From NCBI RefSeq assembly GCF_007752935.1, contig NZ_CP036319.1, positions 5,560,501-5,624,500 on the forward strand: DNA of 64,000 bases. The letters run 5' to 3'. Origin of the DNA: Crateriforma conspicua. GTDB taxonomy: Bacteria > Planctomycetota > Planctomycetia > Pirellulales > Pirellulaceae. Positions within the stretch are counted from its first letter, which is position 1. The number at the start of each line of letters is the position of its first letter. Position numbers and translations under genes: made by a program. Of the stretch, positions 1 through 64,000 are shown one piece after another. The notes under the pieces were generated by a model, which made no database searches, was not told the DNA's origin, and worked only from the letters and a program-made list of their open reading frames with translations.

Positions 1-300
1 CACCACACAAAGCGCGCACAGGCCGTGACAACCATCTTCCGCCGTCGCCACCCGCCAATACGACCGATCCTGACCTGAGAGAGCTGACGGTGATGAATCG
101 TCGCATCCGACCGTGCCGTGTTCGCACCCACAGCCCGATTCGTCGACCGCGTCGTCAGAGCAAACCGTGTGGAGAACACACTTGCCGTGCCCGTGATGGT
201 GCGCCGCAGGCATCAGCCATCCACCCACCAAATAGGCGATCAAAGCGATTCGGCGGGTCCAGGTGTGCAAGAAAAGATCCGGTCGGATGGTCGGGGGCAA
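1..300 (-). CDS. Cys/His-rich exported protein of unknown function, partial (C-terminus outside window)
   Basis: An open frame of 100 codons runs leftward off the window edge without a stop. It reads as an Arg-flanked hydrophobic stretch (RRIALIAYLVGGWLM), then an AAHHHGHGKC motif and many scattered Cys and His residues ending in CHGLCALCVV. This has the look of an exported metal-binding or metal-responsive protein. The start is uncertain: TTG at 300 and TTG at 270 both keep the hydrophobic segment, whereas the ATG at 213 would remove it. It is divergent from the metal-cation exporter at 585, which is compatible with a role in metal handling, but that is inference. I do not recognise a named family. 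Confidence 0.5.
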   Translation of the reverse strand, partial: MPPTIRPDLFLHTWTRRIALIAYLVGGWLMPAAHHHGHGKCVLHTVCSDDAVDESGCGCEHGTVGCDDSSPSALSGQDRSYWRVATAEDGCHGLCALCVV

Positions 301-584
301 ATGTGACGGAACTGGTAAACCAGCCAGGCCTGGATTAGGACGCGTAGAGGGCCACGCTTCCTACGCCCCAGAAAGCCCTAAAGGATCGGAGAAAAGATGG
401 AAAAAACACGCTCACCGCCAACTTTGCTAGTGTTGGACCTGTCGACAAGGCGATTTTTACCGACAACGTCGAATAAAATCGTTTTTTGCGTCTGGAGTGT
501 GCCTGTCTGCGTCAGACGGCCCGCCAAACTTTGCTCCAACGAGCCCAATTCACACGACGCCCCGTCTTCCCCAGCAGGGAATCA

Positions 585-1649
585 ATGCCGGCAAACCACA
601 GCCACGATTGCCAAGATTGCGGGCACGGTGCGGTCCCCCATCATCACGGGCTGACCAGCGGCAATGCCTACGATTCCATTCCCGACAGCCGTTTGCTGTG
701 GACCGTCGCGCTCAATCAGTTGTTGACGGTCGCCCAAGTGATCGCCGGCATTTGGTCGGGCAGCGTCGCCCTATTATCCGATGCGGCCCACAACTTCAGC
801 GATGCCAATGCATTGCTGATCGCCTACATCGCACGCCGGATCTCACGTCGAAAAGCAAGTTCGCAGTTCACGTTCGGCTATCGCCGGGCCGAACTGATCG
901 GTGCGACCATCAACCTGACACTGCTGGCAACTGTCGGCTGCTTTCTGATCTATGAGGCCGCCCACCGTCTGCTCGATCCGCAACCGGTGATCGGTTGGTT
1001 GATGGGGGCCGCTGCCGCGATCGCATTGTTGATCGACATCGCGACGGCCGGCTTGCTGTGGGCGATGAGCAAGGGATCGCTTAACGTTCGCGCCGCCTTC
1101 GTTCATAACCTTGTCGACGCGGCGGGTTCCGCCGTCGTCTTGATCGGCGCGGTGGTGATCACTTTGACGGACTGGACGTGGGTGGATTCCGCGTTAACGT
1201 TCGGATTGGCGATTTACATCCTGTATCAAGTCTGGGCCATGCTGCCACAAGCCATTCGCATTTTGATGGAAGGCACACCACCGGACTTGGATGTGGACGA
1301 ATTGATTCGCGTCGCTGTCGGAATGCCGGATGTCGTCGGCATGCACCATTTGCACGTTTGGGAACTGGACGAAGATCACCGGGCATTGGAAGCCCACGTC
1401 TTAATCCGTTCTGATGATCTTGGTCGAATGGAAGACATCAAACACCAACTGAAACATCGTTTACACGAAGCGTTTGGCATCCAGCATTCCACCTTGGAAT
1501 TTGAAGTCAGCCGAGACAATCAAACAGACCATTGCATCGGAGCCGTCCACGAAGGGGCGGAACGCTGTTGGAGCCCCGATTTGTCACCAGTCGGCGAAGC
1601 GTCCACGCCAGTCAGCCAAGCGTCGATGCGTGACAAGCATCACGAATGA
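585..1649 (+). CDS. Cation diffusion facilitator (CDF) family metal exporter
   Basis: Inner-membrane secondary transporter that exports zinc-like divalent cations in exchange for protons (family knowledge). Six hydrophobic segments are visible, with the two intramembrane metal-site motifs HNFSD (TM2) and HNLVD (TM5). A His/Cys-rich N-terminus (HSHDCQDCGHG, then HHH) and a C-terminal cytosolic domain containing HHLHVWELDEDHRALEAHV, typical of the CzcD/ZitB branch, support zinc-type specificity. The start at 585 (MPANHSHD) is preferred over the upstream in-frame ATG at 486 because an AGGGAA ribosome site lies just before it and the 33 residues upstream do not resemble the family. The protein is 354 residues. 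It is divergent from the His/Cys-rich partial gene at the window start. Confidence 0.9.
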   Translation: MPANHSHDCQDCGHGAVPHHHGLTSGNAYDSIPDSRLLWTVALNQLLTVAQVIAGIWSGSVALLSDAAHNFSDANALLIAYIARRISRRKASSQFTFGYRRAELIGATINLTLLATVGCFLIYEAAHRLLDPQPVIGWLMGAAAAIALLIDIATAGLLWAMSKGSLNVRAAFVHNLVDAAGSAVVLIGAVVITLTDWTWVDSALTFGLAIYILYQVWAMLPQAIRILMEGTPPDLDVDELIRVAVGMPDVVGMHHLHVWELDEDHRALEAHVLIRSDDLGRMEDIKHQLKHRLHEAFGIQHSTLEFEVSRDNQTDHCIGAVHEGAERCWSPDLSPVGEASTPVSQASMRDKHHE

Positions 1650-1704
1650 TTCTTACTAGCGTTTGATCACTGAACATCATCGACGAAGCCACATCGAATG
1701 GGCG

Positions 1705-3096
1705 TTACTGGCCATCGATCCCAATGGGTTCGGCCCAATGCACCGAATGCCCGGACGTGTCGTTGTCTGATTCGTCGATCGGCAATTCCAGCGTCGCATC
1801 GCTCGAAGGCGGCAGCGGATCCCGCGGATCCAGGATTTCAGTTTGCGGCTCCGGTGTTTCCCGCATCGGAGTCGTTTCAACGGATGCGTCATCCACCGTT
1901 TCGGAGTCCTGCAATTCTGCGGCCTGCGTGTTCGACGTCGGTGAATCGACCAGATTCAAGTCGTCACCAAGTGTTTGGACGTCAGCGGTGTCGCTGATCA
2001 TCGCCGGCGAATCCCACTGTGACGTTGATTTGCCATCGGCCGATAAAACCTGTTCAATCCGGTGCGCCAACAGTGCCAATTGAATACACGTCGGACGATC
2101 GTAGGAGGCCTCCGCCATCGGCAACGCCTGCTGCAAGTGATCCCACGATTTTTGATAGTCGCCACGACCAAACCAAATCCTGGCGACACGACACAATCGT
2201 CGTGCGGCCAAATCGGTGCGTGCCGCTTCGGTGTAGGCCGCCGATGCCAATTCCAAAACGTTAGGAATCTCCCGGTAATTCCCCGCCAGTCGCAGATGAT
2301 ACGCCTCGCGGTCCAGATGGCTTGCGGCACAAAGGTAGTTTGCCTGTGCCAAATGAATCAGTGCGGCGACGTCGTGCACTTCCGCCACCAAGGCTTCGCT
2401 GCAAACGCCGTCGGCCAATTCGCAAGCGGTCTGCAACCGCTTCTTGGCACAGGCCAGCTGATATTGCTCCGCCGCCAAACGTGCGGCTGCCAATTGGACC
2501 TGGGCGTCATATTCGTCTTCACACTGCTTGCGCAACTTTTTTTGGTGCAACCGCGGTCCAACGCAAGGAACCATGGTCAGACAAGACTGCTTGCATGGGT
2601 CTTGGTCACAGCCACAACAACAGCTTGACGCCTCCGGCCCGCACGGCGGCTTGGCACAGGCCGCATTTTGAATCAGATCCGCCGCGGTCGCCAAATCGCC
2701 TTCGTCCTGCGCAATCTTGGCTTGCAGCAGGTAAGTGTTTCCCGTCGACAATCCCGCGCGGCACAGTTCCACTCGTGAATCGACCAACCAATCCTTGGCT
2801 TCGGGATACTGCCCCAGACTGGCAAAACAGGCGGCCAAGTTATAGGCATGCGTACCGGCCTCGGCCGGATCATCCAACATCCAGGCCCGGGCGATCGCCC
2901 GGTGGTACAGCTGAATTGCCGCTTCGGTATCCCCTTCGGCAAACGCTTCGCGTCCGGACTTGGCGTATCGCACCAATGACGAATCGGTATCAGCCACATC
3001 CACGGTCGGACTCTGACACCCGATCACGCCTAACACTAGAAAACCGAACAACATGATGCACCGGAGCCGTTGTCGATGATGTCTTTCATCGATCAT
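1705..3096 (-). CDS. TPR-like lipoprotein, last gene of the Mla-type operon
   Basis: The protein has 463 residues. The N-terminus MIDERHHRQRL... followed by a hydrophobic core and the lipobox VIGC (Cys27) predicts a lipoprotein anchored in an envelope membrane. Residues about 35-320 are alpha-helical with repeated Ala/Leu/Tyr spacing of tetratricopeptide type (for example FAEGDTEAAIQLYHRAIARA). A cysteine cluster follows residue 140 (CAKPPCGPEASSCCCGC, then more Cys). The last 100 residues are acidic, Ser/Thr/Pro-rich and probably disordered. The start at 3096 overlaps the mlaD-like stop as ATGA, implying translational coupling, so a role as an envelope partner of the lipid transporter is likely but unproven. 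A longer frame upstream (to 3180) lies inside mlaD and is rejected. Confidence 0.72.
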   Translation of the reverse strand: MIDERHHRQRLRCIMLFGFLVLGVIGCQSPTVDVADTDSSLVRYAKSGREAFAEGDTEAAIQLYHRAIARAWMLDDPAEAGTHAYNLAACFASLGQYPEAKDWLVDSRVELCRAGLSTGNTYLLQAKIAQDEGDLATAADLIQNAACAKPPCGPEASSCCCGCDQDPCKQSCLTMVPCVGPRLHQKKLRKQCEDEYDAQVQLAAARLAAEQYQLACAKKRLQTACELADGVCSEALVAEVHDVAALIHLAQANYLCAASHLDREAYHLRLAGNYREIPNVLELASAAYTEAARTDLAARRLCRVARIWFGRGDYQKSWDHLQQALPMAEASYDRPTCIQLALLAHRIEQVLSADGKSTSQWDSPAMISDTADVQTLGDDLNLVDSPTSNTQAAELQDSETVDDASVETTPMRETPEPQTEILDPRDPLPPSSDATLELPIDESDNDTSGHSVHWAEPIGIDGQ

Positions 3097-4202
3097 CGCA
3101 GACTTCCTCCGGCGCGGACGTTGGACGGTGAAATCTGGACGCTCGGTTTCCCTTGATTGCTGTATCGACGCAACAGCCAATGGCTGCGAATTTCTTCCAC
3201 CAGGTCTTGGGTGTCGCTGACGGTATCGTTGACACGCCGTGTGGTACCGGGAAGATCTTGGGCTTCGTCCTGCAGCACCGCAACAAGTTTCTGAGTCTGT
3301 ACCGCCAACTTCTGGACTTGTTCGGCCGCACCACGCAGTGTGTCAAGCGTCACCGCCATGTCTTCGTTCACGCTTTCGGCCGTTTGCGCGACCGCATTGG
3401 ATGCATCGCGTACGCTGCGGCTGGACACCTGCACCTGGTCCAGGGCATCGGTGATATCGCCTTCGACTAAATCGGAGACCTGATCGGTCAGCCCGGCAAC
3501 CTTGCTTTCCAGATTGATCGCGGCTTCTTGCACGGTTCGCATGGTTTCTAACGTCTGCGGACGCACCGTTTCACTGGTTTCGTAGAACGACTCGGCAGCC
3601 TGGCGGGACTGGACCAAGGCGGGATCCGCGGACGCCGTCAAAGTGTCTTGAAGCTTGTCAGTCGCGCCGGCGATGCTTTCCAAGGTCGGACGTAACTGTT
3701 GTTCAATCATCTGAATTGACTGGCTAACCAATTCCACTTCGCGAGTCATCAGATCGATCGCGTCCGCTTCACCGATGTAGTTTTCCAGTTCGCTGCCCGG
3801 CGGCAGCGGCATCCGGTCGTCATCCGGATCGTCGGAACGTCGGATCACCAAGACGGGATTGCCCAGCCCGAATCTTCGCTCTTGGCTGACAATCGAATCG
3901 GTAAAGATCTGGCGACTCATTTCCGGGCGTACGCTCAAGTTGACTCGAACCAGATTGGTCGAGTCGACATAGCGAATCGATTCGATCGATCCGGCTCTTT
4001 CGCCCAAGATCATCACGTCGGCCCCTTTATGCAGGTCGCCGATCTCATTCTGTTTGATGTTCAGGTAGTAGTTGTCTTGTTCGACGAAATAGTTCCCGGC
4101 TCGCAACACCAGAAACGCAAGCGCGACCATCAAGACCAAAATCAACAGCAGAAAAAATCCCACCGCCTGATTGGCGTATCGCAATCGGTAGGGTTCGTTC
4201 AT
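3093..4202 (-). CDS. MlaD/MCE-domain protein of a lipid-transport ABC system
   Basis: The protein has 369 residues: one N-terminal transmembrane helix (residues about 13-34, FFLLLILVLMVALAFLVL), then one MCE domain (about 40-150, with DVMILGERAGSIESI and a FGLGNPVLVI strand), then a long helical region rich in Ala, Gln and Glu (about 160-340) that should form coiled coils. MCE proteins such as MlaD form hexameric rings that carry phospholipids across the periplasm (family knowledge). The long helical tail is more like PqiB/YebT/Mce proteins, which bridge the periplasm, than like short MlaD. The gene overlaps the ATPase-like gene upstream and the lipoprotein gene downstream by ATGA. Confidence 0.87.
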   Translation of the reverse strand: MNEPYRLRYANQAVGFFLLLILVLMVALAFLVLRAGNYFVEQDNYYLNIKQNEIGDLHKGADVMILGERAGSIESIRYVDSTNLVRVNLSVRPEMSRQIFTDSIVSQERRFGLGNPVLVIRRSDDPDDDRMPLPPGSELENYIGEADAIDLMTREVELVSQSIQMIEQQLRPTLESIAGATDKLQDTLTASADPALVQSRQAAESFYETSETVRPQTLETMRTVQEAAINLESKVAGLTDQVSDLVEGDITDALDQVQVSSRSVRDASNAVAQTAESVNEDMAVTLDTLRGAAEQVQKLAVQTQKLVAVLQDEAQDLPGTTRRVNDTVSDTQDLVEEIRSHWLLRRYSNQGKPSVQISPSNVRAGGSLR

Positions 4203-4939
4203 GCGTCGTCTCCATCGTTCAATTCCGGATGTCGAACATCCAGTCGGTGCTCGGCCCCCAGAGATTCAAGATGATCGGAATTCCAAACGTCGCTGATCCA
4301 CACGACCGCCGTGGCTTGTTTCCGAAGCGATTGCACCGCATCGGTCAGCTTCTGACGCCATTTGGACGCGACGTATCGCATCGGGCGTTCCAAGATGACC
4401 AATTTGGGCGGGCCCAAGAACGCACGAATCCATTGATGAATCTGAAGTTGGCCCGGCGCGACAAACGCCGGACGTTGTCGACTGATTCGATGCAACCCGA
4501 TCTGCTCGGCCCAGTGTTCCATTTGACGCATGATCACGGCATCGTCATCACCATGGTGCTGCCGCGACAACATCATGTTTTCGGTCACGTTCAAGTTTGC
4601 GATCCAACCGACGCCGTCAAAGACTCGGCCGATCTGACCTCGACTGCGAAACAGAGTTTCGTCGTTCATGGCTGTCCAATCCGTTTGATCGAACAGAACC
4701 GTTCCGGCCGACGGCGGCTTCAACCCCTGCAACACCGAAGCAAAGAATCGCGTTTGGTGGGACATCTCGCAGTGCACGACCAGCAGTTCACCTTGCCGTA
4801 CGGTCAGGTCCGACTTCCTTAAACAGACACTTGCACCGGAGTCGCTGCCGACGTCCAGATCGACCCAACTTAATACCGGCGGCTTGGATGCAATGCCTTT
4901 CGTTTCCGCGGATTCCCGCGTACTGGTGTTTCGTTTCAT
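4199..4939 (-). CDS. ABC ATPase-like subunit with degenerate nucleotide-binding motifs (MlaF position)
   Basis: Position in the operon, length (246 residues) and overall layout match MlaF, the cytoplasmic ATPase of Mla transporters. The catalytic motifs are nearly all lost. The P-loop position reads CEMSHQTRF (residues 57-65) with no GK[ST]. The signature reads VAPGQLQI (160-167) instead of LSGGQ. Walker B reads LVILER (180-185), so Asp-Glu has become Glu-Arg. The switch His is replaced in WISDV (214-218). It is therefore probably unable to hydrolyse ATP in the usual way. The start at 4939 is chosen because GGATAAGG precedes it and it clears the mlaE stop; the in-frame ATG at 4975 has no ribosome site. 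Stop and mlaD start overlap as ATGA. Confidence 0.82.
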   Translation of the reverse strand: MKRNTSTRESAETKGIASKPPVLSWVDLDVGSDSGASVCLRKSDLTVRQGELLVVHCEMSHQTRFFASVLQGLKPPSAGTVLFDQTDWTAMNDETLFRSRGQIGRVFDGVGWIANLNVTENMMLSRQHHGDDDAVIMRQMEHWAEQIGLHRISRQRPAFVAPGQLQIHQWIRAFLGPPKLVILERPMRYVASKWRQKLTDAVQSLRKQATAVVWISDVWNSDHLESLGAEHRLDVRHPELNDGDDA

Positions 4940-4943
4940 GGCC

Positions 4944-5846
4944 TTATCCAATCTTGAAAACCAGGATTCGGCCATAGATCAGCACCGACAGAAATGCCGA
5001 CACGGCCAAGACGGCCGACAATGCCCGGATGACACTGCGACTGGAAACCCGGGCCACATCGGTCACCGTCCCGCGGACGCTGACACCGTCTTGGCAACAA
5101 ATGGCACCGGCGAAACCGCCTGCGATCAACGTCTTGCTGACAAAGAACAACAGGTCCAGCGAATTGGCTTTGCGAAACATCAATTCCAAGAACGACGTCA
5201 ATCCCACGCGGACGGCCCCCATCGCCCAGCCAACGGCAAAACCGGTGATCAACATGGTCGTCGTCAACAATACGGCCAAGCAAAAGACGCTGGTCACGAT
5301 ACTGATGATCCGCGGCATGATCAGATAGGTCATCGGATCGATGCCTTGGGCCTCCAAAACTTCAAATTCGTCGGCGACAACCATCGATGCCAGTTCTGTG
5401 CTGATCGCCACACCGCTGCGTCCGATCACCACCAGACAAGCCAACAGCGGTCCCAATTCTCGTACCACGGCCCGCCACAGAAAGGGCGCGACGAAGTCCG
5501 CGCCGACGCCGAATTGGTCCGACCACAGCAATGCCTGGACGATCAACAGAATCCCGGCGGCGATCCCAAACCGGACGATCGCCGGAACCGCATCGACCGC
5601 GGTGAAGAACAACTGGCGGACCATCACCAGACGCACCGGCGGGGTCCACGACGCCGGTCGAATGGACAGATACCCGGTGGCCCACAACAACGACAGAATC
5701 GACGCCACGGTATGCAGACGCGACAACGCCGCACCGCCCAACGTGTCCGCGACACGCAGCGGCGCCACCAACCACCCAGTGGCCGACGGTAGCGTTCGTG
5801 TTTCACGAATCGGTGTCACGGGGACCAAGCGTGGGCGACGAGGCAA
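4944..5846 (-). CDS. MlaE-family permease of a lipid-transport ABC system
   Basis: Inner-membrane permease subunit. The 300-residue protein contains the conserved MlaE core: RELGPLLACLVVIGRSGVAIS, then the TELASMVVADEFEVLEAQGIDP coupling region, and five to six hydrophobic helices up to the C-terminus. These features are diagnostic of the family that works with MlaF and MlaD to move phospholipids between inner and outer membranes. No ATG is available at the N-terminus. TTG at 5846 gives the full frame and GTG at 5819 is an alternative. It is the first gene of the leftward four-gene operon and is followed within 5 bases by the ATPase-like gene. Confidence 0.9.
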   Translation of the reverse strand: MPRRPRLVPVTPIRETRTLPSATGWLVAPLRVADTLGGAALSRLHTVASILSLLWATGYLSIRPASWTPPVRLVMVRQLFFTAVDAVPAIVRFGIAAGILLIVQALLWSDQFGVGADFVAPFLWRAVVRELGPLLACLVVIGRSGVAISTELASMVVADEFEVLEAQGIDPMTYLIMPRIISIVTSVFCLAVLLTTTMLITGFAVGWAMGAVRVGLTSFLELMFRKANSLDLLFFVSKTLIAGGFAGAICCQDGVSVRGTVTDVARVSSRSVIRALSAVLAVSAFLSVLIYGRILVFKIG

Positions 5847-6033
5847 CGGGGAAAACAGTCGGCGAATCAGCTACAACCGACACCTTCGTCGCAATCGGCG
5901 GGACGCTTCCCACCGAACCAGCCAAAACGGTGCCGCCGTCACAACCGGAATCGATCAGCCTGGCCGAATCGTCATGTCCGGCACAACCGTCACCTTTGCG
6001 GGGTGAAACGGACCGCCACATCAATGCCCCCCC

Positions 6034-6069
6034 AAAAAAAATGCCACGAACGGCAATGCCGATCGTGGC
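6034..6069 (-). terminator. Rho-independent terminator of the ATP synthase operon
   Basis: Read leftward, a long stem (GCCACGA/TCGTGGC, extended by CGGCA/TGCCG with single T-T mismatches) is followed by a run of eight T residues. It lies about 60 bases past the atpC stop and in the right orientation to end the atp transcript. It would also separate that operon from the mla-type operon that continues in the same direction. Confidence 0.82.
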
Positions 6070-6127
6070 GGGATGGATGAATGCTTCGGTTCAGCCGGCG
6101 AAACGCCTGCTGGAATGGTTGCCAGGC

Positions 6128-6514
6128 TTATCGAGACGCCCGCAACATGCCCCGAGCCCGGCGAACCGCGGCTTCTTTGATTTGGATCTGCTCGGGTGAC
6201 AGCGACGGCATTTCCAGCGCCTCGTCCAAGTTCTTTTGAGCTTCTTCGCCGTCAAGCAGATCGACGGAGATCGCACGACTGGTCAGCACATTGACCACAT
6301 CGCCTTCGACCTGGGCGAACCCACCGTCGACGAAATAGCGTTCCGGACCGGCATTGGTCTGCATCCGGAGCACCCCGTGCCCGAGCCGGCCGATCATCGG
6401 CGCACGGCCGCTTTGGACTCCCAGTTCACCGTCGAACATCGGCAGGGCCACAAAGTCAGCTTCGCGGTCCAGCTCGGTGCGTTCCGGCGTGACGACAATA
6501 CAACGAATGGCCAT
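6128..6514 (-). CDS. atpC: ATP synthase F1 subunit epsilon
   Basis: The protein has 128 residues. The N-terminal beta-sandwich is evident from IRCIVVTPERTELDREADFVALPMFDGELGV and GRLGHGVLRM, followed by YFVDGGFAQVEGDVVNVLT, a standard epsilon signature. The C-terminal helical part is short, ending in RRARGMLRASR. Epsilon sits at the base of the central stalk, couples gamma to the c-ring and can inhibit ATP hydrolysis (family knowledge). It is the last gene of the operon, three bases after atpD, and is followed by a strong terminator. Confidence 0.95.
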   Translation of the reverse strand: MAIRCIVVTPERTELDREADFVALPMFDGELGVQSGRAPMIGRLGHGVLRMQTNAGPERYFVDGGFAQVEGDVVNVLTSRAISVDLLDGEEAQKNLDEALEMPSLSPEQIQIKEAAVRRARGMLRASR

Positions 6515-6517
6515 CGT

Positions 6518-7969
<1,452 letters not shown>

Positions 7970-8082
7970 TCAGAGGCAAAGGTTGAAAGGTTAACGGGTG
8001 GACGGGTGTCGGAGCGGGGCAGGGCGATCGATCGTTTGACGGCCGCTTTGCGATTCAGCTGCTCCGTTGATTTTCCAAGGCT

Positions 8083-8964
8083 TCAATTTTCCAAAGCTTC
8101 GACGCCGCCGATGATCTCCATGATCTCGCCGGTGATTTGGCTTTGGCGGGCGCGGTTGTAGGTCATGGAAAGTTGTTTGATCATTTCGCCGGCATTCTCG
8201 GTGGCGCCCTTCATGGCGACCATTCGGGCGACCTGCTCGCTGACCGCCGAGTCCAAGAAACACTTGAAAAGCTTGACCTTGAAACTGGTCGGGACGACTT
8301 CTTCCAAAATGCTTTCAGCCGATGGCAAGAATTCGTATTCGGCCACCGATTCATCCCCGGTGGATTCTTCGTCGTCGCTCAGTGAACCGAGCGGCAGAAG
8401 CTGTTCGACGGTGGCGACCTGGGAACTGGTGCTGTTGAACTTGGTGTACACCACATCCAAGCGATCCAATTTCCCTGTGATGTAGTCGTTCAAGTAACCG
8501 TTGGCGATGGTTTCGACATCGTCATAGGGCGGTTGATCTTCGAACTGATAAAACTGCTGGTCCGTTGCCATCCCGCGGAACTTCAGCCCATTGACGCCTC
8601 GCTTACCGCTTGCGTCGACCGCAACGTTGGGAACGTCTTCGCGCAGTTTGCGAATCAGCGGCATCGCGGTTCGCAGGATCGATGCGTTGTAACCACCGCA
8701 CAGTCCCCGGTTGCTGGAGAGCACCAGTACGCGAGCGTTTTTGATCTCGTCACGCGGTTCCAAAAGCGGATGGCTGACTTCCAAACCCGCGGCGGCCAAA
8801 CGTCGCACGATCTTGGTGATCTGATCCGTATAGGCCGTCGCCGCCGACGCACGATCCATCGCTTTTTTGTATCGCGCCGTAGCGATCAATTCCATCGTTC
8901 GCGTGATCTTGCGAATGTTCTTGATCGACTTACGTCGCTTATCGAGTGCTCTAGCGTTGGCCAT
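8083..8964 (-). CDS. atpG: ATP synthase F1 subunit gamma
   Basis: The 293-residue central-stalk subunit has the N-terminal helix MANARALDKRRKSIKNIRKIT, the SSNRGLCGGYNASI motif in the Rossmann-like part, and a C-terminal helix with MKGATENAGEMI and YNRARQSQITGEIMEIIGG, all typical of gamma. Residues about 195-225 form an acidic insert (LSDDEESTGDESVAEYEF) of the kind that varies among bacterial gamma subunits. It is transcribed leftward, just after the DUF4870 gene and before atpD. Confidence 0.97.
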   Translation of the reverse strand: MANARALDKRRKSIKNIRKITRTMELIATARYKKAMDRASAATAYTDQITKIVRRLAAAGLEVSHPLLEPRDEIKNARVLVLSSNRGLCGGYNASILRTAMPLIRKLREDVPNVAVDASGKRGVNGLKFRGMATDQQFYQFEDQPPYDDVETIANGYLNDYITGKLDRLDVVYTKFNSTSSQVATVEQLLPLGSLSDDEESTGDESVAEYEFLPSAESILEEVVPTSFKVKLFKCFLDSAVSEQVARMVAMKGATENAGEMIKQLSMTYNRARQSQITGEIMEIIGGVEALEN

Positions 8965-8971
8965 GGATTAC

Positions 8972-9460
8972 TTATTGAAGCAAACGGAGGTTGAAGGGGT
9001 ATCGATAGAACTGTCCATCTTTCACCGCCAACGTTGCCAGGATGCCGAAAACGACTTGCAGGATGACCGGGACAAAGATCAGCGGCCAAACCAGTCCGCA
9101 AGTCGCCAGGGTCAGCACGAAGCAGGCCCCCGACAGGATCAACAGGGTGATTTGGAAGTTCAACGCTTCTTTCGCTTGCGACTCCACATACGGGGACGTG
9201 TCTTTTTTGATCAGATAAACCACCAGCGGTCCGACAAATCCGACCAAGCCACCGGCGATGATTCCCGCGATGCCCGACAAATGGGCGATCAGGGCTAGAT
9301 TCTTTTCGTCATTGGTCGGCGGGGCTCCCACTTGGGGAATCGGTTCGGGTGACGTGGAATGGGTCTTATACGACGGGTTGTCGGATTGCCCCGAATCGGG
9401 GCGATTGGCATAGGGATCGTAACCGGGGCCTTGCGGTGAATTCGGATCATTGGGTTGCAT
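8972..9460 (-). CDS. DUF4870 membrane protein inserted in the ATP synthase operon
   Basis: The protein has 162 residues. A polar, Pro/Asn/Gln-rich N-terminus (about 50 residues) is followed by three hydrophobic segments and the DUF4870-like sequence NLALIAHLSGIAGIIAGG ... VVYLIKKDTSPYVESQAKEALNFQ. Such small membrane proteins are widespread but have no established function. The gene lies between atpA (41 bases downstream of its stop) and atpG (8 bases before its start), on the same strand, so it must be co-transcribed. Its placement splits the normally contiguous atpA-atpG pair. An assembly or regulatory role is speculation. Confidence 0.85.
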   Translation of the reverse strand: MQPNDPNSPQGPGYDPYANRPDSGQSDNPSYKTHSTSPEPIPQVGAPPTNDEKNLALIAHLSGIAGIIAGGLVGFVGPLVVYLIKKDTSPYVESQAKEALNFQITLLILSGACFVLTLATCGLVWPLIFVPVILQVVFGILATLAVKDGQFYRYPFNLRLLQ

Positions 9461-9500
9461 ACGATTTCACTCCTGATGGGCCCGGTCAACGCCGGGGCGT

Positions 9501-11021
<1,521 letters not shown>

Positions 11022-11076
11022 GGCAGGTTATTCCGGATGAATCTAACCAGATGGAATGAATGAGTTTCGGACGCTG

Positions 11077-11748
11077 CTACTGAGCAGCCGCATCGGAGGA
11101 ATCTGTATCGTCGGACGAACCGACATCGGCGGTCACGAATGCTTCGGCCCGCCGCAGCAATTGCTGGCTGAAACCGTCGCGGACCTTTTGACGAACCTTG
11201 GCCAACCGTCCGGCCACCGATGAATCGAACACCGTATCGCCGACTCGGACGACCATGCCGCCGATCAAATCGGTATCAATTCGTTCGTTCAAACGAACAT
11301 GCCGTCCCAGGGTTTCACCCAGCCGACGCAAAACAACTTCGCGTAAATCGTCGGTGATTGGTACCGCGGTGCGAATCTCTGCGACGACCCGGCCCAGCTG
11401 TTCGTCACGAATATCGGTCGCCGCGTCACGCACCGCCCTGAGGTATCCCAGACGGCCGTGGGCGTTCATGACCTTCAAAGCGTTTGTCAAAACGGGGTGA
11501 ATTTGACCGGCGAACAAACGATCGACGACCGCGTTTTTCTCCGATTCACTGACCCGAGGCGAAGCAAGTGCAGCGGCCAAACGAGGATTCGCTGACAAAC
11601 CTTCATCGACAATTTCGCCCAACTGCCCCAGGACTTCATCGGCGACGCCCTGGTTGTGCGCGGCCGCCATCAGAGCACGAGCGTAGGTCTTGCCCAGTTG
11701 CTCGGCACCGATGTCAAGCACGGTTGGGTATTCGGTGGCTTCTGACAC
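11077..11748 (-). CDS. atpH: ATP synthase F1 subunit delta (OSCP)
   Basis: The 223-residue peripheral-stalk connector has an N-terminal helical bundle containing GKTYARALMAAAHNQGVADEVLGQL and the C-terminal segment LNERIDTDLIGGMVVRVGDTVFDSSVAGRLAKVRQKV, which is the conserved delta/OSCP signature. A C-terminal tail of about 30 residues (SSDDTDSSDAAAQ end) is longer than in E. coli delta (177 residues in total there). It sits between atpF and atpA as in the usual gene order. Confidence 0.96.
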   Translation of the reverse strand: MSEATEYPTVLDIGAEQLGKTYARALMAAAHNQGVADEVLGQLGEIVDEGLSANPRLAAALASPRVSESEKNAVVDRLFAGQIHPVLTNALKVMNAHGRLGYLRAVRDAATDIRDEQLGRVVAEIRTAVPITDDLREVVLRRLGETLGRHVRLNERIDTDLIGGMVVRVGDTVFDSSVAGRLAKVRQKVRDGFSQQLLRRAEAFVTADVGSSDDTDSSDAAAQ

Positions 11749-11888
11749 TTGATGAGGTTCGCTGGTTGACGTTTCGCTAAGTGACGTGATCGCTGGAAAG
11801 ACACCCGATCGCGGCTGATGGATCCGACGCGATGCGGAACACGAACGCGAAGGGATGACGGTTGCACCGCGGCCGAGACCGGGTGGGC

Positions 11889-12641
11889 TTAGTTATTACT
11901 GGGCAGACGATCGAGCGACTGTCGGATCAGTTCGGAGTGTTCTTGTTCGTTCAATTCACGTCCGACAACCGAACCGGCCAACTTGATCGCCAAGTCGGAC
12001 GTCTGGCCGGCGATCTCCGAAAGCGCGACCTTTTTGGCGGTTTGGATTTCGGCGACCGCACGCTCTTGCTGGCGTGACGCTTCCTGTTTGGCTTCGTCGA
12101 CGATTCGCTGGCCGGTGGCCTGGGCGTCGTTGCGGGCTTCGGCCAACATCGATTGAACCTGTTGCGCCGCGTCGTCCAACTTCACCTGGTATTCCTTCAA
12201 CAGCTTCGCGGCATCCGAATTGGCCTGTTCGGCCGCCTGCAGATCACTGCGAATCTTATCTTCACGGGCCCGCAAGCCGCCCAACACGTTGGGCCAGACG
12301 AACGCCGACAAGACGGAGAACACAAACAGGAAGATCAAAACGTTGAACATGGCCGAACCGAAGTCGAACGACAGCAAGCCGCCCTCCGCTTCGTCGCCGT
12401 GTCCGTCGTCACCATCGTGCTGGTGATCCCCTTCGGCATGGCCGTCACCGGCGTGATCGTCGTGGCCGTCCTCGTGATCGGCGGCGTCCGCGTCGGAACC
12501 ATCGGCGGAAGTCAATTCGACCTCCACGGCGTCCTCCGGTTCATCGGCGGCCGAGACATACGAACCCGCCGACATCGCCAGCACGGCCAACATCAACAGC
12601 ATGGGAAAGCGCATCGAAATCACGCTCATGATTTTCAGCAT
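11889..12641 (-). CDS. atpF: ATP synthase Fo subunit b with signal-peptide-like N-terminus and His/Asp-rich extension
   Basis: At 250 residues it is about 90 longer than E. coli b. Residues about 1-31 look like a cleavable signal peptide (MRFPMLLMLAVLAMSAGSYVSA). Residues about 32-90 are extremely acidic and His-rich (repeats such as DHEDGHDDHAGDGHAEGDH). Then comes the normal b membrane anchor (SAMFNVLIFLFVFSVLSAFVWPNVLGGL) and the long amphipathic stalk helix (RAREDKIRSDLQAAEQANSDAAKLL onward). If the signal peptide is used, the His/Asp segment would sit outside the cytoplasm, next to the proton entry side. The stalk identity is secure; the role of the extension is unknown. Confidence 0.92.
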   Translation of the reverse strand: MLKIMSVISMRFPMLLMLAVLAMSAGSYVSAADEPEDAVEVELTSADGSDADAADHEDGHDDHAGDGHAEGDHQHDGDDGHGDEAEGGLLSFDFGSAMFNVLIFLFVFSVLSAFVWPNVLGGLRAREDKIRSDLQAAEQANSDAAKLLKEYQVKLDDAAQQVQSMLAEARNDAQATGQRIVDEAKQEASRQQERAVAEIQTAKKVALSEIAGQTSDLAIKLAGSVVGRELNEQEHSELIRQSLDRLPSNN

Positions 12642-12764
12642 CGAAAGGGGAACGGGAAACTAGCTTGCCGTGACCGCCGGAGTCGAAAGCCCCACAGTGG
12701 CGATGCGGTGCATCGAACAAGCTGCGGAAATCCCAACGGCCGTCACGCGCCGGGGTGGTGCCGT

Positions 12765-13013
<249 letters not shown>

Positions 13014-13070
13014 CGAGAGAAAGCTCCAACAAAAGGAAAACCAAAGGTGGTTGTAAAGGATGGTTGAGGG

Positions 13071-14087
13071 TTAAACGGCCGGCCCGAGCCGGCCTGGGTC
13101 AAAAATTTTGTCGGGATCCATTTGCGCGGCATCCGTCAAAGCATCCGGATCATGATCCAGTTCGTCGTCGTGCTCGTGCACCGCAGTGGCCGCAATGAAC
13201 AGGACCGTCAAGAACGTGAAGATGAAGGCCTGCAAGAAACAGACGAACAACTCCAACAGCGTCAACGCCGTCGCGACCAGCATCACGGGAATCGAAACCG
13301 CCCACGCACCGCCGTCGCCGATGGCCTCCTTGGCCGTGAAGATCAGCCCGATGAAGGCGGCCAGCACCAAGTGGCCGGCCATCATGGTTCCGAACAACCG
13401 CATGGCCAAGACAAAACACTTGACCAACAAACTGAGCCATTCCAGGACATACAACAGCAAGGAAATCGGCAGCATCGCCACCCCTTGATCCCAGCCCAGC
13501 GGGTTGAAGTGATTGAAGAACGCTTTGGCGCCGGTTTCTTTGATCCCGATATAAAGGATCGCGATGAACGACAGCACGGCCATCACGCCGGTCAGCGACA
13601 AGTTCCCCGTCGCACTGCCGCCCCAGTGACTGTAGTGCGTATCACCAGTGATCAACTGCAACATCGCACCGAACGGGATCACACCCAGAACATTGGCGAA
13701 CAGAATGAAGAAGAAGATCGACCAGATGTAGTAAATGTATTTATCGGTCAGACCGTGCAGGTTCGGTGCGGCCACTTCATCACGGATGAAGGCACACATG
13801 GTTTCGAACAACTGGCTGATCCGCCCCTTGGTCTGAAACCGCTCCAGGCCCTTGCCCGTTCCGGTCCCGACACGACGACCGACCCAAGCAAACGTCAGAA
13901 TCACCAACAGGCCGGCAACCGCCGACATCATCAAATGATTGGTGATAAAGAACTCATAGTATCCGTCGCGGATGCCCAATGCCGGCACGTCTTCACCAAT
14001 GAACGACGCGGGCAAACGAAACAGCGGTTCGCTGTGCAGGGCGTGTGGAACGGCGTGTTCGAGCGGACTGTGGGCAGCCAGAAACAT
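13071..14087 (-). CDS. atpB: ATP synthase Fo subunit a
   Basis: The 338-residue integral membrane subunit forms the proton half-channels. The essential arginine lies in CFVLAMRLFGTMMAGH, where the common RLFGNMLAGH has Asn replaced by Thr. The N-terminal segment up to LMMSAVAGLLVIL and the C-terminal FVCFLQAFIFTFLTVLFI helix are typical. The C-terminal tail after that helix is long and acidic (HEHDDELDHDPD) for a cytosolic or periplasmic tail. It follows the atpI-like gene by 28 bases and precedes atpE. Confidence 0.96.
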   Translation of the reverse strand: MFLAAHSPLEHAVPHALHSEPLFRLPASFIGEDVPALGIRDGYYEFFITNHLMMSAVAGLLVILTFAWVGRRVGTGTGKGLERFQTKGRISQLFETMCAFIRDEVAAPNLHGLTDKYIYYIWSIFFFILFANVLGVIPFGAMLQLITGDTHYSHWGGSATGNLSLTGVMAVLSFIAILYIGIKETGAKAFFNHFNPLGWDQGVAMLPISLLLYVLEWLSLLVKCFVLAMRLFGTMMAGHLVLAAFIGLIFTAKEAIGDGGAWAVSIPVMLVATALTLLELFVCFLQAFIFTFLTVLFIAATAVHEHDDELDHDPDALTDAAQMDPDKIFDPGRLGPAV

Positions 14088-14115
14088 GCGGATATCGGCG
14101 TAAGAATTGGACAGT

Positions 14116-14610
14116 TCAATCCGACCGATCGGTCGGCGAAGGGTCGGCCTTGGGGATGGTCCGGGCCAGACCGATGACTTCGAGCGTCACGAGGTACACG
14201 TACCACGCCAACAGCCAAGCGGCCGTGATGCGATCCGAAGCAGCCATGTGATAGCGGCAGAGCATAAACAGTACAACGGTACCAACAAGCCGTAGCAAAG
14301 CAGATAAAACAAACTCGGCCCCAAAACCTTGATAGGCCAGGGCATCTTCACCATCGCCGCCGCCGGCATCCTGACCGGCCGTGGCCGCCTCCCGCAGCCG
14401 CCCGCGCACCACCGCCGGAGTCACCGCGGCGACCGCAACGATCAGGCTGCTGATGGCCATCGCCAACCAGTGCCGCGCCGGAAGCCCGGTCGCCAGAACC
14501 GGCACCGCCCAAGCCAGCACCGCCGCAGCAGGCAACATCACGGCCCAGCCGATCAGCATCCAACGCAACGATGTTTCGAATGGCCGCAGCGGCCGCCGCT
14601 GGTCCTTCAC
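14116..14610 (-). CDS. Small four-helix membrane protein at the atpI position
   Basis: The protein has 164 residues with four hydrophobic segments (about 18-40, 47-66, 103-119, 128-147). There is no strong sequence signature, but the gene occupies the place of atpI/atpR-like genes between an AtpZ-type gene and atpB. Such proteins assist c-ring assembly or magnesium supply (family knowledge; assignment here is by position and topology). The start is GTG at 14610 and overlaps the upstream stop as GTGA, so the two genes are translationally coupled. It ends with a polar tail. Confidence 0.6.
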   Translation of the reverse strand: MKDQRRPLRPFETSLRWMLIGWAVMLPAAAVLAWAVPVLATGLPARHWLAMAISSLIVAVAAVTPAVVRGRLREAATAGQDAGGGDGEDALAYQGFGAEFVLSALLRLVGTVVLFMLCRYHMAASDRITAAWLLAWYVYLVTLEVIGLARTIPKADPSPTDRSD

Positions 14611-14999
14611 CCTGGACCTCTTGCTTGCCCCGACTGGCCGCCTTGCCCCGACTCGCCGTCGTGTGTCGCCTCGCCGCGCCGATCGCCCCCTCCAGCTTCG
14701 GTGCGATCCACCGGAGATTCCGACCCAGTGGGCGAACCGGAACCTTGGCCGTCACCGCGCCCCCGGATTCCCGACGCCGACCGGTCGTAACGCTGGCTGA
14801 TTTCGTTGGCCATACGAATCAATCGATACATCCCCAGTGCAAACCCCAACAACACACCGGCAACAGCCAGCCAAGGCGTCTGCCATCCGATCGACCGATC
14901 CGCCAAGTAGCCGATCGCACCAAACCCCAAGGCACCACCGGCCAGCTCCACGCCGACCCCGGCCAGACGCCGAGTCGCGGGCGAAAGAAACATTCCCAT
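14607..14999 (-). CDS. AtpZ/AtpI-type protein, first gene of the ATP synthase operon
   Basis: The protein has 130 residues from the chosen start. The segment LAGVGVELAGGALGFGAIGYLADRSIGWQTPW plus LAVAGVLLGFALGMYRLIR is the two-helix AtpZ/putative F1Fo-ATPase subunit signature. The remaining half is Gly/Ser/Arg-rich and disordered. ATG at 14999 (MGMFLSPATRR) has a GGAAGG ribosome site about 8 bases upstream and is preferred. The in-frame ATG at 15101 (MSSRVSYETATPK) would add 34 residues, and the open frame reaches 15221. Its stop overlaps the next gene's GTG start. Confidence 0.75.
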   Translation of the reverse strand: MGMFLSPATRRLAGVGVELAGGALGFGAIGYLADRSIGWQTPWLAVAGVLLGFALGMYRLIRMANEISQRYDRSASGIRGRGDGQGSGSPTGSESPVDRTEAGGGDRRGEATHDGESGQGGQSGQARGPG

Positions 15000-15273
15000 C
15001 ACAGGCACCTTCCGGAATTCCGGAACGATCCCCCCGGGCCCCAACAATTGCCGCCCCAGCAGTTTCGGCGTAGCAGTCTCATACGACACCCTTGACGACA
15101 TTCTTGAACAAATCGCGGCGGACCGCACCGACCAAAACCAGACACCACCCCAACGGGGCAAAAGGGTCCGCATGACATGAATAAACGGGGAAAATCTGTC
15201 CGACTTATGCCGCCTGGGCAACCCTCCAGCGGGGAAACTGGAGTTCCCATCGCGGTTTTGAACATCTCAACCC

Positions 15274-15302
15274 TAGACCAATCCATCTCCCCTTGGCATA
15301 AT
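15274..15302 (+). promoter_or_regulatory. Putative sigma70-type promoter for the DUF4912 gene
   Basis: TAGACC (15274-15279), a 17-base spacer and CATAAT (15297-15302) resemble the TTGACA/TATAAT consensus (4 of 6 and 5 of 6 matches). Transcription would begin near 15309, giving a leader of about 155 bases before the GTG at 15466. Planctomycete promoters are poorly defined, so this is tentative. Confidence 0.35.
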
Positions 15303-15465
15303 GTCACAGGTATCGATTATCCCGTTAAAAGGGGTCGTCGACCAGCCTCCCTCCTTCAAATCCTGCCGTTCTCGTCGCCCCTGCCCACCTTGCGACGAAC
15401 ATCCAAACCGCCATGGCAGCCGCCCCTGCAGCGGGCCGGTTGTATACATCCAGGAGACCGACGCC

Positions 15466-16689
15466 GTGATCACAACAGCCGACTTAAAAGCCCAGACACG
15501 ACGTGAATTGGCCGATCTGGCGAAGAATTACGGGATCAGCGGTTGGCACGGGATGCGGAAGCACGAACTGGTCACAGCGATCGAAAAGATGCAACGCTCG
15601 CTTCGCCGCAGCGGAAACGCTTCGAAAGCCAAGACGGAGTCGCGGTCCGCCAAGTCGATGGCTCCTAACCGGACGAAATCAACCACCACCAAAGTAAAAT
15701 CGACCTCCAAGAAACGTCGCACGGGCACCCAAGGGCGTGTGGCTGAAATGAAACCGCCACGTGTGTCACCCAAGACCGCGAGAATTCGGGCTCAGATCCG
15801 CAAGCGACGTGAATCGGTTCAACGCAACCGCGACTTGTCCACCGGCACCCTGGTCGGCGGCGCCGCCCTGAAAAACGGTGCCCAACGCACCCGCGGCGAC
15901 GAACCGCATCAAGATCGCGTCGTGCTGCTGGTGCGTGACGCTTTCTGGCTGCAGGCCAGCTGGGAAATCACCCGCGCCAGCGTCCAGCGTGCTCAATCCG
16001 CCTTGGCCGAACGCTGGCACACCGCGGTCCCAACCCTGCGTTTGCTGACCGTCGGAGACGTGTCATCCAACCGTGCCGAGAGCATCGAACGCGACATCCA
16101 AATCCACGGCGGCGTGAACACGTGGTACATCGACGTCGACGAACCGCCGTCGCGTTTCCGCGTGATGGTCGGTTATCTGGCCGACAACGGCGAATTCTTC
16201 TCACTGTGCCGCAGCAACATCGTTGAAACCCCCAAGCCGGGCGAATGCGAACGACTGGACGAACACTGGTCGGACATCGCCGAAGATTACGAGCGGATCT
16301 ATTCGCTGAGCGGTGGCTACGACACCGACGGTGGCGACCTGCGGGAGATGTTCGAAGAACGGCTGCAACGCACCATGCCCCAACGCGGCGAAAACGGCCT
16401 GACCGCCGAACCCACACTCCTGCGTGAAAACCGGTTGCCGTTCAAGGTCGACGCCGAAATGATCGTCTTCGGCAGCACGTCGCCGACCGCTTCGGTGATG
16501 ATCGGTGGCAACCCCGTCAAACTGCAAGCCGACGGCTCGTTCACCGTCCGCCTGAAGATGCCCGATAAGCGTCAAGTTCTGCCGGTGACCGCTGAAAGCC
16601 GTGACGGATCCCGTCAACGCACCACCGTGATCGCGGTCGAACGAAACACCAAGACGATGGAAACGGTCGACTTTGAAGACAAGATCTGA
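15466..16689 (+). CDS. DUF4912 protein with N-terminal Rho-N (SAP-like) domain
   Basis: The protein has 407 residues. Residues about 1-42 (TADLKAQTRRELADLAKNYG, HGMRKHELVTAI) match the Rho N-terminal/SAP-like helix-extended-loop nucleic-acid-binding fold. Residues about 45-130 are Lys/Arg/Ser/Thr-rich and basic. The C-terminal half contains the DUF4912 domain (RVVLLVRDAFWLQASWEITRAS ... FRVMVGYLADNGEFFSLCRSN). Function is unknown; DNA or RNA binding is inferred from the N-terminus. The start is GTG at 15466, placed by a perfect AGGAG nine bases upstream; the longer ATG frame from 15301 is rejected. It is a single gene, divergent from the atp operon and convergent with the next. Confidence 0.83.
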   Translation: MITTADLKAQTRRELADLAKNYGISGWHGMRKHELVTAIEKMQRSLRRSGNASKAKTESRSAKSMAPNRTKSTTTKVKSTSKKRRTGTQGRVAEMKPPRVSPKTARIRAQIRKRRESVQRNRDLSTGTLVGGAALKNGAQRTRGDEPHQDRVVLLVRDAFWLQASWEITRASVQRAQSALAERWHTAVPTLRLLTVGDVSSNRAESIERDIQIHGGVNTWYIDVDEPPSRFRVMVGYLADNGEFFSLCRSNIVETPKPGECERLDEHWSDIAEDYERIYSLSGGYDTDGGDLREMFEERLQRTMPQRGENGLTAEPTLLRENRLPFKVDAEMIVFGSTSPTASVMIGGNPVKLQADGSFTVRLKMPDKRQVLPVTAESRDGSRQRTTVIAVERNTKTMETVDFEDKI

Positions 16690-16723
16690 TCGGGTCGGCC
16701 AAGCGTTTCAAACCGCAGCAGCA

Positions 16724-17884
16724 TCAACGCCGCAGACGATTTGCGGCTCTGTTCCCGCCACTGGTCTCCGCAGCGCCCCGTAACGCCACGTTGGTCGTGG
16801 ATTGATCGGGCGAGGGCGGTGGAATCTCAAAAGCACTGAATTCTGCGAACACCGGCAAGTGATCACTGATCGCCTTGGCTTGTTCGCTGGTGATGCCCAA
16901 GTCGTTGACGAAGTCGACCACACCGGCTCGCCCCGGAATGAATTCCTGCATCGTATAGCGGTCGATCAAGATGTGATCGTACGTTTTGTTGCGTGCGGTA
17001 TTGGTCGTCAGACCACCGGCCAGGCTTGCGATCCCCGGGATCTGCCCCATTTCGCCCAGATTCGGGACGTCCACGTTCAGGTCCCCGACCAGCATGTAAT
17101 CATCTTCGCCGTGCTGGCTGTATTCCCAGCTGCGGATGTTATTGAACACATCATCCAGAACGTTCATTTCATTGGTGCGGGAATCCCCACGAACCTCATC
17201 CGGATCGGTGTGCATGTTGATCATCGTGAACCGAAACGGTTGCCGGGTCTGATTCGGTAATGGTCGAACCTGAAACGAGGCGACCATGGGTTCGCGATGC
17301 AGGAAATCCGATTCGCTGTTGGGCTCGCCGTCTTGGACGACGTACTGGCTGTCGGGCACCAACGCGATTCGGCGGTCGTCCCAGACGAACGCGTAGTGTT
17401 CCTTTTGATTGGTGCGGCCCAGGGGTTGGCTCATCACCGCTTGATAGTGAGGCCGACCGCCGCGGGGAACGTCCTGGTTCAGAATCTCCATCAGCCGGTC
17501 CAGCGCGACGCCTTTGCTTTTGACTTCCTGAATCGCGACGACGTCAAAGTTGGCGACGATGCCCGCGATCTGCTGCATCACGGTGCGATTGTTGGACTTG
17601 GCTTCGGCAAAGACCTGGATGTTGAACGTTGCCACACGGATGGTTTCCGCGGACTTTTCCCCCAGTTGTCTTAGACTGATCGGCCGCATTTCGATCGGCG
17701 GCGATTCGCCCCGATACTTGTCCAGCGACGGCAGATCAATTTGGCCGGTGAATGCACCCAGCATCGTCGCCAAGATGCCACCACCGGTCAGACCAGGACC
17801 GATCCAACGGACCAGCGGCAGTGACCCCAGCAGGCTGCGGCTTTTGCTGCGGCGACGCCGCTTCTTATTGAATAGCAATCCCAC
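16724..17884 (-). CDS. Endonuclease/exonuclease/phosphatase (EEP) family protein, membrane-anchored
   Basis: The protein has 386 residues. A basic N-terminus (KKRRRRSKSR) precedes one hydrophobic segment (about 28-48), suggesting an inner-membrane anchor with the catalytic domain outside. The EEP motifs are all present: RVATFNIQVF, the metal-binding Glu in VVAIQEVKS, INMHTD, LVGDLNVD, TYDHILID, and the catalytic pair in ISDHLPV. These indicate a metal-dependent phosphodiesterase, either nuclease or lipid/sugar phosphatase; the substrate cannot be deduced. It is convergent with the DUF4912 gene (34 bases between stops) and stands alone. Confidence 0.87.
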   Translation of the reverse strand: MGLLFNKKRRRRSKSRSLLGSLPLVRWIGPGLTGGGILATMLGAFTGQIDLPSLDKYRGESPPIEMRPISLRQLGEKSAETIRVATFNIQVFAEAKSNNRTVMQQIAGIVANFDVVAIQEVKSKGVALDRLMEILNQDVPRGGRPHYQAVMSQPLGRTNQKEHYAFVWDDRRIALVPDSQYVVQDGEPNSESDFLHREPMVASFQVRPLPNQTRQPFRFTMINMHTDPDEVRGDSRTNEMNVLDDVFNNIRSWEYSQHGEDDYMLVGDLNVDVPNLGEMGQIPGIASLAGGLTTNTARNKTYDHILIDRYTMQEFIPGRAGVVDFVNDLGITSEQAKAISDHLPVFAEFSAFEIPPPSPDQSTTNVALRGAAETSGGNRAANRLRR

Positions 17885-18102
17885 GTCGCTTCCTTGCAGC
17901 GGGGTTTCGCGGCAACATCCTGTCGCCGAATCGTCGTGTCAGACCCACCGGTCGCCCCGGGGGCGGGATGGGGTGTCGTCTAGCTGCCCGTTGAATTGCG
18001 GAACCAGCGCTGATTCAGAGCCGTCTTTTGCTTCGTAGTCCTCGCGTGCTGAAACGCTGTATTCGCAAAGCGAAAGACGACGATCCGAAAATCAATCGGC
18101 CG

Positions 18103-18651
18103 CTAGGCAGCGAAACCGCGGATGGATTCCAGCGCCTCGATGGCAAGACGACGCAAACGCGGCGGTGCATCTTCGGCAATGTTTCGCAACACCGGCATCG
18201 CCCCGGCCGCTTTTTGTCCGATGCGGCCGAGCGCCCAAGCGGCGCGTTCGCGTGTCGGCAAAAAATGGGAATCGGTCAGGCAGCTTTCCAGCGCCATGAT
18301 CGCTTCGGCCCAATGACAGCCCAGTCCGCCGGCGGCACCACAACGCCCCAGCAACGTGGCCGCCCAATAGCTGACATCGCCGTGCTGTTGATCGGCCAAT
18401 AACTCGCACAATCGTGGCACTTCATCGGCGTGCACGGGCAGCCCGCATTCCAGGGCCTCGGCCGATCCGACTCGGACCATTTCCGCACTGTGCCCGTTCA
18501 ATTCCACCAGCCGCGACGCACAGGGCAAATCCAATCGAGACATTGACACTTCGTCGATCAGAGTGATTGCACGCAAAACGGCCATCAAACGGACCGTATC
18601 GTCGCTAAACAGGTCTTGGTTTAAAACTGCTTCATGTTCGCTGGTGGACAT
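18103..18651 (-). CDS. HEAT-repeat protein
   Basis: The protein has 182 residues built of helical pairs with HEAT/PBS-lyase spacing, for example DVSYWAATLLGRCGAAG, TRERAAWALGRIGQKA and PPRLRRLAIEALESI, covering about residues 50-180. Such repeats form a curved protein-binding scaffold. No catalytic motif is visible and the partner is unknown. It is a single gene with an ATG start at 18651. The 218 bases between its stop and the EEP gene contain nothing recognisable. Confidence 0.75.
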   Translation of the reverse strand: MSTSEHEAVLNQDLFSDDTVRLMAVLRAITLIDEVSMSRLDLPCASRLVELNGHSAEMVRVGSAEALECGLPVHADEVPRLCELLADQQHGDVSYWAATLLGRCGAAGGLGCHWAEAIMALESCLTDSHFLPTRERAAWALGRIGQKAAGAMPVLRNIAEDAPPRLRRLAIEALESIRGFAA

Positions 18652-19071
18652 GACTGGCGTCCTTGGGTTTCACCTTTGGTGGGATCGGATGTTCGAATCC
18701 GTCGCGGCCATTCGGGATCGGCACGGCGACAATCGCCGAACCAAATTCGTCACTTGGGTGCGTTAGCAAATCGCCAAAGTGCGACGCAAGATCGAACCGA
18801 CGCTGCATACCGACGCGGATACACTGGCGACCGGCCGCCCGAATCCGATGGCCTCGATTCAGACGGCGACCATTCTGGTTGCGTTAGAATTGAGTGATAG
18901 AGAATTTCGGGTCGCACCCCCGATCGAGTTGGCGGCTTGTTGACGGCGATGAAACTGGGCCGCGTTGGCGATCCGAACATCGCCCGTTCGCCAGCGGATC
19001 TCGGTCGGCGGCATCGGCCTGATTCGAATGGAATATCGACCTTTCCCCACGTGCTACGGATCGAAACAGTC
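18652..19071 (+). other. Intergenic region without a convincing gene
   Basis: This 420-base divergent gap lies between the HEAT gene and the dioxygenase gene. Short open frames on both strands have no recognisable sequence and no good ribosome site. It should hold the promoters of both neighbours, but I cannot point to them confidently. Confidence 0.5.
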
Positions 19072-19905
19072 ATGCAACAGCCCACCGATTTCGCCATCAT
19101 TCCCGACCGCGATTCGATCGGAACGGTCGACCGCACCATCCAGTTTTTTCCCAGCCAGACGACCGCGCCGAAACGGTTACGCACCGACGACATCAAACGC
19201 TGGAACGAGACCGGGTTCCTGGGGCCGCTGGACGTGTATGACGAAGCCGAAATCACCGACATCCGTAAGTTCTTTGACGATTTGCTGCAAAAGACCTTGG
19301 CCGAAGGCAAAGACAGCTATTCGATCAGCAGCGCGCATCTGAAACACGCTCGTGTGTACGACATGCTGCGAGACCACCGCATCGTCGACTACGTTTCGGA
19401 CTTGTTGGGCCAAGACGTGATCGGTTGGGGTGCCCACTTTTTTTGCAAAATGCCCGGTGACGGCAAACGAGTCGATTGGCACCAGGACTGCAGTTACTGG
19501 CCTTTGACGCCCACCAAGGCCGTCACGGTGTGGCTGGCCATCGACGATGCGGACTTGGAAAATGGCGGCATGGAAATCTTCGCCGGTTCCCACACCAATG
19601 GCTTGATCGATTTTGAAACCAGCGACGCGGGGTCGGGCAACGTTCTGGACCAGACCGTCGAAAATCCCGAACAGTACGGAACGCGGATGCACACGCCCCT
19701 GAACGCCGGCCAGATCAGCATCCACAGCGATTTGCTGTTGCACGGGTCGGCCCCCAATAACAGCGGTCGCCGACGCTGCGGGCTGACCCTGCGGTATTGT
19801 CCCGCCGATGTGACCGCTTATCTGGGCTGGCAGGCCAAGGGCGTGCCGGTTCGTGGCAAGGCGGATCCCGAACTGTGGCCCGGTGCCTCGCGCCCGGCCG
19901 AGTGA
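19072..19905 (+). CDS. Phytanoyl-CoA dioxygenase (PhyH) family Fe(II)/2-oxoglutarate oxygenase
   Basis: The protein has 277 residues. The facial triad is visible: His137 and Asp139 in VDWHQDCSYW and the distal His224 in DLLLHGSAPN. The double-stranded beta-helix core context (AVTVWLAIDDADLENGGMEIFAGSH) and the 2-oxoglutarate-binding Arg region (RRRCGLTLRY) are typical of PhyH proteins. It would hydroxylate a small organic substrate using O2 and 2-oxoglutarate; the substrate is not predictable. The start at 19072 (MQQPTDFAIIPD) is preferred over the ATG at 18937, whose extra 45 residues look non-coding. Confidence 0.88.
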   Translation: MQQPTDFAIIPDRDSIGTVDRTIQFFPSQTTAPKRLRTDDIKRWNETGFLGPLDVYDEAEITDIRKFFDDLLQKTLAEGKDSYSISSAHLKHARVYDMLRDHRIVDYVSDLLGQDVIGWGAHFFCKMPGDGKRVDWHQDCSYWPLTPTKAVTVWLAIDDADLENGGMEIFAGSHTNGLIDFETSDAGSGNVLDQTVENPEQYGTRMHTPLNAGQISIHSDLLLHGSAPNNSGRRRCGLTLRYCPADVTAYLGWQAKGVPVRGKADPELWPGASRPAE

Positions 19906-20105
19906 TTTTTCGCCGGCCATCTTTCCGCTGGGGAATTTCTTCGGTGATTGGCCTTTTCCGGCTCGGCTGTCTTCGGATCGTCCCCGACGGTTTCGGTTGG
20001 CGGATCGACAAAAAGGATTAGAATGAAGGCTCGCGGTGACGGACTGAGTCCGGTTGACGGTCATCGGAACAGGCAAACCGTCCGTCCCGTCAACCCTTCT
20101 TCGCT

Positions 20106-20975
20106 ATGAAGCTAACCAGCGCCTACCAGTCCGCCGACTGCACGATTTCCTTCGAATTGTTCCCGCCCAAGACTACCGCCGGGCTGGACAAGCTTTGCCA
20201 AAACGTCGATCGCTTGACCGATTTTGGCCCCAAGTTCATGACCTGCACTTACGGGGCCGGCGGATCATCCCAGGGCATGACCCTGGACGTTCTGCGCCAG
20301 GTGAAATCGCGGACGAATCTGCCCGTGGCCAGCCATCTGACTTGTGTCGGGGCGACCGTGCCACAGTTGTGTGATTTTCTACAGCAAGCGACCGACGCGG
20401 GTGTCGATTACATCGTCGCTTTGCGTGGAGACCCGCCGCAGGGCAGCGATAGGTTTGTGCAAACCGAAGGCGGGCTGCAGTACGCCAACGAATTGGTGGA
20501 ACTGATCCGCGAGCGTTTCAATCACTTCGGCATCCTGGTCGCCGGTTATCCGGAAGTGCACCAGGAAGCCCCCGATGCCCAAACCGATCTGACGAATCTG
20601 AAGCGTAAGGTCGACGCGGGGGCCGATGTCGTGGTCACCCAATTGTTTTACGACAACGCCGACTTTTATCGTTTCCGCGATGACTGCGACCGCGCCGGGA
20701 TCACGGTTCCGATCGTCCCGGGCATCTTGCCGGTCACCAATTTCGCTCAAGCCAAGCGGATCGCGACGATGTGCAAATCGGCGATCCCCGCATCGTTGGA
20801 AGACGCCTTTGCCAAGTGCCAGAACGCCGACGAAGAATTTGAAATCGGTGTCGAACATGCACGCCGTCAAACCATCGACCTGATGGAAAACGGTGTGCCC
20901 GGCATTCACTACTACGTGCTGAACAAGACCGAAGCAGCCGAACGGTTGCTGCAGGGTTTGTCATTCGCCGTTTAG
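20106..20975 (+). CDS. metF: Methylenetetrahydrofolate reductase
   Basis: The 289-residue cytosolic flavoenzyme reduces 5,10-methylene-THF to 5-methyl-THF for methionine synthesis. Diagnostic segments are ISFELFPPKT at the N-terminus, the catalytic FMTCTYGAGGSS region, VASHLTCVG, DYIVALRGDPP, AGYPEVHQEAPD, and KVDAGADVVVTQLFYDN, all in normal order, and the length is typical of MetF. It stands alone after a 200-base gap in which I see no riboswitch that I can defend. Confidence 0.96.
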   Translation: MKLTSAYQSADCTISFELFPPKTTAGLDKLCQNVDRLTDFGPKFMTCTYGAGGSSQGMTLDVLRQVKSRTNLPVASHLTCVGATVPQLCDFLQQATDAGVDYIVALRGDPPQGSDRFVQTEGGLQYANELVELIRERFNHFGILVAGYPEVHQEAPDAQTDLTNLKRKVDAGADVVVTQLFYDNADFYRFRDDCDRAGITVPIVPGILPVTNFAQAKRIATMCKSAIPASLEDAFAKCQNADEEFEIGVEHARRQTIDLMENGVPGIHYYVLNKTEAAERLLQGLSFAV

Positions 20976-21033
20976 GTCGACGTCGACCGCGGGGCGAGCG
21001 AGACCACCAATTGCCCCGGTGTCACGACACGAC

Positions 21034-21981
21034 CTAGTTTCGCGTCAAATCCCAGGCGTCCAACCACTGCGTTTTTCGACGTTTCATGTCGAAGTTTTCT
21101 TCCAGACGCTCGGCCATGTCGGGCAGGTGCCCGGCACCATAGAAGACAGCGATCTTTGCGTTGTCGCCCTTCAATTCTTCACGCAAGATCTCGAACGCTT
21201 TGGCATTGCGTCCTTTGATCAACGTGTTTTCACCGTTGGCATCATCGATGCCGGCGGTGACCGATTCGATGTCGATCAATTGTCGCGCCATCGTCTGTTT
21301 CATCATCTTGCTGCGGTCCTTGCTGAACAAAGCCATCAGCAACCCCGCATCGCCGCCGGTTTGCGTCGACGACGCCAGTCCCGCACCCATCATGCGGGCC
21401 ACCATTTTCGGCAAACTGTCGCCGCGTCGTTCCAAGTCTTCGACAAATTCATCGGGTGACATGTCGGCGTGACGAAAGTTGTCCGCCATGTAATCGATCA
21501 ACTCCAGCTGATACTCCAGATTCAGCATGGATTTCATGCCGGTCTGCATCGACGCCAACAGCGACCGGCGACGCTTCAGATCTTCCGGCCGAATCCGCGT
21601 GCCGTCGGGAGCGACCAGTTCGTACAAGACCTTGTCGTACTTGGCCAAAAGACCGTTTAGTTTTGTGTAGTATTCACGCTGGCCGATGTGGACCACGCCG
21701 ACCAAATCCACCACCTTGCCTTCGAACTCCGTGCCCTTCTTACCCCGGTAGCGGACTATCGCGGTCTGCAGAGCTTTGGGGCGTTGGTCGTCGCTCTTGG
21801 CGATGCGGACGTACAGCGGAACCTGGTCCGTCGCGGTCGCGTCGGACGAATCCGCTTGTTTGGTTTCCGCCGTATCTTTCTCGGCCGCGGCGGGTCGTTC
21901 GGCAACCGCTTGGGCGAAAGAACGCACCCGGTCGGCGAAAACCAGAAACAGGGCGAACAAAAAAGCGAACAGCAGACGCAT
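21034..21981 (-). CDS. TraB/GumN-type exported protein
   Basis: The protein has 315 residues. An N-terminal signal peptide (MRLLFAFLFALFLVFADRVRSFAQA) and a polar linker precede a domain with the TraB/TIKI hallmark sequences VVDLVGVVHIGQREYY, KYDKVLYELVAP (conserved Glu) and IAVFYGAGHLPDMAERL (conserved GxxH). Members are thought to be membrane-associated metalloproteases or related enzymes (family knowledge; activity here is unproven). The gene is in the same direction as fliS, 130 bases after its stop, but no flagellar role is evident. Confidence 0.8.
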   Translation of the reverse strand: MRLLFAFLFALFLVFADRVRSFAQAVAERPAAAEKDTAETKQADSSDATATDQVPLYVRIAKSDDQRPKALQTAIVRYRGKKGTEFEGKVVDLVGVVHIGQREYYTKLNGLLAKYDKVLYELVAPDGTRIRPEDLKRRRSLLASMQTGMKSMLNLEYQLELIDYMADNFRHADMSPDEFVEDLERRGDSLPKMVARMMGAGLASSTQTGGDAGLLMALFSKDRSKMMKQTMARQLIDIESVTAGIDDANGENTLIKGRNAKAFEILREELKGDNAKIAVFYGAGHLPDMAERLEENFDMKRRKTQWLDAWDLTRN

Positions 21982-22111
21982 GGCATTACCGGGGGGCGTG
22001 ATGATGGGGATCCGATTCGGGTTCGCCGAACCCCTTCTATCCTAGCGTTCGCTCAAGCCCGGCAAACCTTGGCGACGGTTTCGCCGCCGATGCAATGACC
22101 GTCGGCTTGGT

Positions 22112-22561
22112 TCAGCCGCACAGGTCCAGACCGGTCAAACCGGCGTCGGGCACGGGGGTCTCGGTGGTCGGTTGTTCGCCGGCCAGCTGGCGGGCACAAC
22201 ACAGCCGCCACGTTTCCGCTTCGACTTCCAGAACCAAACGGATCTCATCGATGGCACCGGCGTCCCGCGTTTCTTCGGCGGCGATCAGGTGTTTGCACAG
22301 AAAGACGTACAGGTCGGAAACCTGTTTGCCCAACTCGGTATCCTTGTCCGTCACGCCGGACAGCAACTCATTCAACAAGTCCAACAACCAGATCGAATCT
22401 TCGCAAACCGCAGGCGTGTCTTCGTGCCGCCAGCGTCGCGACAGGCGATCGGCCACTTGGACAGCTTTTTCGATCAGCATCAGCCGCAATTTTGCCGGCG
22501 GGGCATTGATGACCGCAGATTCCAGGTACTGTCCGCTTCCCTGCTTGGTGGCTTCGTTCAT
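22112..22561 (-). CDS. fliS: FliS-type flagellin export chaperone
   Basis: The protein has 149 residues. The helical FliS pattern is recognisable: a QYLESAVINAPPAKLRLMLIEKAVQVADR start (the family's YLE.xI..A.P..L..MLydgai), a central LLDLLNELL helix and a C-terminal helix with LVLEVEAETWRLCCARQL. FliS binds the C-terminus of unfolded flagellin in the cytosol and delivers it to the export gate. It lies 73 bases after fliD on the same strand, downstream of two flagellin genes, which supports the assignment. The sequence is divergent and the Cys-rich C-terminus is unusual. Confidence 0.8.
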   Translation of the reverse strand: MNEATKQGSGQYLESAVINAPPAKLRLMLIEKAVQVADRLSRRWRHEDTPAVCEDSIWLLDLLNELLSGVTDKDTELGKQVSDLYVFLCKHLIAAEETRDAGAIDEIRLVLEVEAETWRLCCARQLAGEQPTTETPVPDAGLTGLDLCG

Positions 22562-22634
22562 AGATTCTCAACTCCCTTCGAGTGATTGGCGATAAGCGGT
22601 CGGATCAAGGATCGACGTCGTCTTTCAAGACGGC

Positions 22635-25388
22635 CTATTCCGGGATCTCGATCGGTTGGATGCTTTCGATCGCGCTGATGTTGCCTTGCAACTTGGCGAT
22701 CGCTTCTTCCATACCGATGAATTGCAACAACAATTGTTCGCGTTCGGTTTCCAGACGTGCGTTGTAATACTCCACCCGCTGGTCGTTCCGTTCGATCTGG
22801 GTCGTCAACGTTTGGGTTCGTGTCAGCAACAGGCTGCTGGAATCGCCGGCCAAGCGTTCCCCCAGGCTGTCCATACGTGCAACCAAACCGGTGTCGTCGG
22901 TGGTGAAGAAATCGACCACCGATTCGCGTTGTTCGGACAGTGTGTCTTTGAACTTGCTTTCGTCGAACTGCAGTTTGCCTTCGCTATCCAATCGCAAGCC
23001 GACTTGGCCCAAAGATTGAATGTCACCGGCACCGCGAATCTGGCCGGAAATCAGCCGGCTGTATCCGGTTTCGATTCGCAAGACTTCGCTGCTGCCGAAC
23101 AACAGCCCGACTTCGTCGGTTTCACTGTCGAAATAACTCAGCTTGCCGACTTCATCGACCAACGTGTTGTATTGCGTGACCAGTCGCTTGACCGCATTGA
23201 CCGCCGCGTCGGGATTGTCGCCGACGGTGACTTTGATGGCTTCGTCGGACAATTCTTTGACGGTCAACACTAACCCGCCGCTGGAATCGCTGCTGTCGGA
23301 CTCCTCAGGGGTGACGGCCAAGACTTCGACACCGTCGATGGTTTGCGTTTCGCCCGTTCCCGCAAATCCCAAGGTTGATGCGACAATGCCATTGCCCACG
23401 TCTTCGATGACCAAGTCTTCGTCGCCGCCGGCGTTGTCGATGATTTGAACGCCCGAACCGTCTTCCTTGATCGACGCCGTGACGCCGATGTCCAAGGCAT
23501 TGATCCGATCCACCAATGCGCCAACGCTGGTGATGCCTTCGGTCGTGATGTTGACCGCCCCCGTGGCACCGGTGGAATCCTGGATTTTCAAGCTTCCGTT
23601 GGTGATGCCCAGATCGCTGAGCGCCGTCAACGATCCCAAGACCGATCCGGTGGATCCCGCATCGCCGATTTCGAACACGCCGTCGGTTGACGTGTAAAAA
23701 CGTTCGCTGCCGTCAGCGTCGGTCACACCGATCAACGCGTCTTGGCCGATCGACGTGGTGTCCAAGTCCAAACTAAAACCGCTGGTGTTGATCGCCAGCT
23801 GGCCACTTTCCCCCGCGGTTTGGCTGCGAACCGAAAGCGAAAAGCTTCCGTCGTCGTTCTGTCGGATGCCGGCGGTGGCGTATCGCCCGTTGTTGATTTT
23901 TTCGGCGATCGACGTCAGTGTGTCTTCGGCGGTGACTTCGATAACATCGGCTTGCGTTCCCACCAACGCCGACACGGTTTGACCGCCGATCGTCTGCTCC
24001 GTTGCGGTTCCCGCGATGCCCAGGTCGGCCGCCGCGGTTCCCGATCCGCCATCGGTGATTGTCAGTGCTTCTTCGCCGCCCGCGTTGTCGATGACCTGGA
24101 TGCCATCGCCTGCTTCGTTGATCGACGCGGTGACGTCGGCGGATGAATCGTTGATCGCGTCGACCAATTCGCCGATCGTGCTGATCTGGTCGGCTTTCAA
24201 GTTGATCGCCCCGGTTACCCCGGCGCTGTCTTTGATGGTGAAACCACTCAGCCCGATACCGGCACCACCGTTCATGTCTTCCAACTTTGTATCGGCCGTG
24301 ACCAATTGACGATTCAAATTGGTACCGACGACGATGTCGTCGGTCGTGTCGGCCTGCAGGCCCAAAGCCGATGCGGTGTCGTCGGCCGAATCGATTTGCA
24401 GGTTGCCCGAACCGCCCGACACGTCACGAATACGTAATCCGTTTCGCGCATCATTCAGTCCAACGATCAAGTCCAATCCCGCGGCGTCGATCAAGTCGAT
24501 CACTTCGCTGGTGGAAGTCGCCGACGACAAATCCACCGACGCGGACGAACCGTCCGACAACGTGATGTCCAGCGTCGTCAGGCTGTCCAGGCCTGCACCG
24601 CCGGCCAATTCGTCCAACGCGACCCCGCGTAGCGTTTGCACGCCGTCGGGAAGTTCCAGTGCGGCGCCGGTAATCGAATCGGAGGCTTCATTGACGCCCC
24701 ACAGTCCAAGATCGGCGGCGGTTTCGTCGCTGCCGAGTTGTTCGACGATCAGATTGGACGCCGATTGTCCGGTTTCGTCGATCAGACGAAAGGCACCGCC
24801 CACCGTGGTCGCCCTTACGTCGACGTCAGCGTCGTTAATGGCGGTGATCACGTCATCCACGGTGCGTGCATCGGAAAGATCGATTTCCGCCGATGCGCCG
24901 CTGCGGTCGGTGATACGAATGGTTCCCGCTTCGACCCCGCGCCCGCCGTTCAGATCCGCAAGGCTGGCGGACTGGTCCAAAAAACCCTCCGGTGCAACGG
25001 TCAGCTTTCCTTCAAAGCCCAATGCTTCTTCGGCGGAATCAAATCGCCGCCGTGATGAAACGCTGTGGGTCGCAGCGGTGGCCAGCGTGCGGACGCTGTA
25101 GTCGCCCGTTTCGACGTTTTCGCCCGCGGTGGCTGAAAGCACGTCTTTGTTGCTGGAACTGGCCGATTTGCTGTGATACAGCGCTTCGCTGCCCAGTCCG
25201 TTTCCGGCCAACTGGACGCCGATCACCATGGCCATCAGCGAATTGACCGCCGACTGTTCTTGCCGCAAGGATTCGGTTTGCGCCGACAACCGATCGCGCG
25301 GCTGGGCGCTGATCTGCATCAGCTGATCAACGGTACCCAAAATATCGGTACCGGTAACCAAACCGACAGAAGATTGAATACGGCCCAT
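22635..25388 (-). CDS. fliD: Flagellar filament cap protein FliD, enlarged by IN-motif repeats
   Basis: The protein has 917 residues, about twice E. coli FliD (468). The N-terminus MGRIQSSVGLVTGTDILGTVDQLMQISAQPRDRL and the C-terminal coiled region (LTTQIERNDQRVEYYNARLETEREQLLLQFIGMEEAIAKLQ) are typical caps, the latter being the conserved FliD_C end. Between them at least four copies of the flagellin IN-type module can be recognised near residues 152-230, 266-340, 381-470 and 596-690, each with a pattern like ITSVGALVDRIN ... VQIIDNAGG. These should form extra domains on the cap. ATG at 25388 is chosen over 25406. It is followed by fliS. Confidence 0.92.
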   Translation of the reverse strand: MGRIQSSVGLVTGTDILGTVDQLMQISAQPRDRLSAQTESLRQEQSAVNSLMAMVIGVQLAGNGLGSEALYHSKSASSSNKDVLSATAGENVETGDYSVRTLATAATHSVSSRRRFDSAEEALGFEGKLTVAPEGFLDQSASLADLNGGRGVEAGTIRITDRSGASAEIDLSDARTVDDVITAINDADVDVRATTVGGAFRLIDETGQSASNLIVEQLGSDETAADLGLWGVNEASDSITGAALELPDGVQTLRGVALDELAGGAGLDSLTTLDITLSDGSSASVDLSSATSTSEVIDLIDAAGLDLIVGLNDARNGLRIRDVSGGSGNLQIDSADDTASALGLQADTTDDIVVGTNLNRQLVTADTKLEDMNGGAGIGLSGFTIKDSAGVTGAINLKADQISTIGELVDAINDSSADVTASINEAGDGIQVIDNAGGEEALTITDGGSGTAAADLGIAGTATEQTIGGQTVSALVGTQADVIEVTAEDTLTSIAEKINNGRYATAGIRQNDDGSFSLSVRSQTAGESGQLAINTSGFSLDLDTTSIGQDALIGVTDADGSERFYTSTDGVFEIGDAGSTGSVLGSLTALSDLGITNGSLKIQDSTGATGAVNITTEGITSVGALVDRINALDIGVTASIKEDGSGVQIIDNAGGDEDLVIEDVGNGIVASTLGFAGTGETQTIDGVEVLAVTPEESDSSDSSGGLVLTVKELSDEAIKVTVGDNPDAAVNAVKRLVTQYNTLVDEVGKLSYFDSETDEVGLLFGSSEVLRIETGYSRLISGQIRGAGDIQSLGQVGLRLDSEGKLQFDESKFKDTLSEQRESVVDFFTTDDTGLVARMDSLGERLAGDSSSLLLTRTQTLTTQIERNDQRVEYYNARLETEREQLLLQFIGMEEAIAKLQGNISAIESIQPIEIPE

Positions 25389-25628
25389 GGCAACACGAAC
25401 GCCCAAGCGGTGAAAATCAGGATCGATCGAATCGATTCAATCCTTGTCATCGTCAAACTCGGGCCAAAGCATTCACCAATTCAGTCTGATCGGATCGATG
25501 CGACCGAACCGGCCGCCTGACCACCCGTGCGGATGATCTGCTTTTAACCCCGTCCGAAACTTAGCTTGCCGATCGGCGCTGAAACCACGAAAAAACGCGG
25601 TTTGTCGGACATTTCGTGGCCGATGCCG

Positions 25629-25670
25629 GACCGAACCGCCGGATGCCCAAGGCCATGGCGGCGGTCGGTC
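25629..25670 (-). terminator. Inverted repeat downstream of flagellin gene 1
   Basis: GACCGACCGCCG pairs with CGGCGGTTCGGTC around a 17-base loop, just after the flagellin stop when read leftward. There is no T-run directly after it, so it may end transcription weakly, stabilise the flagellin mRNA 3' end, or be unrelated. It lies in the 298-base gap between flagellin 1 and fliD, which otherwise shows no gene. Confidence 0.4.
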
Positions 25671-25686
25671 AGCGTTGATTATCGGC

Positions 25687-28497
25687 TTATCCCAACAGCG
25701 ACAGGACGTTTTGCGGGTTTTGGTTGGCGATCCCCAGCACGTTGGTACCGGATTGGACCAAGATTTGGGCTCGCGTCAGGTTTGCCGATTCTTGAGCAAA
25801 GTCGGCGTCCCGGATCGAACTTTCCGCTTCCTTCAAGTTGGCCATGGTTTCGTTCAGGCTGACCATGTTGCTGTCCAGCGTCGTTGCCTGGAACGCACCC
25901 AACCGCCCACGCAGCCCGGTGACCTTATTGATGACGTCATCGATGACGCGTGCGGCGCCGTTGATGTCATTGGTCAGGCTCTTGTCCTGGCCGCTGGCCA
26001 ATTCGTACAGCCGGCCGCTGGCACCGCCCAGTTGGCTGGTGCTGACGCTGCCGATCCCCATGCGGGCTTGCTGATTGCTGGTCACATCGGGGCCCAGTTG
26101 GAACAGGGCACCGCCACTGGTGATGCTGAAGGACACGTCGGTGTCGCTGCCTTCTTCGACCGTCACGGTCAAGTCCAGCGTGCTGGTGTTGATCGACAAC
26201 GTGTTGCCGTCGCCGGTGGCGGACGTTCCGTTGACCGTGGCGCGGATGTCTTTTCCGTTGGCCCGCGACGCGGTCAAACCGCTTTCAAACGTTCCGCCTT
26301 CGCCCTCTTCGATGACTTCGATGTCGATCAGCGATTCGGAGCCGTACGAGGTGCTGGTCAACTTCAGCGAACCGCCGTCGTCTTCGGCTTGAATGCCGGT
26401 CGAATCGGAAACCAAGTTGATCGACTGGATCACGTCGTCCAGCGAAGCTCCCTTATCAAACTGGAAGACTTCCGAACCCAACGAACCGGTCAACTGAACC
26501 ACCAAGTCGGCGTTCAGTCCGCCGCCGAAAACGCCGCCGGTCAGATCGGTCGTGGTCGCCGGGGTGTCGTTGACAATGTCATAACTGCCGTCGCCATCGG
26601 TGGCGGTCAGTTCGGCGCTGAAGCCTTCCAAATCGTCGATCGCTTGCGAGATCGCGCCGACGTTGACCGGACCGTTGCTGCTGACCGCGACGACGATGTT
26701 GCCGTCGGTATCCAGCGATGCGATTGCGGTGCCGGCGTCCAAGGAGTTGTCCGAGTTCAGCGTGATCGAAACACCATCGCTGTCGGCACTGGCATCGTCC
26801 GCCGTGACCGTGATCACGTCATCGGCCGTCGCGTCGGTACCACCGGTCAGGCTGGGGTCGTTCGCACCCAAATCCGCCGTGGCGAACAAGGCCGTGCCGT
26901 TTTGCACGTTCCGTGTAATGAACGTGCCTTCGTTGTCGATCGCGGCGGCAATGTCAGCTGTCGTCGCACCATCGGCCACCGTGACGTTGATCACGTCGTT
27001 TTCGGCGTCGTAAACCGCTTCGGTCGTGTCACCGCTGGTCAGGTTCAACGTCACGCCGTTGCCCGCGGTGCCGTCGGCGTCACCACCGTTGACCGCTTCG
27101 ATGTCGAATGACGATGCCAACGTCGGGTCGGTGCCGCTGGCCAGTTGAGCCGTCAGCGGGCTGCCCGGTGCCGTGTTGTCGACAGCGTCATACTCATAGT
27201 CACCATTGACGGTGTTCGATGCGATGAACACGTCACCAACGTCATTGTTGATCGCCGCGGCAATGTCGGCGATCGTGTCACCGTCGGCAACCGTCACGGT
27301 CAACAGGTCGTTATCGGCGTCGTAAACTGCACCGGTCGTCGCACCACTGGTCAACACGATCTCCGTGTCGTTCCCCTTGGCACCGTCGGCCGCACCACCG
27401 TTGACGGCCGTCAGGTCAAAGCCCGTCGTGCCGCTGGTCGTGTTCGAACCGCCGGTCAATTGGCCGGTGTACGTGCCCGCATCGCCCGCGGCGATCGTAC
27501 CCGAGGTACCGCCGTTGGCTGCGACGGTGAAGTTCGGGTCGCCGGTCAGGTCCGTCACGATTGCCGCGGCATCATCGCCTTCGACCAAGGTCAACGTCAG
27601 TGTGTCGCTGTCGGCGTCATAGCTGGCCGACGAATCACCGCCGACTTGCGTGACGACTTCGATGATCGTGCTGTCGCCCTTCAAACCGTCGGCCAGGCCG
27701 CCGTCGACCGCATCGATGTCCAACGTCACGCCGCTGCCCAGCGTCAACGTACCGCCGGCTTCGGCATTGGGCGTGAACGCATCGTCGAAGTTGATCGTCC
27801 CGGTGGCTTCGGCGCCAACGGTGAACGAATTGGCAAAGTTCACGGTACCGGCCGCTTCGGCATCGGCCGATGGGGCGCTGAAGTTAATCGTGCCGGTGGA
27901 GTAAGCGGCAGTGGTTGACGCCGGGATCCCGGTCGTGCTGACTTCCGCCTTGGTCGCCGCCGCAATGACTTCGATATCGACATCGATCGCACCCAACGCG
28001 CCCAAGTTGGCTTGATCGATTTGTAAATCGGTGATCGTGCCGAAGTTCGATCCACCCTGGGTCACGAAGTCCAAGCTGCCGTCCAGCAGCCGGCGGCCTT
28101 GGAAGGTGGTCGTTTGGGCGATCCGGTTGATCGCTTCCAGCGAACTGTCAATCTGCAACTGGTTCGCAGCGATTTCGTCAGGGCTCAAGGCACCACTGTT
28201 GGCCGCTTCGACGACCAGACCGCGGATGTCGTTCAACAAGCTGCTGACTTCACCAAGGGCGCTGTCGGCGGTGCTGATGATCTGGCTGGCTCGTTGCGTG
28301 TTGCTGACGGCTTTGCCCAGGCTGGTGATTTCGCTCCGCAGGGCTTCACTGGCAATCAAACCGGCCGGATCGTCCGATCCGCTGTTGATGCGTAAGCCGG
28401 TGCTCAGCCGCGTCAGGCTGGTCTGCAAATCCCGGTTACTCGTTTGCAGCCGGTTCTGGGCGACAAGCGAAGGAACGTTGGTGTTAATCCGTGTCAT
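25687..28497 (-). CDS. Giant flagellin 1
   Basis: The protein has 936 residues, against about 500 for E. coli FliC. The N-terminal D0/D1 helices are standard (MTRINTNVPSLVAQNRLQ; LSTGLRINSGSDDPAGLIASEAL; SNTQRASQIISTADSALGEV), as is the C-terminal D1/D0 pair (SSIRDADFAQESANLTRAQILVQSGTNVLGIANQNPQNVLSLL). Residues about 180-800 form a surface insert. It contains short strands of xGTxNFxxxFxxxAEA type and at least three modules with the pattern DAVNGGxADGxxGN ... YDADNDxLTVTVADGDT. Asp, Gly, Thr and Ala dominate and Lys/Arg are rare. A GGAAG ribosome site precedes the ATG. It is transcribed leftward downstream of its near twin. Confidence 0.95.
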   Translation of the reverse strand: MTRINTNVPSLVAQNRLQTSNRDLQTSLTRLSTGLRINSGSDDPAGLIASEALRSEITSLGKAVSNTQRASQIISTADSALGEVSSLLNDIRGLVVEAANSGALSPDEIAANQLQIDSSLEAINRIAQTTTFQGRRLLDGSLDFVTQGGSNFGTITDLQIDQANLGALGAIDVDIEVIAAATKAEVSTTGIPASTTAAYSTGTINFSAPSADAEAAGTVNFANSFTVGAEATGTINFDDAFTPNAEAGGTLTLGSGVTLDIDAVDGGLADGLKGDSTIIEVVTQVGGDSSASYDADSDTLTLTLVEGDDAAAIVTDLTGDPNFTVAANGGTSGTIAAGDAGTYTGQLTGGSNTTSGTTGFDLTAVNGGAADGAKGNDTEIVLTSGATTGAVYDADNDLLTVTVADGDTIADIAAAINNDVGDVFIASNTVNGDYEYDAVDNTAPGSPLTAQLASGTDPTLASSFDIEAVNGGDADGTAGNGVTLNLTSGDTTEAVYDAENDVINVTVADGATTADIAAAIDNEGTFITRNVQNGTALFATADLGANDPSLTGGTDATADDVITVTADDASADSDGVSITLNSDNSLDAGTAIASLDTDGNIVVAVSSNGPVNVGAISQAIDDLEGFSAELTATDGDGSYDIVNDTPATTTDLTGGVFGGGLNADLVVQLTGSLGSEVFQFDKGASLDDVIQSINLVSDSTGIQAEDDGGSLKLTSTSYGSESLIDIEVIEEGEGGTFESGLTASRANGKDIRATVNGTSATGDGNTLSINTSTLDLTVTVEEGSDTDVSFSITSGGALFQLGPDVTSNQQARMGIGSVSTSQLGGASGRLYELASGQDKSLTNDINGAARVIDDVINKVTGLRGRLGAFQATTLDSNMVSLNETMANLKEAESSIRDADFAQESANLTRAQILVQSGTNVLGIANQNPQNVLSLLG

Positions 28498-28547
28498 GGC
28501 GGGACTTCCATATCAAGTGAGACTAATGAATCGCAGTCTCTTCCGAC

Positions 28548-28566
28548 CGCGTGGCCCGGCCACGCG
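28548..28566 (-). repeat. Hairpin in the leader of flagellin gene 1
   Basis: CGCGTGG pairs perfectly with CCACGCG across a 5-base loop about 50 bases before the start codon. Flagellin gene 2 also has a GC-rich hairpin at a similar distance from its start, but with a different sequence. A role in mRNA stability or translation is only a suggestion. Confidence 0.4.
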
Positions 28567-28717
28567 AAGACCGGAAAACATTCCGAACCGGAGCGGCGTG
28601 AAACTCACGTCACCGATCGGGAAATCTGTTTGCGTCACACTCGGTATCGGAATTCCTTCCGCATAAATCTGGCCGAACAGCCGCCGAATCTGGACGACTG
28701 TCGACCCGGTGCCTGCA

Positions 28718-28743
28718 TTATTCGAAACGACCGTTAAGCTTTG
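28718..28743 (-). promoter_or_regulatory. Putative sigma28-like promoter of flagellin gene 1
   Basis: Read leftward, CAAAGCTT is followed after about 10 bases by TCGAATAA, resembling the FliA consensus TAAAGTTT-N11-GCCGATAA with several mismatches. It would give a leader of about 215 bases. The match is weaker than the one before flagellin gene 2. Confidence 0.3.
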
Positions 28744-28780
28744 ACATTCTCGGGCCTCCGACCTGAGCCGATGTCCCTGT

Positions 28781-28826
28781 TCAAAACGAAGAAACGCCCC
28801 GTCGAACTGATTCGACGAGGCGTTTC
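28781..28826 (-). terminator. Rho-independent terminator of flagellin gene 2
   Basis: GAAACGCCTCGTCGAA and TTCGACGGGGCGTTTC form a 16-base stem with one mismatch and a 4-base loop (28791-28826), followed leftward by TTCGTTTTG. It lies 70 bases after the stop of flagellin gene 2. It indicates that the two flagellin genes are separate transcription units, with the second promoter in the gap between them. Confidence 0.75.
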
Positions 28827-28895
28827 GCGGCTTTCCGGTGGCCGGCCGATGCCCCGAAAGTCGGGTTTCGGCCGGCGGAATCTGTTTCGGCAAAC

Positions 28896-31706
28896 TTATC
28901 GCAGCAGCGACAAAACGTTTTGCGGGTTTTGGTTGGCCATCGCCAACACGTTGGTGCCCGATTGGACCAGGATTTGAGCCCGGGTCAGTTGGGCGGACTC
29001 TTCGGCGAAATCGGCGTCGCGGATCGAGCTTTCGGCTTCCTGCAAGTTGGCCTTCGTTTCGTTCAGGCTGACCATGTTGCTGTCCAGCGTCGTTGCCTGG
29101 AACGCACCCAATCGGCCGCGAAGTCCGGTGACCTTGTTGATGACTTCGTCGATCACTTCGGTCGCACCGCTGATGTCGTTGGTCAGACTCTTCGCTTGGC
29201 CGCTAGCCAGTTCGTACAGTCGACCGCTGGCACCACCGAGCTGACCGGTGCTGACGCTGCCGATGCCCAAGCTGGCTCGTTGCGTGCTGGTGACTTCCGG
29301 TCCCAATTGGAACGTCGCACCGCCACCGGTGATGTCAAAGCTGATGTCGCTGCTGACGCCTTCTTCGACCGTCATGGTCAAGTCCAACGTGCTGGTGTTG
29401 ATCGACAAAGTGTTGCCGGATGCGTTGGCCGCGATTCCGTTGACCGTTGCCGACAGGTCGGTACCGGTGGCACGTTCGGCGGACAGGCCGCTCTTGAACG
29501 TTCCGCCTTCGCCTTCGCTGATGACTTCGACATCGATCAGCGAATCCGAACCGTACGAGGTGCTGGTCAGCTTCAACGAACCGCCGTCGTCTTCGGCTTG
29601 AATGCCGGTCGCGTCGGCAACCAAGTTGATCGACTGGATCACGTCGTCCAGCGAAGCTCCCTTGTCGAACTGGAAGACCTCGGCACCCAGCGAACCGGTC
29701 AACTGAACCACCAAGTCGGCGTTCAGTCCACCGCCGAACACACCGCCGGACAGGTCGGTCGTGGTCGCCGCGGTGTCATTGTCGATGTCATAGCTGCCGT
29801 CACCATCGGTCGCGGTGACTTCGGCACTGAAGCCTTCCAAATCATCGATGGCGGCGGAAATCGTTCCGACATTGACCGCACCGTTGCTGCTGACCGCGAC
29901 GACGATGTTGCCGTCGTCATCCAGCGATGCCTGAGCTTCACCGGCGGCCAGCGAGTTGTCCGCGTTCAGTGTGATCGTCACGCCGTCGCTATCGGCACTG
30001 GCTTCATCCGCCGTGACCGTGATCACGTCGTCGGCCGTCGCGTCGGTACCACCGGTCAGGCTGGGGTCGTTCGCACCCAGATCCGCCGTAGCGAACAGAG
30101 CCGTGCCGTTTTGCACGTTCTTGGTGATGAACGTGCCTTCGTTGTCGATCGCGGCGGCAATGTCGGCCGTCGTCGCACCGTCGGCCACCGTGATGTTGAT
30201 CACGTCGTTATCGGCGTCGTAAACCGCTTCGGTCGTGTCACCGCTGGTCAGGTTCAACGTCACACCGTTGCCCGCGGTGCCGTCGGCGTCACCGCCGTTG
30301 ACCGCTTCGATGTCGAATGACGATGCCAACGTCGGGTCGGTGCCGCTGGCCAGTTGAGCCGTCAGCGGGCTGCCGATCGCCGTGTTGTCGGCAGCGTCGT
30401 AGGCGTAGTCGCCGTTGACCGTGTTCGATGCGATGAAATCGTCACCGACGTCATTGTTGATCGCCGCGGCGATGTCGGCGATCGTGTCACCGTCGGCAAC
30501 GGTGATCGTCAGCAAGTCGTTGTCGGCGTCGTAGGCCGCACCGGTCGTCGCACCACTGGTCAACACGATCTCCGTGTCGTTCCCCTTGGCACCGTCGGCC
30601 GCACCACCGTTGACGGCCGTCAGGTCAAAGCCCGTCGTGCCGCTGGTCGTGTTCGAACCGCCGGTCAATTGGCCGGTGTACGTGCCCGCATCGCCCGCGG
30701 CGATCGTACCCGAGGTGCCGCCGTTGGCTGCGACGGTGAAGTTCGGGTCGCCGGTCAGGTCCGTCACGATTGCCGCGGCATCATCGCCTTCGACCAAGGT
30801 CAACGTCAGCGTGTCGCTGTCGGCATCATAGCTGGCCGACGAATCACCGCCGACTTGCGTGACGACTTCGATGATCGTGCTGTCACCCTTCAAACCATCG
30901 GCCAGGCCGCCGTCGACCGCATCGATGTCCAACGTCACGCCGCTGCCCAGCGTCAATGTACCGCCGGCTTCGGCGTTGGGCGTGAACGCATCGTCGAAGT
31001 TGATCGTTCCGGTCGCTTCGGCGCCAACGGTGTAGGAATTGCTGAAGGACGCGGTGCCGGTTGCTTCGGCATCGGCCGACGGTGCACCGAAGCTGATCGT
31101 TCCGGTGGAGTTGGCCGCCGTGGTCGTCGCGGGAATCCCGGTCGACGTAACCGCGGCCTTGGTCGCAGCGGATTGAACTTCAACGTTCACGCTGATCTTG
31201 CCAAGGTTGCCCAAGTTGGCTTGGTCAATTTCCAGGTCTTTCACGTTGGAAAAGCCTGTGCCGGCCTTGGTGTTGAAATCCAGGCTTCCGTCCAGCAACT
31301 TGCGGCCTTGGAAAGTGGTCGTTTGGGCGATCCGATTGATCGCTTCCAGCGAACTGTCGATTTGCAGTTGGTTCGCCTCGATTTCCTCGGACGACAGGGC
31401 ACCACTGTTGGCTGCTTCGACGACTAGGCCGCGGACGTCGTTCAGCAGGCTGCTGACTTGGCCCAAGGCACTGTCAGCGGTGCTGATGATTTGGCTGGCT
31501 CGTTGCGTGTTGCTGATCGCCTTGTTCAAACCAGTGATTTCAGCCCGCAAGGCTTCGCTGGCGATCAAACCGGCCGGATCGTCCGCACCCGTGTTGATAC
31601 GCAAACCGGTCGACAAACGCGTCAGGCGTGTTTGCAGGTCGGCGTTGCTGGATTGAAGTCGGTTTTGGGCGACAAGAGACGAAACGTTGGTGTTGATCCG
31701 TGTCAT
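28896..31706 (-). CDS. Giant flagellin 2, same length as flagellin 1
   Basis: The protein has 936 residues and aligns with flagellin 1 without any net length change (constant offset of 3209 bases). N- and C-terminal D0/D1 helices are flagellin-standard (MTRINTNVSSLVAQNRLQSS; SSIRDADFAEESAQLTRAQIL). The surface insert is almost the same as in flagellin 1: around codons 240-375 only 7 of 420 bases differ by my count, all silent, whereas the first 117 coding bases differ at roughly a quarter of positions. An AGGGGAA ribosome site precedes the ATG. The gene has its own terminator and a likely FliA-type promoter. Whether the two proteins share a filament or are used under different conditions cannot be told. 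Confidence 0.95.
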   Translation of the reverse strand: MTRINTNVSSLVAQNRLQSSNADLQTRLTRLSTGLRINTGADDPAGLIASEALRAEITGLNKAISNTQRASQIISTADSALGQVSSLLNDVRGLVVEAANSGALSSEEIEANQLQIDSSLEAINRIAQTTTFQGRKLLDGSLDFNTKAGTGFSNVKDLEIDQANLGNLGKISVNVEVQSAATKAAVTSTGIPATTTAANSTGTISFGAPSADAEATGTASFSNSYTVGAEATGTINFDDAFTPNAEAGGTLTLGSGVTLDIDAVDGGLADGLKGDSTIIEVVTQVGGDSSASYDADSDTLTLTLVEGDDAAAIVTDLTGDPNFTVAANGGTSGTIAAGDAGTYTGQLTGGSNTTSGTTGFDLTAVNGGAADGAKGNDTEIVLTSGATTGAAYDADNDLLTITVADGDTIADIAAAINNDVGDDFIASNTVNGDYAYDAADNTAIGSPLTAQLASGTDPTLASSFDIEAVNGGDADGTAGNGVTLNLTSGDTTEAVYDADNDVINITVADGATTADIAAAIDNEGTFITKNVQNGTALFATADLGANDPSLTGGTDATADDVITVTADEASADSDGVTITLNADNSLAAGEAQASLDDDGNIVVAVSSNGAVNVGTISAAIDDLEGFSAEVTATDGDGSYDIDNDTAATTTDLSGGVFGGGLNADLVVQLTGSLGAEVFQFDKGASLDDVIQSINLVADATGIQAEDDGGSLKLTSTSYGSDSLIDVEVISEGEGGTFKSGLSAERATGTDLSATVNGIAANASGNTLSINTSTLDLTMTVEEGVSSDISFDITGGGATFQLGPEVTSTQRASLGIGSVSTGQLGGASGRLYELASGQAKSLTNDISGATEVIDEVINKVTGLRGRLGAFQATTLDSNMVSLNETKANLQEAESSIRDADFAEESAQLTRAQILVQSGTNVLAMANQNPQNVLSLLR

Positions 31707-31738
31707 GGTGATTTCCCCTATGCTGCGGCATCGCTGCC

Positions 31739-31758
31739 GGCGGAATGTGCGTTCCGCC
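31739..31758 (-). repeat. Hairpin in the leader of flagellin gene 2
   Basis: GGCGGAA and TTCCGCC pair perfectly across a 6-base loop about 35 bases upstream of the flagellin 2 start codon. It is comparable in position, but not in sequence, to the hairpin before flagellin gene 1. Confidence 0.4.
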
Positions 31759-31869
31759 GCTCAAACAAGTTCAACCGGGCAGCGGTGCGTTCGAATTTGG
31801 GCAGGCACCGAACACCGATACACCTGCCGGAGGGCAGCAACACTTTTCTGCCTTCCGCTGCAAACGTTG

Positions 31870-31897
31870 GTCACGGCGAAAAATTGGCAAACTTTTA
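31870..31897 (-). promoter_or_regulatory. Probable sigma28 (FliA-type) promoter of flagellin gene 2
   Basis: Read leftward the sequence is TAAAAGTTT, 11 bases (GCCAATTTTTC), then GCCGTGAC. The -35 half matches AAAGTTT exactly, the spacer is the consensus 11, and the -10 half keeps GCCG of GCCGATAA. It would give a leader of about 155 bases. This is the best sigma28 match I found in the window. Confidence 0.5.
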
Positions 31898-32241
31898 GGC
31901 CTACAAAAGCTGGCCAAACTTGAACGAATCGGGCCGGAATCCAGCATCTTCCCTAGAAACGTCACAATCCGCCTTGCCGCTGCCGTTGCCACGTTGGTAC
32001 TTAGCCAGCAACCGGGACGTTTTTCCCGCAAAGCCGCGCCCCACCGGATGCGGCCACCCAAGACGTTTCATCCCCCTTTAGCGACTCATAAACAGCGATT
32101 CCGTCTCGTTCGCGATGCGGCTGTGCAAGGATGCTTGTGGCTAGGCAAACCGACATTTTTCGAGGTGACGCCGGTCCGGTCGGGCAGGAAGGCCCGATCG
32201 GGGTCCGCGCCCGACGCGCCCCCGCGGCGCGTCCGCCGGTC
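31898..32241 (+). other. Divergent intergenic region between flagellin 2 and the Omp85 genes
   Basis: About 340 bases upstream of the POTRA protein start. An open frame extends back from 32242 to an ATG at 32131, but the added 37 residues are Arg/Pro/Ala-rich and precede a clean signal peptide, so I treat them as leader sequence. I see no other gene here. Confidence 0.45.
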
Positions 32242-33672
32242 ATGGCGGCGTCGTGGCTGGGGTTGTTCCTGACCCTGACGATCCTTTCCTGTTTCCCAAC
32301 GCCGGCCAACGGCCAAATGGGCGGAATGGGGGGCGGAATGCCCGGCGCAGGCGGTGGCGCGGGCGCCCCAGGACCACCCCAGCGAGCCAAATTCCGTGAC
32401 GCAATCCACGAAACCGACGGCCTGACCATCGGGCGGGAAGAAGGCGACAAAATCGTCTTGGCCGTCCGCTTGGTGGGCAACCGATCGGTCAGCCCTCACC
32501 TGATCCATCAAAAACTGCAGACCCGAAAAGACCGGTTCTTCGACTACGAAACCGTCCTGGCCGACGTCCATCGTCTGATCGAAATGGGATCCTTTGATGA
32601 TGTGACGTTTGACATCCAAGAAACACCCGCCGACGCGGCCCAGCCCGGCGTGATCGTCACCTTCAAAGTTCGCGAACGTCCGGTCATCACCGAAGTGATC
32701 TTTTTCGGCAACACTCGCATCAATGACCGCGAACTGCGGGGCAGGGCGGGGCTGACCAAGAAAGACCCACTGAACCCCTACGCCATCGAATCGGCCCAAC
32801 GCCGCCTGATCGACTACTATCACGAAGAAGGCTTCAACCGCGTCGCGATCTCCGTGGAATACGGACAACCCGATGCACCGGAGGGCCAACGACTGTCCAG
32901 CGGCGAAGTCGTCTTCCGCATCAACGAAGGCCAAAAAGAACGCATTCGCACCATCCGCATGGTGGGAAACACCATTGTCAGTGGCTCGCGACTAAAAAGC
33001 ATCATCAAAAGCCGTGACGCTCGGTACGGTGCGACGCTGTACGTCGGTAACACCGCCGATCTGCAAAAAATCAATCGTGACGTCGACATCCTGCAGGCCT
33101 ATTACCACAACCTGGGATTCTTGACCGCATCGGTCGGCCGCAGCATCGAGTACGAAGAAAACGGCAAATTCATGTCGGTCACCTTCGACATCCACGAAGG
33201 CCCCCGGTTCCGCATCGGCGACATTCAAATCGTCGGCAATCAATACGTCACCGAAGAATCACTGCGTGCCCGACACGAATTGATCTCCGGTGCAACGTTC
33301 AGTGGCACCAAAATGCAACTGGACATCGGATCGATGATCTACGGCTACGGCGAACTGGGTTTCATCTATGCCGAAGTCGAGCCGAAAACCATCATCCGTG
33401 ACGAAGCCGGCGTGGTCGATCTGGTTTACCAAATCGAAGAAGGCGATCGTTGGCGGATCGGTGAAATTCACGTCAACATCGACGGCGAACCTCACCTGAT
33501 GAAAGAAAGCACCATCCTGAACCTGATGGAACTGCGCGAAGGCGATGTCATCGACCGTCGGAAACTGGAAAGCGACCGTCGTCGTCTGGGAGCCAGCCCA
33601 CTGTTGGAAGCCGACATGAATATCGCCGAACCACCGGACATCAAAGTCGTGCCAAGGCAGGAGCTTCGATGA
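32242..33672 (+). CDS. Omp85 POTRA protein lacking a beta-barrel (split BamA, periplasmic half)
   Basis: The protein has 476 residues. A signal sequence (MAASWLGLFLTLTILSCFPTPANG) is followed by a Gly/Met/Pro linker and five consecutive POTRA domains at about 71-147, 148-234, 235-325, 326-405 and 406-470. Each begins with a strand like IRTIRMVGNTIVSG or IGDIQIVGNQYVTEE and contains the helix-turn motif (YYHEEGF, YYHNLGF, YGELGF). Five POTRAs is the BamA number, but the protein ends at the last POTRA; the barrel is encoded by the next gene. The ATG at 32242 matches the signal peptide start. ILSC could also act as a lipobox. The stop overlaps the barrel gene start as ATGA. Confidence 0.88.
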   Translation: MAASWLGLFLTLTILSCFPTPANGQMGGMGGGMPGAGGGAGAPGPPQRAKFRDAIHETDGLTIGREEGDKIVLAVRLVGNRSVSPHLIHQKLQTRKDRFFDYETVLADVHRLIEMGSFDDVTFDIQETPADAAQPGVIVTFKVRERPVITEVIFFGNTRINDRELRGRAGLTKKDPLNPYAIESAQRRLIDYYHEEGFNRVAISVEYGQPDAPEGQRLSSGEVVFRINEGQKERIRTIRMVGNTIVSGSRLKSIIKSRDARYGATLYVGNTADLQKINRDVDILQAYYHNLGFLTASVGRSIEYEENGKFMSVTFDIHEGPRFRIGDIQIVGNQYVTEESLRARHELISGATFSGTKMQLDIGSMIYGYGELGFIYAEVEPKTIIRDEAGVVDLVYQIEEGDRWRIGEIHVNIDGEPHLMKESTILNLMELREGDVIDRRKLESDRRRLGASPLLEADMNIAEPPDIKVVPRQELR

Positions 33673-35330
33673 ACACCATGGAACGTTTCTGCATGAACAA
33701 CACGCACGGTGAACCTGCGAAGACCGCCGACCGAACCGGTCGCTGGGCCAAGACGCTGATGATCGGCGGACTGATCGCGCTGACCGGCTGTAACCAATTC
33801 GGCCCCAACCCCGGTTCCGGATCATCATTGTCGATGGGCGCCGGACCGCCGGTCACCGGACCAAGTTTGCAAACCGCCACGCCGTCGATCGCTCAGGCTT
33901 CGGCCACCAGCGGCGCTACGGCCGGTGCCCCGGCGACCGCCGACGGATCGGTGATCCAAGCTTCGTCTCCGAATCCCGGCACCACCGCCATTCCCGCTTC
34001 AACGGTGATCCCCGCATCGGCCACCACGCCGACCACTGGACAAACCGGCCATGCCGGTAACGTCGACAGCGGCGTGGGCTTTGGCCAACCCCAACCTTAT
34101 GTCTCGCGACAATACCCGACGACACCCGGTGCCGTCCCTGTTCCCGCACCGATGCCGGGCAACACGGTCGACACATACGGTTCGCCGTTCGGTTCCCCGA
34201 TGGGCGGCGATGTGCTGAACGCGCCACCGCCGGCACCCATGATGCCGCCCATTCGTGACGCCGATCTGATCGTCAACGGATACCCCGCCCGAACCGGCCG
34301 GATCATGTTTGGCGGTGCCGTCAACAGCGACGCCGGCGTCACCGGTCAAATCACGATCGACGAACGCAACTTTGACATCACTCGTTTTCCAACGTCCTGG
34401 TCCGACCTGATCGGCGGAACGGCGTTTCGCGGTGCCGGTCAAACCCTGCGGATCGAAGCGGTCCCCGGCAGCCAATTCCAACGCTACACCGCATCGTTCG
34501 GTGACCCCAATCTGTTCGGCTACCTGCCCATCAGCATGAACGTCAGCGGCTTCTTGTACGACCGACGGTTCGACGACTGGGACGAAGAACGCTTGGGCGG
34601 TCGCCTGAGTTTTGGCTATCGCATCACGCCCGACCTTTCGATCAGTCTGGGCATCAGCGGACAAAACGTCGACGTCACCAACCCGCGTGTCTTGGGGATT
34701 CCCCAACTGGACAACGCCCTGGGTGACAACGAACTGTACAGCGGACAAATCGCTCTGGTCCACGACACACGTGACAGCCCGATCCAAGCCGGCGAAGGCC
34801 ACTACTTCGAATTCAGTTTCGAAGAAGTCTTTGGCGATTACGATTATTCCCGATTCGAAACGGAGTTCCGCCAGTACTGGTTGCTGGCGCAACGTGCCGA
34901 CGGATCCGGCCGCCAAACGCTGTCGTATTCGACTCAAATCGGAATCAGCGGCGAAGAAACACCGATCTTTGAAAACTTCTTCGCCGGTGGTTACGCGACC
35001 ATGCGTGGTTTTGACTTCCGTGGTGCCAGCCCGTCGATCGCCGGTGTGGAAGTCGGGGGTCGATTCCAATGGCTCAACGCCATCGAATACATGTTCCCGA
35101 TCACCGCGGACGATGCGTTCCGTGGCGTCGCCTTTGTCGACTTCGGAACCGTCGAACAAGATATCGAAATCAACAAAGACAACTTCCGGGTCGCTCCCGG
35201 GGTCGGTCTGCGAGTGGCCATCCCGATGATGGGGCCCGCGCCGCTGGCGTTCGACTTCGCCTTTCCGGTCGCCAAAGCGGACACCGACGACGAGCGCACG
35301 TTCAGCTTCTACATGAGCCTGATCCGATAA
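33669..35330 (+). CDS. Omp85 beta-barrel protein with lipoprotein signal (split BamA, barrel half)
   Basis: The protein has 553 residues. An N-terminal hydrophobic stretch ends in the lipobox LTGC (Cys41), followed by about 150 residues of Ala/Pro/Thr/Gly low complexity. From about residue 200 the sequence shows alternating amphipathic strands typical of an outer-membrane barrel, ending in FSFYMSLIR. The Omp85 lid-lock motif is present as FFAGGYATMRGF (Arg near 446), matching the conserved GG...RGF of BamA loop 6. No POTRA domain is present. Start and upstream stop overlap (ATGA), so both halves should be made together and presumably assemble into a BamA-like outer-membrane protein insertase; this is inference. 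Confidence 0.85.
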   Translation: MNTMERFCMNNTHGEPAKTADRTGRWAKTLMIGGLIALTGCNQFGPNPGSGSSLSMGAGPPVTGPSLQTATPSIAQASATSGATAGAPATADGSVIQASSPNPGTTAIPASTVIPASATTPTTGQTGHAGNVDSGVGFGQPQPYVSRQYPTTPGAVPVPAPMPGNTVDTYGSPFGSPMGGDVLNAPPPAPMMPPIRDADLIVNGYPARTGRIMFGGAVNSDAGVTGQITIDERNFDITRFPTSWSDLIGGTAFRGAGQTLRIEAVPGSQFQRYTASFGDPNLFGYLPISMNVSGFLYDRRFDDWDEERLGGRLSFGYRITPDLSISLGISGQNVDVTNPRVLGIPQLDNALGDNELYSGQIALVHDTRDSPIQAGEGHYFEFSFEEVFGDYDYSRFETEFRQYWLLAQRADGSGRQTLSYSTQIGISGEETPIFENFFAGGYATMRGFDFRGASPSIAGVEVGGRFQWLNAIEYMFPITADDAFRGVAFVDFGTVEQDIEINKDNFRVAPGVGLRVAIPMMGPAPLAFDFAFPVAKADTDDERTFSFYMSLIR

Positions 35331-35357
35331 CCAGACCCAGGTTTAGCAACCACTCGG

Positions 35358-35380
35358 GCCGCCTGTGAAAACCAGGCGGC
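35358..35380 (+). terminator. Hairpin after the Omp85 barrel gene
   Basis: GCCGCCTG pairs perfectly with CAGGCGGC across a 7-base loop, 28 bases after the barrel gene stop. No T-run follows, so termination is possible but uncertain. Confidence 0.4.
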
Positions 35381-35500
35381 TGGCAAACTCCGATTGCCGC
35401 TCGCCCCACCAGGTTGACTCACATCTGAACAGTCGAAACATCAATTCGACGTGAAGATCGGAAGCGTTTGGCACCGCTGTCTGCTTTAATTCCCACCCCA

Positions 35501-35527
35501 CGCAACTTTCCTGTCGGGAAAGTTGCG
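35501..35527 (+). repeat. Perfect 11-bp stem-loop upstream of the PHP hydrolase gene
   Basis: CGCAACTTTCC and GGAAAGTTGCG flank the loop TGTCG. It ends 56 bases before the start codon of the PHP gene, placing it in the promoter or leader. It could be an operator, an RNA hairpin, or a terminator for the gene before. Nothing else is visible in this gap. Confidence 0.5.
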
Positions 35528-35583
35528 ATGTTGGTTTATGGAATTCAAGTCTCTGCACAGACACAAAGTAGTGAGCCGCTGGT

Positions 35584-38028
35584 ATGCCGACGTCATTTGG
35601 CAAATTTGTTTTGGTGGGGTGCCTAGGATGCTGCACGCTGACCGCCGTTGCCCCCGCCGCCGACCTGTTCCAAATTGATCCGACCAACCGACCGGCGATT
35701 GGCGGTAAGGAAATCGACTGGATCGACGGCGACTTTGTTATTCGCAACGACAAAATCATCGCCGTCGTCGCCAACCCCGTCGAGGGCCGCGATGCCAACA
35801 TGACCGTCCGCGATGCGGGTGCGGGCTTGATCGACCTGACTCGGCGGGACGGGATGAGCGATCAACTGAGCGCATTTTATCCGGCCGCTTCACGATTTCT
35901 GTTCGAAGACGCATCAGCGGTCGAAACCGGCGATGTCGACGGCGGCGTTTTTTGGCAATGCACGTCGTCGTCCGTCCGCAACGGTTCCGGCGGTAACGCG
36001 ACGGTGCGATACGAATTGCGCGACGGCGACGATTTCGTGACAGTCACCACGACCCTCCGTGGCGAAGACACCGCGGCCGACGGTGTCCGTGCCGACCGTA
36101 CGTTCCAATTCGGAACCTTAAGTGTTGACGACCAAAACGTGGCGTTCTTTCGTGACGAGTTTTTTCGCCAGTGCTATGGCATCACCGGACAGGGTTTGGG
36201 CAACGGGATGATGCAATGGGACAAGGAACGGATGCGCCGCGTGACCTACCCGCCGGCCGCCGGCGAAGATCCGGGCAATGACGACAACACAATCCGGTGG
36301 ACCGTTCGCCTGTACCCGGCCGCCAACTTGGTCGATCTGGTCGGCATTGTTCGCGGATCCGCCCCGCAAACGATTCAGCTGGACGGATTGGTCGGTGACC
36401 AACCGCGTCCGACGCTGACAATCCTGTCGGCCGATGCTGACCAACTGGCATCGCTGACACCAGAATTGCAAACCAAGATTCATTTCCCCGAAAACGGGAA
36501 CACTTCGTTGCACCTGAGCCCCGGAAAATATCAGGTACGTGCCGAAGCGATCGGCCATCAAGCGGTGATCACCGAATTGACGGTGGGGCCAAGTGCCGCT
36601 GATCACACGATCGAATTTTCGGCCGCCACCAGCATTGTGGCCTCCACTCGCGACAGCGACGGCAACCCGTCGCCCGCCAAGTGGACCTTTTACGGCATCG
36701 ACGGAACCGCCAACCCGACGTTCGGCCCCGACAGCGCCGACGGCAGTGTGGAAAACTGTGTCTACACCGTCGACGGGAACTTCACTCGCAGCATTCCGGC
36801 CGGACGTTACGAATGCATCATCAGCCGGGGGCCGGAATTCGACGCCGAAATCCAAACCATTCAGGTTGCCGACGGACAACAGACCACCGTCGACGTCACG
36901 CTGAACCGGGTGATCAACACCGATGGTTGGGTCAGTGCCGAACTGCACAGCCACAGCACCCCGTCGGGCGACAATACGTCATCCCAACGTGGACGCGTCG
37001 AAAACCTGGTGTGCGAACACATCGAATTCGGACCGTGCACCGAACACCAGCGTATCGAATCATACGAAGACTTCCTTGGCGAACTGGGCGCCATGGACCT
37101 GATGGCCACCTGCAGCGGCATGGAATTGACCGGCGGACCGTTGCCGCTGAATCACCAAAACGCGTTTCCCTTGAAATGGACGCCCCATGCCCAAAGCGGC
37201 GGCGGCCCGCGCACCGACACCAATCCGATCACCCAAATCCAGCGATTGGCGATGTGGGACGATGAATCCGATAAAGTGATTCAAATCAATCACCCCAACT
37301 TGAACCAGATGGCTCGTGACAAAGACAAGGATGGCACCGAAGACGGTGGCTTTGCGTCGATGTTCCAGTTCGCCGACGTGATTGAAGTTCACCCGCCGGA
37401 AGCCATCTTTGATGATCCCGAGGAAATCACTCCGGATGATTTGCGAGACAACCGAATCTTGCAGTGGATGCGATTGATCAGCGAAGGCCAACGCATCCCC
37501 GGCGTCGTCAACACCGATGCCCACTACAACCATCACGGCAGCGGTTGGCTTCGCAATTGGGTCGCATCATCCACCGACGATCCGGCGCAGATCGACATTG
37601 ATGAAATGACGGCCAATCTGGAAGCCGGTCGCGCGATCATGTCGACGGGCCCGTTCATGACGGTCCAATTGCATGCCAAGGAACTGGACCGCCCGGCACA
37701 GATCGGCGACGAAGTCACCCTGAGCGACGGCAACGCCGAACTAGCGGTCCAAATCCAATGTCCCAACTGGTTGGACGTCACTCGCGTGGAAGTCTTCGTC
37801 GGCACCCGCCGCGTGGACGAACTGACACGCCGCCGTCAAACCCATCCGGATGCCTTTGCCGATGGCGTTATAAAGTTCGACCAACGTTTGCCGCTGTCGA
37901 TTGATGGCGACACGTTCATCGTCGTTGCCGCGATCGGCGAACAACGTGAACTGGGCCGGGTCTACGGTGACAATTTCGGCAAGCAGCCGCCGGTCGTGAT
38001 CAGCAACCCGATCTACGTGCGACGATGA
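35584..38028 (+). CDS. Exported CehA/McbA-type PHP-domain metallohydrolase
   Basis: The protein has 814 residues with a signal peptide (MPTSFGKFVLVGCLGCCTLTAVAPAAD). Residues about 30-330 are a beta-rich region of unknown role and about 330-445 resemble carboxypeptidase-regulatory/Ig-like domains (SPGKYQVRAEAIGHQAVITEL; AGRYECIISRG). The PHP domain begins near residue 450 with the metal-ligand motif VSAELHSHSTPSGDN and continues through CEHIEFGPCTEHQRI, VIQINHPN, VIEVHPPEA and VVNTDAHYNHHG. These are the His/Asp ligands of CehA-like hydrolases. A periplasmic phosphoesterase or esterase role is likely; the substrate is unknown. The last 16 bases overlap the end of dinB on the other strand. Confidence 0.85.
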   Translation: MPTSFGKFVLVGCLGCCTLTAVAPAADLFQIDPTNRPAIGGKEIDWIDGDFVIRNDKIIAVVANPVEGRDANMTVRDAGAGLIDLTRRDGMSDQLSAFYPAASRFLFEDASAVETGDVDGGVFWQCTSSSVRNGSGGNATVRYELRDGDDFVTVTTTLRGEDTAADGVRADRTFQFGTLSVDDQNVAFFRDEFFRQCYGITGQGLGNGMMQWDKERMRRVTYPPAAGEDPGNDDNTIRWTVRLYPAANLVDLVGIVRGSAPQTIQLDGLVGDQPRPTLTILSADADQLASLTPELQTKIHFPENGNTSLHLSPGKYQVRAEAIGHQAVITELTVGPSAADHTIEFSAATSIVASTRDSDGNPSPAKWTFYGIDGTANPTFGPDSADGSVENCVYTVDGNFTRSIPAGRYECIISRGPEFDAEIQTIQVADGQQTTVDVTLNRVINTDGWVSAELHSHSTPSGDNTSSQRGRVENLVCEHIEFGPCTEHQRIESYEDFLGELGAMDLMATCSGMELTGGPLPLNHQNAFPLKWTPHAQSGGGPRTDTNPITQIQRLAMWDDESDKVIQINHPNLNQMARDKDKDGTEDGGFASMFQFADVIEVHPPEAIFDDPEEITPDDLRDNRILQWMRLISEGQRIPGVVNTDAHYNHHGSGWLRNWVASSTDDPAQIDIDEMTANLEAGRAIMSTGPFMTVQLHAKELDRPAQIGDEVTLSDGNAELAVQIQCPNWLDVTRVEVFVGTRRVDELTRRRQTHPDAFADGVIKFDQRLPLSIDGDTFIVVAAIGEQRELGRVYGDNFGKQPPVVISNPIYVRR

Positions 38029-39257
38029 CCGTCCTGCGAATCGCCCGTCGGATCCGCATCGCTGGGCGGATCCGACGGTTTCTGTTTCTTTCGCTGTGAC
38101 CAAACATGGCTGCTGGCGCGGTGGATGACGCCGTCCCCCATCGCGTCGCGCAGGTTGTCCGACACGCGATCAATCGCTCGCTGGTCGGCCTGATGGGTCT
38201 CGTCGTCAAACAGTGACATTTGACGCACCGGTCGCACGTCGGTCAGCCCTCCAAGGGAAACACCGATCAGCCGTACCGGCCTGGGTTGGCGTTGTCGCAT
38301 TTCGTCCAACAACGTCATCGCCGTTTCCAGAATCAGCCCGGTCGAATCCGTCGTCTGCGGCAGCGTCCGGGCCCGTGTGAATGTCTCAAAGTCCTCGCGG
38401 CGATACTTCAGCGTCACCGTCTTTGCGACGCGATCGCTGCGACGCAGCCGCCACGCGGTCTGTTCGCTCAGGTAACTGACGACGCTGGACAGAACTTCGC
38501 CGGAAGTCTGGTCTTCGGAAAACGTTCGCTCGTGACTGATTTGTTTTGCCTGACGATCGGGCACGACCCCGCGGGGATCGATTCCGTTGGCCAGTCGGCA
38601 CAAGTGTTCGCCCCAACTGCCGAAACGACGTCGCAATTGGTCGGCGTCTTGCTTTCGGATATCAATGATGTGACGAATCCCCAGCTCACCAAGTTTTCGT
38701 TGTCCGACTTTGCCGACGCCCCACAATCGTGACACGGGCAACGGATCTAAAAACGCTTGCACCGTCGCCGGGTCGACCATCACAAAGCCATCGGGCTTTT
38801 GCAGATCGCTGGCGATTTTTGCCACGAACTTCAGCGGCGCTATCCCGACACTGGCGGTCAAGCCGACTTCATCAGCAATCGCCTGTTTGATCGCGCGTCC
38901 GATCGTTTCGGCCGAACCGTACAACCGTCGGCTGCCGGTGACATCCAAGAACGCTTCGTCCAACGACAACGGTTGGACCAGCGGCGTGAAGCGATGAAAG
39001 ATCTCGCGGACCTGTCGCCCCACATCGACATAGTGCGACATGCGACCTTTGACGAACACCGCATCGCGGCACAACTGAACGGCACGTCGTCCCGGCATTG
39101 CGCTGTGAATGCCGAATCGACGTGCTTCGTAACTGGCCGCCTGAACGACGCCTCGCCCACCGGTTCCACCGACCACCACCGGTCGGCCACGCAGTTCGGG
39201 ACGATCGCGTTGTTCGATCGACGCATAAAACGCGTCCATGTCGACATGCAGAATCAT
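38013..39257 (-). CDS. dinB: DNA polymerase IV (Y-family translesion polymerase)
   Basis: The protein has 414 residues. The catalytic carboxylates lie in ILHVDMDAFYASIEQRD and in PLSLDEAFLDVTGS, with the SYEARRFGIHSAMP motif between them, all DinB-specific. The helix-hairpin-helix thumb (VSRLWGVGKVGQRKLGELGI) and little finger follow. The C-terminal 60 residues are polar and lack the canonical beta-clamp motif at the very end; QMSLFD near residue 355 is a good clamp-binding candidate (QxxLF). It carries out error-prone bypass of lesions. It is convergent with the PHP gene with a 16-base overlap of coding ends. Confidence 0.95.
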   Translation of the reverse strand: MILHVDMDAFYASIEQRDRPELRGRPVVVGGTGGRGVVQAASYEARRFGIHSAMPGRRAVQLCRDAVFVKGRMSHYVDVGRQVREIFHRFTPLVQPLSLDEAFLDVTGSRRLYGSAETIGRAIKQAIADEVGLTASVGIAPLKFVAKIASDLQKPDGFVMVDPATVQAFLDPLPVSRLWGVGKVGQRKLGELGIRHIIDIRKQDADQLRRRFGSWGEHLCRLANGIDPRGVVPDRQAKQISHERTFSEDQTSGEVLSSVVSYLSEQTAWRLRRSDRVAKTVTLKYRREDFETFTRARTLPQTTDSTGLILETAMTLLDEMRQRQPRPVRLIGVSLGGLTDVRPVRQMSLFDDETHQADQRAIDRVSDNLRDAMGDGVIHRASSHVWSQRKKQKPSDPPSDADPTGDSQDGHRRT

Positions 39258-39390
39258 CCCGTTGTCCGCTGGTCGAACGTCAAAGAGGTCAATACGAAAC
39301 TCAATCGCACCGACCGGATCATCCCATCATTGTCGGGTCGGCGAACCGCACCAACGTTCGCTTGAAAAATGACCGTGATCTCGCGACGGC

Positions 39391-40071
39391 TCATAAGTCG
39401 CCCAACAAACAATCGGCCACGCCCTGGTGATCCGAAAAATCGTGCCAGATCGCATCCGGACCGGCCGCCGACAATTCCTCGTACGTCTCGCCCCCGGTAC
39501 ATACCGCGACCACCGACGCCCCGATATGACGCGCGCAAACGATATCGGCCACCGTGTCACCGATCACCACAACATCACGACAAGCATCGTCGCCGTGTCG
39601 GCGTCGGATCGTATCTAAGGTCCGTGATGCCAAATCGTTCCGCTGGGCATCCAAGTCCCCGCCGACGATCCACTGGATGTAGTGTCGCAAATGAAAGTGT
39701 TCCAATTTGCGAGTCGCGGTTTCCGGCAAGTTGCCCGTCATCGATGCCAGCCGGCAAGATCGCGCCGGTGCCAACGCCTTCAACAATTCCGCAACGCCCA
39801 CGAACACTTCGCCACCGCTGCGTTGCAATTCCCCCGGAAACCGTTCCGCATACCCCACGCGGAATCGCCGACGTCGCTGTTCGGTGGGCTCCAATCCGTT
39901 CATCTCCAACATCTGGGCCATCAACCCCATGTCGGTGCGACCGTGAAACGATCCGACCATTTCCGGATCCTCCAAGCCGAATTCTTCCCGCAGCGTTCGC
40001 AGCATCGCCCGACGACCGCCTCCGTGCGCGGTCAACAACGTTCCATCGATGTCAAACAATAACGTCCGCAT
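39391..40071 (-). CDS. HAD-superfamily phosphatase, phosphoglycolate-phosphatase-like
   Basis: The protein has 226 residues. The HAD motifs are motif I LLFDIDGTLL (Asp7 nucleophile, Asp9), motif II SMTGN, motif III Arg/Lys region, and motif IV VVVIGDTVADIVCA. The cap domain between residues about 17 and 85 is helical, as in subclass I Gph/PGMB enzymes. It would dephosphorylate a small phosphorylated metabolite; the substrate is undetermined. It lies 133 bases downstream of the dinB start on the same strand and is probably transcribed separately. Confidence 0.85.
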   Translation of the reverse strand: MRTLLFDIDGTLLTAHGGGRRAMLRTLREEFGLEDPEMVGSFHGRTDMGLMAQMLEMNGLEPTEQRRRRFRVGYAERFPGELQRSGGEVFVGVAELLKALAPARSCRLASMTGNLPETATRKLEHFHLRHYIQWIVGGDLDAQRNDLASRTLDTIRRRHGDDACRDVVVIGDTVADIVCARHIGASVVAVCTGGETYEELSAAGPDAIWHDFSDHQGVADCLLGDL

Positions 40072-40432
40072 GGTTCAGTCGGCGAAGATCAAATTCAATG
40101 ATGGTGGGATGGACCGGTAAAGGATGAAACGGCAAGGCGTCTTCGGGCATGGGCGGCCCCTGGCGGAGCAATGCGATCGCTGGTGTTTTGTCCGGCCGGC
40201 GCCTATCCGTCTGGCCCCGTCACCCGAGGTTCTTCCGCCCGCGGCCCAGTCGCCCGCTAGCCCATCGTCCCGCGGATTCCGATACTAGCTCGGCCCGTTC
40301 AACATTCCGCCCGGTCCGGGACTCAACCGGTGTCGTCCCCGGCCCCGTCGTCCCCGGAATCGATCCGCCGCATTTGACCACGGCCCCCACTGCCCAGACG
40401 ATCATAATGTCTGGGCGGCGGATTGTCGGGAC
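40072..40432 (+). other. Divergent intergenic region with a hairpin before ubiE
   Basis: This 361-base gap lies between the HAD gene and ubiE. The only structure I see is an inverted repeat, GCCCAGAC/GTCTGGGC with a 9-base loop (40392-40416), ending 16 bases before the GTG start of ubiE. It could modulate translation or be an operator. Short open frames elsewhere in the gap are not convincing. Confidence 0.45.
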
Positions 40433-41233
40433 GTGTCCGACGCCGCTTTCATCACACAGGTTTTCCTTCTCTTTCCCATCGTTGATCACTTGAGCCAGAC
40501 GTCTGATTCATCCACCGTCGACAAAAGCGGCGACCGCGTCCGCGAAATGTTTCGCCAGATCGCTCCACGCTACGACCGGATGAACCATCTGCTGTCGCTG
40601 AACATCGATCGCTATTGGCGTTGGCGGACGGTCCGGAAGATGGATTTCCAGCCCACCCGCCCCGTGTTGGATGTCTGCACGGGAACCGGCGACTTGGCCC
40701 TTTCGATCGCCCGAAAAGTCCCCCACGGCGTGCGCGTCTTTGGCAGCGATTTCTGCAACGCCATGCTGCGGATCGCCACCGACAAGAACGCCGAACCCGA
40801 AGGCCCGGTCAAACCGGTTCGGTTCCTGGAAGCCGACGCCCAGGCGTTGCCGTTTGAATCGGACCGCTTTCAATACGTCACCGTCGCGTTCGGTTTGCGG
40901 AACGTCGCCGATACCGATCGAGGTCTTCAAGAAATGACGCGTGTGTGCGCCCCGGGCGGCCACGTCGTCGTGTTGGAATTTTCCAAACCACGCATTCCCG
41001 TTTTGAAACAGATTTACGGCTTCTACTTTTCGCACGTGTTGCCACGCATCGGCCAGTGGATGGCGCGGAATAACCAATCGGCCTATGAGTACCTGCCCGA
41101 ATCGGTCGGCCACTTTCCGTCCGGGCCTGACCTGTTGAAACATTTCACCGCCGCCGGTTTAACCGACGTGCGATACACACCGCTGACCCTGGGTGTGGCT
41201 TCGATCTATATCGGACGCAAACCAGATTCTTGA
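40433..41233 (+). CDS. ubiE: Demethylmenaquinone methyltransferase
   Basis: The protein has up to 266 residues. It is a SAM-dependent C-methyltransferase of the last menaquinone step. Family segments are [21 protein letters not shown] at the N-terminus, SAM motif [38 protein letters not shown], and the C-terminal [15 protein letters not shown] at 40433 is the first start; a TTG at 40490 (LSQTSDSS) would give a more typical N-terminus, as the first 19 residues are not conserved. It heads a rightward cluster with ubiX, ubiA and mqnE, all of menaquinone type, so the substrate is most likely demethylmenaquinone. Confidence 0.93.
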
Positions 41234-41376
41234 TCCCCTGCTTACCCTGAACCCGGGCTCACCGATCGCGCAAACCAAGCCCATCTTTTTTGGGCCACAT
41301 CGCGATTTCACCGATCGACAGGGCTTCGCCGGCCCCGATCGGTCCTTGATCTTCCATCAACCATCCCACCGCAAAC

Positions 41377-42042
41377 ATGACAGCCTCAAAACGCCCCCGA
41401 CGATTCGTCCTGGCGATGACTGGTGCTAGCGGTGCGCCCTATGCGGTCCGCCTGTTGCAAACCCTTGTTCACAGCGACGCAGAAATTCATCTGGCCATCA
41501 GCCCCAGCGGCGCGGCGGTGCTGCGTCAGGAATGTGCCTTGGACATCAACGTCGCCGATCCCGACGTGCAAGCGCTGTTGGACTTCCGCCCCACTTGGCC
41601 GGGCCAGTGGTCACAACAATCCGCGTTGGCGGCGACAGCGAACGACCACGCCCGAGTGATCGTTCACCGACACGATGACTTCATGACGCCGATCGCCAGC
41701 GGTTCCTTTCAAACCGACGCCATGATCGTTTGCCCATGCAGCGGCAGCACGCTGAGCGCGATCGCACGCTCGGCCGCATCCAACCTGATCCAGCGTGCGG
41801 CCGAAGTCCACCTGAAGGAACACCGCCGTTTGATCATCGTGCCCCGCGAAACGCCCATGTCGGTCATCCAGCTGGAAAACATGCGTCGCATCGCCTCCAC
41901 AGGCGCGGTCGTGTTGCCCGCGATGCCGGGTTGGTACCACGGCGTCAGCGGGCCCGATGATCTGGTCGACTTTGTGGTCAGCCGGATTCTGGACCAGTTG
42001 GACGTCGACAACGCATTGATTGGTCGTTGGGGTGAAACCTAA
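41377..42042 (+). CDS. ubiX: UbiX-type flavin prenyltransferase
   Basis: The 221-residue cytosolic enzyme makes the prenylated FMN cofactor of UbiD-type decarboxylases. The FMN/DMAP-binding motifs are clear: LAMTGASGAPYAVRLL at the N-terminus, IASGSFQTDAMIVCPCSGSTLSAIA, VHLKEHRRLIIVPRETP, and the C-terminal VLPAMPGWYHG. In the futalosine route a UbiD homologue (MqnL) needs this cofactor, which fits its neighbours. No UbiD gene lies in the window. The start at 41377 is followed directly by family sequence. It ends 11 bases before the ubiA start. Confidence 0.94.
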   Translation: MTASKRPRRFVLAMTGASGAPYAVRLLQTLVHSDAEIHLAISPSGAAVLRQECALDINVADPDVQALLDFRPTWPGQWSQQSALAATANDHARVIVHRHDDFMTPIASGSFQTDAMIVCPCSGSTLSAIARSAASNLIQRAAEVHLKEHRRLIIVPRETPMSVIQLENMRRIASTGAVVLPAMPGWYHGVSGPDDLVDFVVSRILDQLDVDNALIGRWGET

Positions 42043-42052
42043 AACAAACGAC

Positions 42053-43021
42053 ATGAACCAACCTGATGCGTCCCCCGTCGATCCTTCGACCGCACCCATC
42101 GCCACCGGCCGCCGCGGTGGGATCAGCGATTGGCTGGGCTTGATCCGATTCAGCCACACGATCTTCGCGTTACCCTTCGCCGCCCTGGCAACCGTGATGG
42201 CTCTGTCGACTCCGTTGCCCACCGGTGACTGGCCCAGTTTGCGGCTTCGCGACATCATCGGCATTTTGCTTTGCATGGTGACCGCACGCAGTGCTGCGAT
42301 GGCCTTCAACCGCTGGGCCGACCGCAAACTGGACGCGGACAACCCGCGGACCGCCGGCCGTCATCTGCCGGCCGGCATCTTTTCACCCGCTCAAGTCGCC
42401 TGGTTCACCGCGCTGTGCGTGCTGGGGTTCGTCGCATCGACGTTGTTGTTTTGGCCCAATTGGGTGCCGTTGGCCGGATCGGTACCGGTGATTCTTTTTT
42501 TGTGTGGATACAGCCTGGCCAAGCGATTTACCTCGGCAGCGCACCTGTGGTTGGGAATCGCCCTGTCGCTGTCGCCGGTCTGCGCTTGGGTCGCCATCCG
42601 CGGCCCCGTTTCGGTCACTCATCCGATCGACTTGGTTTCACCACTGGTGCTGGCATTGGCCGTCGCCGCCTGGGTCACCGGATTCGACATCGTTTACGCT
42701 TGCCAGGATGCCGATTTCGACCGCCGCACCGGGCTTCACAGCATCCCCGCCCGCTTCGGCATGACCGGCGCGTTCCGGATCGCCGCCGCATTCCATATTG
42801 TGATGCTGGTGGCACTGTTTGCCCTGCCATTTGTGGCCGCCTCGACCCCGCTGGGGTGGACTTTCCTGGCGGGGATGGCCGTGGTCGTCGTGCTGGTCGT
42901 TCGCCAGCACACCCTGGTGAACCCCGACGATTTGCGCAGAATCAACGAGGCCTTTTTCCAAACCAACGCCATGATTAGTCTGCTGATCCTGGTCGTCGGC
43001 GTCGTCGATTGCCTGACGTAA
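42053..43021 (+). CDS. ubiA: UbiA-family prenyltransferase (menaquinone, MqnP-like)
   Basis: The 322-residue integral membrane protein has eight to nine hydrophobic segments. The two Asp-rich motifs that bind the prenyl diphosphate via Mg2+ are NRWADRKLDADNPRTAGR and YACQDADFDRRTGLHS. It attaches a polyprenyl chain to an aromatic acid. In this context (mqnE, ubiX, ubiE) the acceptor is probably the 1,4-dihydroxy-6-naphthoate of the futalosine route rather than 4-hydroxybenzoate; that is inference. ATG at 42053 is chosen because the earlier frame start at 42020 overlaps ubiX. Confidence 0.92.
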   Translation: MNQPDASPVDPSTAPIATGRRGGISDWLGLIRFSHTIFALPFAALATVMALSTPLPTGDWPSLRLRDIIGILLCMVTARSAAMAFNRWADRKLDADNPRTAGRHLPAGIFSPAQVAWFTALCVLGFVASTLLFWPNWVPLAGSVPVILFLCGYSLAKRFTSAAHLWLGIALSLSPVCAWVAIRGPVSVTHPIDLVSPLVLALAVAAWVTGFDIVYACQDADFDRRTGLHSIPARFGMTGAFRIAAAFHIVMLVALFALPFVAASTPLGWTFLAGMAVVVVLVVRQHTLVNPDDLRRINEAFFQTNAMISLLILVVGVVDCLT

Positions 43022-43203
43022 AACCATCGTCGCCGCAGCCCGACCGGCCGTTGCGGCAACCGGCGTCATGACGGTTAACCAAACGATCCAATGCCTGGCC
43101 CCAGCGGGGATTGGCTCGGCCAGTCGGAATGGTTGTCCCGCGGGTTCCTGACACGATTTTTTTCGCCAGATTCAATCCTTCGCCAACCAAGCGCGAAACC
43201 AAT

Positions 43204-44361
43204 ATGAACAAGACCGACCGCGACGCACGCTTTCGCCAAATTCGCGACAAAGTCGAATCCGGCCAACGTCTTTCCATGGACGATGGAATCTTTCTGTACG
43301 ATCCGGAGGTTCCGCTACAAGACGTCGGCCAATTGGCCAATCTGGTCCGCGAACGAAAAAACGGCAACGTCGCCTATTACAACATCAACACGCATTTGAA
43401 TCCGACCAATGTGTGCGTGTACCGCTGTCGCTTTTGTGCTTTCCGTAGCGACCTGCGTGACCCGAAGGGTTACGCGATGTCCGATGAACAGATCTTGCAA
43501 CGCGGTCGCGAAGCCACCGAGAACGGCTGTACCGAAATGCACATCGTCGGCGGTTTGCACCACCAGAAACCCTACGAGTGGTACCGCGATCTGATCGCTT
43601 TGCTGAAAGACAATTTCCCCAAGATCCACCTGAAAGCTTGGACCGCGGTCGAAATCAACTGGTTCGAATTTCAAACCAAGAAGTCCAAACAATGGGTCCT
43701 GGACGACATGCGTTCGGCCGGTCTTGGCAGCATGCCTGGTGGCGGCGCGGAAATCTTTCACCCCGAAGTCCGTGACCAACTGTGCGAACACAAAGCCAAC
43801 ACGCATGAATGGTTACAGATCCACCAGGCCGCTCACGAACTGGGCATCCGCACCAACTGCACCATGCTTTACGGCCACGTCGAACAGGCGTACCACCGTA
43901 TCGACCACCTGATGCGGTTGCGTGAACTGCAAGACATCACTGGTGGCTTCCAGGTCTTCATCCCTTTGGCGTTTCATCCGGACAACACCAAACTGGACAA
44001 CTTGAAAAAGCCGTCCGCCCTGATGGATCTGCGGACCGTGGCGATCAGCCGGCTGATGCTGGACAACGTTCAACACATCAAAGCTTACTGGATCATGTTG
44101 GGTATCCCGACGGCGCAAACGGCATTGGCCTATGGTGCCGACGATATCGATGGGACCGTACGGCACGAACTGATTTACCACGACGCCGGTGCGACCACGC
44201 CCCAGTGCCTGTCGGTGGACGACATTCGCGGGCTGATCACCGAAGCCGGACGCGAACCGGTCGAACGCGACACCGTCTATCATCGCGTGCACCGCAGTGA
44301 AACCGATTTCCGCGATTGGCACAGCGGTCAACCCGTCGATGATGCCGTCGCGGTGTCGTAG
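43204..44361 (+). CDS. mqnE: Aminodeoxyfutalosine synthase (radical SAM)
   Basis: The protein has 385 residues. The radical-SAM cluster motif CVYRCRFC (Cys71, Cys75, Cys78) sits in NTHLNPTNVCVYRCRFCAF, a hallmark of MqnE/CofH-type enzymes, with EMHIVGGLHH, LKAWTAVEI and GSMPGGGAEIF downstream. It condenses 3-(1-carboxyvinyloxy)benzoate with SAM-derived adenosyl to aminodeoxyfutalosine, the first radical step of futalosine-type menaquinone synthesis. MqnC shares the fold, but GGGAEIF with IHLKAWTAVEI fits MqnE better. ATG at 43204 is used; the frame extends to 43111 without support. It is the last gene of the menaquinone group. Confidence 0.92.
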   Translation: MNKTDRDARFRQIRDKVESGQRLSMDDGIFLYDPEVPLQDVGQLANLVRERKNGNVAYYNINTHLNPTNVCVYRCRFCAFRSDLRDPKGYAMSDEQILQRGREATENGCTEMHIVGGLHHQKPYEWYRDLIALLKDNFPKIHLKAWTAVEINWFEFQTKKSKQWVLDDMRSAGLGSMPGGGAEIFHPEVRDQLCEHKANTHEWLQIHQAAHELGIRTNCTMLYGHVEQAYHRIDHLMRLRELQDITGGFQVFIPLAFHPDNTKLDNLKKPSALMDLRTVAISRLMLDNVQHIKAYWIMLGIPTAQTALAYGADDIDGTVRHELIYHDAGATTPQCLSVDDIRGLITEAGREPVERDTVYHRVHRSETDFRDWHSGQPVDDAVAVS

Positions 44362-44465
44362 ACTCCGGCGGTACCCCATGGATCTTTCGACGTTCGCATC
44401 GGGCCGTCGTCGCATCACGTCGCCGACGTAATTGTCCCCATTGAAATCGCACTCTCGGTGTTCCT

Positions 44466-46100
44466 TTGAATCGACGTTCTGAACATGACGACGTCGACGA
44501 TGGGTTGCCGATCGTCCGGCGGTTGTCCGAGCGATTCGATACCGCCAATCTCTTTTCACGCTTCAGCCGGCTGCCTGGTTGCGTTTGGTTCGACTCAGCG
44601 ACCGCGTCGCTGGATCAATCTCCCGCCGACAGCCCGCTGGACCGATATTCTTTCCTGGCCGCCGCGCCGGTCGCTTGGCTGCGACTGGATCTTCAGATCG
44701 CTCCGCCAGCATCCGCAAGCGACCAGCCCGACGCCCCTGCTTCAGGTCAACCGCCGCAAGGTCATCTGGAATGGTCGCGCCTGCAACATTGGGTCGACCT
44801 GTTGCCCGCAGAGAACCTGCAACACGACGACGGCATCCGTTTGCCGCCGTTTCAAGGCGGGATCGCCACGATTATCGGCTACGAAGCCGGCGCATCGCTG
44901 GAACCCGTCGGCGTCAGCCCGCATGACGACCTGCCGACCCCCGCCCTGACCGCCGGTTTGTACGACGTCGTCATCGCAACCGACCACCACGCCAATCAAA
45001 ACTGGTTATTCAGCCAAGGTTTTCTCGACGACACCGCGACTCGATCCCGTGAACAAGCCGTCCGCCGGGCGGACCAATTCCAGCGTTGGCTGGAAACCGA
45101 CGACCACGACTTGGCCCAAAAGATTGCCAACGTCTCTCCGGTGCAACAAATTGTTTACGAGGCATCTGTATCAAAGTCTGCCGATCGCCCGGGTGTCGAC
45201 CGATCACCGAGACGACAGCCCACCAGTGGCGCATCAGGGTCTCCTGTGTATTCCGCTTCCAAAAACGGAATCGACCTGACAAGCAATTTCGATCGTCAAG
45301 GCTTCATGACCAGCGTCGCTCAGATTGTCGATCGGATCTGCCGTGGCGATTCTTTTCAGGTCAACCTGGCCCAGCGTTTGACGACGCCCGCGGTTTGCGA
45401 TAGCCCGCGTTTGTATGAAAAACTGCGACAAGCCAACCCGGCCACCTTTGCCGGTTACTTTGACGCCGGCGATTTTCAGGTCCTCAGTTCATCGCCTGAA
45501 GGCTTCCTGCAAGTCCGCGATCGTCTGGTCAGCACCCGGCCGATCAAAGGGACGCGTCCCCGTGGCCGGACATCCGATGAAGACCAAACGATCGGAAATG
45601 CGTTGCGTCATAGCGAGAAGGACCGCGCCGAAAACATCATGATCGTCGATCTGATGCGGAACGATCTGTCGCGAGTTTGCGTGGACGACTCGGTCGTGGT
45701 CGACACGCTGTGCGGTTTGGAAAAGTACCAATACGTCCAACACCTGGTGTCGGTCGTTCGCGGTCGCTTGAACCCCACGCACGGCTTGGTCGATTTGATC
45801 CGATGTTGTTTTCCCGGCGGGTCGGTGACCGGGGCGCCGAAGATCGAAGCGATGCGGACGATCGCCGAATTGGAACCCCATCGTCGCGGCCCTTACTGTG
45901 GATCGATGGGCTACATCAGTTCCCAGGTCGACGCCGATTTCAACATTTTGATTCGCACCGTCACGGCCACCGCGGGCACCTGGCAACTGCCCGTCGGCGG
46001 CGGGATGACGGCACGTAGCGATCCCGCGGCCGAGTGGGACGAAACCTGGTCCAAGGCCGAGGGCATGTTGCAAGCGTTCCGTGACCTGAACGACCAATGA
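44466..46100 (+). CDS. pabB: Aminodeoxychorismate synthase component I
   Basis: The protein has 544 residues and is a chorismate-utilising enzyme that aminates chorismate for p-aminobenzoate and folate. The C-terminal half has the family core: GDSFQVNLAQRL, SPEGFLQVRDRLVSTRPIKGTRPRG (Lys of PIKGT marks PabB; TrpE has Ala), ENIMIVDLMRNDLSRVC, FPGGSVTGAPKIEAM, and YCGSMGYIS. The N-terminal domain is shorter in conserved features and holds a polar insert near residues 230-260. The start codon is TTG at 44466. No pabA or pabC is adjacent. It ends 148 bases before the tRNA. Confidence 0.92.
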   Translation: MNRRSEHDDVDDGLPIVRRLSERFDTANLFSRFSRLPGCVWFDSATASLDQSPADSPLDRYSFLAAAPVAWLRLDLQIAPPASASDQPDAPASGQPPQGHLEWSRLQHWVDLLPAENLQHDDGIRLPPFQGGIATIIGYEAGASLEPVGVSPHDDLPTPALTAGLYDVVIATDHHANQNWLFSQGFLDDTATRSREQAVRRADQFQRWLETDDHDLAQKIANVSPVQQIVYEASVSKSADRPGVDRSPRRQPTSGASGSPVYSASKNGIDLTSNFDRQGFMTSVAQIVDRICRGDSFQVNLAQRLTTPAVCDSPRLYEKLRQANPATFAGYFDAGDFQVLSSSPEGFLQVRDRLVSTRPIKGTRPRGRTSDEDQTIGNALRHSEKDRAENIMIVDLMRNDLSRVCVDDSVVVDTLCGLEKYQYVQHLVSVVRGRLNPTHGLVDLIRCCFPGGSVTGAPKIEAMRTIAELEPHRRGPYCGSMGYISSQVDADFNILIRTVTATAGTWQLPVGGGMTARSDPAAEWDETWSKAEGMLQAFRDLNDQ

Positions 46101-46248
46101 GCGGAACGCTTCCGCCGTCCCCGCCCGCCAGACAGCGGAAAAGGAGCGGGGAAAATGCGGTCACAAAAACGCTCAATTCCGACCGTCAAAACGCCGATGG
46201 AACTGGTTGTCAGAGTCGATCCATTTGGTAAGATTCTGTGAAGTACAC

Positions 46249-46321
46249 GCCCCTGTAGCTCAGTTGGTAGAGCAAGGGACTCTTAATCCCTGGGTCCAAG
46301 GTTCGAGCCCTTGCGGGGGTA
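46249..46321 (+). tRNA. tRNA-Lys, anticodon CUU
   Basis: The 73-base cloverleaf has acceptor GCCCCTG/CGGGGGT (with a G-T closing pair), D-arm GCTC-AGTTGGTA-GAGC, anticodon stem AGGGA/TCCCT with loop CTCTTAA (anticodon CTT), variable GGGTC, T-arm CAAGG-TTCGAGC-CCTTG, and discriminator A. CCA is not encoded. A terminator follows directly. It marks the left edge of a region rich in broken genes and insertion elements, consistent with use as an integration site. Confidence 0.95.
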
Positions 46322-46327
46322 CTGCCC

Positions 46328-46374
46328 AAGCCGGAAAACACGTGAATCCCCGTGTTTTCCGGCTTTTCTTTTTT
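46328..46374 (+). terminator. Rho-independent terminator of tRNA-Lys
   Basis: A perfect 15-bp stem (AAGCCGGAAAACACG / CGTGTTTTCCGGCTT) with an 8-base loop is followed by TTCTTTTTT. It starts seven bases after the tRNA end. Confidence 0.92.
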
Positions 46375-46487
46375 CCGGCAAGTCTCTGTACGACTCCGTA
46401 CGTCCCCAAATGGTCCACTTTTTGGTCCCCTTTGAGCGCCCCGTGATACCTTACTAGCGTTTAGCCAGGGTAAAGCCGGTTTTACTA

Positions 46488-47159
46488 ATGCAAACGAGCG
46501 ATTTCAGCAAGCAATCACCGGGAAAACTGGTCCCTGTCACCATGCAGGAGTACCCCGATGGACCGCTAAAACCACCCGTGTCCACCCAAACCCTGACCTT
46601 CGTCCCTAACCCGCCGCCGCCCGATGTCGACTGGGACCAGCTGCGCCTGGAGCTTTTCAACCTGAACAGTGACACGGTGTCTGTCCTGGGCAAACTCAAT
46701 GGACTGCACCAACGCGTTGGTCAAGCATCCGGGTTGCTAGTCTTCCCTCGAGTCGTGCACGGTGGAGACAGTTCCAAAACCATTCGATTGAGCGCTACAT
46801 TCGATCTCAAACTGGCACCAGACGTGGCAATCAATCCCGATGGAACGCACACGGATTATGGCTTCGTCAACGGTCCCGAGTTTACTTCAAAGGCTCTGGG
46901 CCAGTGGGCGTACGACAACAAGGTGACACTCGACTTCAGTCGTCCAGGAAAACCGACGGACAACGCTTTCATCGAGTCCTTCAATGGAAGCTTCCGAACT
47001 GAATGCCTCAACGAAAACTGGTTCTTGTCCTTTGAGGACGCACGGGAGAAAATCGAAGCTTGGCGAGTTGACTACAACGAACACCCACCACACAGCGCTC
47101 TGGGCAACCTGGCCCCCAGAGATTTCGCTTCATCTGGCCAGGCTAGCCTGGCCAGTTGA
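46488..47159 (+). pseudogene. Chimeric remnant: Fic-protein N-terminus joined to IS3-family transposase C-terminus
   Basis: A single open frame of 223 codons joins two unrelated pieces. Residues about 10-78 (LKPPVSTQTLTFVPNPPPPD, then VLGKLNGLHQRVG) resemble the N-terminal domain of Fic/DOC adenylyltransferases, without their catalytic HPFxxGNG core. Residues about 125-223 (NGPEFTSKALGQWAYDNK, RPGKPTDNAFIESFNGSFR, YNEHPPHSALGNLAPRDFA) are the C-terminal third of an IS3-type transposase OrfB with its catalytic Glu but not the first Asp. The segment between matches neither. It is probably the product of an insertion followed by deletion and unlikely to be functional as either protein. It starts about 110 bases after the tRNA terminator. 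Confidence 0.72.
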
Positions 47160-47258
47160 AGACTCCGATTTTCTCACCAAGGTTGGTACAGGTTTTGGTA
47201 GCAGGTCATAACCAACCCGTGCTCTCGTAGCCGTGGATCAGCAAATGGGGGCATCCCA
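46850..47258 (+). mobile_element. Right-end remnant of an IS3-family element
   Basis: The 3' end of an IS3 transposase gene (to 47159) is followed by a terminal sequence ending CAGCAAATGGGGGCATCCCA (to 47258). It closely resembles the right end of the intact element at 56128-57416, which ends CAGGAAATGGGGGCATTCCA. Both share the preceding CTCT(C/A)(G/A)TA(A/G)CC(G/A)TGGATCA context. The left end and most of the transposase are missing, so this copy cannot move on its own. The two copies belong to related but not identical elements. Confidence 0.72.
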
Positions 47259-47427
47259 GCACGCAGGCGAAATATTCGAAACACCAGGAAGGATTCCTAT
47301 CGAAACCATCGTGCAATTTGCTTGCCAATTAAACACAAACAATCTTGTTTATGTGCTTAGCAAACGATGAGAAGGCAAATCTGAATGGCAAACAGGGAAC
47401 TCCTGATAGCCTCAACAGCTGACACAC

Positions 47428-47736
47428 TCAGCTCGACTCCACTAATTGTGAAAGCTCTTCATAATATTCCGTTTCCGGGAACATTTCATAGAAGTGGTGT
47501 AACAAATTTCGGACGCGAGCCAAGCGACCGCTACGCTTGAAGTCTTCGGAAGAATACTCGCGGGACTTCCAGCGAATGCACAGAAGGTACTGATTCGTCT
47601 TCTCGACGTTTCGCTGAACCGTATGACTCACATACCCATCTGCAGAAGTAAAAATGGACATTGCCTCTGCCAGTGCAAGCTGAAAGGCCTCTTTTTGCTT
47701 CGGCCTTACTTCCAATCGTGTAATCTCCAGTACCAT
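47428..47736 (-). CDS. Antibiotic biosynthesis monooxygenase (ABM) domain protein
   Basis: The protein has 102 residues. The dimeric alpha+beta ABM ferredoxin-like fold is indicated by VLEITRLEVRPKQKEAFQLALAEA, SADGYVSHTVQRNVEKTNQYLLCIRWKS and the C-terminal LLHHFYEMFPETEYYEEL, which fit small quinone-oxygenase-like or heme-degrading-like ABM proteins. No cofactor is needed by some members. The start at 47736 (MVLEITR) agrees with the family; the frame continues to 47778 with no homology. It is an orphan gene within transposon debris, probably laterally acquired cargo. The substrate is unknown. Confidence 0.75.
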   Translation of the reverse strand: MVLEITRLEVRPKQKEAFQLALAEAMSIFTSADGYVSHTVQRNVEKTNQYLLCIRWKSREYSSEDFKRSGRLARVRNLLHHFYEMFPETEYYEELSQLVESS

Positions 47737-49069
47737 CTTGGTTTCCGTGTTCGAAGAATTCTTTTGGGTACAGCACATCCTCCGCCAATGTCCCCGCGAA
47801 GTGTTGTCCAGTGAGACCTTCGTTCAGCGAAACATCGCATTGCGTGCAAGCTTCAAGGCCTCCATTTCGAGGCATCTGGTCGCGCCCACAACTTGCTAGC
47901 AACCCGACTCTGCCTCGTGACTTGGCTAACTCGAGTTGCAGGACCAACTGTATTTGTGATGACCAGGGTATCACGCGATTAGGAAATTAGCTGGGACGTG
48001 CGCATGAATTTCTGAACAGAATCCGTGTTATCAGGACCCCACTGAACACGCTTCAAGCCGACGCCGTCACAATCACTTTCTTTTTGATTTCTCCTATAAA
48101 ACGATCAGGACACCTCCCCCCAAAAGGAGTCGGTGAACACAGCAAGCCTGCGTGGCTCCAACTGACGCCAACCATGAAGATCCAGAATACAAAATGCGGA
48201 CATCAAGTGAAGGCAAAACAAACCTTCCAACCGCGTCTCCGGCCGTTTGCTCAAGCTGACTCCCCAGCGGTCCGGTTGCCACCTTTCACTCCAGCCAAAA
48301 TCGGGTCGCATGCCCCCACGCATTGAATCGTCACGATGCTGAACGGCGAACCGCCATGTTGACACGACTAGATATGTCGGGACGCCCCATCAACAGGAAC
48401 ACTTCAGCCCACCCGACATGCCCCGCAGAAGCAAGCCCGCACGATCTACGCGTAACTCGCCGCCCCAACACACCGCGGAGCCGACCTGGCCCACCATTCC
48501 TTTGCGACAGTTTCTCGCCTCCTGCTTCTTTTCCCGAGCGATCTCCAGTCTCGGCAAGTGCGAAACAGCTCCCGGCCAATACCCGTGCCAGGACCTAGCC
48601 CTGCCGGTCGCAAGCAGCGCCCGCTGCTCTTGGTTAGCCAACGATACAACTGCAAGACCACCGGGCAAAGAGACCTATGAGTGTGTCAAGCTCCTAGCGT
48701 GTGACCGATGCTTCACAAACGATCGCTTCGTACCTTCGCAAAGATTCGCCACTGTTCACCGCCCTGTCCAGTGAATTATGTGACCCACGCAATTGCACCG
48801 TGAGATGCATATGAAGAAAACGCCCGATCTTCTAGTCGAGTGCGGCTCCCCGGATACTCTTGCGTCACCTGAATCGAGTCGTTCGCACTGAGCGGCCGAA
48901 CCAGCTGCATCCGATATCAGCCGCGGTTGACGTCACGCAAACGACTCGTGCTCTGTGATTTTGAGGAGAAAGACCTCGGTGTCACCGGCGACGGCGAAGC
49001 CTTGCACTGACAAAAGTTGCCGTGCGGATCCGCTAGAAAACTTCAAGTATCCAATCGCATCAGGACAAC
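47737..49069 (+). other. 1.3-kb region with no convincing gene, upstream of the exosortase locus
   Basis: All open frames are short, lack family resemblance and mostly overlap each other. Notable items are a TATAAA (48095-48100), then AAAAGGAGT before a GTG at 48133 that opens a frame of only 10 codons, and mixed-composition sequence up to the exosortase start. A minus-strand frame at 48933-49136 ends in a plausible-looking sequence (AVAGDTEVFLLKITEHESFA) but runs under the exosortase start and has no known relatives that I recall. The region may hold a long leader for the polysaccharide operon, decayed genes, or both. Confidence 0.45.
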
Positions 49070-50011
49070 ATGAGTTCACTAAGTAGCGAAATGGGGCCAA
49101 AGCATGATGCCGCAATGGGGCTGCCGGACGAATCACGCGACATTGCGCCCATGCAAGTTTACGCTGTCGTTGGCGTCCTAGGACTAGTCATTGGCTGGAC
49201 CTACCACCAGGAGGTCTCCAAACTGGTGGAACGATGGTGGTCGAACTCTGACTATGTCCACGGATTTCTTGTCATACCGTTTGCCGTCTATTTGGCGTGG
49301 TCAAGACGATCGATGATACCCGCCAAGGCAAAAGGAACATTTTGGGGAATCACCCTTGTTCTGGCCGCAGTGGGACTACGTTGCTTTTCAGCCTATATGT
49401 CGGATCCCATTTTGGCACCAGCCTCACTGGTCATTTGCCTATTTGGCGTCGCGATGTGCTGGGGAGGCTTGCGTTATTGCCTTTGGTTGTGGCCTTCATT
49501 TATCTTTCTGCTGTTCATGATTCCCTTACCGAACTTCATGGAAAGCTGGGGCAACCTGGTTCTTCAGCGAGTTGCCACCGTGTCGAGCACGGGCGTTCTG
49601 CAAACTTTGGGAGTCCCAGCCGCTTCATTTGGCAACGTCATTCTGTTGAGCAATGCAGAGCTTGGTGTTGAAGAGGCTTGCTCGGGCCTGCGTTCCACCG
49701 TCTTATTTTTGGCAGTCAGCGCCGGAGCAGCATTCCTATTGAAATCAGCCCCCGAACGTTTGGCCGTGTTATTAGCCGCCATACCGGCGGCCGTCATCGC
49801 CAATATTGTACGTATTGTCGCCACGGGCTTGCTTTACCAATTTGGGTCGGCGGAACTTGCCTCCGCGGTCTTTCATGACTTCTTCGGTTTCTTAATGCTT
49901 CCATTGGCTGCCGGAATGGTCTATGGCGTGGTTCTTCTTGTTCAGATGCTCTTAGTGCCTACCGAAGATGAAGGCCCATTGTTGATGGACACTTCTATCG
50001 CTACCGGCTGA
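49070..50011 (+). CDS. Exosortase (EpsH/Xrt family, planctomycete type)
   Basis: The 313-residue integral membrane protein has about eight hydrophobic segments. The exosortase catalytic triad is clear: Cys204 in VEEACSGLRST, Arg248 in IANIVRIVATG and His269 in VFHDFFGF. Exosortases are cysteine transpeptidase-like enzymes that process C-terminal PEP-CTERM-type sorting signals and are linked to exopolysaccharide loci. An EpsI-like gene two genes downstream supports this; in planctomycetes a similar pairing is often named exosortase U, an assignment I cannot confirm here. The start could alternatively be the ATG at 49115. It heads a rightward EPS operon. Confidence 0.9.
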   Translation: MSSLSSEMGPKHDAAMGLPDESRDIAPMQVYAVVGVLGLVIGWTYHQEVSKLVERWWSNSDYVHGFLVIPFAVYLAWSRRSMIPAKAKGTFWGITLVLAAVGLRCFSAYMSDPILAPASLVICLFGVAMCWGGLRYCLWLWPSFIFLLFMIPLPNFMESWGNLVLQRVATVSSTGVLQTLGVPAASFGNVILLSNAELGVEEACSGLRSTVLFLAVSAGAAFLLKSAPERLAVLLAAIPAAVIANIVRIVATGLLYQFGSAELASAVFHDFFGFLMLPLAAGMVYGVVLLVQMLLVPTEDEGPLLMDTSIATG

Positions 50012-50037
50012 AACACTGCATCACCCAAATTTTCAAG

Positions 50038-50100
50038 CGAGGCGGGAGCTGAATTGGGGGCAAGCTGATTTCGATCATCTACAAAGAGGCCCCCGCCTCG
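50038..50100 (+). repeat. Inverted repeat between exosortase and tyrosine-kinase genes
   Basis: CGAGGCGGG (50038-50046) and CCCGCCTCG (50092-50100) are perfect inverted repeats with a 45-base loop that itself holds a GGGGGC/GCCCCC-type pairing option. It sits in the 163-base gap after the exosortase stop. It could attenuate or stabilise the operon mRNA. Confidence 0.35.
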
Positions 50101-50174
50101 CCTTTGTGCCGCACCTTGCTCGCGGTGAATACCTTCCCGCGCTGCAAACCCCAAAAACACATTGACTGATTAGC

Positions 50175-52451
50175 GTGAGCACCGCAGTACACGAAAGAAA
50201 TGGGCTGGCTTCCCAACATGGCGTTGGTGATCTATTTCCAAACATGCCGACGGTGACGAATCCGGTCCCAGCCGGACTTCAGCCGACGGATATCCTACAC
50301 AGCCTTCGCCGCGTCGGATGGATGTCTGTGTTGATGTCGATTCCATTGGCCGCCGTTTTTGGGACCGCAGCCTTTCTGTCACAGTCCCCCAAGTACACGT
50401 CTTCGGCACTGCTGCAACTTTCGTCTACGGACAACAGTCTCGTGTTTGATGGAGACGGGGAAGATAGCGAGTTTGAGCTATTTCAAGGAACACAGCGAGA
50501 GCTTGTCAAGAGTCGATTGGTAATGACAGCAGCTTTGCGAGACCCAACACTTTCGGATAGCCGCGTGGTCCGTGAAGAAGAGTTTCCTGTCGAATGGATG
50601 CTTGAAAACATCAAAGTCGATACGCCCAAACAGACGGAGATCATGACGATCTCTACTTCGGAAATAGATCCTGAAGAAGCGATTGAATTGGTCAACTCGG
50701 TCGTCGACGCATTCTTGGTACAGGTCGTCAACCGAGAGCGTTCCACACGTCAAGCGCGTCTCGATAGCATCGAACGAGTGTTTGACGAAAAAGACGCTGA
50801 ACTGCGGCGAAAACGACGAGACCTGAAATCCTTGGCTGAGCGATTGGGTACCAGTGATTCCGAGGTCCTGTCCATCGCCCAACAATTTTTGATGCAAGAA
50901 CTCGGCGATGTGCGTTCTCAACTCATCTCCATTCAGCTGCGAAAATGGACCGCTCAAGCCACCCTGCGGTCACTTGACGCGATGGACCTGCAGACCGAAC
51001 ACACCACAGAGAAAGATGAAGAGGTACCGCTGGACGAAGTGCAGGCGGCATTATTGAACGATCCGATCTATGTCGAATTAATGAGAGATCGGCTTAACGC
51101 TTTTCGACTTCAATCGGAAGCGGAATCGGCGATGAAGGAAACGGGCAAAACATCAACCTTTCACGAATTGCGTGGTTTTGTAGATTCGGAACTTGAATCC
51201 CGCAAGCAACAAATCCAGGACGAACTTAAAGAACTGGCGCCTCTGCGACGAAGCCAACAGGAATTTCGGACACGGCAGGAACGGGAACAGGAGAGATCTC
51301 GTATTGCCGCTGAAGTCGAAGTTCTGGATCAACTGGAGAATCAACTCCAAACACAAGCAGATACGCTAAAGAAGGAATTTGGAAGCATTGGAAATCAGTC
51401 CGTTGACATCGAGATGATGCGACGCGAGATATCTCAGCTGGACGAGGTCCTAGGAGTTATTGCGCAGCAACGTGAGCAATTGCGAGTGGAATTGCGATCC
51501 CGGCCCAGAGTGGAGGTACTGCAGCGTGCGGAGGAAGCAGAGCCGAGCGGCAGCATGAAGCGTGTCGCCCTAGCTGGTATGGGAAGCCTGGCAGGGCTAA
51601 TCATCCCGCTGGGGCTGTGCATTGGATTTGACCTGCTACAGAATCGGGTGAATTCAGCGGCCAGCCTCGGTCAGAAGACAGGAATTCGGTTGCTCAGCTC
51701 TATTCCCCTCGTGCCGATTCGAAGTATCGGCGGGAAGAATCGCCGTTCCAAACGCAGCCTTTTCTGGCAACACCGGCTTTCAGAGTCCATGAAGCGACTT
51801 GCCAGTCGTATTAACAACAGCCTTCCGTCAAACCGCGGACAAATGCTGATCGTCACCAGTGCGAACAGAAACGAGGGCAGAACGACCGTCTCAACACAAT
51901 TGGCAACTGCTTTGGCCAAAAGTGGGCGTAACGTACTTCTTGTCGACGCCGACTTTCGCAAACCTGCTATACATCGCGTCTATGGTGTTCCCCAGTCACC
52001 GGGACTTTCCGAAGTGTTCCGTGGCGAAGTCGAAGCACACACCGTCGTCCACAAGACGGAACAAGACCGGCTGCAAGCCCTGACAGTCGGGGCGCCCTGC
52101 GAGACAACCCTTCAAATTCTCGCTCAAGACAAACTGTCGTCACATCTTAAAGAAATTCGAACTCTCGCGGACATCGTTGTCGTCGATGGGGGCCCCGTCC
52201 TCAGTGCCGCAGACATGGAATGCGTCAGTCCACATGTCGATGGTGTCGTCATCGTCGCTCGTCGTGACGTCTCACGCGTTGGCGACATCCAGGTGGCTAT
52301 CGATCACCTCCGAATGGCGGAGACCCACGTCTGCGGCGCCGTGGTTGTAGAACCGCTTAAAAGCGATGCGAAACCCGGGAAACACGCCGACCTTGGCACG
52401 TCCCCTGGCCGTCGTCACGTAGACACATCCCGAAGAGAAGCGCCGGCATAA
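50175..52451 (+). CDS. Polysaccharide chain-length/BY-kinase-like protein with variant P-loop
   Basis: The protein has 758 residues. A Wzz-type domain begins after TM1 (about 50-70) and leads into long coiled coils (about 190-460, Gln/Glu/Arg-rich). TM2 lies near 460-485 (VALAGMGSLAGLIIPLGLCI), followed by a cytosolic ATPase domain from about 555. Walker A reads SANRNEGRTTVS (Arg where BY-kinases usually have Lys), Walker A' VLLVDADFRKP is intact, and Walker B is IVVVDGGPV. The C-terminal tail has no Tyr cluster. It resembles fused Wzc/ExoP proteins that control exopolysaccharide polymerisation; kinase activity is doubtful. The start is GTG at 50175. Confidence 0.87.
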   Translation: MSTAVHERNGLASQHGVGDLFPNMPTVTNPVPAGLQPTDILHSLRRVGWMSVLMSIPLAAVFGTAAFLSQSPKYTSSALLQLSSTDNSLVFDGDGEDSEFELFQGTQRELVKSRLVMTAALRDPTLSDSRVVREEEFPVEWMLENIKVDTPKQTEIMTISTSEIDPEEAIELVNSVVDAFLVQVVNRERSTRQARLDSIERVFDEKDAELRRKRRDLKSLAERLGTSDSEVLSIAQQFLMQELGDVRSQLISIQLRKWTAQATLRSLDAMDLQTEHTTEKDEEVPLDEVQAALLNDPIYVELMRDRLNAFRLQSEAESAMKETGKTSTFHELRGFVDSELESRKQQIQDELKELAPLRRSQQEFRTRQEREQERSRIAAEVEVLDQLENQLQTQADTLKKEFGSIGNQSVDIEMMRREISQLDEVLGVIAQQREQLRVELRSRPRVEVLQRAEEAEPSGSMKRVALAGMGSLAGLIIPLGLCIGFDLLQNRVNSAASLGQKTGIRLLSSIPLVPIRSIGGKNRRSKRSLFWQHRLSESMKRLASRINNSLPSNRGQMLIVTSANRNEGRTTVSTQLATALAKSGRNVLLVDADFRKPAIHRVYGVPQSPGLSEVFRGEVEAHTVVHKTEQDRLQALTVGAPCETTLQILAQDKLSSHLKEIRTLADIVVVDGGPVLSAADMECVSPHVDGVVIVARRDVSRVGDIQVAIDHLRMAETHVCGAVVVEPLKSDAKPGKHADLGTSPGRRHVDTSRREAPA

Positions 52452-52489
52452 AGTTGTTGAAATCAGTGAACCATTCGAAAGATGCCAAC

Positions 52490-53167
52490 ATGGCATCCTT
52501 CGAATCTTCAAGTCTCAAGAGGCAATCGATGGGAATGGTAAGTCGTGCTGTGATCGTATGCTTGGTTTTGGTTTGCGGGCATTTTGTTGTGGAGTATGTC
52601 AAAGATGGATACTCGTTTGGCAAAGTGGTTCCACCCACGACCGACCTAAAGGATAGCCCGCTGACATTCGCCGGTTGGCAGGGCGAAGACCTCCCCGAGG
52701 ATCCAAGACTCCGCGAAATCCTGTGTGCCAAATCTGGCATCGACCGTCTATATCGAAAACGTGATGGATCGCGGGTCCTAATTCATGGTGTCTGGACAGA
52801 CGACTACCTGAAATTGCACTTTCCGCAGCAGTGCTATCGAGAATCGGGATGGGAGCAAGTGGATTCGATCGACGTGAAGCTAAATCCGAAGGACTTTGAT
52901 AACTTCACCGGACGGATCATCACGTTCGCGCAGGGTGACCGCAAAATCCAAGTACTCTACTGGTTCCAGCTTGGCCCATACACTTTTCTTGACCGATTCC
53001 AGCATCGCATGTTACGCCGCCAAGTGTGCTGGGGACAAAAGGAGTGGCCGCCGCTAATGAAGTTCATGCTTGAAACACCATACGATCCGGTGCGACGTTC
53101 CGGCGAATCGCTCGTGGAGTTCGCGGAACAGTTCTATTGCCACGCAATGGAATCCGAAGAAAGCTGA
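52490..53167 (+). CDS. EpsI-family (DUF3485) exosortase-associated protein
   Basis: The protein has 225 residues from the chosen ATG. One N-terminal membrane helix (VSRAVIVCLVLVCGHFVVEYV) precedes a domain with FAGWQGEDLPEDPRLREIL, VLIHGVWTDDYLKLHFPQQCYRESGWEQV and VLYWFQLGPYTFLDRF, the EpsI pattern (Pro-Gln-Cys-Tyr followed later by W[FY]). EpsI proteins occur with exosortases, sometimes fused to them, and are needed for exopolysaccharide export by an unknown mechanism. The frame begins at a TTG (52454), 3 bases after the kinase gene stop, which is an alternative start. It shares the operon with the exosortase. Confidence 0.84.
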   Translation: MASFESSSLKRQSMGMVSRAVIVCLVLVCGHFVVEYVKDGYSFGKVVPPTTDLKDSPLTFAGWQGEDLPEDPRLREILCAKSGIDRLYRKRDGSRVLIHGVWTDDYLKLHFPQQCYRESGWEQVDSIDVKLNPKDFDNFTGRIITFAQGDRKIQVLYWFQLGPYTFLDRFQHRMLRRQVCWGQKEWPPLMKFMLETPYDPVRRSGESLVEFAEQFYCHAMESEES

Positions 53168-53207
53168 ATCGCTGACAATTCTGGATCGAGCAAAAAGCAC
53201 CTACAGC

Positions 53208-55100
53208 ATGGCTTCCAAATTGCAAACGATGGAAGAACCGAGAGACGTAGCGCAGCACTTTCTGGTAAGGCACCGACAGATCTTGCTGCCACTGTTGCAT
53301 GTCGGAATTTTCTCTGCCACGTACCTTTCGGCGTTTCTCTTGCGTTTTGATTTCAATATCCCTTCCACCTTCGTTGTGTCCATTAAGGCGACCCTTCCGG
53401 CGGTCGTGATGATCAAGTTGATCGTGTTCGCGATTTCCGGACAACTCAGTGGCTGGTGGCGAACTCTCGCGTTTCGAGACCTATTGGGGGTTTCGCTTGC
53501 AAGTGTCTTGTCACTTGCGACCTTGGGTGCAGCGGCATATTTCTCCAACAGCATTACAGTTCCGCAAAGCGTACTCGTCCTTGATGCCTTGCTCACCCTG
53601 CTGTTCATTGGCGGTCTACGGTCCAGTATTCGCACCTTTGCTGAGTTCGTTCAGCCGGTTTTGGCTACCAACAGGTATAAACGTGCTGCATTGCTGGGCA
53701 CCGACGAAGAAACGATTTTCCTGGCAAGTCAAATTCAGTCACACGGCAGACTTTCACTTAACGTCTGCGGGCTCATTTCCATCTCTCCACAAAAGAGGAA
53801 CAAGCATCTTCCAAGCGGGCTCGCGATACTTGGAAACTTGCGAGAACTTCGCAACGTGATCCAAGACAGCCGTATCGAGACCCTGCTAGTTCATACGGAG
53901 ATCCTTGACGGCCGTGATATGCGATGGGTAATGGATGAATGCAATGCACTCGGCACGCAGCTACAAATCGTCCCTCGCTTCGAAGATCGAATGCATGGCA
54001 AAGGAAAAATTCCGACTCGCGAGATTCGCATCGACGATCTCTTGCGTCGCGATGAAGCAAAGCTTGACCTTCAAAGTATTGCCGAGATCGTGTCAGGAAA
54101 GTGTGTCTTGGTAACCGGTGCTGGCGGCAGTATTGGATCAGAGATTTGCCGTCAATTGATTCGCTTTGAACCCAAACAGCTGATACTGCTGGGGCGCGGC
54201 GAGAATCGCATCTATCACATCGAGCAAGAGTTGCGACACCAAGTAACAGCGACAAAACTAGAACCGGTGATCGCCGACATTCGAGATGCGCACACGATAC
54301 AAGCGGTCTTTGAACAATACCGACCCGACTGTGTGTTCCATGCGGCTGCCCACAAGCACGTTCCGCTCATGGAGCGAAGTATCCGCGAGGCCATTGTCAA
54401 TAATGTGGTTGGCACCCGGACGGTATGCGATGCGGCGGATCGTTTTGGCGTGTCCCGCTTCGTGATGATCTCGAGCGACAAAGCGGTCCATCCCACAAGC
54501 GTCATGGGCGCGTCAAAGCGGGCTGCTGAAATGTACGTCCAGTGCATCTCACGTCGATCAAGTACGCGGTTTATGACGGTGCGATTTGGGAACGTCCTGG
54601 GATCCGCCGGGAGCGTTGTTCCGTTATTCAAAAGGCAAATTGCCGAAGGCGGTCCGATCACGGTTACTGACGCTCGAATGACTCGATTTTTCATGACGAT
54701 CCCCGAGGCTTCTCAACTGGTCCTGCAGGCGTCCACACTCGGAAAAGGCGGCGACTTGTTTGTCCTCGATATGGGATCGCCCATACGCATCGTCGACCTC
54801 GCGAAAGACATGATCCGACTGTCCGGGTTGCCCGAGAACGCGATTGAAATCGTCTTCACCGGCGTGCGTCCTGGGGAAAAGATGCATGAAGAGTTGGCTG
54901 ACGACGATGGGATGATTTCGCCCACAAGCCATCCCAAAATCATGTCGATCCAGCCAGTCCCGGTCGATGAAGTCGCCTTCAAAGAAGCCGTAAAGAAGAT
55001 GCTTGAATACGAAGGCGATCCAAGTCTCGTTCGACAAAAACTACTTCGAATCGACGAAGTAAGATTTGCTGATTCAAAATTCGAAAAGATTCATTCGTAA
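53208..55100 (+). CDS. CapD/FlaA1-type nucleotide-sugar dehydratase/epimerase, membrane-bound
   Basis: The protein has 630 residues. Four N-terminal transmembrane helices (about 25-135) precede a CoA-binding-like domain (about 150-270) and a short-chain dehydrogenase domain starting at VLVTGAGGSIGSEICRQL near residue 300. The active-site region is MISSDKAVHPTSVMGASKRAAEMY (Lys of the MGASK motif), with RFGNVLGSAGSVVPLF and TRFFMTIPEASQLVLQA downstream, all typical of WbpM/CapD C6 dehydratases that act on UDP-GlcNAc. It would supply an amino-deoxysugar for the polysaccharide. ATG at 53208 is chosen because the open frame upstream lies inside the EpsI gene. Confidence 0.92.
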   Translation: MASKLQTMEEPRDVAQHFLVRHRQILLPLLHVGIFSATYLSAFLLRFDFNIPSTFVVSIKATLPAVVMIKLIVFAISGQLSGWWRTLAFRDLLGVSLASVLSLATLGAAAYFSNSITVPQSVLVLDALLTLLFIGGLRSSIRTFAEFVQPVLATNRYKRAALLGTDEETIFLASQIQSHGRLSLNVCGLISISPQKRNKHLPSGLAILGNLRELRNVIQDSRIETLLVHTEILDGRDMRWVMDECNALGTQLQIVPRFEDRMHGKGKIPTREIRIDDLLRRDEAKLDLQSIAEIVSGKCVLVTGAGGSIGSEICRQLIRFEPKQLILLGRGENRIYHIEQELRHQVTATKLEPVIADIRDAHTIQAVFEQYRPDCVFHAAAHKHVPLMERSIREAIVNNVVGTRTVCDAADRFGVSRFVMISSDKAVHPTSVMGASKRAAEMYVQCISRRSSTRFMTVRFGNVLGSAGSVVPLFKRQIAEGGPITVTDARMTRFFMTIPEASQLVLQASTLGKGGDLFVLDMGSPIRIVDLAKDMIRLSGLPENAIEIVFTGVRPGEKMHEELADDDGMISPTSHPKIMSIQPVPVDEVAFKEAVKKMLEYEGDPSLVRQKLLRIDEVRFADSKFEKIHS

Positions 55101-55146
55101 CGACCCACTAGAGAAAGCAACGAGCACTATCGAACCACAGATCAAA

Positions 55147-55979
55147 ACTAATGCAGAGGAATTTCGGTCTGCCGTCGTCAATCTGGCGGAAATTTTCGGC
55201 ATGATCGGCCTTGTTTGTGCTGGCCTTCCTCTGATTGATGCATTTGTCAAATCGGGCTTTCGTTATCAGTGGCTTAACGCTGATCCGAAGAAGGTCGAAC
55301 TCCTGAATTCAGACCAGAACTATGCTGAAAAATATGATTCCGACGCGATTAAAGAGCAATTTCCGTACAAGACATTATGGGACGCCGACAGATATGTCGG
55401 CGATTGACAAGTTGATGAAGTCTTTGTCGTTGTTCCCACGCCGCTTTTGGATTGCCGTGATCCCGACCAAACCCAGAATGAATCCACGACGCGAGTGACC
55501 ACGAAACGTCTTCTTGAGGGGCATCTGATTGTCCTGGAAAGCACAACCCTTCCGACGACCACTCGAGATGCCATGGTTCACTTTCCTGAGAAAAACACGA
55601 AGGGGTTGAACAGCGTAGAAGATTGCTTCGTCGCCTATAGTCCTGAACGGGACGATTTAGGAAATCCAGTTTATGCATCTACCAATATCCTAAAGGTTGT
55701 CGTTGGCTTCGACGCGACCAGCCGAGAACTGGCGTGTGCACTGTGAGCGCATGCCGTCGTAGGTGTCGTTCCCGTCGATTCAATCGAGATTGCAGAGGCC
55801 TTCAACATCTTCGAAAACACCTACCGGGCGGTGAACATCGGACTGGTGAATGAATTGAAGGCACTGTTCGATTCGATGGGCAGATACGTTTGGTCTGTCA
55901 TCGATGCAGCCAAGACCAAGCCCCTTGGCTTTCAAACACCTTTTTTGGGGTCCATCCGGGAAGCCTGTGGGTTCGGGTG
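55147..55979 (+). pseudogene. Decayed nucleotide-sugar dehydrogenase (WecC/WbpA type)
   Basis: One reading frame carries the family from the NAD domain (EIFGMIGLVCAGLPLIDAF, a damaged form of GVIGLGYVGLPLA) through VFVVVPTPL, VLESTTLPTTTRD, EDCFVAYSPERDDLGNP and NTYRAVNIGLVNELKALFD to KPLGFQ. It is interrupted by TGA at 55405-55407 and again at 55744-55746 without any frame change. Homology stops near 55940, where the catalytic-Cys region (GGHCIPIDP) should follow. The glycine-rich loop is altered and no proper start codon is visible. It once oxidised a UDP-HexNAc to the uronic acid. It is probably cut off by the ISL3-type element to its right. Confidence 0.82.
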
Positions 55980-56201
55980 AATCTTCCGGCAAAGAGAGCA
56001 CGGATGCGGGAAACTAAATTTTTGCTATAGACCCTCGGTCTCGAAGATACGTGGTTCGTCGCGCACGTCATGCTTTCCACCGAATCTAGCAAAATGATGT
56101 ATTTGTCGAGCATCCCGAAAGCACTACTGGCGTGCTCCCCAAAAACTGGTCCATGAGTTATGAGAGTGTACCGGCCAATAACGGCCAAGGAGACTCTCGA
56201 G

Positions 56202-56486
56202 ATGAAACAAGCACGAAAGCGACGTAAGCCCGAACAGATCGTCAAGGCGATCGCCGAGGGTGAAGCCATGTTGGCCGCCGGCAAGAGCCTGGCGGAGGTG
56301 TACCAGAAGCTTGGGATTGTTGAATCGACCTGGATGCGATGGAAGAAGCAGTACGGCGGCATGAAGTCCGATGAGGCTCGACGGCTTCGCGAACTCGAAA
56401 TCGAGAACCAGAAGCTCAAAGAACTGCTGGCCGAAGCAGAACTCGATAAGCGAATGCTCAAGGTGATCGCTGAGGGAAACTTCTAA
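56202..56486 (+). CDS. IS3-family transposase OrfA (helix-turn-helix subunit)
   Basis: The protein has 94 residues. The basic N-terminus (MKQARKRRKPEQIVKAIAEGEAML) and GKSLAEVYQKLGIVESTWMRWKKQYGGM form the helix-turn-helix that binds the element ends, followed by a leucine-rich coiled coil (ELEIENQKLKELLAEAELDKRML). ATG at 56202 has AAGGAG nine bases upstream and is preferred over the ATG at 56160, which is inside the terminal repeat. Near its end the heptamer GGGAAAC (56474-56480, read G-GGA-AAC in frame) would allow a -1 shift into the OrfB frame. Confidence 0.92.
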   Translation: MKQARKRRKPEQIVKAIAEGEAMLAAGKSLAEVYQKLGIVESTWMRWKKQYGGMKSDEARRLRELEIENQKLKELLAEAELDKRMLKVIAEGNF

Positions 56487-56518
56487 GCCCGACGCGTCGC
56501 CGTGAAGCAGCCTGCAAG

Positions 56519-57388
56519 TTGCAGAGTTGCTTCGGCGTCTTGGAGCGTCGGGCTTGCAGAACGCTCGGCCAATCGCGAAGTAGCCAACGATACCGGCCAA
56601 ACACAAAAGAAGACGAACCACGTCTGGTTGCTCGAATACTGGAACTCGTCCGCGAGTTTCCTCGCTATGGCTATCGACGCATCACTCGTCTTCTGCGGCA
56701 GGAAGGCTGGCGTGTGAACTTCAAACGAATCCACCGACTCTGGAAACAACAAGGTCTCAAGGTGCCGGTCAAAAAGGCGAAAAAGCGACGATTGGGCAAC
56801 TCCGAAGGCGGCGTCATTCGTCGATCGGCCGAGTACCCCAATCACGTTTGGTCGGTCGACTTCATCTTTGATCGAACCGAAGACGGTCGCTCGTTGAAGA
56901 TCCTCTCTCTGATCGACGAGTTCACTCGTGAGTGCATTGCACTGGAAGTGGGTCGAAAGTTCACCGGCGACGATTTGGTGGCGCTGTTGAGCGACTTATT
57001 CGTCAGCCGCGGCATCCCGTCGTTCATCCGCAGCGACAATGGCCCGGAGTTCATCAGCAAGGCGGTCCGCTCCTTTCTGGACTTCATTGAGGTGGGGACT
57101 TCCTACATCGAACCGGGCAGTCCCTGGCAGAACGGCTACGTCGAAAGCTTCCACAGCAGGCTTCGCGATGAGTGTTTATCGTGCGAGCTGTTCAGCAGCT
57201 TGTCCGAGGCACAGTCGATCATTGAGTCATGGCGTCAAACGTACAACCATCGACGTCCGCACAGCGGCATCGGTGGAATGGCCCCAGCAGATTTTGCTTC
57301 ACAGTGGGCTACTTCCGCTTCGTTCGCTGCGCTCCCTTCGCGGAAGCAGCCCACTGTGGAATCGTTTAACCAACCCGTACTCTCATAA
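56519..57388 (+). CDS. IS3-family transposase OrfB (DDE catalytic subunit)
   Basis: The protein has 289 residues from the first ATG, but the frame is open upstream to about 56474 and adds GKLLSPTRRREAACKL, matching the usual start of IS407-type OrfB. It is therefore probably made by -1 frameshifting from OrfA as OrfAB. The DDE triad is visible: Asp in VWSVDFIFD, Asp in FIRSDNGPEF and Glu in NGYVESFHSRLRDECL, with the HHRRPHSGIGG-type C-terminal motif present as YNHRRPHSGIGG. Integrase core length is normal. The gene is intact, unlike the remnant near 47 kb. Confidence 0.93.
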   Translation: MQSCFGVLERRACRTLGQSRSSQRYRPNTKEDEPRLVARILELVREFPRYGYRRITRLLRQEGWRVNFKRIHRLWKQQGLKVPVKKAKKRRLGNSEGGVIRRSAEYPNHVWSVDFIFDRTEDGRSLKILSLIDEFTRECIALEVGRKFTGDDLVALLSDLFVSRGIPSFIRSDNGPEFISKAVRSFLDFIEVGTSYIEPGSPWQNGYVESFHSRLRDECLSCELFSSLSEAQSIIESWRQTYNHRRPHSGIGGMAPADFASQWATSASFAALPSRKQPTVESFNQPVLS

Positions 57389-58663
57389 CCATGGATCAGG
57401 AAATGGGGGCATTCCACTACCTTTGAGTGCCCCGAATGCGGAAAGCCGTGTGCAGTTTATGACCGCACCGGCAGGCGTCGTTGGAGACATCTGGACACAA
57501 TGCAATTTTGGACAATCCGGCACGCCCAACCTCCTCGCGTGAAATAATCCCAACACGGAGTCAAGCAACCGCGTTTACCTTGGGCAGCGAAGAACAGTCA
57601 GTTCACGATCTTGCATTTACGATTCGCGATTGATGTCCTCTTGGTAAGCCAGACTGTCAGGGGCGCACAGAGCATCCTGCGAACGAGTTGGGTCGAAACC
57701 TGGCACATCCTTGAAAAGGCGGTCGCCCGTGGCAAGGCACGTAAGACTCGAGAGCCGATGCTTCGAATCGGGATCGACGAGAAGACATTCCGCAAAGGGC
57801 AGAACTACATCACACTGATCTACGATCTCGACCGCAGCACCGTCGAGGCAATCTCCGACGGAAATGACACCGAGAGTGGCAACGCCTGCCTTTCCTCAGC
57901 TTTCTCCGCGGCAACGCGAGTCGGTAGAGACCATCGCGATGGATAGGAGTGCAGCCTTCGCCAAAAGTGCCAAGAGGAATACCCCTCCGGCCGAGACCAA
58001 CATCGTTCACGATCGCTTCCATGTCATGAAGTTGGCAGGTGAAGCAGTCGACAAGATTCGTCGGGGCGAACACCGTCAATTTAGACAATAAGGTGACGCT
58101 CGCTTGACCGGTACTCGCTTTCCTTGGCTGACCAACCAGGAGAACCTGACAGAGGACCAAAAAGCACGACCTTGTCGGGTCTACAAGCAGGAACTCGAGA
58201 CTGGAAAGGCGTGGGCATACAGAGAAATACTTCGGGACCTTTGGCGCAACGAAAGCGTCGAAACTGCAACGGAGATTTTCTGTCATAGGTATCGACGCGT
58301 CATCAATACGAAATTGGATCCGCTGAAAAAGGTTGCCCGAACCATCAAGAACGTTTTACCAACGTCATGAGCTACTGCATGAACGAGATCACCAACGCCG
58401 TCACCGCAGGGATCAACAGCAAGAACATGTCGATCAAACGCCTCGCTGGCGGTTACCGCAATCGTGTAATTTTCAGACCATCAATCCATCTCTACTGCGG
58501 CGGACTCGATCTCTACCCACAATAAACGCAGTTACACCTGAAAAAAGCTCTAGTCGTTACGCGCCGTTTTCAAAACGTTCATTTTCTGTACGGCAAATTT
58601 CTTGTAACGCTACAAACGCTTAGTCGACGCTTGTTCTGTGAACCGTTGCAAGTGATATCGTGA

Positions 58664-59764
58664 ATGGTCGCCCTAGAAAGTAGTCGTATCATGCAAACGC
58701 AATACAGCTCCAAAATAACCATTATCGTTGTTTATGTCGGAAAGCTCCCGCAGCTATTTCCTTTTTGGTTACGTTCATGCGAGTTCAACCCTTCTATTGA
58801 ATGGATTGTCTTCACGGACGACAAAACGGAATACAAATTCCCCCCCAACGTTCACAGAGAACTTATCACTTTCGATCAGTTGAAGCTGCGTTTTCAAAAA
58901 ATCTTTCCCTTCAAAATATCACTCGACCATCCTTACAAGCTATGTGACTTCAAACCTGTCTTTGGACTTGCCTTCGAAGACTATCTCGTCAATTCTGATT
59001 TTTGGGGACACACGGATGTTGATCTTCTTTACGGGAATATCCGACAGTACTTTACCGATTCCGTTCTTGATAGCCACGACAAATGTTTGGGATTTGGGCA
59101 TTTGGCACTTTTTCGCAATGCGACAATCGTCAATGAGGCGATAGTTGGTCGGCCGGATTATGGTGGTTGCTCGCGTGAGTATCGTCGAGATTACTTGGGA
59201 CCATTGGAGTCGCGTCACCGCGATCAGTGGGAGCTCAACCTCAGCAGATGGGAGAGCACCAAAGCGTCGATCGCTGAAACGGTGTTTTCCACAGAAGATG
59301 GCTACGCATTTGATGAGTGGAGCCTGAAACGTTACGGTGTCAACGATCTGTTACTTGATAGCGGGCTTTCGCTTTTTGATGAACGGCCATTTGCCAATAT
59401 CCATATTCCGAAAGGACATTTTGAACTGTCCAGGTTTACCCATCTTCCTGAACAGCATCCAACTAGCCGTTCGGTTTTTTCCTTCGATCGTGGACGGTTG
59501 CAACGACACAGAATTGCCCAAGATAGGATTATTGAGACTGAGTTGCTATATTTGCACCTTCAGAAACGCCCGATGGGGCTAAGCGTATCGCCTGAGCAGA
59601 TCGATCGATTCCTGGTTGTACCCAACCAAATTGTCGAACTCCCAGGGGAACTAAATGACGATAGGATCCGTCGGCTGGGACGTCCACGTTTCTTCTATCC
59701 ATACTTTTTTCGATTCAAATACGAGAATTCGAGGAAGAAGATCGGAAGGGCGATGAAGCGGTGA
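58664..59764 (+). CDS. DUF6625-like protein, probable glycosyltransferase
   Basis: The protein has 366 residues (357 if it starts at the ATG at 58691). The N-terminal half resembles GT-A glycosyltransferases of the DUF6625 type: ITIIVVYVGKLPQLFPFWLRSC, IEWIVFTDDKTEY, then DHPYKLCDFKPVFGLAFEDYL and FWGHTDVDLLYGNIR, in which DVD is the expected metal/sugar-nucleotide motif. The C-terminal region is less conserved. It would be cytosolic and add a sugar or modify an acceptor in the polysaccharide cluster; the substrate is unknown. It overlaps the next gene by GTGA. Composition is AT-richer than the chromosome to the left. Confidence 0.68.
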   Translation: MVALESSRIMQTQYSSKITIIVVYVGKLPQLFPFWLRSCEFNPSIEWIVFTDDKTEYKFPPNVHRELITFDQLKLRFQKIFPFKISLDHPYKLCDFKPVFGLAFEDYLVNSDFWGHTDVDLLYGNIRQYFTDSVLDSHDKCLGFGHLALFRNATIVNEAIVGRPDYGGCSREYRRDYLGPLESRHRDQWELNLSRWESTKASIAETVFSTEDGYAFDEWSLKRYGVNDLLLDSGLSLFDERPFANIHIPKGHFELSRFTHLPEQHPTSRSVFSFDRGRLQRHRIAQDRIIETELLYLHLQKRPMGLSVSPEQIDRFLVVPNQIVELPGELNDDRIRRLGRPRFFYPYFFRFKYENSRKKIGRAMKR

Positions 59765-61128
59765 GCCCATTGGCGGATGCCGTAGTGAAGGCCAATTCCC
59801 CCACCATCCAAGAATTGCCTGGTCGAACCGAGGAGTCCATACCTCGCTCAAACCGCTCGTATCGAACGAGCTTGCGTACTGGATTTCAGTGGACGTTCAT
59901 AGGCAATTCCGTTTACGCTGCCTCTCAATGGGGAATTCTTGCGGTTTTAAATAAGGTAGGGTCCACCGAAGCAGCCGGGTTGTTTCTATTAGCGCATGCC
60001 ATTGTTTCACCCGCTGCTCTATTTTTTAACTTTAATTTCCGTGTTGTCTGGGTAACGGACGCTGCTGCAAACATACGGTTTGGAGAATTCGTGTGTGCAA
60101 GATTAGTCTATAGCGTGCTTCTGTTGGTTTTCGTTGTCGCTATCGGGCTGATAATGCCAGATGCAAACACAAGCATCGTTTTATCTCTTGTCGCAATGGG
60201 AATAGCTGCAGCTGGACTGTCAATTTCAGATTTGTTCTGTGGGCTATTTCAAAAACAGGAACGTCTCGATTTATCCGCGCGAACCACCATGTTTCGGGGA
60301 ATCCTTAATTTTGGCTCCTTCGCATGCACATTTTGCTCAACTCGAAATGTCGTCGCGTCGATCGCAGCGATGGGAATCGCTCGGATCTTCCTTGTACTCT
60401 TTCATGATTTACCTCTTGCGAATTCGCTTTTTGGACAACAACGCACTTGGCGACCCAATCCCGAATTTGGGCTCAAATTTTCCTGGGAATCGACACGCAC
60501 ATTGACGTGCATAGGCCTCCCACTGGGGATCAATGCGATAGCTGGCTCGCTAACACCGCAGATCCCCAGACTCATACTAAACTACCAAAATGGACTGGAA
60601 GCTCTCGGTGTTTTTGGTTCGATCTCTCAGGTAATTGCAATCGGTTCCATGGTGATAACAGCCCTAGGAACCGTATTTATGCCGCGACTGTCTAAAGCTC
60701 ATCAAAAAGGTGACGTCAAGCAGTTTGTATATTTGACGTTTTGGTCGATTGCCGTAGCTATCGCTATTGGAACTACTGCGGTCTGCGTCTCTTCGCTCAT
60801 TGGGGAGAGATTATTGCGATTGCTCTACACACCAGAGTATTCGCAATATCAGTCTGTACTCGTGATTTGCATGTTGGCGGCGACGGGCTCTTTTGCTGGG
60901 TGTATTTGCGGCATGATCATCGCTTCGGCACGCCGTTTTTCGCTAGTACTCGTTGCCTCACTCTCGCAGTGCTCTATGGCACTGATTGCGGCATTGCTTT
61001 TCATACCAAGATTCGGCTTGCATGGTGCTGCATACTCACTGGTGGTCAGCAATATCATCATGTGCATTCTGTATGCGGTATTTCTTGCCAGTGTGGTGAG
61101 GGACTTGCGTCACGCGGCAGTTTCATGA
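59761..61128 (+). CDS. Polysaccharide flippase (Wzx/MATE-like)
   Basis: The protein has 455 residues with about 12 to 14 hydrophobic segments after a polar N-terminus of 40 residues. The layout and segments such as LGVFGSISQVIAIGSMVITALGTVFMPRLSKAH fit the Wzx/PST family that moves lipid-linked sugar units across the inner membrane. The start is GTG at 59761, overlapping the previous stop. The stop overlaps the acyltransferase start (ATGA). With the polymerase two genes later it forms a Wzx/Wzy-type surface polysaccharide set. Confidence 0.87.
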   Translation: MSPLADAVVKANSPTIQELPGRTEESIPRSNRSYRTSLRTGFQWTFIGNSVYAASQWGILAVLNKVGSTEAAGLFLLAHAIVSPAALFFNFNFRVVWVTDAAANIRFGEFVCARLVYSVLLLVFVVAIGLIMPDANTSIVLSLVAMGIAAAGLSISDLFCGLFQKQERLDLSARTTMFRGILNFGSFACTFCSTRNVVASIAAMGIARIFLVLFHDLPLANSLFGQQRTWRPNPEFGLKFSWESTRTLTCIGLPLGINAIAGSLTPQIPRLILNYQNGLEALGVFGSISQVIAIGSMVITALGTVFMPRLSKAHQKGDVKQFVYLTFWSIAVAIAIGTTAVCVSSLIGERLLRLLYTPEYSQYQSVLVICMLAATGSFAGCICGMIIASARRFSLVLVASLSQCSMALIAALLFIPRFGLHGAAYSLVVSNIIMCILYAVFLASVVRDLRHAAVS

Positions 61129-61709
61129 TTGACGACTTAAAAGAAGACTTTTTGCGAGTTCGGAGGAAATTCTCCAGTCGCATACCGCTGGTGACTCTCG
61201 CTGCGGTCTCGGCCTCCGTTCTATTTCTACCGCAATTGCGAACCGTGTTTCTCTATCGATTGGCTAGATGGTTTCGAACGCATCGCTTGAGTATTCTGGC
61301 GAGATTGTTTGACATCCTCAATCTCCAATTGTGTTTCTGTGAAATTAGTTCAGCAGCAGAAATTGGTCCGGGATTAGAAATTGCGCACGTGGGCGCGATC
61401 ACCATTGGCGGTGGAACGAGACTGGGACGTCGATGCGTGATATTTCAGGGAGTTCTTATCGGCAATAGCTTTAATCATCTAGGAATCAAGAAAAACGCCG
61501 ATGGTCGTCACCAGCCCGTAATTGGAGACCAGGTTGTAGTGGGAGCGGGTGCGAAAATCCTCGGCCCTGTTTGCATCGGCTCCAACGTCATTGTCGGGGC
61601 CAATTCCGTGGTGGTTTCGGACATTAGTCCTGGAAGCGTCGCGGTGGGGATACCGGCTCGCACGATTCCCGGTGACGCTGAGCGAATTCCAGCAATAATA
61701 ATAGACTGA
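61125..61709 (+). CDS. Serine-acetyltransferase-like hexapeptide acyltransferase
   Basis: The protein has 194 residues. The N-terminal helical part contains LFLPQLRTVFLYRLARWFRTH, and from about residue 80 a left-handed beta-helix is evident from hexapeptide repeats (ISSAAEIGPGLEIAHVGAITIG; PVIGDQVVVGAGAKILGPV; NVIVGANSVVVSDI; GSVAVGIPAR). The His in IAHVGAI is the likely catalytic residue. Sequence type is CysE-related, but the polysaccharide context suggests O-acetylation of a sugar. Start ATG at 61125 overlaps the flippase stop. Confidence 0.83.
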   Translation: MIDDLKEDFLRVRRKFSSRIPLVTLAAVSASVLFLPQLRTVFLYRLARWFRTHRLSILARLFDILNLQLCFCEISSAAEIGPGLEIAHVGAITIGGGTRLGRRCVIFQGVLIGNSFNHLGIKKNADGRHQPVIGDQVVVGAGAKILGPVCIGSNVIVGANSVVVSDISPGSVAVGIPARTIPGDAERIPAIIID

Positions 61710-61723
61710 TAAGAACAATCGCG

Positions 61724-63226
61724 TTGAATCTTTTGTTTCGAATATCGATTGGGTGGACATTCTGCCTGCTAGCTTTAGGGTCGGCACTTCTGTTTTTCGA
61801 AGAGTGCCACCATTGGTACGTGCTTCCCCTAACCCTTTGTGGGCTGCTAGTATCTCCAGACGCGGTGGCCTGGTTTGCACGCGAGGGAGATTCCCTTGAC
61901 CTATACAATGTGACAGGATTATTTGGTGTAATCTTTTTTTTTCTGATCCCTGTCTTCAGCATTCCGTTCGGTCCAAGGCTTGCGTTTATTTTTGATCAGC
62001 CGGAAGACTACAGACCTTGGATTGGGATGGTTGCATCATTCAATGCTCTAGGGCTTCTAGCCTACTATTCAGCACGGGCGTTGACGGACCTTGCCAAACC
62101 GGGGAGGGGAAAGTCCTGGCAAGTTTGCCCGGAGCGCTTTTTTGTTGTGGCCCCGTTGCTACTATCATTATCTTTGGCTGCACAAGCATTGTTCCTGGTG
62201 CGAGTCGGCGGTTTGGGTGCAGTTGTAACCAAGGAAGCCAACCTCAGTGGAATGGGAATTCTATTCCTTTTCTCCGAATCATTTCCCTATTTGCTTTTTG
62301 TTTCAATCGTTTTATACTTTCGAATCGATGGCCGGAAGATACCCTCTGGAATATTGCTTGGGCTATTCCTTGCAACGATTTTGCTGATGTTTGCATTCGG
62401 TGGACTACGAGGCAGTCGGAGCAACTTTTTGGCTGGCGTGATCTCAATTGCAACGTTGATGCACTACACACAGCAGCGTATAAGGCGGCGTTGGCTAATC
62501 ATGAGTGCAATTCCCATCTTTGCATTCCTGGTCGTTTATGGTGTTTACAAGAGCCTAAGACACAAAATCGTTGAAGTTGAATCACTTGAAGAGTTTTCTG
62601 AAGTATCGTCCACACATAATCGAACGTGGCAGGGAATGATCATCGGCGACATTGGTCGATCGAGTATCGAAGCCTATACACTATATAAACTATCAACAGG
62701 AGACGACTACGAATATGCGAAGGGAAGCACTTACCTTGCCGCAGTAACATTGCTGGCGCCAAGGTCGCTCAGGCCACCGCTGCGGACTAGTACGATCGCC
62801 GGCACAGACTTGCTATATGGGATGGGAAGCTACACAGGCTACGGCAAGGGAGCTGTTCGATCAACACGGATCTTCGGGGTTGCAGGTGAAGCGATGCTGA
62901 ATTTCGGACCTTGGTTCATTCCCGTTGCATTTTTCCTTGTGGGGATCGTCATGTCTAGGTCGAGAGCCTTTGTTCGCAATACACCTTTGTGTGACATGCG
63001 TTTTCTAGCCTATCCCTTCGTCTTTCGAGTTCTATTAACTATTTGGATGCTTGATCAAGCGAATGTAGTGTTTGCGTTGTTCAAGAATGGCGCCTTTCCG
63101 CTACTTTTTGTTATCCTGGTGTCAAGACGGCAGGCGTTGACCAACCACGGGATCCATACGACCTTTTCAGGTCCGTCAAACGCTGGACTGACCGAACCGC
63201 TTAAGCTTGAAGGCCAGTTAAATTAG
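61724..63226 (+). CDS. O-antigen/exopolysaccharide polymerase-like membrane protein (Wzy type)
   Basis: The protein has 500 residues with about 11 to 12 hydrophobic segments and a large polar loop near 290-390 (about YGVYKSLRHKIVEVESLEEF to SYTGYGKGAVRSTRIFGVAGEA). Sequence identity in Wzy proteins is weak, so the call rests on topology, the extracytoplasmic loop, and location between an acyltransferase and a glycosyltransferase in a flippase-containing cluster. The start codon is TTG at 61724, 15 bases after the acyltransferase stop. No closer family is recognised. Confidence 0.68.
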   Translation: MNLLFRISIGWTFCLLALGSALLFFEECHHWYVLPLTLCGLLVSPDAVAWFAREGDSLDLYNVTGLFGVIFFFLIPVFSIPFGPRLAFIFDQPEDYRPWIGMVASFNALGLLAYYSARALTDLAKPGRGKSWQVCPERFFVVAPLLLSLSLAAQALFLVRVGGLGAVVTKEANLSGMGILFLFSESFPYLLFVSIVLYFRIDGRKIPSGILLGLFLATILLMFAFGGLRGSRSNFLAGVISIATLMHYTQQRIRRRWLIMSAIPIFAFLVVYGVYKSLRHKIVEVESLEEFSEVSSTHNRTWQGMIIGDIGRSSIEAYTLYKLSTGDDYEYAKGSTYLAAVTLLAPRSLRPPLRTSTIAGTDLLYGMGSYTGYGKGAVRSTRIFGVAGEAMLNFGPWFIPVAFFLVGIVMSRSRAFVRNTPLCDMRFLAYPFVFRVLLTIWMLDQANVVFALFKNGAFPLLFVILVSRRQALTNHGIHTTFSGPSNAGLTEPLKLEGQLN

Positions 63227-63303
63227 TGCGCTTCGTTTCTCGGAGTTTCGAAAATCAAGTTCTTCTCATCACCCTCAAAGAGTGCGCTGTAAGCAATCTA
63301 AAA

Positions 63304-64000
63304 ATGAAATATCATGGCAATCTGCTCTTCGTCGCCGACTCGGTCTACACAAAGCATGAGAATGAAATCTTTGGGCTTCGCGTCTTCGGCCGAGAGTTCT
63401 TCGATGCATACTTAAAGGTTTTTGACACTGTAACAATCTGTGCTCGAGTTCAGCAAGTGGATCAACGTCCAAAGGATCTACCGCGGACCGACAGCGAACG
63501 AATTCGTTTTGTCGGCCTGCCCAACGTCCATGGCATTAGATGGTTGCTCGGATGTGACACTAGAATTCGGTCCTCCATCTCGACTGCTGCCGAAAAGGCC
63601 GATGCATTAGTTTCACGCGTTCCGTCGACTACGGGGTTCATTGCATATCATGCTGCGAAGAAGTTGCGTAAGCCATTTTTGGCTGAGGTTGTCGGCGATC
63701 CCCTGGACTCGATCTCGAACTATGGAAAAGGGCCAGCGTTTCAGGCACTCGGGTGGATTTACTATCTGCGGTTCAAACGGTTCATGAAACAACAGAAACT
63801 GGCATCTTACGTCAGTCGGAGAATTCTCGGTGTGCGTTATCCGGCTGCCGACGATGCTCTAGTCGAGGAATACAGTTCGGTCAGACTATCCGCAGATAGA
63901 CTGCTTCAATCAAAAGCTTATGATGCCCCCCCAAAGACTCTGCAGGTCCTCTGTTTACTCAGTTTTCTGGGTTACAAACGTCACATCGACTTGATACACG
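63304..64000 (+). CDS. Glycosyltransferase family 4-like protein, partial (C-terminus outside window)
   Basis: An open frame of 232 codons runs off the right edge. The N-terminal GT-B domain reads LLFVADSVYTKHENEIFG at the start, then ADALVSRVPSTTGFIAYHAAKKLRKPFLAEVVGDP, matching the acceptor-side pattern of GT4 enzymes. The last visible part, TLQVLCLLSFLGYKRHIDLI, would be the first strand of the donor-binding domain (compare LISVGRLVPEKGIDLLI). ATG at 63304 is the first good start. It continues the AT-richer polysaccharide gene cluster and probably adds one sugar to the repeat unit. Confidence 0.75.
   Translation, partial: MKYHGNLLFVADSVYTKHENEIFGLRVFGREFFDAYLKVFDTVTICARVQQVDQRPKDLPRTDSERIRFVGLPNVHGIRWLLGCDTRIRSSISTAAEKADALVSRVPSTTGFIAYHAAKKLRKPFLAEVVGDPLDSISNYGKGPAFQALGWIYYLRFKRFMKQQKLASYVSRRILGVRYPAADDALVEEYSSVRLSADRLLQSKAYDAPPKTLQVLCLLSFLGYKRHIDLIH

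Follow-up and report, generated by a model that had tools for sequence, protein, structure and literature searches.

Lipidated Omp85 proteins are described from Bacteroidetes as TamL or Omp85 lipoproteins, in which the lipid lies ahead of three POTRAs carried on the same chain (PMC4104836). Earlier genome work assigned one BamA accession per genome, including those of R. baltica, B. marina and P. staleyi; its main text contains neither the word POTRA nor the word split (PMC3422733). In the donor-strand complementation of chaperone-usher pili, a strand from one protein completes the fold of another. We found no split BamA in the open-access literature searched (including PMC8871954, PMC8567305, PMC1586193, PMC13067283 and PMC4104836); subscription papers or preprints could hold a description. 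The locus analysed here consists of two overlapping genes, A and B, that divide POTRAs and barrel between them. Most probably the pair is the BamA of its genome encoded as two subunits, insertase activity being inferred.

Gene anatomy and uniqueness of the pair

The window, by which we mean the whole 64,000-nucleotide stretch analysed, covers bases 5560501–5624500 of a 7.18 Mb, single-contig genome of Pirellulaceae type that is 99.74% complete. Its relevant features are as follows, in window positions.

32242..33672, + strand: gene A, exported POTRA subunit (signal peptide, Gly-rich stretch, POTRA1–4 and POTRA5 through its second strand)
33472..33645, + strand: part of POTRA5 on gene A, b1-a1-a2-b2 (PF07244 positions 6–68 of 79)
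33669..33672, + strand: ATGA overlap, stop of A and start of B (from ORF positions)
33669..35330, + strand: gene B, exported and probably lipidated barrel subunit of 553 aa (ORF and profile matches)
33780..33791, + strand: lipobox LTGC, its Cys being B residue 41 at nt 33789 (motif only)
33792..34250, + strand: low-complexity Pro/Ala/Thr/Gly-rich linker (equivalent stretch modelled as disordered in relatives L121 and L076)
34251..34286, + strand: proposed missing last strand of POTRA5, IRDADLIVNGYP, abutting barrel strand 1 (counterparts at residues 610–620 in L121 and 576–587 in L076)
34287..35327, + strand: Omp85 barrel with loop-6 AGGYATMRGF (PF01103; the model of relative L076, rather than the window protein, gave the count of 16 strands)

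The frame of gene A is open already from an ATG at 32131 (ORF 32131–33672). Position 32242 is the likelier start but is weakly supported: against the congener L067, dN/dS is 1.2 over the 37 upstream codons, with few changes, and 0.063 over the first 63 codons after it. Gene A contains five PF07244 stretches (whole-protein E 8.2e-53), aligns to positions 2–367 of the BamA model TIGR03303 and ends in ...PDIKVVPRQELR before its stop codon. Gene B covers positions 2–322 of 325 in PF01103 (E 1.6e-47) and 395–738 of 741 in TIGR03303. Its N terminus is a hydrophobic stretch with LTGC at its end, followed by the low-complexity linker, and 154 residues separate the lipobox Cys from the strand preceding the barrel. 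The loop-6 motif GG...RGF is found in B, the R and G being invariant across 38 aligned barrels. The overlapping reading frames and the loop-6 motif had been claimed in an earlier note on this DNA, and both held; its claim that B has its own export signal, with a lipobox and a linker of about 150 residues, held at the level of motifs. Relative to the same congener, dN/dS is 0.055 for the POTRA part of A, 0.18 for the signal and linker of B and 0.012 for the barrel part of B. Both genes thus look constrained, as judged from this single comparison.

A whole-genome search with PF01103 returned gene B and no second match (E up to 0.001), and one with PF07244 returned five matches, all inside gene A, with none beyond it (E up to 1). 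When a fused relative, L121 (966 aa), was the query, only A (query 51–438) and B (query 546–964) were recovered, with no further match genome-wide (E up to 1). As criteria for BamA we took five PF07244-type POTRA stretches, a 16-strand Omp85 barrel with RGF, status as the only Omp85 found in the genome, and POTRAs and barrel on one polypeptide. The first three are met, the fifth POTRA stretch being partial and the strand number coming from the L076 model, and the last is not, there being two ORFs. Neither gene taken alone reaches the TIGR03303 equivalog cut-off of 297.15 bits, which is set for the whole protein (A, 203.2; B, 143.2). The two-gene anatomy and uniqueness in the genome are shown from the sequence, as is the conservation documented below.

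Could the pair instead be a secondary Omp85 of TamA or TamL type, with the true BamA elsewhere or unrecognised? In favour are weak matches to the NCBIfam TamL and TamA models and the lipobox that B often carries, as TamL-type proteins do. Neither test was met, however: the TamL model NF052279, with its cut-off at 400 bits, scored 45.1 and 20, and the TamA model NF047950 scored 45.5 bits (gene B) where 625 is required. Moreover, TIGR03303 is the top NCBIfam match for both genes, there are five POTRA stretches rather than three, and a near-complete single-contig genome (99.74%) offers no other Omp85 or POTRA match. We regard this explanation as very unlikely. The earlier note had proposed looking for a second full-length BamA, which together with absence of the pair from relatives would have refuted a genuine split. 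None was found in the genome, the split is conserved in relatives, and the refuting condition is not met. It had also argued that, if this were the only BamA, assembly in trans would be required; the pair is the sole BamA-like locus found, and assembly in trans is still an inference, without expression or biochemical data and without a two-chain model.

Two other components of outer-membrane assembly were sought. LptD gave no match in this genome with PF04453, a result of little weight since the model detects only 2 of 14 control genomes. A stand-alone BamD was considered and rejected, the PF13525 matches sitting in frames of 1134 and 596 aa.

The split in Pirellulaceae and beyond

The family surveyed, identified by its named records (Rhodopirellula, Rubripirellula, Stieleria, Blastopirellula and Pirellula) as Pirellulaceae, has a barrel match in 190 of 199 genomes, spread over 65 of 68 genera (189 above the family cut-off). 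A POTRA profile constructed for this analysis likewise matched 190. Seven of the nine genomes without a barrel match and eight of the nine without a POTRA match are less than 90% complete; G336 (96% complete) lacks both halves and G464 (98%) lacks the barrel. The tables kept the best 150 rows for each half, and 128 genomes appear in both. In 125 of these the two genes share a contig and strand, A being upstream of B and in a frame of its own, with a gap between profile matches of 564–1315 bases (median 887); in the other three the halves are on different contigs. A frame fusing A and B occurs in none of these 128 genomes. Named loci, the best 80 kept of 523 relatives found and so favouring the closest, comprise 74 split pairs, five barrels truncated by a contig end and one fused gene (L212). 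As far as sampled, the split is therefore a clade character of Pirellulaceae, shown at the level of gene anatomy. Some family genomes also have a second PF01103 match.

The frame of B relative to A (0, 1 or 2) is distributed 5, 12 and 8 among 25 fetched family loci and 20, 22 and 32 among the 74 named split loci. This variation within the family argues against programmed frameshifting there. A sequencing error, a pseudogene or a programmed frameshift, with a fused protein really being made, would find support in the four-base overlap, which resembles that at some frameshift sites, and in the constant frame relation of 2 in 10 of 10 split loci of other families. Against it stand the varying frame relation in the family, the hydrophobic signal-like stretch that B has of its own and the low dN/dS on both sides of the junction; the explanation is very improbable. 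Since the split is shared by the family while its frame relation varies, sequencing error in particular is very unlikely. The earlier view that the split is genuine is hence supported.

Lipidation of B was judged by a simple motif-plus-hydrophobicity rule, applied to sets of loci that overlap in species. It accepted a lipobox in 21 of the 25 family loci that were fetched, in 59 of the 74 named ones and, among split loci of other families, in 7 of 10. All 109 B proteins have a hydrophobic stretch of 12 residues (mean 1.46 or higher) in their N-terminal part. Of 22 B proteins without an accepted lipobox, 20 show by eye a site resembling that of signal peptidase I at the end of the stretch; L097 and L203 have a Cys that the rule did not accept. 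Lipidation, inferred from the motif alone, is thus probably usual in B and not a defining feature. Because the lipobox, though frequent, is not found in every B protein (59 of 74 named loci), a lipid tether cannot be the conserved essence of the arrangement, and the suggestion that the barrel half is tethered by lipid held only in part.

Outside the family, most barrels listed in a phylum survey of 294 genomes occupy frames at least about 690 aa long, with shorter ones in G030 (566), G193 (618) and G264 (586). In a survey of 146 genomes of the order, most other families have frames of about 830–1500 aa. Shorter barrel frames were seen in families f70, f71, f72 and f75 (one, one and two genomes for the last three) and in genome G535 of f2; G596 of f2 has a frame of 408, and some short frames in this survey end at a contig edge. 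We classified 65 loci as 35 split, 27 fused and three undetermined. Fused loci L087–L094 and L113 extend to the upstream edge of the locus, and L090 and L107 are one and the same gene. Splits in family f69 were considered and set aside, the short barrels L105 and L106 merely reaching a contig end, and these loci were left undetermined. Most sampled sister families have retained one fused protein.

On a tree of 54 concatenated POTRA and barrel rows, the split label requires four changes, and well-supported branches force at least three of them; the 25 rows from the family group together as a clade (100/100). The barrel-only tree, with 63 barrels, gives seven changes, at least four forced, with the family clade again recovered (100/99); it overstates the number of changes, the undetermined L098, L105 and L106 having been scored as not split. 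A single origin of the split is not supported, since the 54-row tree forces at least three changes. With the root drawn at the midpoint, the trees show more than one change of the split or fused state within the order, through further splits or through re-fusion.

The likely position of the cut within POTRA5

The earlier note had all five POTRAs ending within the first gene. This held in part: POTRA1–4 and most of POTRA5 are on A, and the last strand of POTRA5 is apparently on B. The fifth PF07244 match in gene A stops at position 68 of 79. Outside the class, POTRA5 joins the barrel directly in 22 of 30 displayed loci (for example ...SYFEEDIRIETEPTENGEETDIVIDVTEKPTGEFNFG in L009); the other eight are three without a hit, three unplaced by our script and two same-class loci that carry the insert. 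In members of the order, split or fused, the initial portion of POTRA5 stops well upstream of a comparable strand that stands immediately ahead of the barrel. This strand is present in both kinds (PFDIYVDETQTGRFMLG in L121, DADLIVNGYPARTGRIMFG in the window) and its sequence varies, as in L110 and L122.

AlphaFold2 models of two relatives were read against the strand order of POTRA domains, including E. coli POTRA5, which is general background. In fused L121 (mean pLDDT 79, pTM 0.66), POTRA5 comprises a strand at 375–385, helices at 393–397 and 410–422, a strand at 437–439 and a later strand at 610–620. Residues 451–599 are disordered, pLDDT is 95 over 611–620, and barrel strand 1 follows at 624–633. 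In L076, a natural split pair, A and B share a frame and are separated by a single TAA; reading that stop as Q gave one chain of 933 aa (mean pLDDT 80, pTM 0.67). Here the POTRA5 elements are a strand at 322–333, helices at 339–346 and 357–369 and a strand at 384–387, with A ending at 397. Residues 403–566 are disordered, and a strand of B at 576–587 (IRDVPVDVYVQE, in a block of pLDDT 92–94) completes POTRA5, the first of 16 barrel strands starting at 591. In each model the second POTRA5 strand has only 3–4 residues. The best Foldseek matches of both models in the PDB are BamA chains of BAM structures, with a TM-score by query of about 0.5, the domains being set at other angles.

These models come with caveats. 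Each is a single chain that contains the linker, and the alignments include fused relatives, which biases the prediction toward BamA-like packing. Strand pairing was deduced from the DSSP assignment and the order of strands rather than from coordinates, and the models are of relatives, not of the window pair. The insert in fused relatives and the point at which homology to POTRA5 breaks off are shown by the sequences. Homology and the models of relatives nonetheless make it likely that the cut separates strands two and three of POTRA5.

Two other readings were dropped. A POTRA5 completed on A by the segment after the motif RGQSP (VLDINLHTF in L121) was rejected, these residues, 485–493, lying within the disordered 451–599 with pLDDT below 50. 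BAM-hinge entries in the PDB were not retained as a POTRA5–barrel hinge, the hinge being placed at POTRA2–POTRA3 in a review (PMC13067283).

Of 107 A tails, 40 have RGQSP itself after POTRA5 and 46 a looser form, the latter arising 0.45 times per 107 in shuffled tails. In the N-terminal parts of B, looser forms occur in 62 of 107 (shuffled, 3.75) and the strict form in 15. The looser form is present in both genes of 41 pairs and in neither gene of 40. As a control, the remaining frames of these loci (487,899 aa) contain RGQSP three times and the looser form 50 times. Among fused loci surveyed in full, 13 of 18 contain RGQSP somewhere, not always inside the insert, and the window's congener L067 has neither form. 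The motif may be a docking site; this is only a possibility, and there are no binding data.

Proposed assembly and comparison with known systems

We propose that the ancestral BamA carried a long disordered insert within POTRA5, between strands two and three; such an insert is still seen in fused members of the class. The gene would have broken within it in Pirellulaceae and, apparently as separate events, in some sister families, and the downstream half would have acquired a signal peptide of its own, usually of lipoprotein type. Subunit A (POTRA1–4 and b1-a1-a2-b2 of POTRA5) and subunit B (b3 of POTRA5 and the barrel) would be exported separately, POTRA5 re-forming from the two in the periplasm through strand complementation. 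Being covalently linked to barrel strand 1, b3 would still couple the POTRA arm to the gate, and the lipid, where present, may fasten the linker of B to a membrane. A two-subunit BamA whose halves are locked by strand complementation, the barrel half often being lipidated, is to us the probable reading from homology and models. The meeting of the chains, lipidation, translational coupling and insertase activity are all inferred.

A competing explanation is that the halves act apart, B as a POTRA-less insertase working alone and A as an undocked, chaperone-like periplasmic protein. The 'noNterm' group consists of Omp85 barrels without N-terminal domains, and the Sam50 of mitochondria reportedly functions without its POTRA (PMC4104836); the structural evidence for docking, moreover, consists of one-chain models only. 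Against this, B retains the POTRA5-like pre-barrel strand, in split and fused proteins alike, for which no use is evident unless POTRA5 is completed, and A and B remain adjacent (125 of 128) and are both constrained. We consider separate action unlikely. A bolder version of docking would make the POTRA5 completed in trans a reversible joint, with a detachable and exchangeable POTRA arm and with the docking of A on the strand of B switching the barrel gate between resting and working states. This too is doubtful, although it is not excluded.

We thus return to the locked two-subunit BamA. In the sampled family there is no encoded covalent link between POTRA1–4 and the barrel, and the strand joining POTRA5 to the barrel stays on the barrel. 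Should A and B assemble in trans, the POTRA arm has been uncoupled naturally, and the need for covalent POTRA–barrel coupling becomes directly testable. The pair also offers two points of access to outer-membrane assembly in planctomycetes.

Compared with known systems, the pair resembles BamA in its five POTRAs, Omp85 barrel and RGF loop and in being the sole Omp85 of its genome, but differs in consisting of two polypeptides with two export signals, in its cut POTRA5 and in a barrel subunit that often has a lipobox. The fused BamA of related Planctomycetia families (L121, L115 and L111) has the same domains and a long insert at the same point of POTRA5, but is one polypeptide without a second signal peptide. 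With TamL and the Omp85 lipoproteins of Bacteroidetes the pair shares a lipidated Omp85 protein, as predicted here, whereas its lipobox lies ahead of a linker, one strand and the barrel, the POTRAs being on a separate chain. Like the 'noNterm' Omp85 proteins it has a barrel gene without complete POTRAs; unlike them, its POTRAs are encoded next door and its barrel keeps one POTRA-like strand. Finally, whereas donor-strand complementation completes the fold of one protein with a strand from another, the pair would rejoin two halves of one ancestral domain.

Motif at the subunit junction

A short motif, RGQSP, is conserved in the tails of the POTRA subunit and the linkers of the barrel subunit of relatives' loci (L068–L133 and L134–L213), lying directly after POTRA5 and recurring in the linker, and looser variants, RGQxP and RAQxx, occupy the same two places. 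Loci bearing the RGQSP-type motif include members of the set L107–L126, in which the two pieces are fused into one polypeptide. Its frequency greatly exceeds background; none was found in the window's congener.

Sequences flanking the pair

28896–31706, minus strand: flagellin-like ORF, 936 aa, upstream of the pair
35501–35527: terminator-like hairpin, 12 pairs, downstream of the barrel gene

The ORF, likened to flagellin by eye without a family search, carries a long repetitive insert. The hairpin count for the region is 6, near that of shuffled sequence (5.3, s.d. 2.5).

Further barrels and assembly components

One genome of family f72 (G500; contamination, 6%) holds two different split pairs (L101 and L102). 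Some Pirellulaceae genomes, for example G299, G305, G308 and G356, have a second, uncharacterized match to PF01103, the Omp85 barrel profile. BamD-type PF13525 matches in C. conspicua are confined to frames of 1,134 and 596 aa. Searching this genome with the LptD profile PF04453, which matches only 2 of 14 control genomes, gave no match, whereas LptD has been reported for R. baltica (PMC3422733).
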